From positions 1,986,702 to 2,050,701 of the forward strand of contig NZ_KB467824.1 of the NCBI RefSeq assembly GCF_000344615.1: DNA of 64,000 nucleotides, read 5' to 3'. The notes below the pieces were generated by a model that ran no database searches, was not told the origin of the DNA, and was given only the letters and a program-made list of their open reading frames with translations. Every line of letters starts with the position of its first letter. Within the stretch, counting starts at the first letter, position 1. This stretch comes from Janthinobacterium sp. CG3. GTDB taxonomy: Bacteria; Pseudomonadota; Gammaproteobacteria; Burkholderiales; Burkholderiaceae_D. Below are positions 1 through 64,000 of this stretch, one piece after another. The translations under genes were made by a program, and so were the position numbers.

Positions 1-492
1 ATCTCCACCTCGCTGCAACACGCCGAGCGCAACCAGGGCCGCGCCGCCGTCATGTACCTCGACCTGGACGGCTTCAAGGCGATCAACGACACCTACGGCC
101 ACGCCTACGGCGACGAGATCCTGAAAATGGTGGCCAAGCGCCTGGTCGGTTCGTCGCGCAAGGAAGACACGGTGGCGCGCATCGGCGGCGACGAGTTCGT
201 TATCGTGCTCGGTTCGCTGTCGGGCCTGGGCGACGCCAGCGAACCGGCCTCTAAGCTCGTTGAAATCGTCTCCGAACCTTACTTCATCAACGACTTGACG
301 CTGAAATTGTCGACCAGCATAGGCATCAGCGTCTACCCGGACGACGCCGACAACGTCGAGGCGCTGATCAACATGGCCGACAGTGCGCTGTACGAAGCCA
401 AACGGGCCGGCAAGAACCGCTTTTGCTGCACCCCGCCGGGCGCCGGACCGGGCCCGAAGAACGTGCCGAGCGCAGTGCCGTCGGTCGCCTGA
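1..492 (+). CDS. GGDEF-domain diguanylate cyclase, C-terminal part (cut by window edge)
   Basis: The reading frame is open from base 1, so this is the last 163 codons of a longer gene. It contains most of a GGDEF domain: the Mg-binding region DLDGFKAINDTYGHAYGDE, the active-site motif as ARIGGDEFVIVL, and the usual closing stretch ADSALYEAKRAGKNRF. An intact GGDEF motif predicts synthesis of cyclic di-GMP from two GTP in the cytoplasm. The final 20 or so residues are a Pro/Ala/Gly-rich tail outside the domain. Sensor domains upstream are not visible. No EAL domain follows the GGDEF domain, so unless one lies upstream the protein should be a cyclase only. A palindromic repeat follows the stop codon. 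Confidence 0.9.
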   Translation: MSTSLQHAERNQGRAAVMYLDLDGFKAINDTYGHAYGDEILKMVAKRLVGSSRKEDTVARIGGDEFVIVLGSLSGLGDASEPASKLVEIVSEPYFINDLTLKLSTSIGISVYPDDADNVEALINMADSALYEAKRAGKNRFCCTPPGAGPGPKNVPSAVPSVA

Positions 493-529
493 GGATGGCC
501 CAAGCGCGACGTGCTGGCTTTGCGCCAAC

Positions 530-571
530 ATTGTCGGGTTACGCGCGCGCTGCGCGCTAACCCGGCCCGCC
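530..571. repeat. Dispersed palindromic repeat, copy 1 (short form)
   Basis: The segment begins TTGTCGGGTTACGC and closes GCGCGCTAACCCGG, so GGGTTA and TAACCC form the outer arms of a GC-rich hairpin between two convergent genes. The core is shared with copies at 6450-6538 and, more diverged, 25600-25707. It may also serve as a transcription stop. Confidence 0.6.
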
Positions 572-583
572 CATACCTCCCCG

Positions 584-1180
<597 letters not shown>

Positions 1181-1330
1181 TCAGCGCTTTTGACATTGGC
1201 AAACGCTATTGATATGATGGGCCGGCTTCTTTAAAGCAATTTTCCTTGCGCAAGCGGGGATGCATAGGCAGGCGAATTGTCGGGGTGCCCGCGGCTTACG
1301 CGCCGCCCCGCTTCCAGCAACAAATCCGGG

Positions 1331-2989
1331 ATGCGTTCCGCACATTCGCAGTACAGAGACCACGTGCTTAAAATCGACAAGCCCAAAATTCTGGTGGTCA
1401 ACGACGACGCCAACAGCCTGTTCGCCCTCACCAGCTTGCTGGCGCAGTGGGCCGAGCAGGAACATTACGAAGTCATGGCGGCTCGTTCGGGCGAGGAGGG
1501 CCTGCGCCAGGTGCTGCTGCACGACTTCGCGGTGATCCTGCTCGACGTCAACATGCCCGGCATGGACGGATTTGAAACGGCCGAGGCGATCCACCAGCGG
1601 GCGCGCTCGGCGAACATCCCGATTATTTTCGTGACGGCCTTTCTGGCCGATGAAATCGACCGTTTAAAAGCCTACCAGAAAGGCGCCGTCGACTTCCTGT
1701 TTACGCCGGTGATTCCGCAGATCCTGTACGCCAAGGTCTCGGTGTTCGTCGCGCTGGCCAGCAAGAACGAACAACTGCGCCAGCAGGCCCAAAAATTGAG
1801 CCAGCGCAGCACCGAGCTGATCGCCACCAACAAGCGCCTGACCCGCGAAATCGAGGAACGCCAGGCGGCCGAGCAGCAAAACCACGCCAAGGACGAATTC
1901 CTCGCCATGCTGGGACACGAGCTGCGCAATCCGCTCAGCGCCATCAGCAGCGCCGCCGCCCTCATCGGCCTGCCCGGCGTCTCGGTTGACGGCGTGGCCC
2001 GCGCTCGCACCATCATCATGCGCCAGAGCCGGCACCTGGGGCGCATCGTCGACGACCTGCTCGACCTGAGCCGGGCCATGTCGGGCAAGATCCTGCTGAG
2101 CCGGCAGGCGCTCGACCTGGCGGCGCTGGTGGCGAGCTGCGTCGACACCTTCCGCGCCACCGGCCGCCTGGCCCAGTATACGCTGGCGCTGGAGGCGGCG
2201 CCGGGCTGGATTGACGGCGACGCCACCCGCATCGAACAAATCGTCAGCAACCTGGTCGACAACGCGTTGAAATACACCGCGCCCGGCGGCAACGTCGCCG
2301 TGACGCTGGGCGCCGAGGGCCGCGAACTGGTGTTGACGGTACGCGATTCCGGCGTCGGCATACCGGCCGAGCTGCTGCCGCACGTGTTCGACGTCTTCGT
2401 CCAAGGCACCAGTACCATCGACCGCGCCCAGGGCGGGTTGGGCATCGGCCTGGCGCTGGTGCGCCGCCTAACCGAACTGCACGGCGGCAGCGTCGGCGCC
2501 CGCAGCGACGGCCCGGGCCGCGGCAGTACCTTCACGATCCGCCTGCCGGCCGTGGCGCGGCCGCAGGCGCAGGCCGCGGCGGCCGCCGTCGCCGGCGACG
2601 ACGCGCTCGACCTGCCGAGCATTTTGCTCATCGAGGACAACGAGGACGGCCGGGAGGTCATGGCGATGATGCTGTCCTGCCACGGTTACCCGGTGCGCCA
2701 CGCCGCCGACGGCCTGCTCGGCCTGCAGGCGGCGGCCGAATTCCTGCCCGAGCTGGCGCTGGTCGACATCGGCCTGCCCGGCATCGACGGCTACGAAGTG
2801 GCGCGGCGCCTGCGCGCCGACCCGCGCACGCGCGACATGAAACTGATCGCGCTGACCGGCTACGGCCTGGCCGAGGATAAGCGCCGCGTGCTCGAGGCCG
2901 GCTTCGACCTGCATCTGGTGAAACCGGTCGACATCGACCACTTGCTCAGCGCCATACAGGGTTGCGTCCACGCCGGCGCCACGCCATAG
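1331..2989 (+). CDS. Hybrid sensor histidine kinase/response regulator (REC-HisKA-HATPase-REC)
   Basis: This 552-aa soluble two-component protein has four domains. A receiver occupies about residues 15-130 (phospho-acceptor D72 in LLDVNMPGMDG). A coiled linker leads to HisKA (H196 in LGHELRNPLS), then a HATPase_c domain (N-box NLVDNALKYT, DSGVGIP, GLGIGLALV). A second receiver at about 435-550 has D479 in LVDIGLPGIDG and a Lys in VKPVD. It would autophosphorylate and relay phosphate between its receivers. In the first receiver the conserved beta-5 Lys is replaced by Thr (T125, LFTPV). The start is uncertain: ATG 1331 has a poor ribosome site, a GTG at 1364 follows GAGA, and an in-frame TTG lies at 1277. 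An intrinsic terminator follows. Confidence 0.9.
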   Translation: MRSAHSQYRDHVLKIDKPKILVVNDDANSLFALTSLLAQWAEQEHYEVMAARSGEEGLRQVLLHDFAVILLDVNMPGMDGFETAEAIHQRARSANIPIIFVTAFLADEIDRLKAYQKGAVDFLFTPVIPQILYAKVSVFVALASKNEQLRQQAQKLSQRSTELIATNKRLTREIEERQAAEQQNHAKDEFLAMLGHELRNPLSAISSAAALIGLPGVSVDGVARARTIIMRQSRHLGRIVDDLLDLSRAMSGKILLSRQALDLAALVASCVDTFRATGRLAQYTLALEAAPGWIDGDATRIEQIVSNLVDNALKYTAPGGNVAVTLGAEGRELVLTVRDSGVGIPAELLPHVFDVFVQGTSTIDRAQGGLGIGLALVRRLTELHGGSVGARSDGPGRGSTFTIRLPAVARPQAQAAAAAVAGDDALDLPSILLIEDNEDGREVMAMMLSCHGYPVRHAADGLLGLQAAAEFLPELALVDIGLPGIDGYEVARRLRADPRTRDMKLIALTGYGLAEDKRRVLEAGFDLHLVKPVDIDHLLSAIQGCVHAGATP

Positions 2990-2991
2990 CG

Positions 2992-3019
2992 CGCCGGCCG
3001 TCGCGCCCGGCGATTTTTC
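2992..3019 (+). terminator. Rho-independent terminator after the hybrid kinase
   Basis: CGCCGG (2992-2997) pairs with CCGGCG (3007-3012) across a 9-nt loop and is followed at once by ATTTTTC. It sits 3 nt past the stop codon and isolates the hybrid kinase from the FIST operon. Confidence 0.65.
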
Positions 3020-3095
3020 TGATCCAGCGCCGCTAATCTGCGATAATCATTACCACAAAGCACGACCATTATTCCACTCACCAGGGGAAAGCAGT

Positions 3096-4262
3096 ATGCG
3101 TGCGAAATCGGCCAGCACCACCATCGTCGACGCCTACCGCGCCGCCTTGTTCCTCGGGCAATCGCTGGCCGAGGTCGATCCCGAAATCGTCTTCCTGTTT
3201 GTCACCGTCCACTACCACAACTGGGACGAATTCATGGACGGGCTGCGCGACGGCTTGGACAACCCGGCGGTGCGCGTCATCGGCGCCAGCGGCGACGGCG
3301 TCCACGAACTGGGCCACAGCGGCGACATCGGCGCCGCCGCCGTCGCCCTGAACTCAGGCGGCAAGGTGCGCTGGCACGTCGAAACGGGCGAGCGCGTCGG
3401 CGCCGACCCCGAGGGTGCGGTGCGGCGCGCGCTGGCCAAGCTGGCGGCGCGCCTGGAGGGGCGCGCGCCGGCCTTTTACTTCCTGTTGTCCGACTTCAAT
3501 ACCGACGCCAGCCGCATTGAAACCGTGATCCGCGACGAGGTCGCCGTGCCGGTGGTGGGCGGCATGGCCGCCGACGACAACGACAAGATGGAGTACTGCT
3601 GCCTGTTTGCCGACGGCGCGCTGGCGCCGGACTCGGTGGTCATGCTGGCCGTTGACGGCCCGCTGGCGTTTCAAATCCATGTGGGCAACACCATCGCGGC
3701 GGTCGGCGCCCCCGGCAGGATCGACGAGGCGGCCGGCAAATTGCTCAGCCGCATAGCCGGGGTCGACGCGGCCCGCTTCGTCGAACGCGAAACCGGCAAG
3801 CCCTTCCTGCGCTCGGACCAGGGCGCCATCACGCTGACGATCCTGGACGGCGGCCGCGGCGGAGAACGCAAGCTGCGCAGCATCGCCCAAAACTCGCGCG
3901 CCGAAAACGGCGCCCTCACCTTGCACGGCGGCATAGAACCCGGCGAGACGGTGCAGGTTTGCCTGGCCAACCCGGCGCAACTGGTGGCCGAGGTGCACGC
4001 CATCGCCGCCGCCGCGGCCGCCACCGGCTTCGCGCCGTCGGCCGCGCTCGTGGTCAGCTGCGCCGGGCGCAAACTGCTGCTCGGCGGCGACACCGCTTTC
4101 GAGGTCCAGGCCGTCGCCGAACGCTTCCCCGGCCTGCCCATCGCCGGCTTCCCCTCGTTCGGCGAAATCGGCCCGCTGTTTCACGAAGGAAAATATACCC
4201 GCAACCTGCTCCACAATATGACGTATGTCCTCCTCTTGCTAGGCAACGCCGATGGCCCTTAG
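3096..4262 (+). CDS. FIST N/C domain sensory protein
   Basis: This 388-aa protein matches the FIST family (F-box and intracellular signal transduction), a ligand-sensing module proposed to bind small molecules such as amino acids. The N-terminal FIST_N part carries IGASGDGVHELG and VVGGMAADD; the C-terminal FIST_C part carries VVSCAGRKLLLG and AGFPSFGEIGP, which are typical of the family. There is no signal peptide or membrane segment, so it should act in the cytoplasm. A strong ribosome site (AGGGGAAA) precedes the ATG. Its last 11 bases overlap the start of the next histidine kinase gene in another frame, so the two are translationally coupled and probably form a sensor-kinase pair. The ligand is unknown. 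Confidence 0.88.
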   Translation: MRAKSASTTIVDAYRAALFLGQSLAEVDPEIVFLFVTVHYHNWDEFMDGLRDGLDNPAVRVIGASGDGVHELGHSGDIGAAAVALNSGGKVRWHVETGERVGADPEGAVRRALAKLAARLEGRAPAFYFLLSDFNTDASRIETVIRDEVAVPVVGGMAADDNDKMEYCCLFADGALAPDSVVMLAVDGPLAFQIHVGNTIAAVGAPGRIDEAAGKLLSRIAGVDAARFVERETGKPFLRSDQGAITLTILDGGRGGERKLRSIAQNSRAENGALTLHGGIEPGETVQVCLANPAQLVAEVHAIAAAAAATGFAPSAALVVSCAGRKLLLGGDTAFEVQAVAERFPGLPIAGFPSFGEIGPLFHEGKYTRNLLHNMTYVLLLLGNADGP

Positions 4263-5616
4263 CACGGTCGCTTTGCTGACGACGCTGGAACTGGTGCCGG
4301 CCGGCTTCACGCGCCTGGCGCCGAGCAAGCGCGACCTGCTGTCCAGGCCGGTCGTGCTGCTGGTCGACGACCTTGCGGCCGTGCGCGCCCTGCTGCCCGA
4401 TTACGCCCAGCGTTTGCAGGGCGTCGTCATGACCGTTGGCGCGCCGGCGCAGCTGGAACAACTGTCGGCCAGCCTGTGGCACATAACGGTCGAACCGGCC
4501 AGCGTGGATTTCGTCGGCGTGCTGGCGCCCGGCTGGCTGGCCGCCATCGCCGGCGCCGACGACGCCAGACAAAAGCTGTTCGCCGCCGAGTCCAGAAGCG
4601 AGCGCGCGGCGCGGCAACTGCAGGTGACCCGGCGCGACTACAACGACCTGACCACCCGACTGCTGGCCCAGGTGCGCGACCTGACCGCCACCGAAAACGA
4701 GTTGAGCAAGCTGAACCAATACCTGGAGTCGCGCGTGCTGGAGCGCACCACCGATTTGGCGCAGGCCAACAGCAACCTGTCGCGCGCGCTCGACGACTTG
4801 AAAGTGACGCAGAAGGAGCTGGTGCGCACCGCCCAGTTGGCCGGGCTGGGCTCGCTGGTGGCCGGCATCGCCCACGAGCTCAACACGCCAATCGGCAACG
4901 CCCTGACGGTCGCCACCTCACTGGCGCACGAGGCGCGCCAGTTGAAGACCCGGCACGCCGGGGGCCAGCTCAGACGCAGCATGCTGGACCAGTATTTGCT
5001 GGACGCCGAACATATCGGCGAAATTTTGGAGCGCAACCTGTTGCGCGCCGCCGACATCATCGGCCACTTCAAGCAGATCGCCATCGACGGCGTCAGCGAG
5101 CAGCGGCGCCGCTTCAACCTGAGCGAACTGGTGGCGGACACCATGTCGGTGCTGGCGCCGCAGCTGCGCAATTCGCCCTATCGCCTGGCGCTGGAGGTAG
5201 CGCCGTCGATTGACATGGAAAGCTATCCGCGCGCCATCAGCCAGGTGTTGACCAACTTCATCAACAACGCGCTGATGCACGGCTTCGAAGGGCGCGCCGA
5301 GGGGCTCATGACGCTGCGCGCCGCCGGCGACGACGTCGACGGCGTCACGTTGTCGTTCAGCGACGACGGCAACGGCATCGACCCGGACAAGGTCGGCCAC
5401 ATCTTCGAACCCTTCTTCACCACCAAATTCGGCCGGGGCGGCTCCGGCCTCGGGCTGTACATCAGCTACAACCAGGTGCACCAATTACTCGGCGGAAAGG
5501 TCGACGTCAGCACGGCGCCCGGCCGCGGCACCTGTTTTACGCTGACGCTGCCGCGCGTGGCGCCGGCGCGCAATGGCCCGGCGCCGGGCGGCGACCGCGA
5601 AGCGGACCCGGACTAG
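4252..5616 (+). CDS. Soluble sensor histidine kinase paired with FIST protein
   Basis: The protein is 454 aa with no membrane segments. Residues 1-105 form an N-terminal region without a family I recognise. Residues about 105-190 are coiled coil ending in ESRVLERTTDLAQANSNL. HisKA follows (H208 in GIAHELNTPIGN) and HATPase_c completes it (NFINNALMHGF, DDGNGIDPD, GGSGLGLYI). The HELNTPIGN variant is typical of kinases that act with FIST or periplasmic sensors. With no transmembrane part, its input presumably comes from the overlapping upstream FIST protein. No response regulator gene is adjacent, so the output partner is unknown. A hairpin terminator follows. Confidence 0.9.
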   Translation: MALSTVALLTTLELVPAGFTRLAPSKRDLLSRPVVLLVDDLAAVRALLPDYAQRLQGVVMTVGAPAQLEQLSASLWHITVEPASVDFVGVLAPGWLAAIAGADDARQKLFAAESRSERAARQLQVTRRDYNDLTTRLLAQVRDLTATENELSKLNQYLESRVLERTTDLAQANSNLSRALDDLKVTQKELVRTAQLAGLGSLVAGIAHELNTPIGNALTVATSLAHEARQLKTRHAGGQLRRSMLDQYLLDAEHIGEILERNLLRAADIIGHFKQIAIDGVSEQRRRFNLSELVADTMSVLAPQLRNSPYRLALEVAPSIDMESYPRAISQVLTNFINNALMHGFEGRAEGLMTLRAAGDDVDGVTLSFSDDGNGIDPDKVGHIFEPFFTTKFGRGGSGLGLYISYNQVHQLLGGKVDVSTAPGRGTCFTLTLPRVAPARNGPAPGGDREADPD

Positions 5617-5633
5617 GCCGAGCGCCACGACGC

Positions 5634-5662
5634 GGCGCACGCCCGCGGTGCGCCAAACTTTT
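5634..5662 (+). terminator. Hairpin terminator after FIST-kinase operon
   Basis: GGCGCAC (5634-5640) and GTGCGCC (5648-5654) form a 7-bp stem with a 7-nt loop, followed by AAACTTTT. It ends the two-gene FIST operon before the next kinase. Confidence 0.5.
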
Positions 5663-5715
5663 CCCACCTCATGTATTATCCGAAGGTAAATACACTTCCA
5701 CTTTCACGGCCACCT

Positions 5716-6429
5716 ATGTCCGCACAGCCCAAACAACAAGCATTTGCCGAATCGTCACAGGTGGACGCGCTGCGTGCGGCCGACCTGAGCGAATTGCTCG
5801 GCCACGTCAACACCAGTTGGGACAACGAACGGCGCAACCTGTCGCGCCAGTTGCACGACAGCCTGGGATCGTCGCTGACGGCGCTGACCATGCACCTGTC
5901 GCTGCTGACGCAACAAATGCCGCAGGAGCGCCCGCTGCTCGACCGCGCCGCGCAGATGAAACAACTGCTGCTGAACATCATCGAAACCAACCGCCAGATG
6001 CAGATGAAGTTGTGGAACGACAAACTGGAGTTCCTGGGCGTCAACGTGGCGTTGAGCGAACTGGCGGCGCAGTTTGGCGAACAGCACCAGATCGCCGTGC
6101 GCTGCAGCCTGCCGGAAGAGGAATTGTCCTGTCCGCGCGGCCACGGCGTGGCCATGCTACGCACGCTCGAAGAAGCGCTGAGCAACATCGTCGCGCACGC
6201 CCGGGCAAGCGAAGTCGACATCATCGTCGACGACAACGACGAAGCCTTGATGCTGACGGTAAAGGACAATGGCATCGGCCTGCAGGACGGCCCGGCGACG
6301 CAACTGAGCAAACACGGCCTGCGCGCGGTGCGCGAGCGCGTGCAATACCTGGGCGGCTCGCTGGTGCTGGCCGCCAGCCAGGGCAGCGGCACCGTCCTGA
6401 CGGTCACGCTGCCGAAATTGGCCCAGTAA
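5716..6429 (+). CDS. NarX/DesK-type (HisKA_3) sensor histidine kinase
   Basis: This 237-aa protein is a minimal kinase. A HisKA_3 dimerisation and phospho-acceptor helix carries H47 in LSRQLHDSLGSSLTA, and a HATPase_c domain carries the N-box EEALSNIVAHA, DNGIGL and KHGLRAVRERV. Kinases of this class normally phosphorylate NarL/LuxR-type regulators, but none is encoded nearby. There is no sensor domain or membrane segment, so it may depend on another protein for input. I prefer ATG 5716; an in-frame ATG at 5671 would add 15 residues, and neither has a convincing ribosome site. It lies 100 nt past the FIST operon and behind a terminator, so it is probably a separate transcript. Confidence 0.85.
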   Translation: MSAQPKQQAFAESSQVDALRAADLSELLGHVNTSWDNERRNLSRQLHDSLGSSLTALTMHLSLLTQQMPQERPLLDRAAQMKQLLLNIIETNRQMQMKLWNDKLEFLGVNVALSELAAQFGEQHQIAVRCSLPEEELSCPRGHGVAMLRTLEEALSNIVAHARASEVDIIVDDNDEALMLTVKDNGIGLQDGPATQLSKHGLRAVRERVQYLGGSLVLAASQGSGTVLTVTLPKLAQ

Positions 6430-6449
6430 TTGCGCTGGGTTGGCGTGTC

Positions 6450-6538
6450 GTAGGTCGGATGAGCGGAACGCGCCGCTCCAGGCTAATATTGTCGGGTTAC
6501 GCCCGATGGGCTAACCCGACCCACGAAAATCGCGCTAA
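6450..6538. repeat. Dispersed palindromic repeat, copy 2
   Basis: The element starts GTAGGTCGG and has CCGACCCACG near its other end, so the outer parts are inverted copies. Inside are TCGGATGAGCG, CGCCGCTCC and TTGTCGGGTTACGC. It closes with AAATCGCGCTAA, whose last bases overlap the stop codon of the NADH dehydrogenase gene. The same blocks, in the same order, recur at 25600-25707. Confidence 0.65.
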
Positions 6539-7833
6539 TGCAGCTTGACCAGCGGCGTGGTGCGCTTGATTAAGAAGCGCGCCACCGCCAGCACGCCGGT
6601 GCGCACCGTACCCAGCACCGCCTGGTGGTGCAGCAGGTGCAGGCTGACGTACATCATGCGGGCGAAAAAACCCTCGACGAACCAGCTCAGGCCCTTCAAG
6701 GAACCCATCAACGTACCAACCGAGGTGCTGTGTCCAAACGACACCAGCGAACCGTAATCGTGGTAAACATACGGCTTTGCCTGAGCCGGCTTGCCGGCCT
6801 TCTGGCGCAAGAACGTTTCGAGCAGATAATCGGCCTGCTGGTGGGCGGCCTGGGCGCGCGGCGGCACCAGCTTGCCCTCGGCGCCGACGCAGGCGGCGCA
6901 ATCGCCCAGCGCGTAAATATTCGGAAATCCATTGACGCTGAGCATGCCATTGACTTCGATCTGGCCGGCGCGATTGGTCGGCAGGCCGAGGCCGCTTAAA
7001 AAATCCGGCGCCTTGATACCGGCTGCCCACACGCAAATGTTGGCGCGGTATTCGGTGCCACCTGCGACGCTGACCTTGCCGGCGTCGATGGCCGTCACGC
7101 GCGTGTCGGTCGCGACGGTGATGCCGCGCTCGTTGAGCAGTTTCACGGCCGCCGCCGAGACGCGCTCCGGCAGCGGCGCCAAGATGCGCGGCGCCCCTTC
7201 CAACAGTGTAATGCGGACATCCTTGACGGCATGCAGGCGGCGGAAACCGTAGCTGGCGTAGACACTGCTGGCCTCGCGCAATTCGGCGGCCAGCTCGACG
7301 CCGGTGGCGCCGCCGCCGATGATGACGATATCGACGCTGGCATCGGCCTCGGTTTCCTTGCGCAACTCGGCCATGGCCAGCAGTTTCAGCAATTTCAAGC
7401 GGAAGCGTTCGGCGTCTTCGGTCGCGTTGAGCGAAATGGTGTGTTCTTGGGCGCCCGGCACGCCGAAGTAATTCGACGTACTGCCGACGGCCAGCACCAG
7501 CGATTCATAGCCAATGCTGCGCGCCGGCATGACCTCTTCGTTCGCCTCGGTGGCGATGGCGCCGACGGCCAGCGTGCTCGCGCCGGCGTCCAGCGCCGTC
7601 AAGGCGCCGTAGACGTAGGTAAAGCCGTTATCGTGGGCCAGCATCTGGTATGACAGCCCCTCTTGATGAATGTCGAGGGTGCCGGCGGCAACCTCGTGCA
7701 GGGAAGGCTTCCAAATATGGTACAGGCGGCTGTCGACCAGCATCACCTGGCTGGGACCGAGCTTGCGCCCCAACTTGCAAGCCAGCTCCAGACCGCCCGC
7801 CCCGCCACCTACGATTACGATTTTGCTATGCAA
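6535..7833 (-). CDS. ndh: Type II NADH:quinone oxidoreductase (NDH-2)
   Basis: This 432-aa flavoprotein oxidises NADH and reduces quinone at the cytoplasmic face of the inner membrane without pumping protons. It has two dinucleotide folds: FAD-binding IVIVGGGAGGLELA at the N-terminus and NADH-binding VIIGGGATGVELAAEL near residue 170. A second FAD contact is NIYALGDCAA. The C-terminus (FFARMMYVSLHLLHHQAVLG and beyond) is the amphipathic membrane anchor usual for NDH-2. Translation starts at TTG (7831-7833) behind GGAGG with a 4-nt spacer; no ATG fits as well. It is a single gene, with a palindromic repeat at its end. Confidence 0.92.
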   Translation of the reverse strand: MHSKIVIVGGGAGGLELACKLGRKLGPSQVMLVDSRLYHIWKPSLHEVAAGTLDIHQEGLSYQMLAHDNGFTYVYGALTALDAGASTLAVGAIATEANEEVMPARSIGYESLVLAVGSTSNYFGVPGAQEHTISLNATEDAERFRLKLLKLLAMAELRKETEADASVDIVIIGGGATGVELAAELREASSVYASYGFRRLHAVKDVRITLLEGAPRILAPLPERVSAAAVKLLNERGITVATDTRVTAIDAGKVSVAGGTEYRANICVWAAGIKAPDFLSGLGLPTNRAGQIEVNGMLSVNGFPNIYALGDCAACVGAEGKLVPPRAQAAHQQADYLLETFLRQKAGKPAQAKPYVYHDYGSLVSFGHSTSVGTLMGSLKGLSWFVEGFFARMMYVSLHLLHHQAVLGTVRTGVLAVARFLIKRTTPLVKLH

Positions 7834-7885
7834 ACAACCTCCGCTATGGTGTGTTCAGACCGGCGTGGTTGGCACCCGGCCTCGC

Positions 7886-8371
7886 TTAGTCGTGACCCCT
7901 GCCATGGCCGTTGCCGTTGCCATGACCCTTGTCGTGCTTATCGTGCTTATCGCGCTTGTCGTGCTTGTCACCACGGTCGCCACGGTCGTCACGATCGTTG
8001 TAGCCACGTTCGCCGCGTCCGCCGTTATCGCCGTGCTCTTGACGATAGCGTGGCGCGTATTCATTGTTATACCAGCCATCCTGCACGAAATAAACTTGCT
8101 GGCCGCAAGCATTATACGCGCGGCAGTGCTTCGACCACTTCTTGGCATGGCCAGGCGGTACGCGCAGATAAATCGGCGCGCGCTCGACATACCGCACCGG
8201 GCGCTCGATGATCAGCGGCTGGGCGTAAATCACCGGCGGCGGCGCAATCTGGCCAATGTCGATGCGGCCATAGAAGTTCGGCTGACCGATATTGATCGAT
8301 ACACCAACGTCGGTCGCCATGGCGGCGGACGACATCACCAGCAGGCTCGCGGCAAAAAGAAGGGTTTTCAT
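7886..8371 (-). CDS. Secreted His/Asp/Gly-rich protein of unknown function
   Basis: The protein is 161 aa. MKTLLFAASLLVMSSAAMA is a signal peptide, so it is exported to the periplasm or beyond. The middle has Pro/Tyr-rich segments and VPPGHAKKWSKHCRAYNACG, with two cysteines that could form a disulfide. The last 50 or so residues are low-complexity, rich in HDK, DRG and GHG units, and could bind metal ions. The ATG at 8371 follows AAAGAG. It lies just downstream of the copper operon on the same strand with a 155-nt gap, so a link to metal stress is possible but unproven. I recognise no catalytic family. Confidence 0.75.
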   Translation of the reverse strand: MKTLLFAASLLVMSSAAMATDVGVSINIGQPNFYGRIDIGQIAPPPVIYAQPLIIERPVRYVERAPIYLRVPPGHAKKWSKHCRAYNACGQQVYFVQDGWYNNEYAPRYRQEHGDNGGRGERGYNDRDDRGDRGDKHDKRDKHDKHDKGHGNGNGHGRGHD

Positions 8372-8526
8372 GATGGCTCTTTCATCTAGTAAAAACGTCC
8401 TGCGCCAAACATCGCGGCAAGACTGGGTGGCTGGGGCGGTTGCCCTTGACTGCCTAGACGCAATTCTACTATCCCACGCGCAACCCTTCTGTTCGGTAAG
8501 GCACATAGGCGTCTTCGCTGCCAATC

Positions 8527-9297
8527 TCACCACAGCCGCGCCAGGGGAAACACCACACCTCCGAATAGCGACCAACGCGGCGACGCCGGGCTCAAGCCGC
8601 GCGCAAGGCCGGCATCGAAGACCAACGACTTGCTCGGGCTATAGAAGGTGGCCAGCAACAGTTGCGCGGTGTGCCCCTCGCCGCGTCGCTGGGTACGGGC
8701 CAGCTCGGCGGTTGCGCCCCATTTGTCGTCTAACGCAGTCGAAAACGAAGCCGATTCGCCGTTCTGCACGCGGCCCGCGCCCGCTTCATGGTCGCCCAAG
8801 GCCGTCAGGTTCAAGTTCAGGTCCATGTGCACGACGGCGGCGTCCTTGCTGAAAATGCCGTTCAGGGTGTAATCGTTTTCGCCGCTGCCGATGGACGACT
8901 TCGCCGTGGCCGCCTTGGCGCCCAGCTCGAGGCCGAAGGCGGTGGCGTCGTCGACAAGGAAGGCGCGCTTCAGCACCAGCGCGGTGTCGCCGAGGCCGTA
9001 CGCCCGCTGGCCCGCCGCATCGCGCGACGACACCTGCGCCTCCCCGCCCAGCAATATGCCCCACTGCTCGCTGAAGGCCAGCTTGAGCGTGTAGGGAATG
9101 CTGTTGCGCCGCGCGCCGTCGCCCCGTTGGCTCAAGCCGCCCAGCTCAAGCTCTAACTGTCCGGGCCGCGGCAACTGCGCCGGACTCGACACCGAGGGCC
9201 GGTAGGGGCTGACGCCGCCCTCGTCCTGGGCTTGCGCCTGCGATGGCGTGGCCAGCGCCGCCAGCGCCAACATTGCCAACAATTTCACTGTGCTCAT
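8527..9297 (-). CDS. Outer-membrane beta-barrel protein at end of copper operon
   Basis: This 256-aa protein begins with a signal peptide (MSTVKLLAMLALAALATPSQAQA). Beyond it are alternating hydrophobic/polar strands such as LELELGGLSQRG, WGILLGGEAQV and LLLATFYS, the pattern of a beta-barrel. It resembles the MetA-pathway/transporter-like outer-membrane family (Phenol_MetA_deg type), which is poorly characterised. GGAGATGCC precedes the ATG. It is 69 nt past the CusF-like gene on the same strand, so it is probably the last cistron of the copper operon and could help metal leave the cell. It ends in Trp rather than the usual Phe. Confidence 0.65.
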   Translation of the reverse strand: MSTVKLLAMLALAALATPSQAQAQDEGGVSPYRPSVSSPAQLPRPGQLELELGGLSQRGDGARRNSIPYTLKLAFSEQWGILLGGEAQVSSRDAAGQRAYGLGDTALVLKRAFLVDDATAFGLELGAKAATAKSSIGSGENDYTLNGIFSKDAAVVHMDLNLNLTALGDHEAGAGRVQNGESASFSTALDDKWGATAELARTQRRGEGHTAQLLLATFYSPSKSLVFDAGLARGLSPASPRWSLFGGVVFPLARLW

Positions 9298-9366
9298 GGC
9301 ATCTCCGTTTACGGCGCACTCGCCACCGACAGGCTACCACTTCGCAGTAGTTGCGACAAACCAAAG

Positions 9367-9687
9367 CTAGCGCGCGACCTCAATGTCGGTGACGGTGATG
9401 GCGCCATCGACTTTCTGGGCAACGAAGCTGACCTTGTCGCCGGGCTTGACGCGCTCCAGCATGCCCGGGTCGGCGGCCCGGAACACCATCGTCATCGGCG
9501 GCATGCCCAGGTTCTTCAGCTCGCCGTGTCGTATCGTCATCTTGCCGGCCTCCTTGTCGACCTTGCGCACTTCGCCTTCGCTGCGCGGCGTTGCCGCTTC
9601 GGCTGCGGGCGTGTTAGCGGCCGCGGCCGCGACGCCGAACGCCAGCGCGGCGCCCAATACCAATTGCCGCATCATGGTTTTCATCAT
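9367..9687 (-). CDS. CusF-like periplasmic copper-binding protein
   Basis: The protein is 106 aa with a signal peptide ending near AAAAAN. The mature part matches the CusF_Ec family: GEVRKVDKEAGKMTIRHGEL, then GMPPMTMVF, whose methionines with the preceding His bind Cu(I)/Ag(I), then VKPGDKVSFVAQK. CusF proteins shuttle copper in the periplasm to efflux pumps. Its ATG overlaps the stop of the cupredoxin gene as ATGA, so the two are coupled. No CusA/B pump is encoded here, so it may instead pass copper to the oxidase or the TolC-like protein of this operon. Confidence 0.9.
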   Translation of the reverse strand: MMKTMMRQLVLGAALAFGVAAAAANTPAAEAATPRSEGEVRKVDKEAGKMTIRHGELKNLGMPPMTMVFRAADPGMLERVKPGDKVSFVAQKVDGAITVTDIEVAR

Positions 9688-10184
9688 TTTGCGCTCACCT
9701 TGATCTTGCCAATCATGCCGGCCTCAAAATGCCCGGGCGCCAGGCAAGCGAAGTTGAACTCGCCCGCCTTGGTAAATTGCCAGACCATCTGCTGCTGCCC
9801 GCCCGGTTTGACGTGGGCCATATAGGGATCGTCATGTTCCATGCCCGGATGCTCGCGCATCATCGCGCCGTGCGCCTTGAGCTGCGCCATTGAGCCGAGC
9901 ACCATTTCATGCAGCGCCCCGCCCTTGTTGCTGACGACAAAGCGTATTGTTTCACCCTGGCGTACCGTCAAGTTCGACGGCGTGAAGCGCATCGCGTCGC
10001 TCATGTCGATCTTGATCTCGCGCGTCACCTTGGCGGGGTCGCCCTGCCTGCCGAAATCGTGCTCGTCGGGCGAAATCGTCGTCGCCTCCTTGTGCGCGGC
10101 GCCCTCGTGGGCCAGCACGGCCGGCGCGGCGGCGGCGGCGCAAACCGCCGCGAGAACGATGTTGCTCAGATTAAGCTGTTTCAT
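9684..10184 (-). CDS. Cupredoxin (plastocyanin/azurin-like) periplasmic copper protein
   Basis: This 166-aa protein has a signal peptide (cleavage after VLAHE or nearby) and a cupredoxin fold. The type 1 copper ligands are visible as His in GGALHEMVLG, then Cys, His and Met in FACLAPGHFEAGM. The segment FTPSNLTVRQGETIRFVVSN is the characteristic first sheet. A Met/His-rich insert (GAMMREHPGMEHDDPYM) may bind extra copper. AGGAAA precedes the ATG. It lies 20 nt after the multicopper oxidase gene and overlaps the CusF-like gene by 4 nt, so it is an operon member and a likely electron or copper carrier for the oxidase. Confidence 0.92.
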   Translation of the reverse strand: MKQLNLSNIVLAAVCAAAAAPAVLAHEGAAHKEATTISPDEHDFGRQGDPAKVTREIKIDMSDAMRFTPSNLTVRQGETIRFVVSNKGGALHEMVLGSMAQLKAHGAMMREHPGMEHDDPYMAHVKPGGQQQMVWQFTKAGEFNFACLAPGHFEAGMIGKIKVSAK

Positions 10185-10204
10185 GGGGTATTTCCTCGTC
10201 TTGT

Positions 10205-11605
10205 TCAATTGTGTCCGGCATGGCCGGAAGGCTTGCGTACCGTCATTTCCACGTCCGGCGACGTGGCCGCCGGCGCCATCAACTTGCCGCCGGCCTTGCC
10301 ACTGCGCACAGGCGCGGGCAAGGCACCGGTCCATTCATAGGCGAGCGTGCCGGCCGGGTGCCGGTACCAGCCGGGGTCGCGGTAGTCGCCCGGCTTTTGC
10401 TCCCTGCGCACCTTGACGACGGTGAACATGCCACCCATGCCGACGCCGCCGAACGGCCCCTTGCCGCCCATCATAGGCAGCGTATTGTCCGGCAGCGGCA
10501 TCTCCATCTCGTCCATATCGGCCATGCCGCGCTCGCCCATGACCATGTAATCGGGCACCAGCTTGTTGATCTTCTCGGCCATGCCGCGATGGTCTACCCC
10601 GATCATCGTCGGTACGTCGTGGCCCATCGCGTTCATCGTGTGGTGCGACTTGTGGCAATGGAAAGCCCAGTCGCCCGGCTCGGTGGCCTCGAATTCGATC
10701 GCCCGCATCTGGCCGACGGCGACGTCGGTGGTCACCTCCGGCCAGCGCGACTCCGGCCGGGTCCAGCCGCCATCGGTACCGGTGACCATGAATTCGTGGC
10801 CGTGCAGGTGGATCGGATGGTTGGTCATCGTCAGGTTGCCGAAACGGATGCGCACCTTGTCGCCCAGGCGCGCGACCATCGGGTCGATGCCCGGGAAAAC
10901 CCGGCTGTTGAAGGTGAACAGGTTGAAGTCCGTCATCGTGTTGATTTTCGGCGTGTAGCTGCCGGGATCGATATCGTAGTTGCTCAGCAGGAACACGTAA
11001 TCGCGGTCCACCTTCATGAAATTCGGGTCCTTCGGATGGGTCACCCAAAAACCCATCATGCCCATCGCCATCTGCGTCATTTCGTCGGCGTGCGGATGGT
11101 ACATGAAGGTACCGGGGCGGCGCGCGACGAATTCGTAGACGAAGGTCTTGCCCGGCGCAATGCCCGGCTGGGTCAGGCCGGTGACGCCGTCCATACCGTT
11201 GGGCAAGCGCTGGCCGTGCCAATGCACGCTGGTGTGCTCGGGCAAGCGGTTGGTGACGAAAATGCGCACGCGGTCGCCCTCCACCACTTCGATGGTCGGA
11301 CCGGGCGATTGGCCGTTGTAGCCCCACAGATTGGCCTTCATGCCGGGCGCCAGCTCGCGCACCACCGGCTCGGCGACGAGGTGGAACTCCTTGACGTTGT
11401 TGTTCATACGCCAGGGCAGCGACCAACCGTTCAGCGTGACGACCGGGTGAAAGGGCCGGCCGCTCGGCGGCAGCGGCGGCGCCTGGGTGGCGGCGTCGGC
11501 CATGCTGGCGGCTTCCGGCAACGACGCCGCGCCGACGCGGCTGACGGCGGCCGCGCCCATCGCCAGCACGCCGGCGTTTTTAAAGAAGTCTCTACGTGTG
11601 CTCAT
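10205..11605 (-). CDS. Tat-exported multicopper oxidase (copper resistance)
   Basis: The protein is 466 aa. STRRDFFKNAG at the N-terminus is a Tat signal, so it is folded with copper before export to the periplasm. All four copper-binding motifs are present: VHWHGQ, YHPHADE, HPIHLHGHEF and the Cys-containing HCHKSHHTMNAM. Such enzymes oxidise Cu(I) to the less toxic Cu(II) using oxygen. A Met-rich stretch (MGERGMADMDEMEMPLPDN) near residue 380 resembles the substrate-copper region of CueO/CopA. It is shorter than CopA of Pseudomonas (about 600 aa). AAGGAAT precedes the ATG, and the TolC-like gene ends only 2 nt upstream. Confidence 0.93.
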   Translation of the reverse strand: MSTRRDFFKNAGVLAMGAAAVSRVGAASLPEAASMADAATQAPPLPPSGRPFHPVVTLNGWSLPWRMNNNVKEFHLVAEPVVRELAPGMKANLWGYNGQSPGPTIEVVEGDRVRIFVTNRLPEHTSVHWHGQRLPNGMDGVTGLTQPGIAPGKTFVYEFVARRPGTFMYHPHADEMTQMAMGMMGFWVTHPKDPNFMKVDRDYVFLLSNYDIDPGSYTPKINTMTDFNLFTFNSRVFPGIDPMVARLGDKVRIRFGNLTMTNHPIHLHGHEFMVTGTDGGWTRPESRWPEVTTDVAVGQMRAIEFEATEPGDWAFHCHKSHHTMNAMGHDVPTMIGVDHRGMAEKINKLVPDYMVMGERGMADMDEMEMPLPDNTLPMMGGKGPFGGVGMGGMFTVVKVRREQKPGDYRDPGWYRHPAGTLAYEWTGALPAPVRSGKAGGKLMAPAATSPDVEMTVRKPSGHAGHN

Positions 11606-11607
11606 GC

Positions 11608-12972
11608 TTATTCCTTTGCGGCCGCGCCGGCGCCGTTGATGGCCGACTGCAACTCGGTTTGCGCGATCCAAAAGTCGCGCTGGGTTTCAATCGCCGTGTT
11701 GACGCTGCCGATTTGCTCGCGCGCGTCGGACAGTAGCTCGAACACGCTGGCCAGCATGCCGTTGTAGCGCAACAGCACCTCGTCCGAGATCTTCTTGCGC
11801 AGCGGCACCACCTCGTCGCGCTGGTGGCGCGCCAGGTCGTAGGCGACGCGGTAGGCCGAATACGCCTCGCGCACCTCCGAGCGCGCCCGCACGGCGCTGT
11901 CGGCGCTGCGGTGCACGGCCTGCATGTAGAGCGCCTCGGCCTTCGCCGTGCGCGCCCCGCCCCAGTCGAACAGCGGCAGCTCCAGCGCGATTTCATAGCC
12001 GTTTTCGCGCGGCTTGCCGCTGGCGCTCTTGTTGATGTAGCCGGCGTCGAGCACATTGACAAAGCCGGTGGCCCGGGTCAGCCCCAGCGCGCGGGCGCTG
12101 GCCGCCGCGTCGTGCTTGCTCATTTGAATATCGAGGCGGCGCTGCATCGCCAGCGACTCGATGTCGGCCATGTCGTCGGGCGCCGTGGGCAAGTCCGGCA
12201 AGCGCTCGGGCAACGTGAACGCGGCCTGGCCGCCCCACAGGCCGAGCAGGCGCGTCAGTTGCTCGCGCGCGGCCGTGGCGGCATGCCTGGCGCGCGCGAA
12301 CTGCGCCGTCGCGTCGGCGTAGAACACTTGCTCGCGCGCCTGGTCGAGCTTGCTCCAATTGCCGGCCCGCCGCATCCGCGCGGCCAGCTCGGCGCCGGCC
12401 TCGGCCGCGCCGGCGGCCTGCTCCATATAACTGGCCGTCTGCTGCGCCGCGACCGCGTTGAACCAGGCGCGGCGGGTATCGGCGGCCAGTTTCACCGCCT
12501 GCGACGCCGCCTGCAACTTGGCCTGCTCGAAACGGCCGCGCTCGATGCCGCTGCGCACCGGCAAGGTCAGCAAGCCGACCAGGTCGAACATTATGCCGCG
12601 CTCGATTTCGCTCTCGCCGCCGCCGTGCATGCGGCCGAACGACAGGCCGGGATTGCGCATGCGCCCGGCCTGCACCAAGTCGGCCTCGGACGCGCCGAGC
12701 TCGGCCAACGCCACTTTCAGGCCGCGGTTGTTCATCAGCGCCACGCGCACGGCGGCCTCGGCGCTAAGCGGCTGGGCCAGCAGCGCCGCCAGTTCGGGCG
12801 CGTTGTCGGCGCCGGCTCGCGGCAGCGCCTGGCCGGTGCGCTCCCGCGTCATGGCCGAGATCGAGTCGAGCCCGCCGTCCTTGGAAAAGCTGGCGCATCC
12901 GCTCAGTAGCAACGCCGCCAGAGCCAGCGCCATCGGCGTCAGGCATCTTGTGTGGATAGTCGGCATGCTCAT
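11608..12972 (-). CDS. TolC-family outer-membrane lipoprotein, copper operon
   Basis: This 454-aa protein has a lipoprotein signal (LALAALLLSGCASF, lipid site C26) and two TolC/OEP repeats of long helices, such as VRVALMNNRGLKVALAELGA and the second half around DIQMSKHDAAASARALGL. TolC-type proteins form an outer-membrane channel for efflux pumps. No inner-membrane pump or adaptor gene is in the operon, so it may work with one encoded elsewhere. The ATG at 12972 overlaps the previous gene's stop (ATGA). A second ATG at 12966 has better spacing from AAGGGG and could be the real start, removing two residues. Confidence 0.9.
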   Translation of the reverse strand: MSMPTIHTRCLTPMALALAALLLSGCASFSKDGGLDSISAMTRERTGQALPRAGADNAPELAALLAQPLSAEAAVRVALMNNRGLKVALAELGASEADLVQAGRMRNPGLSFGRMHGGGESEIERGIMFDLVGLLTLPVRSGIERGRFEQAKLQAASQAVKLAADTRRAWFNAVAAQQTASYMEQAAGAAEAGAELAARMRRAGNWSKLDQAREQVFYADATAQFARARHAATAAREQLTRLLGLWGGQAAFTLPERLPDLPTAPDDMADIESLAMQRRLDIQMSKHDAAASARALGLTRATGFVNVLDAGYINKSASGKPRENGYEIALELPLFDWGGARTAKAEALYMQAVHRSADSAVRARSEVREAYSAYRVAYDLARHQRDEVVPLRKKISDEVLLRYNGMLASVFELLSDAREQIGSVNTAIETQRDFWIAQTELQSAINGAGAAAKE

Positions 12973-13313
12973 TTCCCCTTCTGCTGGTGTTGCATATGCA
13001 TGTCGTGGCCCGCGTGCGGGTCGGCGGCTGCCGGTGCCGGCTTCGACTCGGCCTTGCCCGGTGTGGCGGCCGGAGCCGCGGCGTGGTCCATATGCGCCAT
13101 GCCGCCGCCCTCGACTTCCTTGTTGACGGCGCGCCAAACCTTGTCCGGCGAGTCTTTCTGTTCGGTGGCGGGCCGATACTGCGCAAATACCGAATCGTAG
13201 CGCGTGGCGGGCACCGGAGCGAGCGCGTCGGCGGGCTCGCTGGCCGGCTCGGCAAAAACGGCGAGCGGCAGCAAGGCCCACGCCAACAGCGCGAGACAGT
13301 GTATTGATTTCAT
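12969..13313 (-). CDS. Small secreted Met/His-rich protein, copper operon
   Basis: The protein is 114 aa with a clear signal peptide (MKSIHCLALLAWALLPLAVFA). The mature part is Ala/Pro-rich with a short conserved core (YDSVFAQYRPATEQKDSPDK then VWRAVNKEVEGGG). The C-terminal half has HMDHAAAP and DPHAGHDMHMQHQQ, a His/Met-rich tail suited to copper binding. I do not recognise a named family, but small proteins with such tails are common in copper clusters. It is coupled to the TolC-like gene by an ATGA overlap. Confidence 0.8.
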   Translation of the reverse strand: MKSIHCLALLAWALLPLAVFAEPASEPADALAPVPATRYDSVFAQYRPATEQKDSPDKVWRAVNKEVEGGGMAHMDHAAAPAATPGKAESKPAPAAADPHAGHDMHMQHQQKGK

Positions 13314-13387
13314 TGGTAAATCCTCGAATGCGATTGAGACGATGCGTCCGGCGCGATGGCAGATTATCGCGGCAGCGCTACAGGCGT

Positions 13388-13783
13388 TCAGGCGTGGCTG
13401 TGCCGAGGGGGGCGTTCCAGGCCGCCGGGGATGTAGCCCGAGACCAGCGGCGCGGGCGTCAGTGCGACCGCTGCGGAACCGTGGGGAATTGTTGGCAGGC
13501 TCGGCCAGGATGGCGGCGCGCAGGCGCCAACGCAGCAGGCCGCGCAGGCGCTACAACTGGAATCGTCGAGGCAATCCTGGACCGGCGTGTCGGCGTGCGC
13601 GTGTTGCGCGGTCGCTTCGTGATGGTCGTACCCGGCGTTGTGATGGTCGTGCCCGGCTTCGTGCGTCTGCACCGTTTTCGGTGCCGCATGGTCGCCACAG
13701 ATCCTGAGCGCGGCGGCAAACCCTTGCAAGGGCAGCGCGGCGAGCAAACACCAGAGCATTAATCTGACCAGGATGCGGTTCAT
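13388..13783 (-). CDS. Secreted His/Cys-rich protein, first gene of copper operon
   Basis: This 131-aa protein begins MNRILVRLMLWCLLAALPLQ, a signal peptide. It then has a His-rich segment (HEAGHDHHNAGYDHHEATA) and a Cys-rich segment (CLDDSSCSACAACCVGACA), both plausible copper ligands. It resembles the small DUF2946-type proteins often seen near copper genes; that match is from memory of the pattern. The start at 13783 lacks a good ribosome site, and a longer frame to 13828 would run into the promoter, which argues against it. The MerR-type promoter lies directly upstream and points into this gene, which makes it the likely first cistron. Confidence 0.7.
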   Translation of the reverse strand: MNRILVRLMLWCLLAALPLQGFAAALRICGDHAAPKTVQTHEAGHDHHNAGYDHHEATAQHAHADTPVQDCLDDSSCSACAACCVGACAPPSWPSLPTIPHGSAAVALTPAPLVSGYIPGGLERPPRHSHA

Positions 13784-13811
13784 CGAAATGGAGTATGAAG
13801 TAAACAAGCAC

Positions 13812-13842
13812 ACTGTAAACCTTACCACCGGGGTAAGGTCAA
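13812..13842 (-). promoter_or_regulatory. MerR/CueR-type copper promoter and operator
   Basis: Read on the - strand, TTGACC (13837-13842) and TACAGT (13812-13817) are -35 and -10 elements separated by exactly 19 bp. Ordinary sigma-70 promoters use about 17; the long spacer is the hallmark of promoters remodelled by MerR-family activators. The spacer is filled by a perfect dyad, ACCTTACC-N5-GGTAAGGT (13819-13839), close to CueR/HmrR operators. The promoter faces the copper operon. No MerR-family gene is seen in the window, so the activator must act in trans. Confidence 0.85.
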
Positions 13843-13893
13843 GGGCTACTTGCGCTGAACAAGAAGCAGGCGCAAGGGTATCAGCCTACGCTA

Positions 13894-15288
13894 TCACGAA
13901 CAAGCGCCGCCGCAGGCAGCCAGGCAGCTCGCATCCAGCGACATGGACGCAATTTCAGCGGCCGCGCTCCCGTCGTCCAAACTATAGACCGGCGCGAATC
14001 CACCGCCCGGCGTTCGGAAATTCGTGGTCTGGCCCTGATATACCCGGGCGGCCGTCCATTGCACCCGGCCGTCATAAACATAGCTGCGCAAGTCGAACTT
14101 GAGTGGCTCGGGATTGGCTTGGGTGCCATTGACACGCTCGCCTGGCGGGACGAGCAGTTGCGCAATATAATCGCCGGCAAGAATGTCCTCCCACACACGC
14201 TTCGTCAACTTCTCGCCCCTGTACGCGGCTTTGCCGCCATAGCCGGCCAGCGGCTTAAAGAAGAGCCGCCGGCGATTCGCCCATAGACGCTGCGCATTCG
14301 CGGCATCGACCAGTTCCGTGTGCGGGATGTTCTCCAGCAAAATTTTTCGCACGCCGCCGGGCACGCCCAGCTCCGCCAGTTGAAGCTCATCGGAGAGCAA
14401 CACCAAATTTCGCTTGTTGGCGCATAGCGCATGCGCCTGCGGATGAGGTGTCAGCACGACCGCGCGGTCGAGGTAAGCGGCGCGAAGCGACGCACAAGCG
14501 GACGATTCCAACATGAAGTCGGTGAGCCGGTTGTAGACCAAGTCAATTTCCAGCTCTCCGTGGCGCAGCACGCCGCCGTGGAAGCTCAGCTCCGAGGGCG
14601 CTGCGATGACGGCACGCACACCGTGGCGCTCGAACAGGCGCTGAAACAGAATGAATTCGGGATAGAGATACTGTTGCTCGGGAGCCTCGTCTACGATGGC
14701 GATGCTGCGAAGCGGACGCTGGCGCGCGGAGGCGCCCCACTCCGCCTCAAACATCGTGAATATGCTTTCCTCAAGCGTGGCGCCTGTGGCGATTGCCGCC
14801 GCAAGCGCCGGGGCGCTAAGGCAGCAAGACAGATGTGCCTTTGCCATCATGGCGTTCAACATCGCCCCGCCGGCGTTGGTGTTGATCTCAATGAGTGCCA
14901 ACACGTCGCCGCGCAAATGGAAGTCGTATCCGTAGAACACACCCTTGGCGCCGCCGGGGTCGTGCCGGGCGATTGCAGGCGCACCTGCCAGCACCTTTGC
15001 GCGATAGGCCGGCATGGCAATGACGGACTCAATCGCTTCAACGACCCCGGCGATGCGCGCGCTCTGACTATCCGACACGAATATCGGGCGTGACGAAAAC
15101 AAAAACGGGCATCGAGATTCGACCAACTCGTACAGCTCCGGGGAGTCGAGGTCATCCGACAGCGCCAGCCGAAGCGCGTCCTTATCCAGGCTGCTGCAAA
15201 AACAACTGCTGTTGAGCGTCTCCGCGGGCTGCAAAGCCCGCGCATTGACAGGCGCCCCGCCGTTGAGTTGAGAATGTGGCGTATCCAA
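13894..15288 (-). CDS. Uncharacterised ATP-grasp-like protein with Cys-rich ends
   Basis: The protein is 464 aa and cytoplasmic, with no signal or membrane segments. FKPLAGYGGKAAYRGEKLTK near residue 350 followed by FDLRSYVYDGRVQW resembles the ATP-binding loop and catalytic part of ATP-grasp ligases; LIEINTNAGGAMLNAMMA near 135 is a second conserved block. The substrate cannot be read from sequence. Cysteines sit at both ends: C29 and C31 in NSSCFCSSLD, and C455, C459 and C463 in SCLAACGGACS. The start is TTG (15286-15288) behind AAGG. It ends about 50 nt upstream of the copper promoter on the same strand, which suggests but does not prove a role in copper handling. Confidence 0.75.
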   Translation of the reverse strand: MDTPHSQLNGGAPVNARALQPAETLNSSCFCSSLDKDALRLALSDDLDSPELYELVESRCPFLFSSRPIFVSDSQSARIAGVVEAIESVIAMPAYRAKVLAGAPAIARHDPGGAKGVFYGYDFHLRGDVLALIEINTNAGGAMLNAMMAKAHLSCCLSAPALAAAIATGATLEESIFTMFEAEWGASARQRPLRSIAIVDEAPEQQYLYPEFILFQRLFERHGVRAVIAAPSELSFHGGVLRHGELEIDLVYNRLTDFMLESSACASLRAAYLDRAVVLTPHPQAHALCANKRNLVLLSDELQLAELGVPGGVRKILLENIPHTELVDAANAQRLWANRRRLFFKPLAGYGGKAAYRGEKLTKRVWEDILAGDYIAQLLVPPGERVNGTQANPEPLKFDLRSYVYDGRVQWTAARVYQGQTTNFRTPGGGFAPVYSLDDGSAAAEIASMSLDASCLAACGGACS

Positions 15289-15344
15289 TGTTTTTACCTT
15301 TCCATGCTGTCGTCTTGTTCACGGCCAGGTGCCGCATCCATTCC

Positions 15345-15485
15345 TTACTTGGCGTTGCGTAGTCGCAAAGCGTTTGCGATCACCGATACTGAACCCAGAC
15401 TCATGGCAAGTGCGGAACTGGCGCAAGGAAGGACGATACCAGCAAGGCCGAACAAGCGCTCGGAACCACCCGTATTGGACACACC
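15345..15485 (-). pseudogene. Remnant: C-terminal end of a copper P-type ATPase
   Basis: Reading the - strand from an in-frame TAG at 15486-15488, 46 codons run to a TAA at 15345-15347. They end ALAMSLGSVSVIANALRLR followed by NAK. That block is the conserved last transmembrane helix and tail of CopA-type copper ATPases. Nothing else of the roughly 800-residue enzyme is present: the similarity stops where the cyd operon ends. It is therefore a truncated relic, consistent with a copper-export gene once lying next to this copper cluster. No start codon or ribosome site supports translation. Confidence 0.75.
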
Positions 15486-15493
15486 CTATTCGT

Positions 15494-15622
15494 CTAATTG
15501 CTCAGCCCCGCCCCGCGCATGAGCAGGCGCATCAGCCACGCGGCCAGCGCCAGCGCCGCCACGCTGGCCGACCAGATGACGATCAGCCAGCCCAGCCGTT
15601 TCCACCACGGGCTGCGCCGCAT
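15494..15622 (-). CDS. DUF2474 small membrane peptide of bd oxidase operon
   Basis: This 42-aa protein has one transmembrane helix (LGWLIVIWSASVAALALAAW) flanked by basic residues (RRSPWWKR and MRLLMR). Its length and its KRLGWLxxIW start match the DUF2474 family, which is found downstream of cyanide-insensitive cydAB. By analogy with CydX it probably stabilises the oxidase in the inner membrane. Its ATG overlaps the cydB stop codon by one base (TGATG), so it is coupled to cydB. Confidence 0.85.
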   Translation of the reverse strand: MRRSPWWKRLGWLIVIWSASVAALALAAWLMRLLMRGAGLSN

Positions 15623-16629
15623 CAGTGGTAGCCCTCGCCGTGGCTGACCTTGCCGCGGAAGACATAGTACGCCCAGCCGGTGTAGACCAGGATCATCGGG
15701 ATGATCAGCAGCGCGCCGACCAGCGTGAAGCCGAGGCTTTGCGGCGGCGACGCGGCCTGCCAGATCGTCACCGACGGCGGGATGATGTGCGGCCACAGGC
15801 TGATGCCCAGCCCGCTGTAGCCTAGGAACACCAGCGCCAGCGTGTAGATGAACGGCAGCGCCTGTTGCCGCAGCCGCAGCGAGCGGTGCAGCAGCCAGGC
15901 GCTGGCCAGCACCAGCAGCGGCACCGGCGCGAACCAGTACAGATTGGGCAGGCTGAACCAGCGGCGGGCGATGGCGGCGTCCTGCAGCGGCGTCCACAGG
16001 CTGATCGCCGCGATCACCGCCAGCAATAGCCACACCAGTTTGCGCGTGATGGCGTAGGCGCGCCGCTGCAAGTCGCCGTCGGTCTTCATAATCAGCCAGG
16101 TGCTGCCGAGCAAGGCGTAGGCGACCAGCAGCCCGGCGCCGGTGAAGATCGAGAACGGCGAAATCCAGTCCAGCGGTCCGCCCGCGTACACCCGCCCGGC
16201 CACCGGTACGCCCTGGATGTAGGCGCCCAGCGTGACGCCCTGGAAAAACGTCGCCGCGACCGAACCGCCAATGAACGCCTTGTCCCAGAAGTGGCGCTCG
16301 TGCTCGCGCGCCTTGAAGCGGAATTCAAAGGCCATGCCGCGGAAGATCAGGCCCATCAGCATGAAGATCAGCGGCAGGTAGAAGGCGCTCAGCACCACCG
16401 CGTAGGCTTGCGGGAAGGCCGCCATCAGGCCGGCGCCGCCCAGCACCAGCCAGGTTTCGTTGCCGTCCCACACGGGGGCGACGGTGTTCATCATCACGTC
16501 GCGCTCGTCCTTGTCGGCGAAAAACGGGTACAGGATGCCGATGCCCAGGTCGAAGCCGTCCATCACCACGTACATCATGATGCTGAACAGGATGATGAGC
16601 GCCCAGATTAATGCCAGATCGATACCCAT
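15622..16629 (-). CDS. cydB: Cytochrome bd-type quinol oxidase subunit II
   Basis: The protein is 335 aa with about eight hydrophobic helices. It carries family blocks such as MYVVMDGFDLGIGILYPF, APVWDGNETWLVLGGAGLMA and FRGMAFEFRFKA. With CydA it forms the inner-membrane quinol oxidase that reduces oxygen to water with high affinity. Its length and pairing with a short CydA and a DUF2474 peptide fit the cyanide-insensitive (CioB) branch. It begins immediately after the cydA stop with no gap. Confidence 0.95.
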   Translation of the reverse strand: MGIDLALIWALIILFSIMMYVVMDGFDLGIGILYPFFADKDERDVMMNTVAPVWDGNETWLVLGGAGLMAAFPQAYAVVLSAFYLPLIFMLMGLIFRGMAFEFRFKAREHERHFWDKAFIGGSVAATFFQGVTLGAYIQGVPVAGRVYAGGPLDWISPFSIFTGAGLLVAYALLGSTWLIMKTDGDLQRRAYAITRKLVWLLLAVIAAISLWTPLQDAAIARRWFSLPNLYWFAPVPLLVLASAWLLHRSLRLRQQALPFIYTLALVFLGYSGLGISLWPHIIPPSVTIWQAASPPQSLGFTLVGALLIIPMILVYTGWAYYVFRGKVSHGEGYH

Positions 16630-18066
16630 TTAGCTCACTCCTTCTTGTTGGCTGGGGTCGCCGGTGTTGCTGTCGCTCGACGCCGACAGCGGCCGCGCCG
16701 GCGTGCGTTCGTGGCCGGGGCCGCCCTCGTCCACGCGCCCGCCCTCGTCGGGCCTCGGCCCCACCCGGATCAGACGGAACAGGTAGCCGATGCCGGTGCC
16801 GAACACCGCGCAGTAGATCAGCACGAACAGCGCCAGCGTCACGCCCAGCTCGGTGGGGCCGTGCGCCGACACCGCGTCTTCCGTGCGCAGCAGGCCGTAA
16901 ATGGTCCACGGCTGGCGCCCGATCTCGGTGGTGAACCAGCCGGCCAGCATGGCGACGACGCCCGCCGGCCCCATCAGCAAGGCGCAGCGCAGGAACAGGC
17001 GCGCGCGCCACAGCTTGCCGCTGCGCCACAGCCACGCGCCCCAGGCGCCGAGCGCGATCATCAGCACGCCCAGGCCGACCATCACGCGGAAGGTCCAGAA
17101 CACGACGGTGGCGTTGGGGCGGTCGCGCGGCGCGAAGTCCTTCAGCGCCGGCACTTTACCGTCCCAGTCGTGCGCCAGGATCAGGCCGCCCAGGCGCGGC
17201 ACCTCGATCTTGAAGCGGGTTTCCTCGCGCTCCATGTCGGGCCAGCCGAACAGGATCAACGGCGTGCCGCCCTCGGCCTCGTTGTGCCAGTGCCCTTCCA
17301 TCGCGGCGATCTTGGCCGGCTGGTATTGCAAGGTGTTCAGGCCGTGGAAGTCACCGATGACGGCCTGGATCGGCGCGACGATCAGCACCAGCCACAGGCC
17401 CATCGCCATCATCTTGCGGATGGCCGGGTTGTCGGTGCCGCGCAGCAAATGCCAGGCGGCCGAGGCCACCACCAGCAGCGCCGTCGCCAGGAAGGCGGCC
17501 ACGCTCATGTGCAGCAGGCGGTAGGGGAAGGACGGGTTGAAGATCACCGCCAACCAGTCGACCGGAATGACGCGACCGTCCACCACCGCGTGGCCCTGCG
17601 GCGTGTGCATCCAGCTGTTCGAGGCGATGATCCAGGTGGCCGAAATCAGCGTGCCCAGCGCCACCATCGCCGTCGACATCATGTGCAGCGCCGGGCCGAC
17701 CTTGTTCCAGCCGAACAGCATCACGCCCAGGAAGCCGGCTTCGAGAAAGAAGGCGGTCAGCACTTCGTAGGTCAGCAAGGGGCCGGTGATGCTGCCGGCG
17801 AACTGTGAAAATTGGCTCCAGTTGGTGCCGAACTGGTAGGCCATCACCAGGCCGGAGACGACGCCCATGCCGAAGTTGACGGCGAAGATTTTCGACCAGA
17901 AATGGTACAGGTCGCGGTAGACCTGCTGGCGCGTGCGCAGCCAGCTTGCCTCCAGCACCGCCAGGTAACTGGCCAGCCCGATGGTGATGGCGGGGAAAAC
18001 GATGTGGAACGAAATCGTGAAGCCGAATTGGATACGGGCCAGTTCGAGCGCGGTGAGACCAAACAT
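16630..18066 (-). CDS. cydA: Cytochrome bd-type quinol oxidase subunit I (CIO type)
   Basis: This 478-aa subunit carries the haem-binding and quinol-binding parts of the oxidase. FGFTISFHIVFPAITIG contains the haem d/b595 axial His near the N-terminus, LLHMSVAAFLATALLV holds the second His, and GWFTTEIGRQPWTIYGLLRT is the signature of the family. It is about 45 residues shorter than E. coli CydA and lacks the long Q-loop insert, as in cyanide-insensitive oxidases. I start at ATG 18066 (MFGLTALELARIQFG); a frame extending to 18105 has no support. It leads the operon cydA-cydB-DUF2474, useful under low oxygen or when copper or cyanide impairs haem-copper oxidases. Confidence 0.95.
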   Translation of the reverse strand: MFGLTALELARIQFGFTISFHIVFPAITIGLASYLAVLEASWLRTRQQVYRDLYHFWSKIFAVNFGMGVVSGLVMAYQFGTNWSQFSQFAGSITGPLLTYEVLTAFFLEAGFLGVMLFGWNKVGPALHMMSTAMVALGTLISATWIIASNSWMHTPQGHAVVDGRVIPVDWLAVIFNPSFPYRLLHMSVAAFLATALLVVASAAWHLLRGTDNPAIRKMMAMGLWLVLIVAPIQAVIGDFHGLNTLQYQPAKIAAMEGHWHNEAEGGTPLILFGWPDMEREETRFKIEVPRLGGLILAHDWDGKVPALKDFAPRDRPNATVVFWTFRVMVGLGVLMIALGAWGAWLWRSGKLWRARLFLRCALLMGPAGVVAMLAGWFTTEIGRQPWTIYGLLRTEDAVSAHGPTELGVTLALFVLIYCAVFGTGIGYLFRLIRVGPRPDEGGRVDEGGPGHERTPARPLSASSDSNTGDPSQQEGVS

Positions 18067-18202
18067 AATACGTTCCCGGCGAAGTGTGTACTTGAAGGCC
18101 CCCACTGTAGAGCTAGGCGGAAAGACATACCAGACTCAGAAACGGGAGAAAAAACCGGATCAGTTTGCGCGGCGAACTCGACCGACGTGCGGGCGCCAAT
18201 GC

Positions 18203-18228
18203 AAGAAGCCGCTTTTCAGCGGCTTCCC
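18203..18228 (-). terminator. Hairpin terminator after FMN reductase
   Basis: GAAGCCGCT (18205-18213) pairs perfectly with AGCGGCTTC (18218-18226) across a 4-nt loop. On the - strand it follows the FMN reductase gene and is trailed by TTGCATT, a weak U tract. It separates that gene from cydA. Confidence 0.55.
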
Positions 18229-18247
18229 CGGGATGGACCGATGCCGA

Positions 18248-18805
18248 TCAGGCCGGCACGGCGTGCTTCTCGACCCAGCCGACGTACAGCGTCATCCAGC
18301 CCTGCAGAAACGCCAGGCTGGCCGGGCCGATGTTGCCGGCCTCGTCGAACAAGCCTTCCTTGGCCTGGATGAAGGCTTCCGGCTGGCCCAGCGTCGGCAC
18401 GTCCAGGTAGCCGAGGATGTTGCGCAAGTGCTGCTGCGCCAGCGCGGTGCCGGCGGCGCCGACCGACACGCCCAGCACGCCGGCCGGTTTGCCGGCCCAG
18501 ACGCTCTGCCCGTACGGACGCGACGCGTGGTCGATGGCGTTTTTCAGCACGCCGGGAATCGAGCGGTTGTATTCGGGCGTGACGAACAGCAAGCCCTGGG
18601 CGCCGGCGATCTGCGACTTCAGCCGCTTGACCTGCTCGGACGGCGCGCCGTCGTGGTCTTGGTTGTACAAGGGCAAATCGCCGATCTCGACCTGCGTGAA
18701 CGAAAAATGCGCCGGCGCCAGCTTGGCGATGGCGCCCGCCATCTTGCGGTTGAACGAATCCTGGCGAAGGCTGCCGACGACGACGGCAATATTAAATTGG
18801 CTCAT
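18248..18805 (-). CDS. NAD(P)H-dependent FMN reductase (ChrR/azoreductase-like)
   Basis: The protein is 185 aa, a full-length flavodoxin-like quinone/chromate/azo reductase. The FMN phosphate loop is GSLRQDSFNRK at residues 11-21. The second FMN motif is TPEYNRSIPGVLKNAIDHAS near 76. These enzymes transfer two electrons from NAD(P)H to quinones, chromate or azo dyes in the cytoplasm, protecting against redox stress. A GGGGATTTC stretch precedes the ATG. A single gene ended by a hairpin. The physiological substrate cannot be told from sequence. Confidence 0.9.
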   Translation of the reverse strand: MSQFNIAVVVGSLRQDSFNRKMAGAIAKLAPAHFSFTQVEIGDLPLYNQDHDGAPSEQVKRLKSQIAGAQGLLFVTPEYNRSIPGVLKNAIDHASRPYGQSVWAGKPAGVLGVSVGAAGTALAQQHLRNILGYLDVPTLGQPEAFIQAKEGLFDEAGNIGPASLAFLQGWMTLYVGWVEKHAVPA

Positions 18806-19255
18806 GAAATCCCCGAAAATGAGTATAGAAAAACAAGGCGTGCCGCCTATATTGGCACAAAATCATCACCTCTGCCGCACCTTACCGGCGCCAAACAAGG
18901 CGCAGCCGCGCCGCCGAGCAAGCATGGCGATGCGACACCCCCGGGGTCGGATCTCGACATGGCGGCTTTCGTGTCTCGATGCAACAAGCGTATCCATGGC
19001 GGGCAAGGCGTCGATGTGGAGCTTGCCGCGCGAAGTGATCGACGCCGTGGCGGTTGCGGGGCGGGCGCAACCCGGTCGGGGGCGCCCACATTGCCGCCGG
19101 CAAGCCGGGAATTGGTGCGATCAAACCATACTCCGGCTTAAAGCGGGGTGCGGATGCCGGCTCAGGAAGGGGTGATCGAGAATGACAACAACGGGGTCTC
19201 GGCATGGCGGTTTCCTCACTGAAACCCACCATTTCAAGACCCCAAGCTTGTTGCG
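18806..19255. other. 450-bp gene-free stretch
   Basis: No reading frame here has a recognisable product or a good start. Two short similar segments, TCTCGACATGGCGGCTTTC (18952-18970) and TCTCGGCATGGCGGTTTCC (19197-19215), share 16 of 19 bases and are each preceded by GGGGTC or GGGG. They may be decayed repeat sequence. Confidence 0.5.
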
Positions 19256-20368
19256 TCAGGCGCCGGTGTATTCGCGGTAGTAGCGCCGGCCGAGGTTGGT
19301 CAGCACTTCGTAGCCGATGGTGTTGGCCAGGCTGGCCACGGCGTCGACCGGGTGTTCGGCGCAGATCAGGTCGACCAGGCTGCCCGCGGCGACGCGTTCG
19401 CGCGCGATGGCGCTGACGTCGAGGGTGATGCTGTCCATCGAAATGGCGCCGATCTGCGGCACGCGCACGCCGTCGACGACGGCCACGCCGTTGTTGCTCA
19501 TGCTGCGCATCCAGCCGTCGGCGTAGCCCACCGAGACGGTCGCCACCTGCCGCGTTTCGCTGGCGGTGTAGCGGCGGCTATAGCCGACGTGGTCGCCCGG
19601 TTCGATGGTACGCGTTTGCAGGATTTTTCCCTGCAGCCGCACCACCGGGCGCATCGGGTTGGCCGCGCCGGCCACCGGGGCGATGCCGTACAGCGCCGCG
19701 CCCGGGCGCACCAGCTCGAAGTGGTAGGCCTTCGGCAGGAAGACGCCGGAGGAGTTGGCGAAGCTGGCCGGGCAGGCCGGCGCCCGCGCGCGGATCGCGT
19801 TGAAGCGCGCCAGTTGCAGCGCGTTCATCGGGTTGTCCGGCTGGTCGGCGCACGCCAGGTGGCTCATCAGGTATTCCAGTGCGATGCCGTCGAGGAAGTG
19901 CGGGTCGGCCAGCCATTCGTCCACTTCGGCCGGCGCCATGCCCATGCGCGACATGCCGCTGTCGACCTGGATCAGGGCGCCCAGCGTGCGCCCCAGCGCC
20001 GCGGCGTGGGCGCGCCAGCCGGCCACTTGCTGCACGCTGTTGAGCACCGGGGTCAGGCCGTTGGCGGTGAAGTCGGCGTCGGTGCCCACCGGCGGGCCGT
20101 GCAGCACGATGACGGCGGCGTCCGCCGCGACGTGGCGGCGCAGCGCGATGCCCTCGTCGAGGTGGGCGACGAAAAAGTGCCGGCAGCCTTCGTCGTACAG
20201 CGCGGCGGCGACGGCAATCGCGCCCAGGCCGTAGGCGTCCGATTTCAGCACCGCCGAGCAGGCCGCCGGCGCGGCGCGCGCGCGCAGCAGCCGGTAGTTG
20301 GCGCGCACCGCGTCGAGGTCGATGGTGAGGATGGCGCCGCTGCGGTTCTTGTGCGGGTTCGGCGCCAT
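19256..20368 (-). CDS. alr: Alanine racemase (catabolic, DadX-type context)
   Basis: This 370-aa PLP enzyme interconverts L- and D-alanine. The PLP lysine is in AVLKSDAYGLGA near residue 41, the tyrosine base region is HVGYSRRYTA near 265, and ISMDSITLDVS lies near the end. The ATG at 20368 follows the dadA stop by 2 nt with GGGGCG as ribosome site inside dadA. This pairing with D-amino acid dehydrogenase marks it as the catabolic racemase: L-alanine is turned to D-alanine for oxidation. If no other racemase exists it would also feed peptidoglycan synthesis. Confidence 0.93.
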   Translation of the reverse strand: MAPNPHKNRSGAILTIDLDAVRANYRLLRARAAPAACSAVLKSDAYGLGAIAVAAALYDEGCRHFFVAHLDEGIALRRHVAADAAVIVLHGPPVGTDADFTANGLTPVLNSVQQVAGWRAHAAALGRTLGALIQVDSGMSRMGMAPAEVDEWLADPHFLDGIALEYLMSHLACADQPDNPMNALQLARFNAIRARAPACPASFANSSGVFLPKAYHFELVRPGAALYGIAPVAGAANPMRPVVRLQGKILQTRTIEPGDHVGYSRRYTASETRQVATVSVGYADGWMRSMSNNGVAVVDGVRVPQIGAISMDSITLDVSAIARERVAAGSLVDLICAEHPVDAVASLANTIGYEVLTNLGRRYYREYTGA

Positions 20369-20370
20369 GT

Positions 20371-21660
20371 TTACGCCCCGGCCAGGTTCAGGCCGCCCCG
20401 CCGCGGCGCGCCGCTGTAGCGCGATACCGACAGGTCGTCGGCGCGAATGGCCGGCTGTTTCAACGAGATCAGGTCGGCCAGCATTTGCGCCGAACCGCAC
20501 GACATGGTCCAGCCGAGCGTGCCGTGGCCGGTGTTCAGGTACAGGTTGCGCAGCGGCGTGCGCCCGACGATGGGCGTGCCGTCCGGCGTCATCGGCCGCA
20601 GCCCGGTCCAGAATTCGGCCTTGGCGGTGTCGCCGGCGCCCGGGAACAGGTCGTTGACGACCATTTCCAGCGTGGCGCGGCGGCGCGGGTGCAGGCGCGT
20701 GTCGAAGCCGGCGATTTCGGCCATGCCGCCGACGCGGATGCGGTCGTCGAAGCGCGTCACGGCGATTTTGTAGCTCTCGTCGAGGATGGTCGACACCGGC
20801 GCGCGCGCGGCGTCGACGATCGGCACGGTGATCGAGTAGCCCTTCATCGGATACACCGGAATGTCCACCAGCGACTTGAGCAAGGTGGTCGAGTAGGCGC
20901 CCAGCGCGACGACGTAGGCGTCCGCCTTGACCACCTCGGCGCCGCAGCGCACGCCGGCGATGGCGCCGCCGGCCACGTCGAGGCCGTCGATGGCGACGTT
21001 GTAGCGGAACCTCACGCCCAGCGCCGCCGCCATCGCCGCCAGGCGGGTGGTAAACAGCTGGCAGTCGCCGGTTTCGTCGTTCGGCAGGCGCAGGCTGCCC
21101 ACCAGTTTGTGTTTGATGGCGCCCAGCGCCGGCTCGGCGCGCGCCAGTTCGTCGCGCGTCAGCAGTTCGTACGGCACACCGGAGTCCTTCAGCACCTGGA
21201 TGTCCTTGGCGGCGTCGGCGAATTGTTTTTCAGTGCGGAACAATTGCATCGTGCCCTGCTGCCGGCCCTCGTAGTTGATGCCGGCCTCGGCGCGCAAGGT
21301 CTTGAAGCAGTCGCGGCTGTACTCGGCCAGGCGCACCATGCGCTCCTTGTTGACCGCGTAGCGCTCGTGTGTGCAGTTGCGCAACATCTGCCACATCCAT
21401 TGCAACTGGAACATCGTGCCGTCCGGCGCGACGGCCAACGGCGAGTGGCGCTGCAGCATCCATTTCATGGCTTTCAGCGGAATCCCCGGCGCCGCCCACG
21501 GCGAGGCGTAGCCCGGCGAGATTTGCCCGGCGTTGGCGAAGCTGGTTTCCAGCGCCGGACCCGGTTGGCGGTCGAGGACGGTAACGTCGTGTCCCTGCTT
21601 GGCCAGATAATAGGCGGTGGTAACACCGATGACGCCGCTACCAAGAATCACGATACGCAT
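20371..21660 (-). CDS. dadA: D-amino acid dehydrogenase small subunit
   Basis: The 429-aa flavoprotein has an N-terminal FAD fold ([21 protein letters not shown]), then family blocks [20 protein letters not shown] and, near the C-terminus, [18 protein letters not shown] and [16 protein letters not shown]. It oxidises D-alanine to pyruvate and ammonia at the inner membrane and passes electrons to the respiratory chain. It heads a dadA-alr operon, and a divergent Lrp-type regulator gene lies 105 nt away, the usual arrangement for alanine-induced control. Confidence 0.95.
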
Positions 21661-21765
21661 AATTTCCTCGCTTGAATTTCGACCAGATTGCCAGATTAAC
21701 CGCTATCATATTGGGAATTGAACAGCATTTGTTCACGTATAAAATGGAATATTCAGTAATTAATC

Positions 21766-22257
21766 ATGCGAATTCTTAAAGAGTCGTCGCGCGGCCTCGA
21801 CAAGCTCGACCGCCACATCCTGCGCATCTTGCAACGCGAGGGCCGCATTTCGATGAAGGACCTCGGCGAGCGCGTCGGCTTGTCGATCACGCCCTGCATC
21901 GAGCGCGTCAAGCGCATGGAGCGCGACGGCGTCATTACCGGATATTACGCCAAGGTCGAGCCCGCCGCACTGGGGGCGCGGCTGCTGGTGTTTGTCGAGA
22001 TCACGCTGAACCAGAAGTCGGCGATGGCCTTCGAACAGTTCCGCCGCGAAGTGCTGCGCATTCCCGAGGTGCAGGAATGCCACCTGGTGTCGGGCGACTT
22101 CGACTACCTGATCAAGGCGCGCATCCACGAGATGGCCGAATACCGCAAGCTGCTCGGCGACATGCTGCTGCAACTGCCCGGCGCGGCGCAGTCGAAGAGC
22201 TATGTGGTGATGGAGGAGATCAAGGAAACGCTGGAGCTGTCGACCGAGGCGCTGTAG
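21766..22257 (+). CDS. Lrp/AsnC-family transcriptional regulator of dadA-alr
   Basis: The protein is 163 aa. The N-terminal winged helix-turn-helix is LDKLDRHILRILQREGRIS then MKDLGERVGLSITPCIERVK. The C-terminal RAM effector-binding domain includes LLVFVEITLN, VQECHLVSGDFDYLIK and SKSYVVMEEIKET. Divergent placement next to dadA-alr strongly suggests it activates those genes in response to alanine, as DadR/Lrp does in Pseudomonas and E. coli. The 105-nt intergenic region is AT-rich (TATAAAATGGAATATTCAG) and suits Lrp-type binding. It converges on the next gene with a gap of only 12 nt. Confidence 0.92.
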   Translation: MRILKESSRGLDKLDRHILRILQREGRISMKDLGERVGLSITPCIERVKRMERDGVITGYYAKVEPAALGARLLVFVEITLNQKSAMAFEQFRREVLRIPEVQECHLVSGDFDYLIKARIHEMAEYRKLLGDMLLQLPGAAQSKSYVVMEEIKETLELSTEAL

Positions 22258-22269
22258 CCGGCGCCGCGT

Positions 22270-24879
22270 TCACGCCACCGGCAGCGCGCCGTGGATCAAC
22301 TGGTGGTAGCGGAACGCCTCGCGGATGTTCTCGCGCAGCGCCGCGTCGTCCCACGGCTTGGTGTAGAAACGGTAGATTTCGCCGCGGTTGATGGCGTTGA
22401 GCACCGAGTCGAGGTCGGCGTAGCCCGACAGGATGATGCGGATGGTGCCCGGGTGGATCTTCTTGACGCGGCTGAAGAATTCGGTGCCGTTCATCGCCGG
22501 CATGCGCTGGTCGCTGATCACCACCTCGACCTGGTGCAGCGCCAGCAGGTCGAACGCCTGCTGCGGCGTGTCGGCGCGCAGGATGGTGTAGCCGTCGGCG
22601 CGGAACAGGCGCGCCAGCGCCGACAGCACGTTCGGCTCGTCGTCGAGCAGCAGCAACGTCGGCTTGCGCGCGCCCGGCTGCCCATCCGGCGCCGGCGCGC
22701 CCTCGCGGCGCAGCAGTTCGGCCAGCTGCTCGGCCGGCAGCGGCCGGCTGAAATGGTAGCCCTGCATCTCGTCGCACTGGTGGCGCCGCAGATAGGCCAG
22801 TTGCGCCGCCGTCTCGACGCCCTCGGCGATGATCTTGAAATTGAGGCTGTGCCCGAGCGCGATCACCGAGCGCACGATGGCCGCCCCGCTCGGGTCGCCG
22901 AGCATGTCGCGCACGAAGGACTGGTCGATTTTCAGGTAGTCGAGCGGGAACAGCTTCAGGTAGGCCAGGCTGGAGTAGCCGGTGCCGAAGTCGTCGATCG
23001 ACAGCGCGACGCCCAGCGCCTTCAGGCGCGCCAGCGTCGCCACCGCCTCGTCGATATTGTCCATCATCAGGCTTTCGGTCAGCTCCAGTTCGAGAAACCG
23101 CGCCGCCAGGCCGCTGGCGGCGAGCGCGCGCACGACGTCGTCGGCCAGGCCGGGGTCGCGGAACTGGCGCGCCGACAGGTTCACCGCCACCCGCAGGCGC
23201 GGCAGGCCGGCGTCCTGCCAGGCCCGGTTCTGGGCGCACGCGCTCTGCAGCACCCATAGGCCGATCGACACGATCAGGCCGGTTTCCTCGGCCACGCCGA
23301 TGAAGCGCGCCGGCGCCACCATGCCCAGTTGCGGATGCTGCCAGCGCAGCAAGGCTTCCATGCCGACCACCCGGCCGCTGCGCAAGTCCAGCCGCGGCTG
23401 GTAGTGCAGACTGAATTCCTGGCGCGCCAGCGCGCCGCGCAACTGCGTCTCGATCAGGGTGCGTTCGGCGATGCGCGCCTGCATCGCCGGCGCGTAGAAC
23501 TGGACCTGGTTGCGCCCGGCGTCCTTGGCGCGGTACATCGCGATGTCGGCGTGCTTGAGCAGCAATTCGGCGTCGGCGCCGTCCTGCGGATACAGGCTGA
23601 CGCCGACGCTGCAGGTGACGGTGACGTCGTGCTGCCCGAGCCGGACCGGCGCCGCCACCGCGTCGAGCACGCTGTTCAGCAAGGCCGGCGACAAGCGCGT
23701 CTGCGGCGTGTCGAGCAGGACCAGCATGAACTCGTCGCCGCCCAGGCGCGCCACGGTGTCGCTGTCGCGCAGGCAAGCGCGCAGGCGCGCGCCGACCACG
23801 CGCAGCAACTGGTCGCCCATCTGGTGGCCAAGGCTGTCGTTGATGAGCTTGAAGTGGTCGAGGTCGATGAACACCGCCCACACCGCGTGGCCGTAGCGTT
23901 GCGCGTAGCTGAGCGCCTGCGCCAGCCGGTCGCCCAGCAAATTGCGGTTCGGCAGGCCGGTCAGGGCGTCGTGGTTGGCCTGGTGCTCCAGCTGGGCCTG
24001 GTAGCGCATGGTTGCCGTCATGTCGTTCAACACGCACACGTGGTGGCTGACGCGCCCGCCGGCATCGCTCACCGGCGCCACGTGCAACTGGCACCAGAAC
24101 AGCGTGCCGTCCCGGTGGTAATGGCGCAGCAATATCGACACCTCGCCCTGCGCGTGCAGGGCGCCGCGCAGCGCGGCGCGGTCGTCCGGGTCCGGCGCCT
24201 GGCCCAGCAGCAATTCCAGGTTGCGCCCGACCAGCTCGTCGGCGGCATAGCCGGACAGCGTCGCCAGCGCCGGGTTGGCGTACTCGATCAGGTCGGCGCC
24301 GTCGCGGTAGCTGGTGATGGCGATGGCGTTGACGCTGGCCTCGATCGCCCGCCCCCGCAACTGCAGCGCCAGCAGGGAGCGGTTGCGCTCGGTCATGTCG
24401 TGCACGAACACGAAGCGCGACGCCCTGCCGGCAATCGTCACCGCGTGCGAGGAAATGTCGACGGCGATGCGGCTGCCGTCCTTCTTGACGTGGGTCCACT
24501 GGCTCGAGTGGTGCGGCCGCGTCGCCGAGGACGCCGCCAGGTCGCCGGCCAGCCGCTCCAGCTCCTCGGACGGACGGATGTCCTTGATCGTCATTTGCAG
24601 GAACTCCGCCTCGGTGTAACCGTAGTGGCTAACCGCGGCGGCGTTGACGACCTGAAAGCGCAGCGTTTCCAGGTCGTACACCCACATCGGATAGGGGTGG
24701 CCTTCGAACAGGCGCTTGAAGCGCGCTATCGAGTCGTAGGAGGCGACGTCGCCGAACGCCGCCGCGCGCGGCCGGCGCCCGCGCCCGCCCGATCGTTGTT
24801 GCCTGCCGTGCCGCCCTGTCGCCATCCAAACAGCCCCATCGGAAAACGCCCGCCCCTCACCGGGCGGATTCCTATTCAT
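22270..24879 (-). CDS. PAS-PAS-GGDEF-EAL-REC cyclic-di-GMP protein
   Basis: The protein is 869 aa and soluble. Two PAS domains span about residues 50-295, GGDEF about 300-470 (ARLGGDEFMLVLLD near 378), EAL about 480-730 and a receiver about 745-865. The EAL part has GMEALLRW near 506, ELTESLMMDN, DDFGTGYSSL and KIDQSF, so both cyclase and phosphodiesterase sites look intact. The receiver has a phospho-acceptor in VVISDQRMPAMNG near 788 and a Lys in YTKPWDD. A receiver at the C-terminus is unusual; the gene at 53556 has the same layout. The first ATG (24879) has a weak ribosome site; ATG 24825 behind GGGGC is an alternative. Confidence 0.9.
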   Translation of the reverse strand: MNRNPPGEGRAFSDGAVWMATGRHGRQQRSGGRGRRPRAAAFGDVASYDSIARFKRLFEGHPYPMWVYDLETLRFQVVNAAAVSHYGYTEAEFLQMTIKDIRPSEELERLAGDLAASSATRPHHSSQWTHVKKDGSRIAVDISSHAVTIAGRASRFVFVHDMTERNRSLLALQLRGRAIEASVNAIAITSYRDGADLIEYANPALATLSGYAADELVGRNLELLLGQAPDPDDRAALRGALHAQGEVSILLRHYHRDGTLFWCQLHVAPVSDAGGRVSHHVCVLNDMTATMRYQAQLEHQANHDALTGLPNRNLLGDRLAQALSYAQRYGHAVWAVFIDLDHFKLINDSLGHQMGDQLLRVVGARLRACLRDSDTVARLGGDEFMLVLLDTPQTRLSPALLNSVLDAVAAPVRLGQHDVTVTCSVGVSLYPQDGADAELLLKHADIAMYRAKDAGRNQVQFYAPAMQARIAERTLIETQLRGALARQEFSLHYQPRLDLRSGRVVGMEALLRWQHPQLGMVAPARFIGVAEETGLIVSIGLWVLQSACAQNRAWQDAGLPRLRVAVNLSARQFRDPGLADDVVRALAASGLAARFLELELTESLMMDNIDEAVATLARLKALGVALSIDDFGTGYSSLAYLKLFPLDYLKIDQSFVRDMLGDPSGAAIVRSVIALGHSLNFKIIAEGVETAAQLAYLRRHQCDEMQGYHFSRPLPAEQLAELLRREGAPAPDGQPGARKPTLLLLDDEPNVLSALARLFRADGYTILRADTPQQAFDLLALHQVEVVISDQRMPAMNGTEFFSRVKKIHPGTIRIILSGYADLDSVLNAINRGEIYRFYTKPWDDAALRENIREAFRYHQLIHGALPVA

Positions 24880-25164
24880 GGTATCAGAATCCAGCCATGA
24901 TTTACCGCACGGCAGGATTTCGCCGCGGCGGGCCGGGCCCGGGCGTATCGAAACGGCAAAAGTACCGTTTACCGATACCTTGCGGTCCGCATAACGCGCC
25001 TTCCGACAAATAGATCGTGCTTTCGCTGGGAATTGGCGACACTAGGCCCCGATATCAAGGCCGCGCACCGATTCCAGTCCCGGCCTGACCATACCCCCGC
25101 GCTTGCGACGCGCCAGGCGGGCCCGGCCGCAGACTCGAACGATGCATAAGCGGAGCACATCTTG

Positions 25165-25530
25165 ATGAAAATGATCGCAAAAATCGCCCTGGGCTGCCTG
25201 GCCGCGCTGGCCATCGCGGGCTGCGCCGCGACCTGGCAGCATGCCAGCGCGGCGCGCCGGGCCGAGGCGCCGGAGCACGGCATCACCGTCGGCAAAACCA
25301 CCAAGACCGAGTTGGACACCGCGCTAGGCCAGGCCACCGCGATCAGCCTCGACAGCGGCTACGACGTCTGGGTCTACAAGAACAAGGAGGAGGATGCCGG
25401 CCTGGCGCGCTACCTGCCCCTGATCGGCCGCACGGCGCTCTTCGGCCCGGCGCATCGACGCGAAGTGATCGTGCTGTTCCGCCCGGACGGCGTGGTCAAG
25501 AAATACCGGGTTCACCGCTACCGCGGTTAA
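25165..25530 (+). CDS. Small lipoprotein, BamE/SmpA-like fold
   Basis: This 121-aa protein has a lipobox (LAIAGCAAT, C20) and no membrane helix after it. HGITVGKTTKTELDTALGQA followed by a strand pattern (YDVWVYKN, REVIVLFRPDGVVKKYRV) resembles the SmpA/OmlA (BamE) domain, which in BamE helps assemble outer-membrane proteins. It is not BamE itself in context; many small lipoproteins share this fold. I start at ATG 25165 behind CGGAG; a TTG lies directly before it. It is a single gene ahead of a repeat region. Confidence 0.75.
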   Translation: MKMIAKIALGCLAALAIAGCAATWQHASAARRAEAPEHGITVGKTTKTELDTALGQATAISLDSGYDVWVYKNKEEDAGLARYLPLIGRTALFGPAHRREVIVLFRPDGVVKKYRVHRYRG

Positions 25531-25599
25531 GCGGGCGCGCCAAAAAAACCACCGGCGCAGAACCGGGGTCCGGCGACGATGCCGTCCACTGAACGTGGC

Positions 25600-25707
25600 G
25601 TCGGTCGGATGAGCGCTGCGTAATCGGGCAATGTTGGCCGAAGCGGGTCGCGCCGCTCCGGGCCAACGTTGTCGGGCGGCTAAGCCGCGCTAGGCAAATC
25701 GCGCTAA
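25600..25707. repeat. Dispersed palindromic repeat, copy 3 (diverged)
   Basis: It contains TCGGATGAGCG, CGCCGCTCCGGGCC, TTGTCGGGCGGCTAAGCCGC and AAATCGCGCTAA in the same order as 6450-6538. The inner hairpin here is GCGGCTTAGCCGCC-like rather than GGGTTA/TAACCC. As in copy 2, it abuts the 3' end of a - strand gene, here glpK. Confidence 0.6.
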
Positions 25708-25712
25708 CAAGC

Positions 25713-27209
25713 TTACTCGCTCCAGTCGCGCGAACGGTCGACCGCGCTTTGCCACTTGTGCAAGCGGCTCAGGCGCTCGTCGGCGGCCATGTTCGGCTCG
25801 AAGCGGCGCGCCATCTTCCACTGCGAGGAGATTTCCTCCAGCGACGCCCAGAAGCCCACGGCCAGGCCGGCCAGATAGGCCGCGCCCAACGCCGTCGTCT
25901 CCGTCACCACCGGACGCACCACCGGCACGTCGAGGATGTCGGCCTGGAACTGCATCATCATGTCGTTGCGGGCGCCGCCGCCGTCAACCCGCAGTTCGGT
26001 CAGCGGAATGGCGGCGTCCTTCTGCATCGCGCTCAGCACGTCGACGTTCTGGTAGGCCACGCCTTCCAGCGCGGCGCGGGCGATGTGCGCGCGCGTGGTG
26101 CCGCGCGTGATGCCGACCAGCGTGCCGCGGGCGTACGGGTCCCAATACGGCGCGCCCAGGCCGGCGAAGGCCGGCACGAAGACCATGCCGCCGGTGTCGG
26201 GCACGCTGGTGGCCAGCGCCTCGACCTCGGACGAGTCGCGGATGATGCCCAGGCCGTCGCGCATCCACTGCACGGCGGCGCCGGCGACGAAGGCGCTGCC
26301 CTCCAACAAATAATCGGTGGACGCGGCGGCGCCCTGCCCCAGGCTCCAGCCGATGGTCATCAGCAGGCGGTTTTTCGAGGCGATCGGCTGCTTGCCGACG
26401 TTCATCAGCATGAAGCAGCCGGTGCCGAAGGTGTTTTTCGCCATGCCCGGCTTCAAGCAGACCTGGCCGAAGGTGGCCGCCTGCTGGTCGCCGGCGATGC
26501 CGGCGATCGGCAGCGGCGCGCCCAGCAGCTCGGCGCGGGTGTGCGCCGCCACGCCGCTGCTGGGCACGATGGCCGGCAGCAGCGAGGCGGGAATGTCCAG
26601 CAGCGCCAGCAATTCCTCATCCCATTGCAACGTGTGGATGTTGAACAGCATGGTGCGCGCCGCGTTGCTCGGGTCGGTGATGTGTTCACCGCTCATCTTG
26701 TAGATCAGCCAGGTGTCGATGGTGCCGAATGCCAGCTCGCCGCGCTCGGCGCGTTCGCGCGCCCGCGGCACGTTGTCGAGCAGCCATTTCAGCTTGGTGC
26801 CGGAGAAGTAGGCGTCCAGCACCAGCCCGGTCTTGTCCTGGAACAGCCCGGCCTTGCCCTGCTCCTGCAACTGTTCGCAGAAGGCGGCGTTGCGCCGGTC
26901 TTGCCAGACGATGGCGTTGGCCACCGGCTCGCCGCTGGCGCGGTCCCACAGCACCGTGGTTTCGCGCTGGTTGGTCACGCCGATGGCGGCGATGTCGGCG
27001 ACGCCGACGCCGCTCTCGCGCAGCAACTGGTGCACCACGCCGATCTGCGATTCCCAGATCTCGTTGGCGTCGTGCTCGACCCAGCCCGGCTGCGGGAAGA
27101 TCTGGCGGAATTCCTTCTGTGCGCTCGCGTGCGGATGGCCCGCGTGGTCGAACAGGATGGCGCGCGAACTGGTCGTGCCCTGGTCCAGGGCGAGAATGTA
27201 TTTGGTCAT
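25713..27209 (-). CDS. glpK: Glycerol kinase
   Basis: This 498-aa enzyme phosphorylates glycerol to sn-glycerol-3-phosphate with ATP in the cytoplasm. N-terminal [18 protein letters not shown] is the phosphate-binding motif of the FGGY family. Family blocks [39 protein letters not shown] and [20 protein letters not shown] are present. The full-length match and the neighbouring glp transport genes make the substrate assignment firm. It is the last gene of the glp set, 119 nt downstream of glpV, with its own possible leader. No good ribosome site is visible before the ATG. Confidence 0.97.
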
Positions 27210-27328
27210 GTTTGAAGACGATATGAAAACGGGAAGGCATCGGTCGGCCCAGGACGAACCGATGATACCTTCCCGGCAAGCGGAATGCGCTGTTTGGACC
27301 CGCGGCGTGCCGCGGCTTGCCACAGCTC

Positions 27329-29056
27329 TTACTTGACGCGGCCTTCCTTCCAAGCCTGCAGCAGCTTGTCGTAGGCGATGGTTTCGCCCTTCGGTTTTTC
27401 GTTCGCCAGCTTCTTCCACGGCGCGGCCGTGTCCGACAGGTACTTGTTAGGGTCGCCTTTCGGGTTCAGCTTCGGTGCGCAGGCTTTCATGCCGGCGCGC
27501 TCCAGGCGCGACATCACTTGGTCCATTTCCTCGGCCAGGTTGTCCATCGCCAGTTGCGGCGTTTTCTCACCGGTCACGGCCTGGGCCACGTTTTTCCACC
27601 ACAACTGCGCCAGCTTCGGATAGTCCGGCACGTTGGTACCGGTCGGCGTCCACGCCACGCGCGCGGGGCTGCGGTAGAACTCGATCAGGCCGCCGTATTC
27701 GTTGGCGTGCTTGGTGAAGTAGTCGTGCTTGATATCGGATTCGCGGATAAACGTCAGGCCGACGATCGATTTCTTCAGCGACACCGTTTTCGAGGTCACG
27801 AACTGCGCGTACAGCCAGGCCGCCGCCTTGCGGTCGTCCGGGGTGGACTTGAAGAAGGTCCAGGAACCGACGTCCTGGTAGCCGTTCTGCATGCCCTCTT
27901 TCCAGTAGGGACCGTGCGGCGACGGCGCCATGCGCCATTTCGGCGTGCCGTCCTTGTTCATCACCGGCAGGCCCGGTTTCATCATGCCGGCGGTGAACGC
28001 GGTGTACCAGAAGATCTGCTGGGCGATTTCGCCCTGCGCCGGCACCGGGCCGGATTCGGAGAAGTTCATGCCGTTCGCCTGCGGCGGCGCGTACTTCTTC
28101 ATCCAGTCGACGTACTTGGTCAGCGCGTAGACGGCGGCCGGCGAATTGGTGGCGCCACCGCGCGAGACCGAGGCGCCCACCGGCGTGCACTTGTCGGCGG
28201 CGACGCGGATGCCCCACTCGTCGACCGGCAGGCCGTTCGGGATACCCTTGTCGGCGGCACCGGCCATCGACAACCAGGCATCGGTGAAGCGCCAGCCCAG
28301 CGACGGGTCTTTTTTGCCATAATCCATGTGGCCGAACACCTTCTTGCCGTCGATTTCCTTGACGTCGTTGGTGAAGAAGGCGGCGATGTCCTCATAGGCC
28401 GACCAGTTCTGCGGCACGCCCAGGTCGTAGCCGTATTTAGCCTTGAACTTGGTTTGCAGGTCCTTGCGCGCGAACCAGTCGGCGCGGAACCAGTAAACGT
28501 TGGCGAATTGCTGGTCGGGCAGCTGGTACAGCTTGCCGTCCGGCGCCGTGGTGAAGCTGGTGCCGATGAAATCCTTCAAATCCAGGCCCGGATTGGTGTA
28601 ATCCTTGCCGGCCGCTTTCATGTAATCGGACAGCGGCTCAATGGCGCCGTAGCGATAATGGGTACCGATCAAATCGGAGTCCGACACCCAGCCGTCGTAA
28701 ATGCTTTTACCCGATTGCATCGAGGTCTGCAGTTTCTCGACGACGTCGCCTTCCTGGATAATGTCGTGCTTGACCTTGATACCGGTGATTTCTTCAAACG
28801 CCTTGGCCAGGGTCTTCGATTCGTAGACGTGGGTGTCGATGGTTTCCGACACCACGCTGATTTCCTTGATGCCTTTTTTCTTCAACTTGTCGGCGGCTTC
28901 GATAAACCACTTCATTTCTTCCATCTGCTGCGCCTTGCTCAGGCTGGACGGTTGAAACTCTTTGTTGACCCAGGTTTCAGCCGACTTGGTGTCGGCCAAA
29001 GATGCGCCCGACACCAGCATCGCGGCAGCCGCGAGGGCCGTGAATTTCAATTTCAT
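27329..29056 (-). CDS. glpV: Glycerol ABC transporter periplasmic binding protein
   Basis: The protein is 575 aa. [21 protein letters not shown] is a signal peptide. The mature protein is a large family 1 extracellular solute-binding protein of the length usual for GlpV in the rhizobial glycerol transporter (glpSTPQUV). Blocks include [20 protein letters not shown] and [19 protein letters not shown]. It captures glycerol in the periplasm and delivers it to the GlpP-GlpQ permease. The specificity is inferred from gene order (glpD, two ATPases, two permeases, DUF2160, binding protein, glpK). Confidence 0.9.
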
Positions 29057-29094
29057 CTTCAATCTCCTTTTTATAGTTCGAACATCCCAACGAT

Positions 29095-29394
29095 TTAACC
29101 CCAACGCATTACCACCAACAACACAACAAAACTCACTCCGGCGCCGATCGCTTGCGGAATCTCCGGGGTAGTGAAAGCGGCCCAAGCGAGATTAACATAC
29201 GCCGCCGTCAACAAGCTAATGAATAAGCGGTCGCCGCGCGTCGTCGGCATAGGCAAAAATCCCTTGCGCTCGATACTCGGCGATTTGATCTGCCACAGCG
29301 TCATGCCGATCAACATCGTGACAATCGCGACGAAGAAAATCGCCACCGGCGGGGTCCAGTTCATCCACGCAAACAGGCTTTCCGTATTTTCCAT
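29095..29394 (-). CDS. glpU: GlpU-type small membrane protein (DUF2160)
   Basis: This 99-aa inner-membrane protein has three hydrophobic segments: PPVAIFFVAIVTMLIGMTLW, LFISLLTAAYVNLAWAAF and AIGAGVSFVVLLVVM. It matches the DUF2160 family, found between the permease and binding-protein genes of GlpSTPQUV systems. Its exact role is not established; it probably belongs to the transporter complex. It lies 3 nt after glpQ. Confidence 0.9.
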   Translation of the reverse strand: MENTESLFAWMNWTPPVAIFFVAIVTMLIGMTLWQIKSPSIERKGFLPMPTTRGDRLFISLLTAAYVNLAWAAFTTPEIPQAIGAGVSFVVLLVVMRWG

Positions 29395-29397
29395 TTT

Positions 29398-30200
29398 TTA
29401 TACCCTTCCCATCGCGAAACCTTTGGCAATGTGATGCCGAACAAACCAGATCACCAACGCACCCGGAACAATTGTCAGCACGCCGGCCGCGGCCAACACG
29501 CCCCAGTCCATCCCCGCCGCCGACACGGTCCGCGTCATCGTCGCGGCGATCGGTTTGGCGTTGACCGAGGTCAGGGTGCGCGCCAGCAGCAGTTCAACCC
29601 AGCTGAACATGAAGCAGAAGAACGCCGTCACGCCAACGCCGGACTTGATCATCGGCAGGAAGATCTTGACGAAGAATTTCGGGAAGCTGTAGCCGTCGAT
29701 ATACGCCGTCTCGTCGATTTCCTTCGGAATGCCGGACATGAAGCCCTCCAGTATCCACACCGCCAGCGGCACGTTGAAGACCATGTGCGCCAGCGCCACG
29801 GCCAGGTGAGTGTCCATCAGGCCCACCGACGAGTACAGCTGGAAAAACGGCAGCAGGAACACGGCCGGCGGCGTCATGCGGTTGGTCAGCAACCAGAAGA
29901 ACAGGTGCTTGTCGCCGATGAAGGAGTAGCGCGAAAACGCGTACGCCGCCGGCAAGGCCACCGCCACCGAGAACAGCATGTTCATGGCGACGTAGATCAT
30001 CGAGTTGATATAGCCGCTGTACCACGAGGCGTCGGTGAAGATGGTCTTGTAGTTGTCGAACGTCAGGTGCCGCGGCCACAGGCTGAGGGTGCCAACGATT
30101 TCCTCGTTGGTCTTCAGCGACATGTTCAGCATCCAGTAAATCGGCAACAGCGACAGCAGCAGGAAGGCCACCAGCAAAGGCCCGGCAATACGTTTATTCA

Positions 30201-30204
<4 letters not shown>
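29398..30204 (-). CDS. glpQ: Glycerol ABC transporter permease (second)
   Basis: This 268-aa MalG-type permease has six hydrophobic helices. The EAA loop, which docks on the ATPase, is EIDETAYIDGYSFPKFFVKI. AMNMLFSVAVALPAAYAFSR is the usual MetI-like core. With GlpP it forms the inner-membrane channel for glycerol. Its ATG overlaps the glpP stop (ATGA), so the two subunits are made together. Confidence 0.93.
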
Positions 30205-32158
<1,954 letters not shown>

Positions 32159-32160
32159 GC

Positions 32161-33261
<1,101 letters not shown>

Positions 33262-33358
33262 TTGGTCCTCCTCCTTGATTGTTTCTCTCTTGATTCCGCC
33301 GCGCTCTCTGATATGGATCGCGATCGCACTGCCCAACACGTCAAAACCAGCTGATCGC

Positions 33359-34888
33359 CTATCCGCGATTCGCCGCCAACCATGCATCGAGTTTGACGGC
33401 GGTGTCCGCGGGCAAATGCAGCCCCAGCTTGGAACGGCGCCATAGAATATCCTTGGCGCTGCCGGCCCATTCATGTGTGCGCAAGTACTCGACCTCGGCC
33501 GCGTACAGGCCGGCGGCGATTTCCTCGCCCATGTCGGCCAGCCGCGCGCGCCGGGCCAGCATGGCGTGGATACGGGTGCCGTAGGCGCGCGCGTAACGCG
33601 CCACCACCTTCGGCGCCAGCCAGGCGTACTGTTGTTGCAAGCCGTGCACGAACTGGCTGAATTCCAGCACCGAGCGGTTCTGCGGCGTCGGGCCGAACAC
33701 GTCGCCGCCGGGCAGGCAAGCCGTTTCGGTCCAACTGCCGTGCTGGTTCTTCAGCACCGGCGCGATCAGGTCGACGGCTTCTTCGGCGAGCTTGCGGAAG
33801 GTCGTGATCTTACCGCCGAAAATGCTCAGCAGCGCGGGGCCGTTCTGGTCCAGCTCGAAGCGATAGTCGCGCGTCACCGCTTTGGCGTCGGCCGCCTCGT
33901 CTTCGACCAGCGGGCGCACGCCCGAGTAGGTCCAGACCACGTCGGCCGGCTTGATCGGTTTGCTGAAGTAATAGCTCGACAGCTCGCACAGGTAATTGAT
34001 TTCGTCCTGGTCGATGGCGACCTTGTTGGTGTCGCCCTTGTAATCGAGGTCGGTGGTGCCGATCAGCGTGAAATCCTGCTCGTACGGAATGGCGAAGACG
34101 ATGCGCCCGTCCGGATGCTGGAAGATATACGCGTTGTCATGCTCGAACAGGCGCTTGACGACGATGTGGCTGCCCTTGATCAGGCGCAGGCTCTTGCCCT
34201 TCGCCTCAGGCGCGGCCGTTTGCAGGAAGTCGGCGGTCCAGGGGCCGGTGGCGTTGACCATGCAACGCGCCTTGACGCTGATTTCCCCGCCGTCGTTGCG
34301 CACCAGCTTGGCGTGCCACTTGTCGGCATGGCGCTCGACGCTGGCGCAGCTGGTCTGCGTGAAGACGCTGGCGCCCCTCTCCTTGGCGTCCATCGCGTTC
34401 AGCACCACCAGGCGGGCGTCGTCGACCCAGCCGTCGGAGTACACGAAGCCGCGGGTGAACTCGGGCTTGAGCGGCTTGCCGGCCGCGTGGGTTTTCAGGT
34501 TGACGCCGCGCGAGCCGGGCAAAATTTCGCGCTTGGCCAGGAAGTCGTACAGGAACAGGCCGGCGCGTATCAGCAGCGCCGGGCGCTGGCCCTTGGCGTG
34601 CGGCATCACGAAGCGCAAAGGCCACATAATGTGCGGCGCCGAGCGCAGCAGCACTTCGCGTTCGATCAGCGCCTTGCGCACCAGATTGAATTCATAGTAT
34701 TCCAGGTAGCGCAAGCCACCGTGGATCAGCTTGGTGGAGGCGGACGAGGTGTGCGACGCCAGGTCGTCCTTCTCGCACAAAACCACCGACAGTCCGCGGC
34801 CGGCGGCGTCGCGCGCGATACCGGCGCCGTTGATGCCGCCGCCCACCACCAGGACGTCGCAATCGATATTGTGCTGCGCTGAAGCCAT
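33359..34888 (-). CDS. glpD: Aerobic glycerol-3-phosphate dehydrogenase
   Basis: The 509-aa FAD enzyme oxidises glycerol-3-phosphate to dihydroxyacetone phosphate at the inner membrane and feeds electrons to quinone. VLVVGGGINGAGIARDAAGR binds FAD, and STKLIHGGLRYLEYYEFNLV and GTTDLDYKGD are family signatures. It is the promoter-proximal gene of the glp operon, divergent from glpR. The intergenic region holds a candidate promoter overlapped by TTCGT-type repeats. Confidence 0.96.
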   Translation of the reverse strand: MASAQHNIDCDVLVVGGGINGAGIARDAAGRGLSVVLCEKDDLASHTSSASTKLIHGGLRYLEYYEFNLVRKALIEREVLLRSAPHIMWPLRFVMPHAKGQRPALLIRAGLFLYDFLAKREILPGSRGVNLKTHAAGKPLKPEFTRGFVYSDGWVDDARLVVLNAMDAKERGASVFTQTSCASVERHADKWHAKLVRNDGGEISVKARCMVNATGPWTADFLQTAAPEAKGKSLRLIKGSHIVVKRLFEHDNAYIFQHPDGRIVFAIPYEQDFTLIGTTDLDYKGDTNKVAIDQDEINYLCELSSYYFSKPIKPADVVWTYSGVRPLVEDEAADAKAVTRDYRFELDQNGPALLSIFGGKITTFRKLAEEAVDLIAPVLKNQHGSWTETACLPGGDVFGPTPQNRSVLEFSQFVHGLQQQYAWLAPKVVARYARAYGTRIHAMLARRARLADMGEEIAAGLYAAEVEYLRTHEWAGSAKDILWRRSKLGLHLPADTAVKLDAWLAANRG

Positions 34889-34975
34889 CTCATTCCCGAA
34901 TCAAGGAGTTTGTTGTGCAGTGCGTGCATAAGGGGACTATGCAGGGCGCGCTACTCTGGTTAAGATACAGAGCAT

Positions 34976-35005
34976 AAGATACGACAAAATACGAAAGAGT
35001 AGCAA
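34976..35005 (-). promoter_or_regulatory. Candidate glpD promoter with overlapping GlpR-like repeats
   Basis: On the - strand, TTGCTA (35000-35005) and TATCTT (34976-34981) are separated by 18 bp. The spacer contains TTTCGTATTTTGTCGT (34981-34996), two copies of a TTTCGT/TTGTCGT-like unit. A DeoR-type repressor bound there would block transcription of the glp operon when glycerol-3-phosphate is absent. This is a prediction from sequence only. Confidence 0.5.
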
Positions 35006-35023
35006 CATATTCTTATAATTTAT

Positions 35024-35042
35024 TGTTCGTTTTTGTTCGTTT
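35024..35042 (+). promoter_or_regulatory. Direct repeat TTGTTCGTTT x2, candidate GlpR operator
   Basis: TTGTTCGTTT and TTGTTCGTTT occur in tandem one helical turn apart (TTCGT to TTCGT 10 bp) just upstream of glpR. A TATAAT lies at 35014-35019. DeoR-family regulators commonly bind tandem TTCGT-like repeats, so this may be an autoregulatory site. Confidence 0.5.
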
Positions 35043-35072
35043 GTGGTTCCACAGAAGAAAAGTGATAAAAAT

Positions 35073-35834
35073 ATGACACTCAATCCCCGCCAACGGAGAC
35101 TACTCGAAGCGGTACGCCAGAAAGTGACGATGTCCGTCGAGGAGCTGGCGCAGCAACTGGACGTGACGCCGCAAACGGTGCGGCGCGACGTCAAGCAGAT
35201 GGAAGAGGCGAAGCTGCTGGCGCGCTACCACGGCGGCGTCGGCCTGCCCTCGTCGGTCGAGAACATCGACTACAGCCAGCGCCAGACGCTCAACAGCGAA
35301 GCGAAGCGGCGCATCGCCGGCGCGGTCGCCGAGTTCGTGCCGAACGGCTGCTCGCTGTTGATCAACATCGGCACCACCACCGAGGAGGTGGCGCGCGCGC
35401 TGGCCCACCACAAGGGCTTGCACGTGGTGACCAACAACCTGAACGTGGCGGCGATCCTGGCCGACAACGCCGACTGCGAAGTGATCGTCGCCGGCGGCGT
35501 GGTGCGCGGACGCGACCGCGGCATCGTCGGCGAGGCGACCATCGACTTCATCCGCCAGTTCAAGGTCGACATCGGCATCATCGGCATCTCCAGCATCGAC
35601 GAGGACGGCAGCCTGCGCGACTTCGACGCGCGCGAAGTGAAGGTGGCGCAGGCGATCATCGAACAGTCGCGCGAAGTGTGGCTGGTGGCCGACCACGACA
35701 AATTCGGCCGCAAGGCGCTGGTGCGCATGGCCGACCTGTCGCAGATCGGCGTGCTGTTTACCGACGCCGAACCGCCGCCGCGCATGATGCAGGTGCTGCG
35801 CGACGCCAAAGTGAAAGTCGTCGTCGCCCACTGA
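35073..35834 (+). CDS. glpR: DeoR-family glycerol regulon repressor
   Basis: This 253-aa protein has a DeoR helix-turn-helix (VEELAQQLDVTPQTVRRDVK) and a C-terminal sugar-phosphate sensor domain (INIGTTTEEVARALAHHKGL, then FKVDIGIIGISSIDEDGSL). In relatives, glycerol-3-phosphate releases GlpR from DNA. Divergent position next to glpD supports that role. I start at ATG 35073 (MTLNPRQRRLL); a GTG at 35043 would add ten residues and fall inside the direct repeat. A long hairpin follows the stop codon. Confidence 0.93.
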   Translation: MTLNPRQRRLLEAVRQKVTMSVEELAQQLDVTPQTVRRDVKQMEEAKLLARYHGGVGLPSSVENIDYSQRQTLNSEAKRRIAGAVAEFVPNGCSLLINIGTTTEEVARALAHHKGLHVVTNNLNVAAILADNADCEVIVAGGVVRGRDRGIVGEATIDFIRQFKVDIGIIGISSIDEDGSLRDFDAREVKVAQAIIEQSREVWLVADHDKFGRKALVRMADLSQIGVLFTDAEPPPRMMQVLRDAKVKVVVAH

Positions 35835-35883
35835 GTTGGATAGAAGCGCGCCGGCGCCGCTGGAAAGCAAGCCAAAGCAAAGA

Positions 35884-35914
35884 GCCGGGATCGGACCTGC
35901 GGTCCGACCCCGGC
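35884..35914. terminator. Long hairpin between convergent genes
   Basis: GCCGGGATCGGACC (35884-35897) and GGTCCGACCCCGGC (35901-35914) form a 14-bp stem with one mismatch and a 3-nt loop. It lies between glpR and the convergent solute-binding gene. There is no clear T tract on the + side, so it may act as a bidirectional or Rho-assisted stop. Confidence 0.5.
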
Positions 35915-36003
35915 GTGACGCCCCCCCGGTTTTGATGAATCCAACGCCGAAGCCGCCCAAGCTCCGCCGCCGGTGTATTGTCGCCACCCGCGGCACGCTG
36001 GCT

Positions 36004-36765
36004 TTACTTGATGTCCTTGATCGCGTCCTGGTATTCCTTGGATTTTTTCACCTTCGGAATCGCATTCCACAACGCGTCGACCTGCGCCTTGTGGGAGGCG
36101 TAATACGCCTTGTTGAAGGCGACGTAGAAGTCGGTCGTCATGAACTTGGTCGGCACCATCTCGACCTTGTCGGCGACGTCCTTGCGGCCGGCGATCAGGG
36201 AATTCATTTCCGTCTCGAAACCCAGCACGATCTCGCCCTGCCCGGCGATCAACTTGTGCAAATTGCGCAGCGGCTCCTTGACGTTATCGTCAAACGGCGT
36301 GTTCAGCGATTTCAACTGGTCCGAAATGGTCGCGAATCCGGCCGGTATCAGGACCGGTTTGCTAACGTCGGTGAACTTATTCCCGTCCCACGAGGCCTTG
36401 CTGCCCTTGACGCGGTAGGCCATCACCGACATCGAGGCCAGCGACATGCCGGTGTTCGGTTTGCCGGTGGGCAGCAGCGGAAACGCCGCGTACTCGGCGT
36501 GGAACGGTGTGTTGCCGGCGTTGACGATACCGTTCATGCTGCCCGAGCGCGTGTTCTCGATGCAGCGCTTCCACGCGGCGATGGTCAGGTTGACCGGCAC
36601 CGCCGCTTCCTTCGACGCCATTTTCAGCAGGATTTGCATGGTGCCGTCCTTGTTCGGAAACGTGAACGGCGCGGCGGCCTGGTCCTCGATGCACAACACC
36701 ATCGGTTCCTCGGCCAGCGCGAGCAAGGGACAGACCAGCAGGCATGCAGATACGAATTTCTTCAT
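36004..36765 (-). CDS. Orphan periplasmic solute-binding protein
   Basis: The protein is 253 aa with a signal peptide (MKKFVSACLLVCPLLALA). The mature part has the layout of a family 3 substrate-binding protein (ABC transporter or sensor type): VLCIEDQAAAPFTFPNKDG at the N-terminus, IAAWKRCIENTRSGSMNGIV, and a C-terminal YVAFNKAYYASHKAQVDALW. No permease or ATPase gene is nearby, so it may supply another system or act as a sensor partner. Ligand unknown. Confidence 0.8.
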   Translation of the reverse strand: MKKFVSACLLVCPLLALAEEPMVLCIEDQAAAPFTFPNKDGTMQILLKMASKEAAVPVNLTIAAWKRCIENTRSGSMNGIVNAGNTPFHAEYAAFPLLPTGKPNTGMSLASMSVMAYRVKGSKASWDGNKFTDVSKPVLIPAGFATISDQLKSLNTPFDDNVKEPLRNLHKLIAGQGEIVLGFETEMNSLIAGRKDVADKVEMVPTKFMTTDFYVAFNKAYYASHKAQVDALWNAIPKVKKSKEYQDAIKDIK

Positions 36766-37300
36766 TTTGAACCTCCGAAAAATTAGAACATCTCGTTACA
36801 GCGTTTTACCGCGACCATCCACCACCCACCACCCACCTTTCCGGCCTGCCGAGCACGCGCTCCACTTCGCCCACATCGCCGCCGCATGGCACTTTTGGAA
36901 GAGCAAGCCGCCCTTCCCCGCACGGCGAGCAGTTGCACCCGGTCGTCGGGCCGATGTTCGAGAATTTTCCGGTTGATATGGCGCACATGGTCGCGTCGAC
37001 CGGCGCAGCGCCCGAGGCCGGGTTGCGGACCATAAACAGCGGCATGGCTGCCAGCGGGTGGCGCCACAAACATACCCATCGCGGCCCTCGGGCCACTGTT
37101 GAGAACGTTCCTTCGGGCAAGACAGTGTTCATGTGAAACAGGCTATCACGTCCGCGCCAAATACACACCTGTCAGCCAGGCGCAACACGCGGCGCGGGGA
37201 GGCGTGCTAGCATGTTGTGATATGTTCGCGCGCAGTTTCGGGAAGATTCCGGGTAGAGTCCGGCGGCACTTGCGCCGGGCGACACCTCCTCTAGACGCGC
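36766..37300. other. 535-bp gene-free stretch
   Basis: Frames in this region code for no recognisable protein. CCGGCG (37260-37265) and CGCCGG (37273-37278) form a 6-bp hairpin just past the sulfotransferase stop and could help end that operon, though no U tract follows. I see nothing else definable. Confidence 0.45.
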
Positions 37301-38398
37301 TCAGGCCGGCTGCGGCTCGGCCGGCGCCGACGCGGCGACCAGGATCTGCTCCATCCTGCTCCTGACCTTGGCCAGGTAGTCGGCGCGGTAGCGGCGCAGG
37401 ATGTAGTCGCGGAAGTTGTTTTGCTCCAGTTCGCGCCAGGCGCGCTGCCTGCCGGCGTCCGAGCGGGTGCGCGCCGCCGCCAGCGCGGCCTCGCCCAGCG
37501 CCGCCCGCGCCGGCGTCATCAACTCGTAGCCATATTGCGCCATATAGTCGCGCGCCAGAGTTTCAATGATTTCGATTTCGTCCAAGCTGAGCTGCTTCTT
37601 GAACTTGTCGACGTTGGCGACGATCGGCGCGAAGCAGTTCGAGGCCCACAGCGCCGACAGCTGGGCGATCTGGCGCGCCTCCGGCGAGGCCGCCACGTCG
37701 AGCATTTCGGGCAGGAAGTCGATGCCGAAAAAGCCGCAGACGCGGCGCAGCGTCGCTTCCTGCTCGCCGAGGAAGTCCTCGTAGCGGATGGTCAGCACGC
37801 GCTCCGGGTAGCGCGCCACCAGTTCGGCGGCGACCCGGTGCGCCTCGACCCAGGCCTTGGCGTTCAAGGTGGTGTCGAAATCGTGGATGATGGCGCGGTT
37901 CATCGAGGCCACCTGCGCGCGCGGGTCGCGCACCACGTTCAGGAACAGCATGTCGGGGAACAGCGCCATCAGTTCGGCGGCGTAGTGCACGCTGTCGAGC
38001 GACTTGTCCATCACCACGCCGGCGCGGCGCTGCTCGCCGGCGCGCAGCAGCAGTTCCCAGACCACCCGGTGCACGCTGCGCGGTTGGCGGCAGATCGACT
38101 CGAAGATCTCGACCGGATCGAACACCATGTCGGCCCACTTGACCATGCTGGCCGCCTGCAGGCCGACCACGTCGACCACCAGGCGGAAGTAGGCGCGGTC
38201 GTCGGCCAGGTCGCCGTACAGCGGCAGCATCGGCATGAAGTCGACGATGTGCAGCGGGTACGGCGAGTAAAACTGCGGATTGAAATTCAGCCGCAGCCGC
38301 AGCGCGTGGCTGCCGCAGCGGCGCAGCGGTATCATCAGCACCGGACGGGGACGGGCGGGCTGGACGCCCTCTGCAGCGGTGGTTGTGCTCGTGTTCAT
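37301..38398 (-). CDS. PAPS-dependent sulfotransferase-family protein
   Basis: The 365-aa protein has the two PAPS-binding elements of the sulfotransferase fold. The 5'-phosphosulfate loop is PLRRCGSHALRLRLNF near residues 24-39, and the 3'-phosphate strand is NVVRDPRAQVASMNR near 165. DKSLDSVHYAAELMALFPDM lies between them. It would transfer sulfate from PAPS to an unidentified acceptor, perhaps a polysaccharide or lipid. AGGAG precedes ATG 38398; a longer frame to 38455 has no support. It sits 37 nt after chrA in a cluster that starts with cysC, which makes PAPS. Confidence 0.85.
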   Translation of the reverse strand: MNTSTTTAAEGVQPARPRPVLMIPLRRCGSHALRLRLNFNPQFYSPYPLHIVDFMPMLPLYGDLADDRAYFRLVVDVVGLQAASMVKWADMVFDPVEIFESICRQPRSVHRVVWELLLRAGEQRRAGVVMDKSLDSVHYAAELMALFPDMLFLNVVRDPRAQVASMNRAIIHDFDTTLNAKAWVEAHRVAAELVARYPERVLTIRYEDFLGEQEATLRRVCGFFGIDFLPEMLDVAASPEARQIAQLSALWASNCFAPIVANVDKFKKQLSLDEIEIIETLARDYMAQYGYELMTPARAALGEAALAAARTRSDAGRQRAWRELEQNNFRDYILRRYRADYLAKVRSRMEQILVAASAPAEPQPA

Positions 38399-38435
38399 GC
38401 CATTGCTCCTGGTCGTAAAACGGTTAAACGATGAA

Positions 38436-39689
38436 TCAAAACACCACATATCCAATCAATCCGGCGGCCGGTACGATCCATACCGCCTCAAGCTTGTAGC
38501 GCAGCAGCAGGCCAAACGTCAGCGCGAACAGCGCCAGCGACACCCACTGCGGCGCGGCGGCCTTGCCGACCACCACGGCGGCGGCGCACACCATGCCCAG
38601 CACCGCCGCGCGCACGCCGCGCAGCGCGGCCTTGACGTTGGCCGAGTCGCGCAGCCGTTCCAGCAGGCGGGCGCAGGCCACCGTCAGCAGCGCCGCCGGG
38701 GCGAACACGCCGATGGCGGCGGCGGCGGCGCCGGCCACCCCGGCCACCTTGTAGCCGATGAAGGCGGCGCTGATGGCCACCGGGCCGGGCGTCAGTTGGC
38801 CCATCGCCAGCGCGTCGACCAGCTCCCGCCGGCTAACCCAGCCATAGCCGTCGACCACGGTTTGCTGCAGCATCGGGATGAAGACGTAGCCGCCGCCGAA
38901 CATCAGCAGGCTCATGCCGGCGAAGGCGGCCAGCAGTTTCAGCAGCACGCCGGGGGCGAAGCCGAGCAGCGGCAGCGCCGCCAGCAGCAGCAGCGCGCGG
39001 CGCGGCGCCGGCGCGGCGCCGGCCCTGGCGACGGCCTTGGCGGCGCCGGCGGCGCGCCGGCGCACTGGCGCCGCGTCGCTGCCAAAGCAGCGCCAGCCAA
39101 CCAGCGCCGCGACGAACAGCATCAGGAAGGTGCTGCGCAGGCCGGGCAGCAGCAGCGCCAGCGCCAGCGCGGCCAGCGCCAGCGCCGCCTCGCGCCAGTC
39201 GCTGACGCTGGCGCGGCACATGCGCCAGCCCGCCGCCAGGATGATCGCCGCCACAGCTGGCACCACGCCCATGAAGACCTGGCCCAGCGCCGCCACGTGG
39301 CCCCAGCGGAAGTAGACGGCACTGAACGCCAGCATGAACAGGAAGGCCGGCGCCACCGCCGCGAGCACGCAGACGGCGGCGCCGGCGGCGCCGCGCAGGC
39401 GGTAGCCGATGTAGGCCACCAGGTTGATCGCCATCGGCCCCGGCAGCACCGAGGCCAGCGTCAGGCCGTCGAGCACCTCGGCCGCCGTGAGCAGCTTGCG
39501 CCGCTCCACCACCGCGTTCTGGGTCACGCCGATCATCACCATGAAACCGCCGAAACTGGTGCAACCGACCAGCAGGAAGATCCGGCACAAGGCCGCCAGC
39601 GTGACCGGCGCGGCCGCGGCCGGCGCCAGCGGTTCGGGCGGCGCGGCCGCGGCGGCGGCCGGCTCGGGCCGCTTAACCCTGGCGTGCAT
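38436..39689 (-). CDS. chrA: ChrA-family chromate/sulfate transporter
   Basis: The 417-aa membrane protein has two homologous CHR domains of about six helices each. Each carries a conserved block: FGGFMVMIGVTQNAVVERRK and LASVLPGPMAINL in the first, FGGGYVFIPMLQQTVVDGYG and QLTPGPVAISAAFIG in the second. ChrA proteins export chromate, and some relatives move sulfate. In this cluster, between a PAPS-making kinase and a sulfotransferase, a sulfate-related role is as likely as chromate resistance. Its start overlaps the DHH gene by 17 nt. Confidence 0.9.
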   Translation of the reverse strand: MHARVKRPEPAAAAAAPPEPLAPAAAAPVTLAALCRIFLLVGCTSFGGFMVMIGVTQNAVVERRKLLTAAEVLDGLTLASVLPGPMAINLVAYIGYRLRGAAGAAVCVLAAVAPAFLFMLAFSAVYFRWGHVAALGQVFMGVVPAVAAIILAAGWRMCRASVSDWREAALALAALALALLLPGLRSTFLMLFVAALVGWRCFGSDAAPVRRRAAGAAKAVARAGAAPAPRRALLLLAALPLLGFAPGVLLKLLAAFAGMSLLMFGGGYVFIPMLQQTVVDGYGWVSRRELVDALAMGQLTPGPVAISAAFIGYKVAGVAGAAAAAIGVFAPAALLTVACARLLERLRDSANVKAALRGVRAAVLGMVCAAAVVVGKAAAPQWVSLALFALTFGLLLRYKLEAVWIVPAAGLIGYVVF

Positions 39690-40707
39690 GGACCCCGCCG
39701 CCGGCGTCCGGGTTGGCGCCGGCGCCGAAGTAAGCGGCGAAGCAGCCGATAAAATGCTCCAGTTCGGCCGCCGGCAGGCGGTTGATGCCGGCCGCCGCGC
39801 GCCGTCCGCCGCCGCCGGCGAAGCGTTCGCACAGGCCGCAGGCGGCCAGCGCGCCGGGCGCGCCGGAACGCACGCTGACGACGTAGCTGCCGTCGGCGTT
39901 TTCGCTCAGCACCGCGAAACTATGCGCCGGCTGCGCCGCCGCCAGGCTGTTGGCGAATACGCCGGAGATGCGCCGCGCCCAAGGCCGGTTCGGCAGCACA
40001 TAGGCGGCGCCGCAGGCCGCGCGCCAATGCGGGCGCAGGCCGCCCATCTGCGCCAGGTCGGCGTCGTAGCCGGCGCGCAGCGCGCGGTAGTGCGGCGACT
40101 GCCCGATGAATTCGAGCGGGTGGTCGCAGCCGTGCAGCGCCAGGTACAGCCGGTCCGGCGCGATGTGCAGGTCCTCGACCCGTTCGCCGTAGGCGTTGTA
40201 GTTCAGCGCCAGGCCGAGTCGTTCGAGCGCCAGCGCGTCGGCCGCGCCGACGCCGGCCGCCGCCGCCAGCGCGCGGCCGGCCCCGGCCAGGTTGTCGCCG
40301 AAGGCGGCCACCGCCGCCCAGGCGCGGAAGCGCCCGCCCAGGTGGCGGTCCACCAGGATGCCGGTGCAGGCCTGCGGCGCGTCGTCCCAGTGCCATTCCA
40401 GGTCGGGGTGGGCGAACGCCTGGCGCGCGCTGTGGTGGTCGAAATAGGCGACGTGGCCGCCGCCGTCGAGGATGCGGCGCAGCGGCGCCAGGTTGCAGTC
40501 GAGCGAGACGTCGAGCACGGTGACGTCGAGCGCGGCCTGCTCGGGCAGGCGGCGCAGCAGCTCGACGTCGCGCTTGACGCCGGTGACCAGTTGCGCCGCC
40601 TTCGGATGGGCCAGGCGCAGCTGGTGCAGCGCGCAGATGCCGTCGGCGTCGCCGTTGAAGACGTCGTAGGCGCGCGCGGGCGCCGCCGCGGAAGGCGGCG
40701 CGCTCAT
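39673..40707 (-). CDS. DHH-family phosphoesterase
   Basis: The 344-aa protein has the N-terminal DHH domain with its metal ligands in VFNGDADGICALHQ, VTVLDVSLDCN and AYFDHHSARQ. The C-terminal DHHA1-like region ends CERFAGGGGRRAAAGIN, where the usual GGGH has Arg in place of His. Some DHH enzymes (NrnA) hydrolyse 3',5'-bisphosphates such as pAp. Because it overlaps cysC by 4 nt (ATGA) and precedes chrA and a sulfotransferase, clearing pAp left by sulfation is an attractive role. The substrate is inferred, not shown. Confidence 0.8.
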   Translation of the reverse strand: MSAPPSAAAPARAYDVFNGDADGICALHQLRLAHPKAAQLVTGVKRDVELLRRLPEQAALDVTVLDVSLDCNLAPLRRILDGGGHVAYFDHHSARQAFAHPDLEWHWDDAPQACTGILVDRHLGGRFRAWAAVAAFGDNLAGAGRALAAAAGVGAADALALERLGLALNYNAYGERVEDLHIAPDRLYLALHGCDHPLEFIGQSPHYRALRAGYDADLAQMGGLRPHWRAACGAAYVLPNRPWARRISGVFANSLAAAQPAHSFAVLSENADGSYVVSVRSGAPGALAACGLCERFAGGGGRRAAAGINRLPAAELEHFIGCFAAYFGAGANPDAGGGVHARQG

Positions 40708-41390
40708 TTTTTGGTCCGGAAGCGCAGCGCCAGGTGGTGGTACAGCGCGCGCGTGGCGTCGGCCAGCGACAGCTCGCCGCCGTCCAGCACCAGCGCCGGC
40801 GTCAACGGCACCTCGTACGGCGACGAAATGCCGGTGAAGCACGGGATTTCGCCGGCCCTGGCCTTGGCGTACAGGCCCTTCGGGTCGCGCCCCTCGCACA
40901 CCGCGGTCGGGGTGCTGACGTAGACTTCGATGAATTCGTGCTCGCCGATGATGGCGGCGGCCATCGCGCGGTCCTCGCGGTACGGCGAAATGAAGGCGGC
41001 GATGACCATCAGGCCGGCCTCGTTCATCATCTTCGCCACTTCGGCGGTGCGGCGGATGTTCTCCTTGCGGTCGGCCGGCGAAAACCCCAAATCGCGGTTC
41101 AGGTGGTGGCGCAGGTTGTCGCCGTCGAGCACATAGCTGGAGCGGCCCTCGTCGTGCAGCATCTTTTCGAGCTCGTAGGCGATGGTCGACTTGCCGGCGC
41201 CGCTCAGGCCGGTCAGCCAGACGGTCGCCGGGGCGTGGCCGAAATGGGCGCTGCGCCGCTCCGCCGAGACCTTGCCCGGGTGCCAAAAGGTGTTCAACGG
41301 CGAGACCTTGCCGGCGTAGGGCTGCAGGCCGGCTGCGCGCGGCGCGTCGCCGACAAGCTCGGCGATATCGTTCAATACATCGGTAGTCAT
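40704..41390 (-). CDS. cysC: Adenylylsulfate (APS) kinase
   Basis: This 228-aa kinase phosphorylates APS to PAPS. Walker A is GLSGAGKSTIAYELE near residue 61. The substrate-binding segments LDGDNLRHHLNRDLGFSPAD and FISPYREDRAMA, and the closing DPKGLYAKARAGEI, are those of CysC. Residues 1-50 are a leader also seen in some CysC proteins. Stand-alone cysC beside a sulfotransferase points to PAPS for sulfate transfer rather than cysteine synthesis; no cysDN or cysH lies here. It starts a four-gene cluster read leftward. Confidence 0.95.
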   Translation of the reverse strand: MTTDVLNDIAELVGDAPRAAGLQPYAGKVSPLNTFWHPGKVSAERRSAHFGHAPATVWLTGLSGAGKSTIAYELEKMLHDEGRSSYVLDGDNLRHHLNRDLGFSPADRKENIRRTAEVAKMMNEAGLMVIAAFISPYREDRAMAAAIIGEHEFIEVYVSTPTAVCEGRDPKGLYAKARAGEIPCFTGISSPYEVPLTPALVLDGGELSLADATRALYHHLALRFRTKK

Positions 41391-41453
41391 GCTTTCTCCT
41401 CGTGCCAGGGAGCTACACCCACGCGGCCGGCGCCGACGGCGCCGCCGCCCGCT

Positions 41454-43205
41454 TTAAAACTGTTCCCACTCGCCGTCCGAGGCCGCGCCGGCGTTGGCCA
41501 CCTTGCGCTGCTGCTTCGCCGCGGCGGCCGGACGGGCCTGCGGCGGGCGCGCCCGCAGCGCCTTCGCCGCGCCCTGGCGCAGCGCCACCGGCGCGCTCCC
41601 GCGCGGCGCCGGGGCGGGGCGCGCGCCGGCGTAGTCGGCGTCCAGGCGGAACACGCTGACCACCTGGGCCAGGTCGGCGGTCTGGTCCTGCAGCGTGGCG
41701 GCGGCGGCGGCGGCCTGCTCCACCAGCGCGGCGTTTTGCTGCGTCACGTTGTCCATTTGGATCACCGCCTGGTTGATCTGCTCGATGCCGGAGGTCTGCT
41801 CCAGGCTGGCGCAACTGATCTCGCTCATGATATCCGTGACGCGTTTGACGCTGGCGACGATCTCGTCCATCGTGTGGCCGGCCTGGTCGACCAGCTTGGC
41901 GCCGGAATCGACCTGCTGCACCGAATCGTCGATGAGGATCTTGATTTCCTTGGCCGCCGCCGCCGAGCGCTGCGCCAGGTTGCGCACTTCGCTGGCGACG
42001 ACGGCGAAGCCGCGGCCCTGCTCGCCGGCGCGGGCCGCCTCGACGGCGGCGTTCAGCGCCAGGATGTTGGTCTGGAAGGCGATGCCGTCGATGACGCCGA
42101 TGATGTCGACGATCTTCACCGACGAGGAGTTGATCGCGCCCATCGTGTCGACCACCCGGGCCACCACCGCGCCGCCCTTGACGGCGACCTCCGAGGCCGA
42201 CATCGCCAAGCCGTTGGCCTGGCGGGCGTTGTCGGCGTTCTGCTTGACGGTCGAGGTCAGCTCCTCGAGCGAGGAAGCGGTCTCCTCCAGCGAACTGGCC
42301 TGCTGCTCGGTGCGCGAGGACAGGTCGAGGTTGCCGGAAGCGATCTGCTGCGAGGCGGTGGCGATGGTCGAGCTGCTGGCGTGCACCTGGCCGACGATGT
42401 GCGACAGGCTGTCGCGCATCGCCTTCATCGCGTACATCAGGCTGGTAACGTCGCCGGGCCGGGTGCGGATCGCCACCGTCAGGTCGCCGGCGGCGATCTT
42501 GCCGGCCACCTCGGCGGCGTAGTCCGGTTCGCCGCCGAGTTGCCTGACCAGGCCGCGGGTTATCATCCAGGCCGCGGCGATACTCACCAGCAGCGCCAGC
42601 GCGCCGAAGCCGAGCATCATCGAACGCGCGCCGGCATAGGCCGCCTCGGCGGCGGCGGCGGCCTGCTCGCTCTGTTTCTCCTCGATCGCGCTGAGCTCGC
42701 GCAGCAATTCCCACCATTTCTTTTGCACCGGGCGGAACTCGAAGCGCAGCAGCTTGTAGGCCGCGTCGCCCTGCTTGGCCAGCCCCAACTCGGTGGCCTT
42801 GGCGATGAACGGCGCGGCCAGCGCCGACTGCTGCCGGATCTTCTCGAGCAGCGCCTGCTCCTGCTCCGTGGTAGTGGCCAGCGTGGCGAACATCTGTCCC
42901 AGCTTGCCCTGGGCGTCGTCGTATTTCTTGGCCTGCGTGGCGATGCGCGCGACCTCGATCTGGATCTCGGCCGGTTCGCTCAGCAGGATCAGGTTGCGCA
43001 GCGCCAGCGCGCGCTCGGTGATGGTCAAATCCATTGCCGACGCCAGCCGGGTTTCAACGTTGTTGACCTTGATGATTTCGTCCATGCGGTCGCGCATGCC
43101 GGCCATCCGATTAATGCCCAGCCCGGTAACAATGGCCAGCAACGTGGCCACCAGAGCGAACCCGATGCCCAGGCGCGTGGCAACTTTCATGTGTGCGATA
43201 TTCAT
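41454..43205 (-). CDS. Methyl-accepting chemotaxis protein with CheR tether
   Basis: The 583-aa receptor has TM1 at about residues 10-30, a four-helix-bundle periplasmic sensor (35-185), TM2 near 188-210 and a HAMP domain. The signalling domain tip is [20 protein letters not shown]. The last residues, EWEQF, are the pentapeptide that tethers the methylation enzymes CheR and CheB. The ligand is unknown. ATG 43205 follows GGGGGAG; a TTG at 43217 would add four residues but overlap that site. Ala/Pro-rich linker precedes the tether. Confidence 0.93.
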
Positions 43206-43726
43206 TGACTCCCCCAATTACAAAGATCGTTCGGTTCCGTGCATGGCGCATATACCTTGATAGCCATCCCGCCTACGCTAATAATGAATACGCACCAGAA
43301 AGAAGTTATGTAGGCGGGGAATACGCACCGGCCGACACCGCATCAACGTGCGAACAAGTTGCCAAACAAGCCCAACATTCCAGTCCCCACCGGGAGTTAA
43401 TTTCTCCTCGGAATTAAACTGACACCATTTTGCGCCATATTTTCGGCGACAAAAGTCACCAATATTCACAAATTCCACAAAGCAACACATGTTTTTATTT
43501 GTCCATGACGGCGCGCAATGTTCGGCGTCGTCGGCGGCCCGGCGGCATCAGATCGTCGACGCGCGGGTGCGTCGCGCATCGCGGCAAGCGACAGTGGCGC
43601 GGAAGGCGCCAGCGTTCTCTAAAAGGAAATATTATTCACAAAATATTGTTAACTTGACATTCAAATGAATACTAGCAATGATGCTTTTTCGTACTTAATT
43701 TTAATGACTTTACGGGGAACCATCAT
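43206..43726. other. 521-bp AT-rich gene-free region with repeats
   Basis: This divergent region is notably AT-rich for the window. Near the chemoreceptor it holds an inverted repeat CCCGCCTAC (43268-43276)/GTAGGCGGG (43310-43318) and a direct repeat GAATACGCACC at 43286-43296 and 43319-43329. Near the right end is a sigma-70-like promoter for the secreted-protein gene. Confidence 0.6.
43654..43682 (+). promoter_or_regulatory. Sigma-70-like promoter of secreted-protein gene
   Basis: TTGACA (43654-43659) is a perfect -35, followed after 17 bp by AATGAT (43677-43682), a 4/6 match to the -10 consensus. It lies 45 nt before the start codon at 43727. Confidence 0.55.
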
Positions 43727-44770
43727 ATGAGATTGAATAAAATGACACTCGGGATCATCGGCGCGCTGCTGGTCTCGGGCGCCGCCTCGGCCAGGCCGCT
43801 CTACGACGTCACCATGTACGCGCCGGTCGTCGTCGGCGGTACGCATACCGCCCAGGCCAGCTTCAACGGCAATTTCTCAACGCTGGCCGCCTCGGATATG
43901 GCCAACACCTCGGCGCCGATGGCGCAGTTGCTCGGCGGCGCGTCGAACTTCTACTGGTCGATCCGCTCGAAAATCACCGCCGGCGTGGCCGAGGCGCTGG
44001 CCCAGTCGGGCCAGAACGCCAGCATCACCACGCCCGGCGGCATGAGCGGCGACATCAACGTCTCGGTATCGGGCCTGCCCGACGGCAATCTGAGCATGCG
44101 ACTGAACGGGCTGACCTATTCCGTCGGCATCACCGCGCGCAAGTCGAACTGGCTCGGCACGGTGACGTGCAACTCGCAGGTTTACATGAATTCGCTGTCG
44201 CTGGCGTCCCAGTTCAACCCCTTTACCGGCGCGGTGGCGGGCACCAGCGTCGATTTCACGCCGACGCAAAGCACCTCGTGCGACAGCAGCTACAGCTGGA
44301 TTCCGTTTATCGGCGACTTCATCGACCGCAAGGCCAGCAGCCTCATTGGCAACGCCATCCTGCAACAGATGAACAGCGTCTCCGGCCAGGTGTTGACGGT
44401 GGCGCCGCAAAACGCCTTCCTCGGCTTTACGAGCGCGATCGAGCCGGGCAAACACATGATCGGAGGCTTCGACGCCGGCATGTATATCAAAAACAACATC
44501 CAAAGCTTGTACACTGGCAAGACCATCAACCTGTTCCTTGCCAACGACTACAAATACAACCTGAGCAACCGCAGCAGCCCGGGTCCAAGCTCGGCCACCG
44601 GCACCGCGTTTTCGATCAATTTTTCGGACGCCAACGGCCAGGCCGGTTTTTCCGTCAACACCACCAAGCAATACACCTGGCGGGAATACATCATCCCCGG
44701 CACCAACGGACCGGAGCCTGACAAGGCGCCCGTTGCCAACGTAGCCAACAAGAAACTGGCGGCGCGCTAA
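43727..44770 (+). CDS. Secreted protein of unknown function
   Basis: The 347-aa protein starts with a signal peptide (LNKMTLGIIGALLVSGAASA). The mature protein is rich in Ser, Asn, Thr and Gly with short hydrophobic strands, such as NASITTPGGMSGDINVSVSG and MRLNGLTYSVGITARKS. Two Cys (VTCNSQ and TSCDSS) could form a disulfide. I recognise no family. GGGGAA precedes the ATG. It stands alone with its own promoter and a strong terminator, so it is regulated separately. Periplasmic or extracellular location is likely; function is open. Confidence 0.8.
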   Translation: MRLNKMTLGIIGALLVSGAASARPLYDVTMYAPVVVGGTHTAQASFNGNFSTLAASDMANTSAPMAQLLGGASNFYWSIRSKITAGVAEALAQSGQNASITTPGGMSGDINVSVSGLPDGNLSMRLNGLTYSVGITARKSNWLGTVTCNSQVYMNSLSLASQFNPFTGAVAGTSVDFTPTQSTSCDSSYSWIPFIGDFIDRKASSLIGNAILQQMNSVSGQVLTVAPQNAFLGFTSAIEPGKHMIGGFDAGMYIKNNIQSLYTGKTINLFLANDYKYNLSNRSSPGPSSATGTAFSINFSDANGQAGFSVNTTKQYTWREYIIPGTNGPEPDKAPVANVANKKLAAR

Positions 44771-44783
44771 GCGACGCCACCGC

Positions 44784-44816
44784 GGCGGCGCGCCCGGGCG
44801 GGCGCGCCGCCTTCTA
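44784..44816. terminator. Bidirectional terminator between convergent genes
   Basis: GGCGGCGCGCCCG (44784-44796) and CGGGCGCGCCGCC (44799-44811) are perfect 13-base inverted arms, followed by TTCTAT on the + strand. It fills the 43-nt gap between the secreted-protein gene and nasA and could stop transcription from both sides. Confidence 0.6.
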
Positions 44817-47561
44817 TGCCGTCTCCTCGACGCGCGTCTCGACCAATAATTTCTTAATCTCCGGCACGCAGGAACCGCAATTGCCGCCCGCCTTCACGCA
44901 GGCCGTCACCGCCGCCACGCTGGTCAGGTTCTGGCCGCGGATGGCGTCGCAAATGGTGTTGCGCCCGACGCCGAAGCACGAGCACACCGTCGGCCCGGTA
45001 TCGGCGCCCTTCTCGATCGGCTGGCCGACCAGCAGGCCGACGCGGTCGACCTCGGACAGCTGCTCGTGGCCGAACAGGCCCGCCAGCCAGGCCCGCGACG
45101 GCAGGTCCGGCCGCGGCGACAGGAACACGCACTGGTCGATGCGCCCGTCCACCAGGTGCACCGCGCGGTACACGCCGGCGCTGCGGTCCTCGTATTCGAG
45201 CCAGTCGGCCTGTTCGTCGTCGACCGCCAGCAGTTGCCGCGCCCAGGCGCTGTAGTCGGCGATGGCGTTGCGCCCGGCCAGTTCGTAGCGCGCGAAGGAG
45301 CGGCCCTGGATGCGGGTCCAGTGCGCCACGCCGTCGAGCGCCAGCTCGCCGCGGCTCAGAATGAAGCCGTGCCAGGAGACGCGGAACTGCTCGACCCGCA
45401 CCGGCGTGTGCTTGAATTCCGGCTCGCCCGAGACCGGGTCGACCACCGGGTTGACCAGCGCGCCGACGCGCGCGTCGGAGGCGGTCTGGCCGCTCCAGTG
45501 GATCGGCACGAACACGCCGCCGCGGGCGATGCCGCCGCCGTGCCGCACCCGCGCCACCATCGCCCCCCACCGGGTCGACACGCGCGCCAGCTCGCCCTCG
45601 CGCACGCCGTACAACAAGGCGTCCTGCGGGTGGATGTCGACGAAGGATTCGGCCACGTGGTCGGCCAGCTTGGCCGATTTGCCGGTGCGCGTCATGGTGT
45701 GCCACTGGTCGCGCACGCGGCCGGTGTTGAGGATCAGCGGGTACTCGGCGTCGGGCCGGTGCGCCGGCGCGCGCGGCGCCGTGGCGACGAAGCGGGCGCG
45801 CCCGTCGGGGTGGGAATACTGGTGCTCGCCCAGCAGGCGCTGTTGCCCCGCCAGTTCGCCCGAGGCCAGCCGGGTGACCGGCCACTGCACCGGTTCGAGC
45901 TGGTCGAACTGGCGCCGGTCCATGCCGGCCAGCGCGGCGATGTTGAAGGCGCGCCGGGTGGCGCCCCCGCCCTCGCCGTCGGCGCCGTTGCGGTAGCCGC
46001 TCAGGCGCGCGTGTTCGTCGAAGACCTCGTGCACGGCGCCGAAGTCGAAGCCGGCAAAGCCCATGCGCTGCGCCACCTGGCACAGGATCTGCCAATCCGG
46101 CCGCGCCTCGCCCGGCGCCGCCAGGAAGCCGCGCTGGCGCGAGATGCGGCGCTCGGAATTGGTGACGGTGCCGTCCTTTTCGCCCCAGCCCAGCGCCGGC
46201 AGCAGCACATGGGCGAAGGCGTTGGTGTCGGTTTTTTCGACGATGTCGGTAACCACCACCAGTTGGCACTTCTCCAGCGCGCGCTGGACCTGGTTGGCGT
46301 CGGGCATGCTGACGATCGGGTTGGTGGCGATGATCCACACCGCCTTGACGCTGCCCGCTTCGATGGCCTGGAACAGGTCGACCGCCTTCAGCCCCGGTGT
46401 GGCGGCGATGCGCGGCGAGCCCCAGAAGGTTTGCACGGTGTCGCGGTGGAGCGGGTTGTCCAGGTCCATGTGCGCGGCCAGCATATTGGCCAGGCCGCCC
46501 ACTTCGCGCCCGCCCATGGCGTTGGGCTGGCCGGTCAGCGAGAACGGCCCCATGCCGGCACGGCCGATGCGCCCCGTCGCCAGGTGGCAGTTGATGATGC
46601 TGTTGACCTTGTCGGTGCCGGCCGAGGACTGGTTGACGCCCTGCGAAAAGGCGGTGACGACCTTGTCGGTGGCGGCGAAGGCGGCGTAGAACGCCAGCAG
46701 GTCCTTCGGGTCGACGCGGCAGATTTTGGCGACCGCCAGCGGGTCGGCGCAGTCGACGTGGGCGGCGGCCAGGGCCGCGTCCAGGCCGTTTGTGTGCGCC
46801 GTGACGAAGGCGGCGTCGACGGCGCCGTGCAGCGCCAGGTAGCACAGCAGGCCGTTGAACAGCCAGACGTCGGTACCCGATTTCACCGGCAGGTGCAGGT
46901 CGGCCTGCTCGCAGGTGGCGGTGCGGCGCGGGTCGATCACCACCAGTTTCATCTCGGGGCGGGCCTCCTTGGCGCGGGCGATGCGCTGGAACAGGATCGG
47001 GTGGCACCAGGCGGTGTTGGAGCCGACCAGCACCACCATGTCGGCCTGTTCCAGGTCCTCGTAGCAGCCCGGCACCAGGTCTTCGCCGAAGGCGCGCTTG
47101 TGGCCGGCCACCGCCGACGACATGCACAGGCGCGAATTGGTGTCGATGTTGGCGCTGCCGATGTAACCCTTCATCAGCTTGTTGGCGATGTAATAGTCCT
47201 CGGTCAGCAACTGGCCCGAGACGTACAGCGCGACCGACTCGGGGCCGTGCTCGGCGACGATGGCGCGCCAGCCGTCGGCGACCTGGTCGAGCGCCTCGTC
47301 CCAGCTGGCGCGGCGCAAGGCGCCGCCGGCGTCGCGCAGTTGCGGGTGCAGCAGGCGCCCGTCCAGGCCCAGCGTCTCGCCCAGCGCCGAGCCCTTCACG
47401 CACAGCCGGCCGGCGTTGGCGCCGTGGCCGCTGTCGCCGGCGATGGCGATGCTGCCGTCCGGCAGCGGGGTCGCCTGGACGCCGCAGCCGACGCCGCAAT
47501 ACGGACAGGTGGTGCGCACCGCGAGGGCGCTGGAAGGAAGGGGATGGACATTCAGGTTCAC
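44814..47561 (-). CDS. nasA: Assimilatory nitrate reductase, catalytic subunit
   Basis: The 915-aa molybdopterin enzyme reduces nitrate to nitrite in the cytoplasm. The N-terminal [4Fe-4S] ligands are in CPYCGVGCGVQA with a fourth Cys in AGRLCVKGSA. Family blocks include SANIDTNSRLCMSSAVAGHK and the C-terminal cofactor domain LILNTGRVRDQWHTMTRTGK. A BFD-like [2Fe-2S] domain closes the protein (VCSCFGVGRNTICDAI and GGNCGSCVPEI), which can accept electrons directly from a flavoprotein. It is the last gene of the nitrate operon, 13 nt after the FAD reductase. Confidence 0.96.
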   Translation of the reverse strand: MNLNVHPLPSSALAVRTTCPYCGVGCGVQATPLPDGSIAIAGDSGHGANAGRLCVKGSALGETLGLDGRLLHPQLRDAGGALRRASWDEALDQVADGWRAIVAEHGPESVALYVSGQLLTEDYYIANKLMKGYIGSANIDTNSRLCMSSAVAGHKRAFGEDLVPGCYEDLEQADMVVLVGSNTAWCHPILFQRIARAKEARPEMKLVVIDPRRTATCEQADLHLPVKSGTDVWLFNGLLCYLALHGAVDAAFVTAHTNGLDAALAAAHVDCADPLAVAKICRVDPKDLLAFYAAFAATDKVVTAFSQGVNQSSAGTDKVNSIINCHLATGRIGRAGMGPFSLTGQPNAMGGREVGGLANMLAAHMDLDNPLHRDTVQTFWGSPRIAATPGLKAVDLFQAIEAGSVKAVWIIATNPIVSMPDANQVQRALEKCQLVVVTDIVEKTDTNAFAHVLLPALGWGEKDGTVTNSERRISRQRGFLAAPGEARPDWQILCQVAQRMGFAGFDFGAVHEVFDEHARLSGYRNGADGEGGGATRRAFNIAALAGMDRRQFDQLEPVQWPVTRLASGELAGQQRLLGEHQYSHPDGRARFVATAPRAPAHRPDAEYPLILNTGRVRDQWHTMTRTGKSAKLADHVAESFVDIHPQDALLYGVREGELARVSTRWGAMVARVRHGGGIARGGVFVPIHWSGQTASDARVGALVNPVVDPVSGEPEFKHTPVRVEQFRVSWHGFILSRGELALDGVAHWTRIQGRSFARYELAGRNAIADYSAWARQLLAVDDEQADWLEYEDRSAGVYRAVHLVDGRIDQCVFLSPRPDLPSRAWLAGLFGHEQLSEVDRVGLLVGQPIEKGADTGPTVCSCFGVGRNTICDAIRGQNLTSVAAVTACVKAGGNCGSCVPEIKKLLVETRVEETA

Positions 47562-47574
47562 GATAACTTCCTGG

Positions 47575-48804
47575 TCAGGCCGCCAAGCCGCAGAGCGACT
47601 TGCCGAACAATAAATGGTTGCGCATGGCGGAAATATCGGTGCGGTTCTGGATCAGGTCGAAGTACCACGGGCCGTCCTGCACGTCGCCGTACAGCACCGC
47701 GCCGGCCACCTGGTTGCCCTTCAATACCAGGCGCTTGTAGACGCCGCGGCGCGGATCGCGCAACACCAGGTCTTCGCTGTCGGGGCCGCCGATGAAGTCG
47801 CCCACCGAGTACAAGTCTACGCCGGTTACCTTCAATTTGGTGGGCGTGGCCTGCTGCACGTAGCGGCGGTGGCCGGCGCCGGCCAGGTGGGCGCCGCAGA
47901 CGCGCGCCTGGTCCCAGATCGGCGCCACCAGGCCGAAGGTGGCGCTGCGGTGCTGCACGCACTCGCCCACCGAATAGATGCGCGGGTCGTAGGTTTGCAG
48001 CGTGTCGTCGACCACGATGGCGCGCTCGCAGTGCAGGCCGGACTGCTTGGCCAGCTCGATGTTGGGACGCACGCCGGCGGCCATCACCACCAGGTCGGCG
48101 GGAATCTCCGTGCCGTCCTTGAAGCGCACCGCCGTGACGCGCTCCGGGCCGACGATGTCGGCGGTGTGGGCGTCGAGCATGAAGCGCAGGCCCTTGCGTT
48201 CCAGCGCGTTTTTCAGCATCAGCGAGGCCGGCTTGTCGAGCTGCTGGTTCATCAGCGCGTCGGTGACGTGCACCACGGTGACGTCCATGCCCTGGCGCAG
48301 TAGGCCGTTGGCCGCTTCCAGCCCGAGCAGGCCGCCGCCGATGACGACGGCGTGGCGGTGGTTGCGCGCCGCCTCGAGCATGGTTTCGACGTCCTGGATG
48401 TCGCGGAAGGCGATCACGCCGGGCAGTTGGTGGCCCGGCACCGGAATGATGAAGGGCTTCGAGCCGGTCGCCAGCAGCAGGCGGTCGTAATGGACCTGAA
48501 GGCCGGAGCGCGCGCGCACGATGCGCCGGCGCCGGTCGATGTGCTCGACCGGGTCGCCGGCGTGCAGCGTGATGCCGTTGGCCACATACCATTCGGGCGT
48601 GTTGAGCATGATGTCGGCGACGCTCTTCTCGCCCGCCAGCAGCGGCGACAGCAGGATGCGGTTGTAGTTGCCGTGCGGCTCGGCGCCGAAAACGGTGATG
48701 TTGTACAACTCCGGCGCCAGCTTTTGCAGCTCCTCGACCGTGCGCATGCCGGCCATGCCGTTGCCGATCACCACCAGCGACGGTTTCGCGGCGCGCGCGT
48801 TCAT
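47575..48804 (-). CDS. FAD-dependent electron-transfer reductase for nitrate reduction
   Basis: The 409-aa protein is a pyridine nucleotide-disulfide reductase-like flavoprotein. FAD binding is LVVIGNGMAGMRTVEEL, NAD(P)H binding is VVIGGGLLGLEAANGLLRQG and a second FAD contact is IYSVGECVQH. It resembles the N-terminal half of NirB and of NasB/NasC-type reductases. Placed between nirD and nasA, it probably carries electrons from NAD(P)H to NasA. Its ATG overlaps nirD by 4 nt (ATGA). Confidence 0.88.
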   Translation of the reverse strand: MNARAAKPSLVVIGNGMAGMRTVEELQKLAPELYNITVFGAEPHGNYNRILLSPLLAGEKSVADIMLNTPEWYVANGITLHAGDPVEHIDRRRRIVRARSGLQVHYDRLLLATGSKPFIIPVPGHQLPGVIAFRDIQDVETMLEAARNHRHAVVIGGGLLGLEAANGLLRQGMDVTVVHVTDALMNQQLDKPASLMLKNALERKGLRFMLDAHTADIVGPERVTAVRFKDGTEIPADLVVMAAGVRPNIELAKQSGLHCERAIVVDDTLQTYDPRIYSVGECVQHRSATFGLVAPIWDQARVCGAHLAGAGHRRYVQQATPTKLKVTGVDLYSVGDFIGGPDSEDLVLRDPRRGVYKRLVLKGNQVAGAVLYGDVQDGPWYFDLIQNRTDISAMRNHLLFGKSLCGLAA

Positions 48805-49148
48805 GCGCCTACCCAGACCCTGCCGCCCTCGATGCGGGCCGGCCAGGTGGCCACCGAGTGTTCCGGCGCCTCCAGGCATTCGCCGGTCTGCAAGTCGAAA
48901 TGCTGCTTGTAGATCGGCGAGGCGACCACCAGGCGCTGGCCCAGGTTGCCGACCAGGCCGCGCGAGAGCACCGCGGCGCCGCTGTTCGGGTCGACGTTGG
49001 CGATGGCGAAGACCCGCTCGCTGCCGTCGTTGACGTGGAACACGGCTACTTGCTCGCCGTTGAGCAGCGCGCACACGCCGGTGTTCGGCACGATGTCGGC
49101 CAGTGCGCAGACGGATACCCAGTTGTCGGTTTGAAGGTCGCGGTGCAT
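48801..49148 (-). CDS. nirD: Assimilatory nitrite reductase small subunit
   Basis: The 115-aa protein has a Rieske-type fold (NVDPNSGAAVLSRGLVGN, then YKQHFDLQTGEC) but lacks the two Cys-His pairs that hold a [2Fe-2S] cluster, as is normal for NirD. It associates with NirB for NADH-dependent nitrite reduction to ammonium. I start at ATG 49148, six bases after GGAG; an in-frame ATG at 49166 is less well placed. It lies 72 nt after nirB. Confidence 0.93.
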   Translation of the reverse strand: MHRDLQTDNWVSVCALADIVPNTGVCALLNGEQVAVFHVNDGSERVFAIANVDPNSGAAVLSRGLVGNLGQRLVVASPIYKQHFDLQTGECLEAPEHSVATWPARIEGGRVWVGA

Positions 49149-49220
49149 GGTGTTCTCCAGTTTCATATATAACTAATTTGTTTGCTGCTCGCCGAAATCC
49201 CAGGTTTTACGATGCAAGAA

Positions 49221-51755
49221 TCATGCCGTGGCGGCGACGATGGGGATCGTCACGCGCTTGCGCTCTTCCAGCGTGGCCGGACGGATCTGCCCGCGCTCTT
49301 CGACGAACACCACGTTCGGATCGGCCAGGTCGCTGTTGACGAACTGGCGGAAGCGTTTGCGCGTTTCCGGATCGTCGACGGCGGCCTTCCACTCGCAGGC
49401 GTAGGTGTCGACGACGTGCTGCATGTCCGCTTCCAGCTCGGCGGCGAGGTTCAGCTTGTCGCCGATGACGACTTCCTTCAGGTAGTCGAGGCCGCCCTCC
49501 AGGTTGTCGCGCCACACGCTGGTGCGTTGCAGGCGGTCGGCGGTGCGCACGTAGAACATCAGGAAGCGGTCGATGTAGCGCACCAGGGTTTCCCGGTCGA
49601 GGTCGGACGCCAGCAGTTCGGCGTGGCGCGGTTTCATGCCGCCGTTGCCGCACACGTACAGGTTCCAACCCTTCTCGGTGGCGATCAGGCCGATGTCCTT
49701 GCCCTGCGCCTCGGCGCACTCGCGGGTGCAGCCGGAGACGCCGAACTTGATCTTGTGCGGCGTGCGCAAGCCCTTGTAGCGGTTTTCCAGTTCGATCGCC
49801 AGGCCGACGCTGTCGGCCACGCCGTAGCGGCACCAGGTCGAGCCGACGCAGGATTTGACGGTGCGCAGCGACTTGCCGTAGGCGTGGCCGGACTCGAAGC
49901 CGGCGGCGATCAGTTCCTCCCAGATCAGCGGCAGTTGCTCGACGCGGGCGCCGAACAGGTCGACCCGCTGGCCGCCGGTGATCTTGGTGTACAGGCCGTA
50001 TTTCTTGGCCACCGTGCCGACCGCGATCAAGCCGTCGGCCGTGACCTCGCCGCCGGCCATGCGCGGCACCACCGAGTAGCTGCCGTCCTTCTGGATGTTG
50101 CCGAGGAAATAGTCGTTGCTGTCCTGCAGGCTGGCGTGCTCCCTCTTCAGCACGAAGTCGTTCCAGCACGAGGCCAGCACGCTGGCTGCGACCGGTTTGC
50201 AGACGTCGCAACCGAGGCCCTTGCCGTGCTGCGCCAGCAAGTCCGCGAAGGTGGTGATCTTGCCGACGCGCACCAGGTGGTACAGCTCCTGGCGCGAATA
50301 GGCGAAATGCTCGCAGACGTGGTTGTTGACGTCCAGGCCGAGCTTTTTCATCTCGGCCTTCATGATCTGCGTCACCAGCGGCACGCAACCGCCGCAGGCG
50401 GTACCGGCCTTGGTGCAGCTTTTCAGCGCGCCGATCGAGGTGGCGCCGTCGCCGACGGCGGCGCACAGCGCGCCCTTGCTGACGTCGTTGCACGAGCAGA
50501 TCTGCGCGCCGTCCGGCAGCGCGTCCACGCCCAGGCCCGGGCGGGCCTTGCCGTCCGACTGCGGCAGGATCAGGAATTCCGGCGATTCCGGCAGCTCGAT
50601 GCGGTTGAGCATCATCTGCAGCAGCGTGCCGTACTCGCTGGCGTCGCCGACCATGACGCCGCCGAGCAGGAACTTGCCGCACTCGGAGACGACGATTTTC
50701 TTATAGATCTGCTTGCGCTCGTCGGTGAACTGGTAGGAGCGGCTGCCGGCGGTGGTGGCGTGCGAGTCGCCCATGCTGGCCACGTCGACGCCCATCAGCT
50801 TTAATTTGGTGCTCATGTCGGCGCCGGTGAAGGCGCCCTGCTCGCCCAGCAGGTGGCGCGCGGCGATGCGCGCCATTTCATAGCCGGGCGCGACCAGGCC
50901 GAAGATCTGTCCGCCCCACAGCGCGCATTCGCCGATGGCGTAGACGTCCGGGTCCGAGCTCAGGCAGCTGTCGTCGATGCTGATGCCGCCGCGCGGACCG
51001 ACCGTCAGGCCGCTGGCGCGGGCCAGTTCGTCGCGCGGGCGGATGCCGGCCGAGAAGACGATCATGTCGGCGTCGAGGTGGCTGCCGTCGGCGAACACCA
51101 TGCGGTGGGTGCCGTCGACGCCGTCGACGATTTCCAGCGTGTTCTTTTGCGTGTGGACGGTGACGCCGAGCTGTTCGATTTTGCGCCGCAGCACGCGCGC
51201 GCCGCCCTCGTCAACCTGCACCGCCATCAGGCGCGGGGCGAATTCGACGACGTGGGTGTCGAGCTTCATGTCGCGCAGCGCCTTGGCGCATTCCAGGCCG
51301 AGCAGGCCGCCGCCGATGACCACGCCGGTCTTGGAACGGTTGCCGCATTCGAGCATCGCCTCCAGGTCTTCGATGGTACGGTAGACGAAGCAGTCCTTGC
51401 GGTCCTTGCCCGGCAGCGGCGGCACGAACGGATACGAACCGGTGGCGATCACCAGTTTGTCGTAGGACAGCACTTCGCCGGTGCTGACGGTGACGGTCTT
51501 GGCGCCGCGGTCGATGGCGCCGGCCTTGGCGTTGAGTTTGAGCAGCACGTTGCCGCGCTCGAAGAAACCGGGCGGCACCAGCGACAGGTCCTCGGCCGAT
51601 TTGCCGGCGAAGAATTCGGACAGGTGCACGCGGTCGTAGGCCGGGCGCGGCTCTTCGCACAGCACCGTTACCTCCAGGTGGGGCGCGCCGCTGTCGGCCA
51701 GGCGTTCGAGGAATTTGTGGCCGACCATGCCGTGGCCGATGACGATAATTTTCAT
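49221..51755 (-). CDS. nirB: NADH-dependent assimilatory nitrite reductase large subunit
   Basis: The 844-aa enzyme reduces nitrite to ammonium with six electrons. N-terminal FAD and NADH folds (IIVIGHGMVGHKFLERLADS and GVVIGGGLLGLECAKALR) are followed by a BFD-like [2Fe-2S] domain (CSCNDVSKGALC, CGGCVPLV). The C-terminal sirohaem and [4Fe-4S] domain has its ligands in CVGSTWCRYG and GVSGCTRECAEAQGKDIGL. AGGAGAAACAAC precedes the ATG. It follows the nitrate transporter by 29 nt in one operon. Confidence 0.96.
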   Translation of the reverse strand: MKIIVIGHGMVGHKFLERLADSGAPHLEVTVLCEEPRPAYDRVHLSEFFAGKSAEDLSLVPPGFFERGNVLLKLNAKAGAIDRGAKTVTVSTGEVLSYDKLVIATGSYPFVPPLPGKDRKDCFVYRTIEDLEAMLECGNRSKTGVVIGGGLLGLECAKALRDMKLDTHVVEFAPRLMAVQVDEGGARVLRRKIEQLGVTVHTQKNTLEIVDGVDGTHRMVFADGSHLDADMIVFSAGIRPRDELARASGLTVGPRGGISIDDSCLSSDPDVYAIGECALWGGQIFGLVAPGYEMARIAARHLLGEQGAFTGADMSTKLKLMGVDVASMGDSHATTAGSRSYQFTDERKQIYKKIVVSECGKFLLGGVMVGDASEYGTLLQMMLNRIELPESPEFLILPQSDGKARPGLGVDALPDGAQICSCNDVSKGALCAAVGDGATSIGALKSCTKAGTACGGCVPLVTQIMKAEMKKLGLDVNNHVCEHFAYSRQELYHLVRVGKITTFADLLAQHGKGLGCDVCKPVAASVLASCWNDFVLKREHASLQDSNDYFLGNIQKDGSYSVVPRMAGGEVTADGLIAVGTVAKKYGLYTKITGGQRVDLFGARVEQLPLIWEELIAAGFESGHAYGKSLRTVKSCVGSTWCRYGVADSVGLAIELENRYKGLRTPHKIKFGVSGCTRECAEAQGKDIGLIATEKGWNLYVCGNGGMKPRHAELLASDLDRETLVRYIDRFLMFYVRTADRLQRTSVWRDNLEGGLDYLKEVVIGDKLNLAAELEADMQHVVDTYACEWKAAVDDPETRKRFRQFVNSDLADPNVVFVEERGQIRPATLEERKRVTIPIVAATA

Positions 51756-51784
51756 GTTGTTTCTCCTAAACGAACTGAGCTGAA

Positions 51785-53074
51785 CTAAGCGGCGGCCAGG
51801 GTCGGCTCGCTGGCGGTGGAGAAGCGCGCGGCGACCGCGCACAGGGCCGAGACGATGACCAAGCCGCTGAGGATGCTCAGCGTCTGCTGGATGTCGCCGG
51901 TGCCCTTCATCAGGAAGCCGGCGGCCACCGCGCCGACGTTGCCGCCGGCGCCGATGATGCCGGCCACGCCGCCCAGGGCCTTGCTGTCGATGAACGGCAC
52001 CAGCGCGTAGGTGGCGCCGCAGGCCATGTGGGTGAACAGGCCGAACACCAGCATGGCGACGACGGCGTAGGCGACGCCGTCGGCGTTGGCGAACCACAGC
52101 AGGCCCAGGCCCTCGCCGATCATCATCAGGAACAGCAGCGTGACGCGGCTGTTCAGGTTGCCGCGCAGGGCCATCTTGTCGGAGACCCAGCCGCCCAGGG
52201 CGCGGGCGAACAGCGCCAGCAGGCCGAAGCTGCCGGCGGCCAGGCCGGCCGACTTCAGCGACAGGCCGAAATGGTCGACGTAATAGACGGCGGCGATGTT
52301 GTGGATGAAGATCTCGATGCCGAAGCAGGCGCCGTAGGTGACGAACAGCAGCCAGACGCGGTAGTTGGCGCTGGCCGCCTTGAAGCTGTCCCAGCCGCCC
52401 TTCTTGCCGCCGTCGACGGCGATGCCGGCGGCGCGCATGTCGCTATAGTTGCCTTCCGGGCAGTCCTGGGTGAACTTCCAGTAGAGCACGGCCATGACCA
52501 GCATCAGCACGCCCGGCACCAGCAGCGCGACGCGCCAGCCCAGCGTCTCGGACACGCCCAGCATGATGAGCGCGCCCATCAGCAGGGGCATCAGCGCCTG
52601 CGCCGCGCCGCCGCCGGCGTTGCCCCAGCCGGCGGCGGCCGCGTTGGCGGTGCCGACGACGTTGGAGGCGAACATCACCGAGGTGTGGTATTGGGTGATG
52701 ACGAAGCTGGCGCCGACGGCGCCGATGCCCAGGCGGAAGATCAGGAAGCTCTCATAGCTCTGCGACATGGCCACGCCCAGCACCGGCACCGCGCCCAGCA
52801 GCAGCAAGCCGGTGTAGGCCTTGCGGGGACCGAAACGGTCGCACATCGGGCCGATCACCAGCCGCACCAGGATCGTGATGGCGACGGCGGCGATGTTGAT
52901 GTTGGCGATTTGCCCGATGCTCAGGCCGAACTCGCCTTTGATGATGGGCATCAGTGGCGCGCAGGCGAACCAGGCGAAGAAGCAGACGAAGAAGGCCATC
53001 CAGGTCAGGTGGAAGGCGCGCATCGGCGCCGTGTTGAAGGTGAAGAGCTTGATGCTGCTTGCTTTGCTGGCCAT
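51785..53074 (-). CDS. narK: NarK-type nitrate/nitrite MFS transporter
   Basis: The 429-aa protein has about 12 transmembrane helices and the nitrate signature of this MFS branch in GWGNAGGGAAQALMPLLMG and GAGGNVGAVAAGFLM. It imports nitrate, possibly in exchange for nitrite. I start at ATG 53074; a longer frame to 53413 would cross the leader hairpins and promoter and is rejected. It is the first gene of the operon, directly after a leader with an intrinsic terminator. Confidence 0.95.
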   Translation of the reverse strand: MASKASSIKLFTFNTAPMRAFHLTWMAFFVCFFAWFACAPLMPIIKGEFGLSIGQIANINIAAVAITILVRLVIGPMCDRFGPRKAYTGLLLLGAVPVLGVAMSQSYESFLIFRLGIGAVGASFVITQYHTSVMFASNVVGTANAAAAGWGNAGGGAAQALMPLLMGALIMLGVSETLGWRVALLVPGVLMLVMAVLYWKFTQDCPEGNYSDMRAAGIAVDGGKKGGWDSFKAASANYRVWLLFVTYGACFGIEIFIHNIAAVYYVDHFGLSLKSAGLAAGSFGLLALFARALGGWVSDKMALRGNLNSRVTLLFLMMIGEGLGLLWFANADGVAYAVVAMLVFGLFTHMACGATYALVPFIDSKALGGVAGIIGAGGNVGAVAAGFLMKGTGDIQQTLSILSGLVIVSALCAVAARFSTASEPTLAAA

Positions 53075-53095
53075 TTTTTTATCCCGTAAAAAACG

Positions 53096-53142
53096 AAAAA
53101 GCGTCCGCCCCGCCTGGAGTAAAAACCAAGCTGGGCGGACGC
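53096..53142 (-). terminator. Leader terminator (attenuator) of nitrate operon
   Basis: On the - strand GGGCGGACGC's complement arms, 53133-53142 and 53101-53110, form a perfect 10-bp stem, with a 22-nt loop that can extend it through a smaller stem. TTTTT (53096-53100) follows, then CGTTTTTT. An intrinsic terminator before the first gene implies that transcription must be antiterminated to reach narK. Confidence 0.8.
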
Positions 53143-53154
53143 CGTTGTCCTTGT

Positions 53155-53204
53155 CGACCCATCGTTGGGCCGGCACTAGTTGTTCAGGGGATCGCCATTG
53201 ATCC
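53155..53204 (-). promoter_or_regulatory. Dual ANTAR-target hairpins in nitrate operon leader
   Basis: In the transcript, P1 is GGATC-AATGGC-GATCC (53204 to 53189) and P2 is CGGCCC-AACGAT-GGGTCG (53172 to 53155). Both have six-base loops with A at position 1 and G at position 4, the pattern recognised by ANTAR-domain antiterminators such as NasR and NasT. They lie just before the terminator stem. P2 contains one G-U pair. The ANTAR protein is not encoded in this window. Confidence 0.8.
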
Positions 53205-53218
53205 GATAGGTATCCTTT

Positions 53219-53234
53219 AGCAAGCGCCGTGCCA
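53219..53234 (-). promoter_or_regulatory. Sigma-54 promoter of nitrate operon
   Basis: On the - strand TGGCACG-N4-TTGCT matches the sigma-54 consensus, with GG at 53232-53233 (-24) and GC at 53220-53221 (-12) correctly spaced. Transcription should begin near 53208, four bases before hairpin P1. Sigma-54 dependence implies an enhancer-binding activator, most likely NtrC under nitrogen limitation. Confidence 0.85.
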
Positions 53235-53343
53235 GAGCGCGTTACCGGCTGCGCAGGGGGCGCGCGGGCGGCCGCCGCGCCGCGGCGCGGGGCGCCATGA
53301 GACATCGCGGTGCGCTTTCGCCCGAAAATGGTGCAGTGCATGG

Positions 53344-53357
53344 TGGAACGTGTTCCA
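53344..53357. promoter_or_regulatory. 14-bp perfect palindrome, possible activator site
   Basis: TGGAACGTGTTCCA is a perfect dyad about 110 bp upstream of the sigma-54 promoter and 200 bp upstream of the divergent CHASE gene. A TGGTGCA half-site resembling NtrC sites lies next to it at 53329-53335. The binding protein is unknown. Confidence 0.4.
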
Positions 53358-56300
53358 TGTGCGCGGGCCGTCGCTATTTTTCCACGGCAATGGCCGGCGT
53401 TTCCCCTAAACATTTCGGAAATAGGTTACTGTAGGCTGTCTCCGGCGCCTTGCGGCCGCGGGTAAATGGTTTTCCAGGCCCACCGGCAACCGCCCGGCCC
53501 TTCACGCACGCGGCGGTTATTCCAACCGACTGAACTGGCCGCCAATGGAGGCAATATGTCGCGCGCCCGCTTTTGTTTGCCCTCGGTTTCCTATCCGGCG
53601 CTGCTGGTGCTGCTGCTCGGATGCGTCTTGAGCGCCGCCCTGTTTGCCAGCGGGCGCTATCTGGAACACGACCGCCTGTCGCTGGAATTCCAGGACCAGG
53701 CGAATCTGCGCATGATCGCCATCCGCGACGACTTCACCAGCGCGGTCGAGGAACTGCAAACCATCAACCAGTTTTTCGTCAGCACCGGCGCGGTCAGCCG
53801 CGAGCAATTCCGCAGCTTCGTCCAAATCTCGCTGAAACACCATCCGGCGATCCAGTCGGTGGCGTTCCAGCGCCTGCTGGCGGGCGCCGAGCGGCCGGCC
53901 TACGAGCGGGCGATGGGCGCGCTGTACGCGGATTTCGCCATCACCGAAATACGCGACGGCAAACGGCAAGTGGCCGGCCAGCGCGAGCAATACCGCGTCG
54001 TCGACTATCTGGAACCGCTGGTCGGCCACACCGGCGCGCTGGGCCTGGACGTCTTGACGATCGCCGAACAGGCCGAGGCGGCCGCGCGCGCGCGCGACGG
54101 CGGCGGCATGGCCGCCACCAAACTGTTCCGGCGCACCCGCGACAAGGCCGGCGAGCGCAGCTTCCTGGTGATGATGCCGGTCTACCGCCACGGCGCGCGG
54201 CTCGACGGCGCCGCCGCCCGCCGCGCCGCGCTGCTCGGCTATACCACCGTGGTATTCCAGATCGGCTCGGCCATCGAGACCATCCTGCGCACCAGCGGCT
54301 TCCTGCACAACGCCGAGATCGCCGTCGCGGTGTACGACAGCAAGCGCGCCGACCCGGCCAACCTGGCCTACCGCCACGGCGCGGCGGCGGCGGCGGCGCC
54401 GGCCGCCGCCGGCTGGCTGCCGGCGTGGCTGTGGCACAACGAACCGAGCGCCGTCGCGTATGGTTTCGAGGTGGCCGACCGGCCGTGGCTGGTGCAAATT
54501 TCCCGCCAGGGCAGCTCGCTGACCGGCAGCGGCAGCGGCGCCCTGCTGGCGCTGGCGCTGGCGCTGACGCTGTCGCTGCTGGCGGCCGGCTTCACCCAGA
54601 CGCTGGTGGCGCGGGCGCGCCGCACCCAGCAACTGGTCGACGCGCGCACCGCCGAACTACGCCACAGCAACACCGAGCTGGCCGCCGACATCGCCGCGCG
54701 CACCCGCGCCGAGGACACGCTGCGGCTGATGCAGGGCGCCATCGAGGCCAGCGCCAACGCCATCCTGATCTGCTCGGCGCAGGAGCGCGGCTACGTGCTC
54801 GAATACGTCAACCCGGCCTTCCAGCAGGTGACAGGCTACGCCGCCGGCGAGGCGCTGGGGCGCAACTGCGCCTTCCTGTGGGGCGCCGACGCCGAGCAGG
54901 CCGGCATCACCGAGATCCGCGCCACCGTGCGCGAGCTGCGCGACGGCCACGCGGTGCTGCGCTGCTACCGCCAGGACGGCACGCTGTTCTGGTGCGAAGT
55001 CTACATCGCCCCGGTGCGCAACGACGCCGGCGCGATCGGCCATTTCGTCGTCGCGCTGTACGACATCACCGCCACCAAACGCTACGAGGCCGAGCTGGAA
55101 TTCCAGGCCAACCGCGACACCCTGACCGGGCTGGCCAACCGCAACCTGCTCAGCGACCGCCTCAGCCAGGCCATCGTCTACGCCGCCCGCGACGACTTTC
55201 CGCTGTATATCGCCTTTATCGACCTGGACCACTTTAAATTCGTCAACGACACGCTCGGCCACGCCGCCGGCGACGCGCTGCTGCGCACGATGGCGCAGCG
55301 CCTGGAGGCCGAGGCCGGCGGCGCCAGCACCGCGGCGCGCATCGGCGGCGACGAATTCGTGCTGATCCTGCCCAACGACCTCGACGAATACACCGCCTCG
55401 CTGGCGCTGCAACGCATCCTCGACGCGGTGGCCGCGCCGGTGCACATCGAGGGACACGAGCTGTTCCTCACCTGCAGCATCGGCGTTGCCGCCTACCCGG
55501 CCGACGGCGCCGACCCGGAGGCGCTGATCAAGCACGCCGACATCGCCATGTACCGGGCCAAGCAAACCGGGCGCAACAACGTGCAGTTCTACAAGGCGGC
55601 GATGAACGAGCGCGCCCTCGAACGCCTGCGCATCGAGGGCGACCTGCGCAACGCCATCGAGCGCGAAGAGTTCGAACTACACTACCAGCCGCAAGTGGAC
55701 CTGCGCAGCGGCCGGGTGGTCGGCATGGAGGCTTTGATCCGCTGGAACCACCCGCAACTGGGCCAGCTGGCGCCGCTGCGCTTCATCGCCCTGGCCGAGG
55801 AAACCGGGCTGATCGTGCCGATCGGCGCCTGGGTGGTGCGCAGCGCCTGCCGCCAGAACCAGGCCTGGCAAGACGCCGGCATGGCGCCGCTGCGGGTGGC
55901 GGTGAACCTGTCGGCGCGCCAGTTCGCGCAAGCGGACCTGCTGCCGTCGATCGCCGCGGTGCTCGACGAGACCGGCCTGGACGCGCGCTGGCTCGACATC
56001 GAACTTACCGAAAGCATGGTCATGGCCGACGTCGAGCACGCCATCAGCGTGCTGGGCGGCCTGAAAAAGCTCGGCGTGCACCTGTCGATCGACGACTTCG
56101 GCACCGGCTATTCGAGCCTGTCGTATTTGAAACGCTTCCCCATCGACGTGCTGAAGATCGACCGCTCCTTCGTGCGCGACATCAGCACCGACCCGGACGA
56201 CGCCGCCATCACGCTGTCGATCATCTCGCTGGCGCACAGCCTGAGGCTGAAAGTGGTCGCCGAGGGCGTCGAAACCGAAGCCCAACTGGGCTACCTGCGG

Positions 56301-56821
56301 CGCCACGGCTGCGACCAGATGCAGGGCTACTATTTCAGCCCGCCGCTGCCGGAGCGCGACTTCCGCCAACTGATGCGGCAAAACACGACGCTGGCGCCGC
56401 CGCCCGGCGAAGCGGCGCCGCGCGAGACGCTGCTTATCGTCGACGACGAAGCGCAAGTGGCGGCGGCGTTGAAACGGCTGATGCGCCCGGACGGCTACCA
56501 GATCCTGACGGCGGCCACGCCCGACGAGGGCTTTCGCCTGTTGGCGCTGCACCGCGTGCAAGTGATCATTTGCGACCAGCGCATGCCGCTGATGCGCGGC
56601 ACCGAATTCCTCAACAAGGTGCGCCAGTTGCATCCGGATACCATCCGCATCGTCCTGTCGGGCTACACGGCGCTGGAATCGGTCATCGACGCGATCAACG
56701 AAGGGCAAATCTACCGCTTTTTCACCAAACCGTGGGACGACGACATCGTGCGCAAGACCGTGCGCGGCGCCTTCCACCAGTACGCGCTGGTGCACGAGGC
56801 GGCGCGCGGCGGCGGCGCCGC

Positions 56822-63375
<6,554 letters not shown>

Positions 63376-63379
<4 letters not shown>

Positions 63380-64000
63380 GCCGCCCCCCCCGTCTGCGGC
63401 CGCGCCAGCCTGAACGGCCCGCGCCGCAACAGTTCCAGGGCCTGCTCGTTGGACACCGGTTCGCTGAAATAGTGCCCCTGCAATTCGTCGCAGCCGTGGG
63501 CGATCAGGAACTCCATCTGCGCCGCCGTCTCGACCCCCTCGGCGATGACGGTCAGGCGCAGCACGTGCGCCAGCGTGATGATGGCCAGCACGATGGCCGC
63601 GTCGCCGGCGTCGGTGGCGATGTCGCGCACGAAGGAGGCGTCGATTTTCAGTTTGTCGATCGGCAGGCGCTTCAGGTAGGCCAGCGAGGAATGGCCGGTG
63701 CCGAAGTCGTCGATGGCGATCGTTATGCCCAGCGCGTGGATCTGGCGCAGCGTCTGCACCGCCAGCGCCGGGTTGCCCATGACGGCGCTTTCGGTCAGCT
63801 CGAGCTCGAGCATCGACGGCGCGATGCCGGCGCCGCGCACCACGGCGGCGATGTCGCGCGCCACCGTGTCGCGGCGCAATTGCAGCGCCGACACGTTGAC
63901 GGCGATCGGCACGCCGCCCAAGCCCAGGGCGCCCCAGCGCCGCAGCTGCGCCGCCGCCTCGCGTATCGCCCAGGCGCCGATCACCTCGATGCGCCCGGTT
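63376..64000 (-). CDS. EAL-domain protein, C-terminal part (cut by window edge)
   Basis: The frame is open to the end of the window, so this is the last 207 or so codons of a longer gene. The EAL-domain blocks [41 protein letters not shown] and [20 protein letters not shown] are present and match an active phosphodiesterase; the EAL motif itself lies beyond the edge. Its upstream domains are not visible. It precedes the giant hybrid kinase, which shares a 4-nt ATGA overlap with its stop codon, so the two are cotranscribed and could act in one pathway. Confidence 0.9.

Follow-up and report, generated by a model that had tools for sequence, protein, structure and literature searches.

A conserved three-hairpin leader of ANTAR-target type behind a sigma-54 promoter in a Janthinobacterium nitrate operon, and its possible identity with the Rfam narK RNA

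Introduction

What controls the narK-nirBD-FAD reductase-nasA operon of Janthinobacterium sp. CG3: a sigma-54 promoter, a terminator in its leader that an ANTAR protein lets RNA polymerase pass, or both, and which hairpins of the leader would such a protein hold? The operon lies in a 64,000-nucleotide stretch, the whole of which we analysed and here call the window (C1:1986702-2050701 of a 6.27 Mb genome). ANTAR antitermination is described, in the excerpts of PMC3369931 and PMC7496416, as the work of a protein that holds two hairpins with A at loop position 1 and G at loop position 4 (A1/G4), the second of which excludes a terminator, and A1 and G4 are the positions that mattered for ANTAR binding in mutational work (PMC3369931, excerpt). 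The original prediction, made from the letters of the window, placed both layers of control in this leader and counted two such hairpins ahead of the terminator.

Operon and leader organization

All on the minus strand, the operon comprises narK (51785..53074), encoding a NarK-family nitrate/nitrite transporter matched by TIGR00886 at 290.8 bits, below the cut-off of 311.7, and by MFS_1; nirB (49221..51758) and nirD (48801..49166), for the large and small subunits of nitrite reductase, both matched above cut-off (TIGR02374, 1132 bits; TIGR02378, 117.7 bits); a gene for an FAD/NAD-dependent reductase subunit that by profile matches resembles the N-terminal half of NirB (47575..48804); and a gene for a putative nasA-type assimilatory nitrate reductase with a C-terminal BFD iron-sulphur domain (44814..47561). 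The best models for the last protein were formate dehydrogenase alpha (487.4 bits, cut-off 666.25) and NasC (436.6 bits, cut-off 1100), and since both fell under their cut-offs we named it from operon position and domains. Elsewhere on this strand of the window (56822-63379) lies a gene for a 2185-aa hybrid histidine kinase-like protein, in which a long near-identical repeat array, HAMP-like by eye, stands ahead of the kinase part.

The leader reads on the minus strand from 53234 to the start codon of narK (53074-53072) and presents, in order, a sigma-54 site, three hairpins (P0, P1 and P2), a terminator and narK. The -24/-12 promoter TGGCACG-N4-TTGCT (53219..53234; TGGCACG-GCGC-TTGCT from 53234) has the GG and GC of the two elements in correct spacing, the GC (53221-53220) marking the -12 element; rpoN is present in the source genome, and the strict pattern is common in narK leaders (see below). 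Counted 12 nt past the C of this GC, the predicted transcription start falls near 53208, four bases ahead of P0. The hairpins are P0, GGATC-AATGGC-GATCC (53189..53204), P1, CGGCCC-AACGAT-GGGTCG (53155..53172), and P2, GGAC-AACGGC-GTCC (53137..53150), each a short stem with an A1/G4 loop of six bases. P2, the putative antiterminator, has 7 nt in common with the terminator's 5' arm (53133..53143), and hairpin and terminator are mutually exclusive. The terminator arms (53143-53133 and 53111-53101) form a perfect 10-bp stem, GCGTCCGCCC/GGGCGGACGC, followed by TTTTT at 53100-53096, so that the 3' arm and U tract together occupy 53096..53111.

Promoter, terminator and a start four bases before the first hairpin thus stand as originally predicted. 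Both hairpins then described (P0 as the first, P1 as the second) are real and have A1/G4 loops; the third, P2, had been overlooked. The observation of the leader is confirmed with this correction, three ANTAR-type hairpins and not two. Since it is P2 that is conserved and competes with the terminator, we gave up the earlier version of the target, in which P0 and P1 made a complete site.

Stem-to-stem gaps in the window are 16 nt for P0-P1, 4 nt for P1-P2 and 38 nt for P0-P2. PMC8164766 works with linkers of 2-25 nt for ANTAR RNAs, a range that includes the first two gaps and excludes the third. Both 4 and 16 nt are outside the narrower range of the E. faecalis eut leaders, where, in the excerpt of PMC3369931, linkers for EutV measure 5-12 nt and induction was lost at 3 and 14 nt.

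Regulator genes in the genome

A whole-genome scan with PF03861 (ANTAR) found two places, both beyond the window, which agrees with the absence of a nas regulator gene from the window noted earlier and supplies the ANTAR gene expected elsewhere in the genome. One is a NasT-type gene about 10 kb past the window end (C1:2060391-2060549, 79.5 bits), whose product has 217 aa from the chosen start and a C-terminal ANTAR domain. It is followed by a leader similar to that of narK and by a nasS-like gene, whose product matches PF13379 (NMT1_2) at 328.9 bits and has no evident signal peptide by eye; nasT thus adjoins a gene of the nitrate-binding NasS type, as in NasS-NasT regulons. Neither protein matches an NCBIfam model that would name it NasT or NasS, and the names used here are given by domain and gene order. 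The second ANTAR protein, of a receiver and an ANTAR domain, is encoded on contig 2 (L002:1438-2070, minus strand).

The leader between nasT and the nasS-like gene (L003:11150-11224, minus strand; C1:2060149-2060223) is a second sigma-54 and ANTAR leader, through which NasT may promote readthrough into its own inhibitor's gene, a feedback loop. Further along, between the nasS-like gene and a uroporphyrinogen-III C-methyltransferase (SUMT) gene, lies a gene (L003:9135-9815, minus strand) whose small product combines a PilJ-type domain with part of an MCP signalling region and shows no obvious membrane part by eye. The SUMT gene comes next in the same direction (L003:8345-9115, minus strand); its product belongs to the sirohaem route, which NirB needs.

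Folding predictions and chance controls

The 137-nt stretch 53208-53072 folded at z = -4.96, and 0 of 200 shuffles were equally stable. When hexaloop hairpins of the A1/G4 type with at least 4 bp were counted, the window leader had three, against none in 1816, one in 178, two in 6 and three in 0 of 2000 dinucleotide shuffles; given this count and the folding z-score, chance is a poor explanation. Shuffled windows from the leaders of the NarK-protein set described below (n = 1560) had none in 1481 cases, one in 77 and two in 2, and no A1/G4 hexaloop hairpin occurred in any of 80 coding windows of 90 nt. A simple terminator scan showed no excess, with one site at the leader (a short alternative stem) against a shuffle mean of 1.1.

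Folded in isolation, P2 has an energy of -4.0 kcal/mol and the terminator one of -33.2 kcal/mol, so P2 would need help to survive. Fold prediction on growing prefixes gave P0, then P1, then P2, with the terminator displacing P2 once its 3' arm was largely made; in the complete leader, forcing P2 yielded -44.4 versus -54.2 kcal/mol. The fold program adds an A-U pair within the P1 loop of the window, leaving a loop of four bases.

Order-wide leaders and covariation of P1 and P2

At gathering score, Rfam had no match in the window, and most low-threshold matches there were taken as chance. The family RF03032 ('narK RNA', type Cis-reg) scored 23.1 bits at the window leader, below its gathering cut-off of 43.2; genome-wide only the nasT-nasS leader exceeded the cut-off (50.9 bits), and the window leader ranked second. 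Among 300 genomes of the order, RF03032 matched at E 0.01 or better in 54, above cut-off in 4, giving 56 places, 30 of which were fetched as loci. We read 31 leaders (29 from other genomes, our own nasT-nasS leader and the window leader), accepting hairpins from 3 bp. P1 and P2 with A1/G4 loops were found in 31/31, a count to be read with the fact that the RF03032 model selects for P1 and for the letters of P2, if not for P2 pairing. One more A1/G4 hairpin, located behind the promoter and ahead of P2, was seen in 3 of the 31 (the window, L032 and L041).

Across these 31 leaders, P1 and P2 had 93.5% paired cells (70.3% in shuffles), 79 double-change cells (24.4 in shuffles) and a covariation score of 0.624 (at most 0.143 in slid controls); 9 pairs changed on both sides, a number that 40 of 500 shuffles also attained. 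In P2 the outer pair was GC in 19, CG in 6, AU in 3 and GU in 1. A first alignment had paired the window's P0 with P2, MAFFT and the covariance model paired P1 with P2, and both readings were kept. The model, R1, was built on P1 and P2 from a MAFFT alignment of 28 of the 31 leaders (L019, L027 and L029 were left out as near copies). Searched against the source genome, R1 placed the nasT-nasS leader first (49.2 bits) and the window leader second (41.7 bits), with the next place at 20.4 bits; this is what the original prediction would lead one to expect, and the two scores are not independent, since both leaders are among the 28 model sequences. A match at 48990-49071 (16.2 bits), within the nirD coding sequence, was taken as chance.

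Leaders in the genus and family

Clear R1 places (E 4.1e-5 or better) were found in 37 of 40 genus genomes, two others having only weak places and one none, and 153 of 245 family genomes had places at E 0.001. We examined 111 places, 44 from the genus and 67 from the family, the latter made up of the 28 best-scoring ones and 39 hand-picked for a narK-type span and varied genera. Three A1/G4 hairpins were present in 37/37 genus narK leaders and in 30 of 32 narK leaders from other genera of the family, a partly hand-picked set in which one further leader had two and one had four. Leaders of nasS/nrtA had two hairpins in 19, three in 13 and one in 2 family cases, and two in 3 and one in 3 genus cases. 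The third A1/G4 hairpin in these 13 of 34 family nasS/nrtA leaders, counted mechanically (L107, L112, L157, L158, L160, L162 and others), often lies upstream of P1 with a different stem, such as GCGCC-AACGAT-GGCGC, and may have been gained independently.

The overlap of P2 with a terminator was found in 109 of 110 genus and family leaders, after exclusion, by look, of a match within an open frame (L095, genome G305). The one without a detected terminator (L153) appears to be the same locus as L210, the corresponding case in the NarK-protein set below.

For P0 and P1 we used the 45 distinct rows of an alignment of 67 narK leaders, chosen for having the hairpins (from 69, one two-hairpin and one four-hairpin leader being dropped). 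In these rows 10 of 18 pairs of P0 and P1 changed on both sides (39 cells versus 12.4), with 5 of 6 in P0, whose outermost pair is present in just 13 of the 45, and 5 of 8 in P1. P2 was invariant across the 45 and is the best conserved of the three hairpins.

Is the middle hairpin a binding site?

A less biased set was drawn by NarK protein, taking the best 80 of 572 loci, of which two were too short; the named relatives among the resulting 78 leaders were mostly Janthinobacterium, Massilia, Duganella and Herbaspirillum. Within these best 80 of 572, 76 of the 78 leaders carried the strict sigma-54 pattern and 77 a P2-type hairpin with an overlapping terminator. By mechanical count, 63 leaders had three hairpins, 10 had two, 2 had one, 2 had none and 1 had four, and this count contains errors: six of the ten leaders counted as two (L190, L200, L207, L223, L240 and L244) show a mismatched middle hairpin, L219 and L237 scored zero and have three hairpins but fail the strict sigma-54 pattern, L226 scored three and has only two before the terminator loop, and the third hairpin of L214 is a shifted one beside a damaged P2 stem.

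The alternative that survives best is that P1 is a spacer stem joining P0 and P2, so that NasT would contact P0 and P2 as a normal two-hairpin site with a folded linker. The loops of P0 and P2 are nearest to a shared consensus (AAYGGC in 62 and AACGGC in 65 of 67 leaders, respectively), P1 loops varying more, and within the best 80 of 572 NarK-protein loci a clear P1 is missing from four Burkholderia/Paraburkholderia leaders that keep P0 and P2, and in two Cupriavidus leaders the middle stem is long and its loop is not of ANTAR type. Against this, a clear middle hexaloop hairpin, scored with any loop letters, was present in 70 of 74 scorable leaders of the same set (L226, L236, L237 and L243, with no recognised P0 or P2, were dropped), and A1 and G4 were kept in 70/70 of them, or 45/45 distinct loops, these being related leaders and not independent events. 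The other positions of the 45 distinct loops were looser, with A in 43 at position 2, C in 36 at position 3, A in 36 at position 5, and C16/T13/G9/A7 at position 6. In our view, nothing argues more strongly for P1 as a binding site, over a mere spacer, than the strict constancy of A1 and G4. The P1-P2 spacing is also the tightest, with a loop gap of 13-14 nt in 55 of 67 leaders (21-36 nt for P0-P1), and one Duganella leader of the NarK-protein set has P1 and P2 without P0; the distance of P0 to the -12 element is near-fixed (19-20 nt in 56 of 67). On this evidence we consider the spacer reading unlikely, though it deserves to be kept in mind. These natural variants make it testable which hairpins NasT grips.

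Co-occurrence with ANTAR proteins

By eye, all 37 genus genomes with a three-hairpin narK leader encode an ANTAR protein of at least 69 bits, and the three without the leader (G305, G327 and G336, with completeness of 99%, 88% and 82%) encode only ANTAR proteins of 42-50 bits; G327 has two weak matches. A close nirB is missing from these three as well, which suggests that pathway, leader and regulator go together and also means that they provide no clean test. In the family, 150 of 153 leader-positive genomes had an ANTAR gene, compared with 44 of 92 others, and the three positive genomes without one were all weak matches (E 1.7e-4 to 4e-4). The co-occurrence counts given here and in the next section ignore shared descent.

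The receiver-ANTAR protein of contig 2 might act on the leader in place of NasT. Its score class (about 42 bits) is widespread, being found by eye in 38 of 40 genus genomes, with only our own member annotated, but the class is kept in two of the three leader-less genus genomes (G305 and G327), so that its presence is unlinked to the leader, and it is NasT that adjoins the sister leader. We regard a role for this protein here as very improbable.

Relation to Rfam family RF03032

The RF03032 consensus starts with GGCaC...UUGCU, which reads as the sigma-54 promoter, and ends with CGACAAAGACGUCGC, drawn unpaired. Its order is that of the window leader, with a sigma-54 element, an A1/G4 hairpin and then RF03032's own CGAC-AAAGAC-GUCG stretch; it differs from our reading of the window in that one hairpin is drawn and both P2 and the promoter are left unpaired. 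On the simplest reading of these letters, RF03032 looks like a sigma-54 promoter plus a NasT target whose P2 was drawn unpaired. At least 45 of the 56 RF03032 matches have an ANTAR gene no more than 7 kb away, and at least 31 directly follow one on the same strand, in a count that took in the ANTAR places of the leader-positive genomes and two of other genomes. By eye and with kinship ignored, an ANTAR gene was present in 52 of the 54 RF03032-positive genomes, two lacking it, versus 96 of 246 others.

That the leader is a metabolite-binding riboswitch, and not the target of a protein, would suit a catalogued cis-regulatory RNA whose regulator is unnamed in the scans. The closeness of most matches to an ANTAR gene speaks against it, as do the small hairpins with ANTAR-type loops, beyond which no further conserved core was seen, and a conserved 5' part that reads as promoter DNA; we give it even less credence than the receiver-ANTAR protein. 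Our reading would offer a function for an Rfam family shown only as 'Cis-reg' in the scans. It also suggests that promoter DNA makes up part of the RF03032 RNA model, which should caution those who search for motifs near promoters.

Upstream sites and proposed mechanism

Upstream of the promoter, the window has two putative NtrC sites on the minus strand, TGCACCATTTTCGGGCG (53319..53335) and, 21 nt away and downstream, CGCACCGCGATGTCTCA (53298..53314), which score 9 and 8 of 12 against what we take to be the NtrC consensus. For comparison we used the 56 of 69 narK leaders with 300 nt upstream, 26 of them from the genus, bearing in mind that the leaders are related. A dyad of 9/12 or better to this presumed consensus occurred in 53 of 56 (8.9 expected from single-base shuffles), and 46 of 56 had a pair of YGCAYC half-sites at a spacing of 20-22 nt (0.14 expected), a pattern chosen after the dyad result; such pairs were found in 25 of 26 genus leaders and 21 of 30 from other genera, and the window has one. 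Between the narK promoter and a divergent gene at 53466-56879, GGDEF/EAL-like by eye, there is also an inverted repeat with 6-base arms, TGGAAC-AC-GTTCCA (53344-53357, minus strand).

The NasT-type gene with its NasS-like neighbour, the R1 score and a hairpin that competes with the terminator support the ANTAR-type reading, and the leader is very probably a NasT-controlled attenuator transcribed from the sigma-54 promoter. Under nitrogen limitation, NtrC bound at the paired upstream sites would fire this promoter, and RNA polymerase would first make P0, P1 and P2. Without NasT, fold prediction has the terminator invade P2, and transcription would stop before narK. Nitrate or nitrite, by analogy with known ANTAR systems, would free NasT from NasS; NasT would then grip the A1/G4 hexaloop hairpins, P2 would stay closed and transcription would enter narK-nirBD-FAD reductase-nasA.

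P0, P1 and P2 can be seen as two overlapping two-hairpin sites, P0-P1 and P1-P2, and their joint use is the least supported step of this scheme: most likely, NasT would load early on the upstream site and then secure P2, or more than one NasT dimer would bind cooperatively. The fuller proposal, which we put forward tentatively and with somewhat less than even confidence, joins a triple-hairpin ANTAR element (NasT loaded on P0-P1 and passed to P1-P2, or bound as an oligomer, for a faster or steeper nitrate response) to the identification of RF03032 as the same NasT target. If it is true, the response to nitrate would be quicker or steeper than that of two-hairpin leaders. A plain attenuator under sigma-54 as the sole real control would fit a terminator as stable as this one (-33.2 kcal/mol), but conservation extends to the hairpins and to their mutually exclusive overlap with the terminator, and the chance of such an attenuator seems as slight as that of a riboswitch.

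Comparison with known systems

Joint control by sigma-54 and an ANTAR protein is already known from Klebsiella and Azotobacter. Klebsiella nasF is under sigma-54 control, and a NasS-NasT system of Azotobacter vinelandii nasAB was reportedly described by Wang in 2012. A further system that bears on ours is from Bradyrhizobium, an Alphaproteobacterium.

The nasF leader of Klebsiella with its regulator NasR resembles ours, in the excerpts of PMC7496416 and PMC3369931, in that a nitrate-responsive ANTAR protein serves a nitrate assimilation operon through A1/G4 hexaloop hairpins, the second exclusive with a terminator; NasR differs in having its own NIT sensor, and the nasF leader described there has two hairpins, versus three here. 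For the NasS-NasT system of A. vinelandii nasAB we rely on Wang 2012 as cited in the excerpts of PMC12316311 and PMC8443478. There, and at Paracoccus nasA (PMC3795266, excerpt), NasT released by nitrate or nitrite binds the nas leader, as proposed for ours, and the operon order is unlike that of the window. Paracoccus nasA is preceded by 'a series of regulatory hairpins' (PMC3795266), whose number is not given in the excerpt and may exceed two. In the Bradyrhizobium nosR and narK leaders, NasT antitermination and NasT-type hairpins predicted before narK are again alike (PMC6759348, excerpt), but under denitrifying conditions narK rose instead of falling in a nasT mutant, a result that we count against the NasT model. 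The eut leaders of Enterococcus share the dual A1/G4 hexaloop hairpin for a dimer of the ANTAR protein EutV and the competition of P2 with the terminator; they differ in signal, operon, hairpin number (two) and linkers of 5-12 nt (PMC3369931, excerpt).

More than two hairpins have also been described: three in a mycobacterial RNA that binds an ANTAR protein (PMC8131098, excerpt), and many ANTAR RNA matches in six transcription units of one Desulfotomaculum (PMC3369931, excerpt), so that several ANTAR elements per transcription unit are not new. Judged by title and the start of the abstract, the matches listed in our literature searches included no report of a three-hairpin ANTAR leader and none linking RF03032 to ANTAR, and the literature searched yielded no paper under 'narK motif', 'narK RNA' or RF03032. 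Without claiming priority, we note that two things seem new here beside these systems: the conservation of a leader with three hairpins, and its connection with RF03032. They turn a guess from a single sequence into a family-wide, testable regulatory element, and the three-hairpin form, next to the two-hairpin leaders of Klebsiella and Enterococcus, makes it possible to ask directly what number of hairpins an ANTAR regulator grips at once and how the terminator is beaten.
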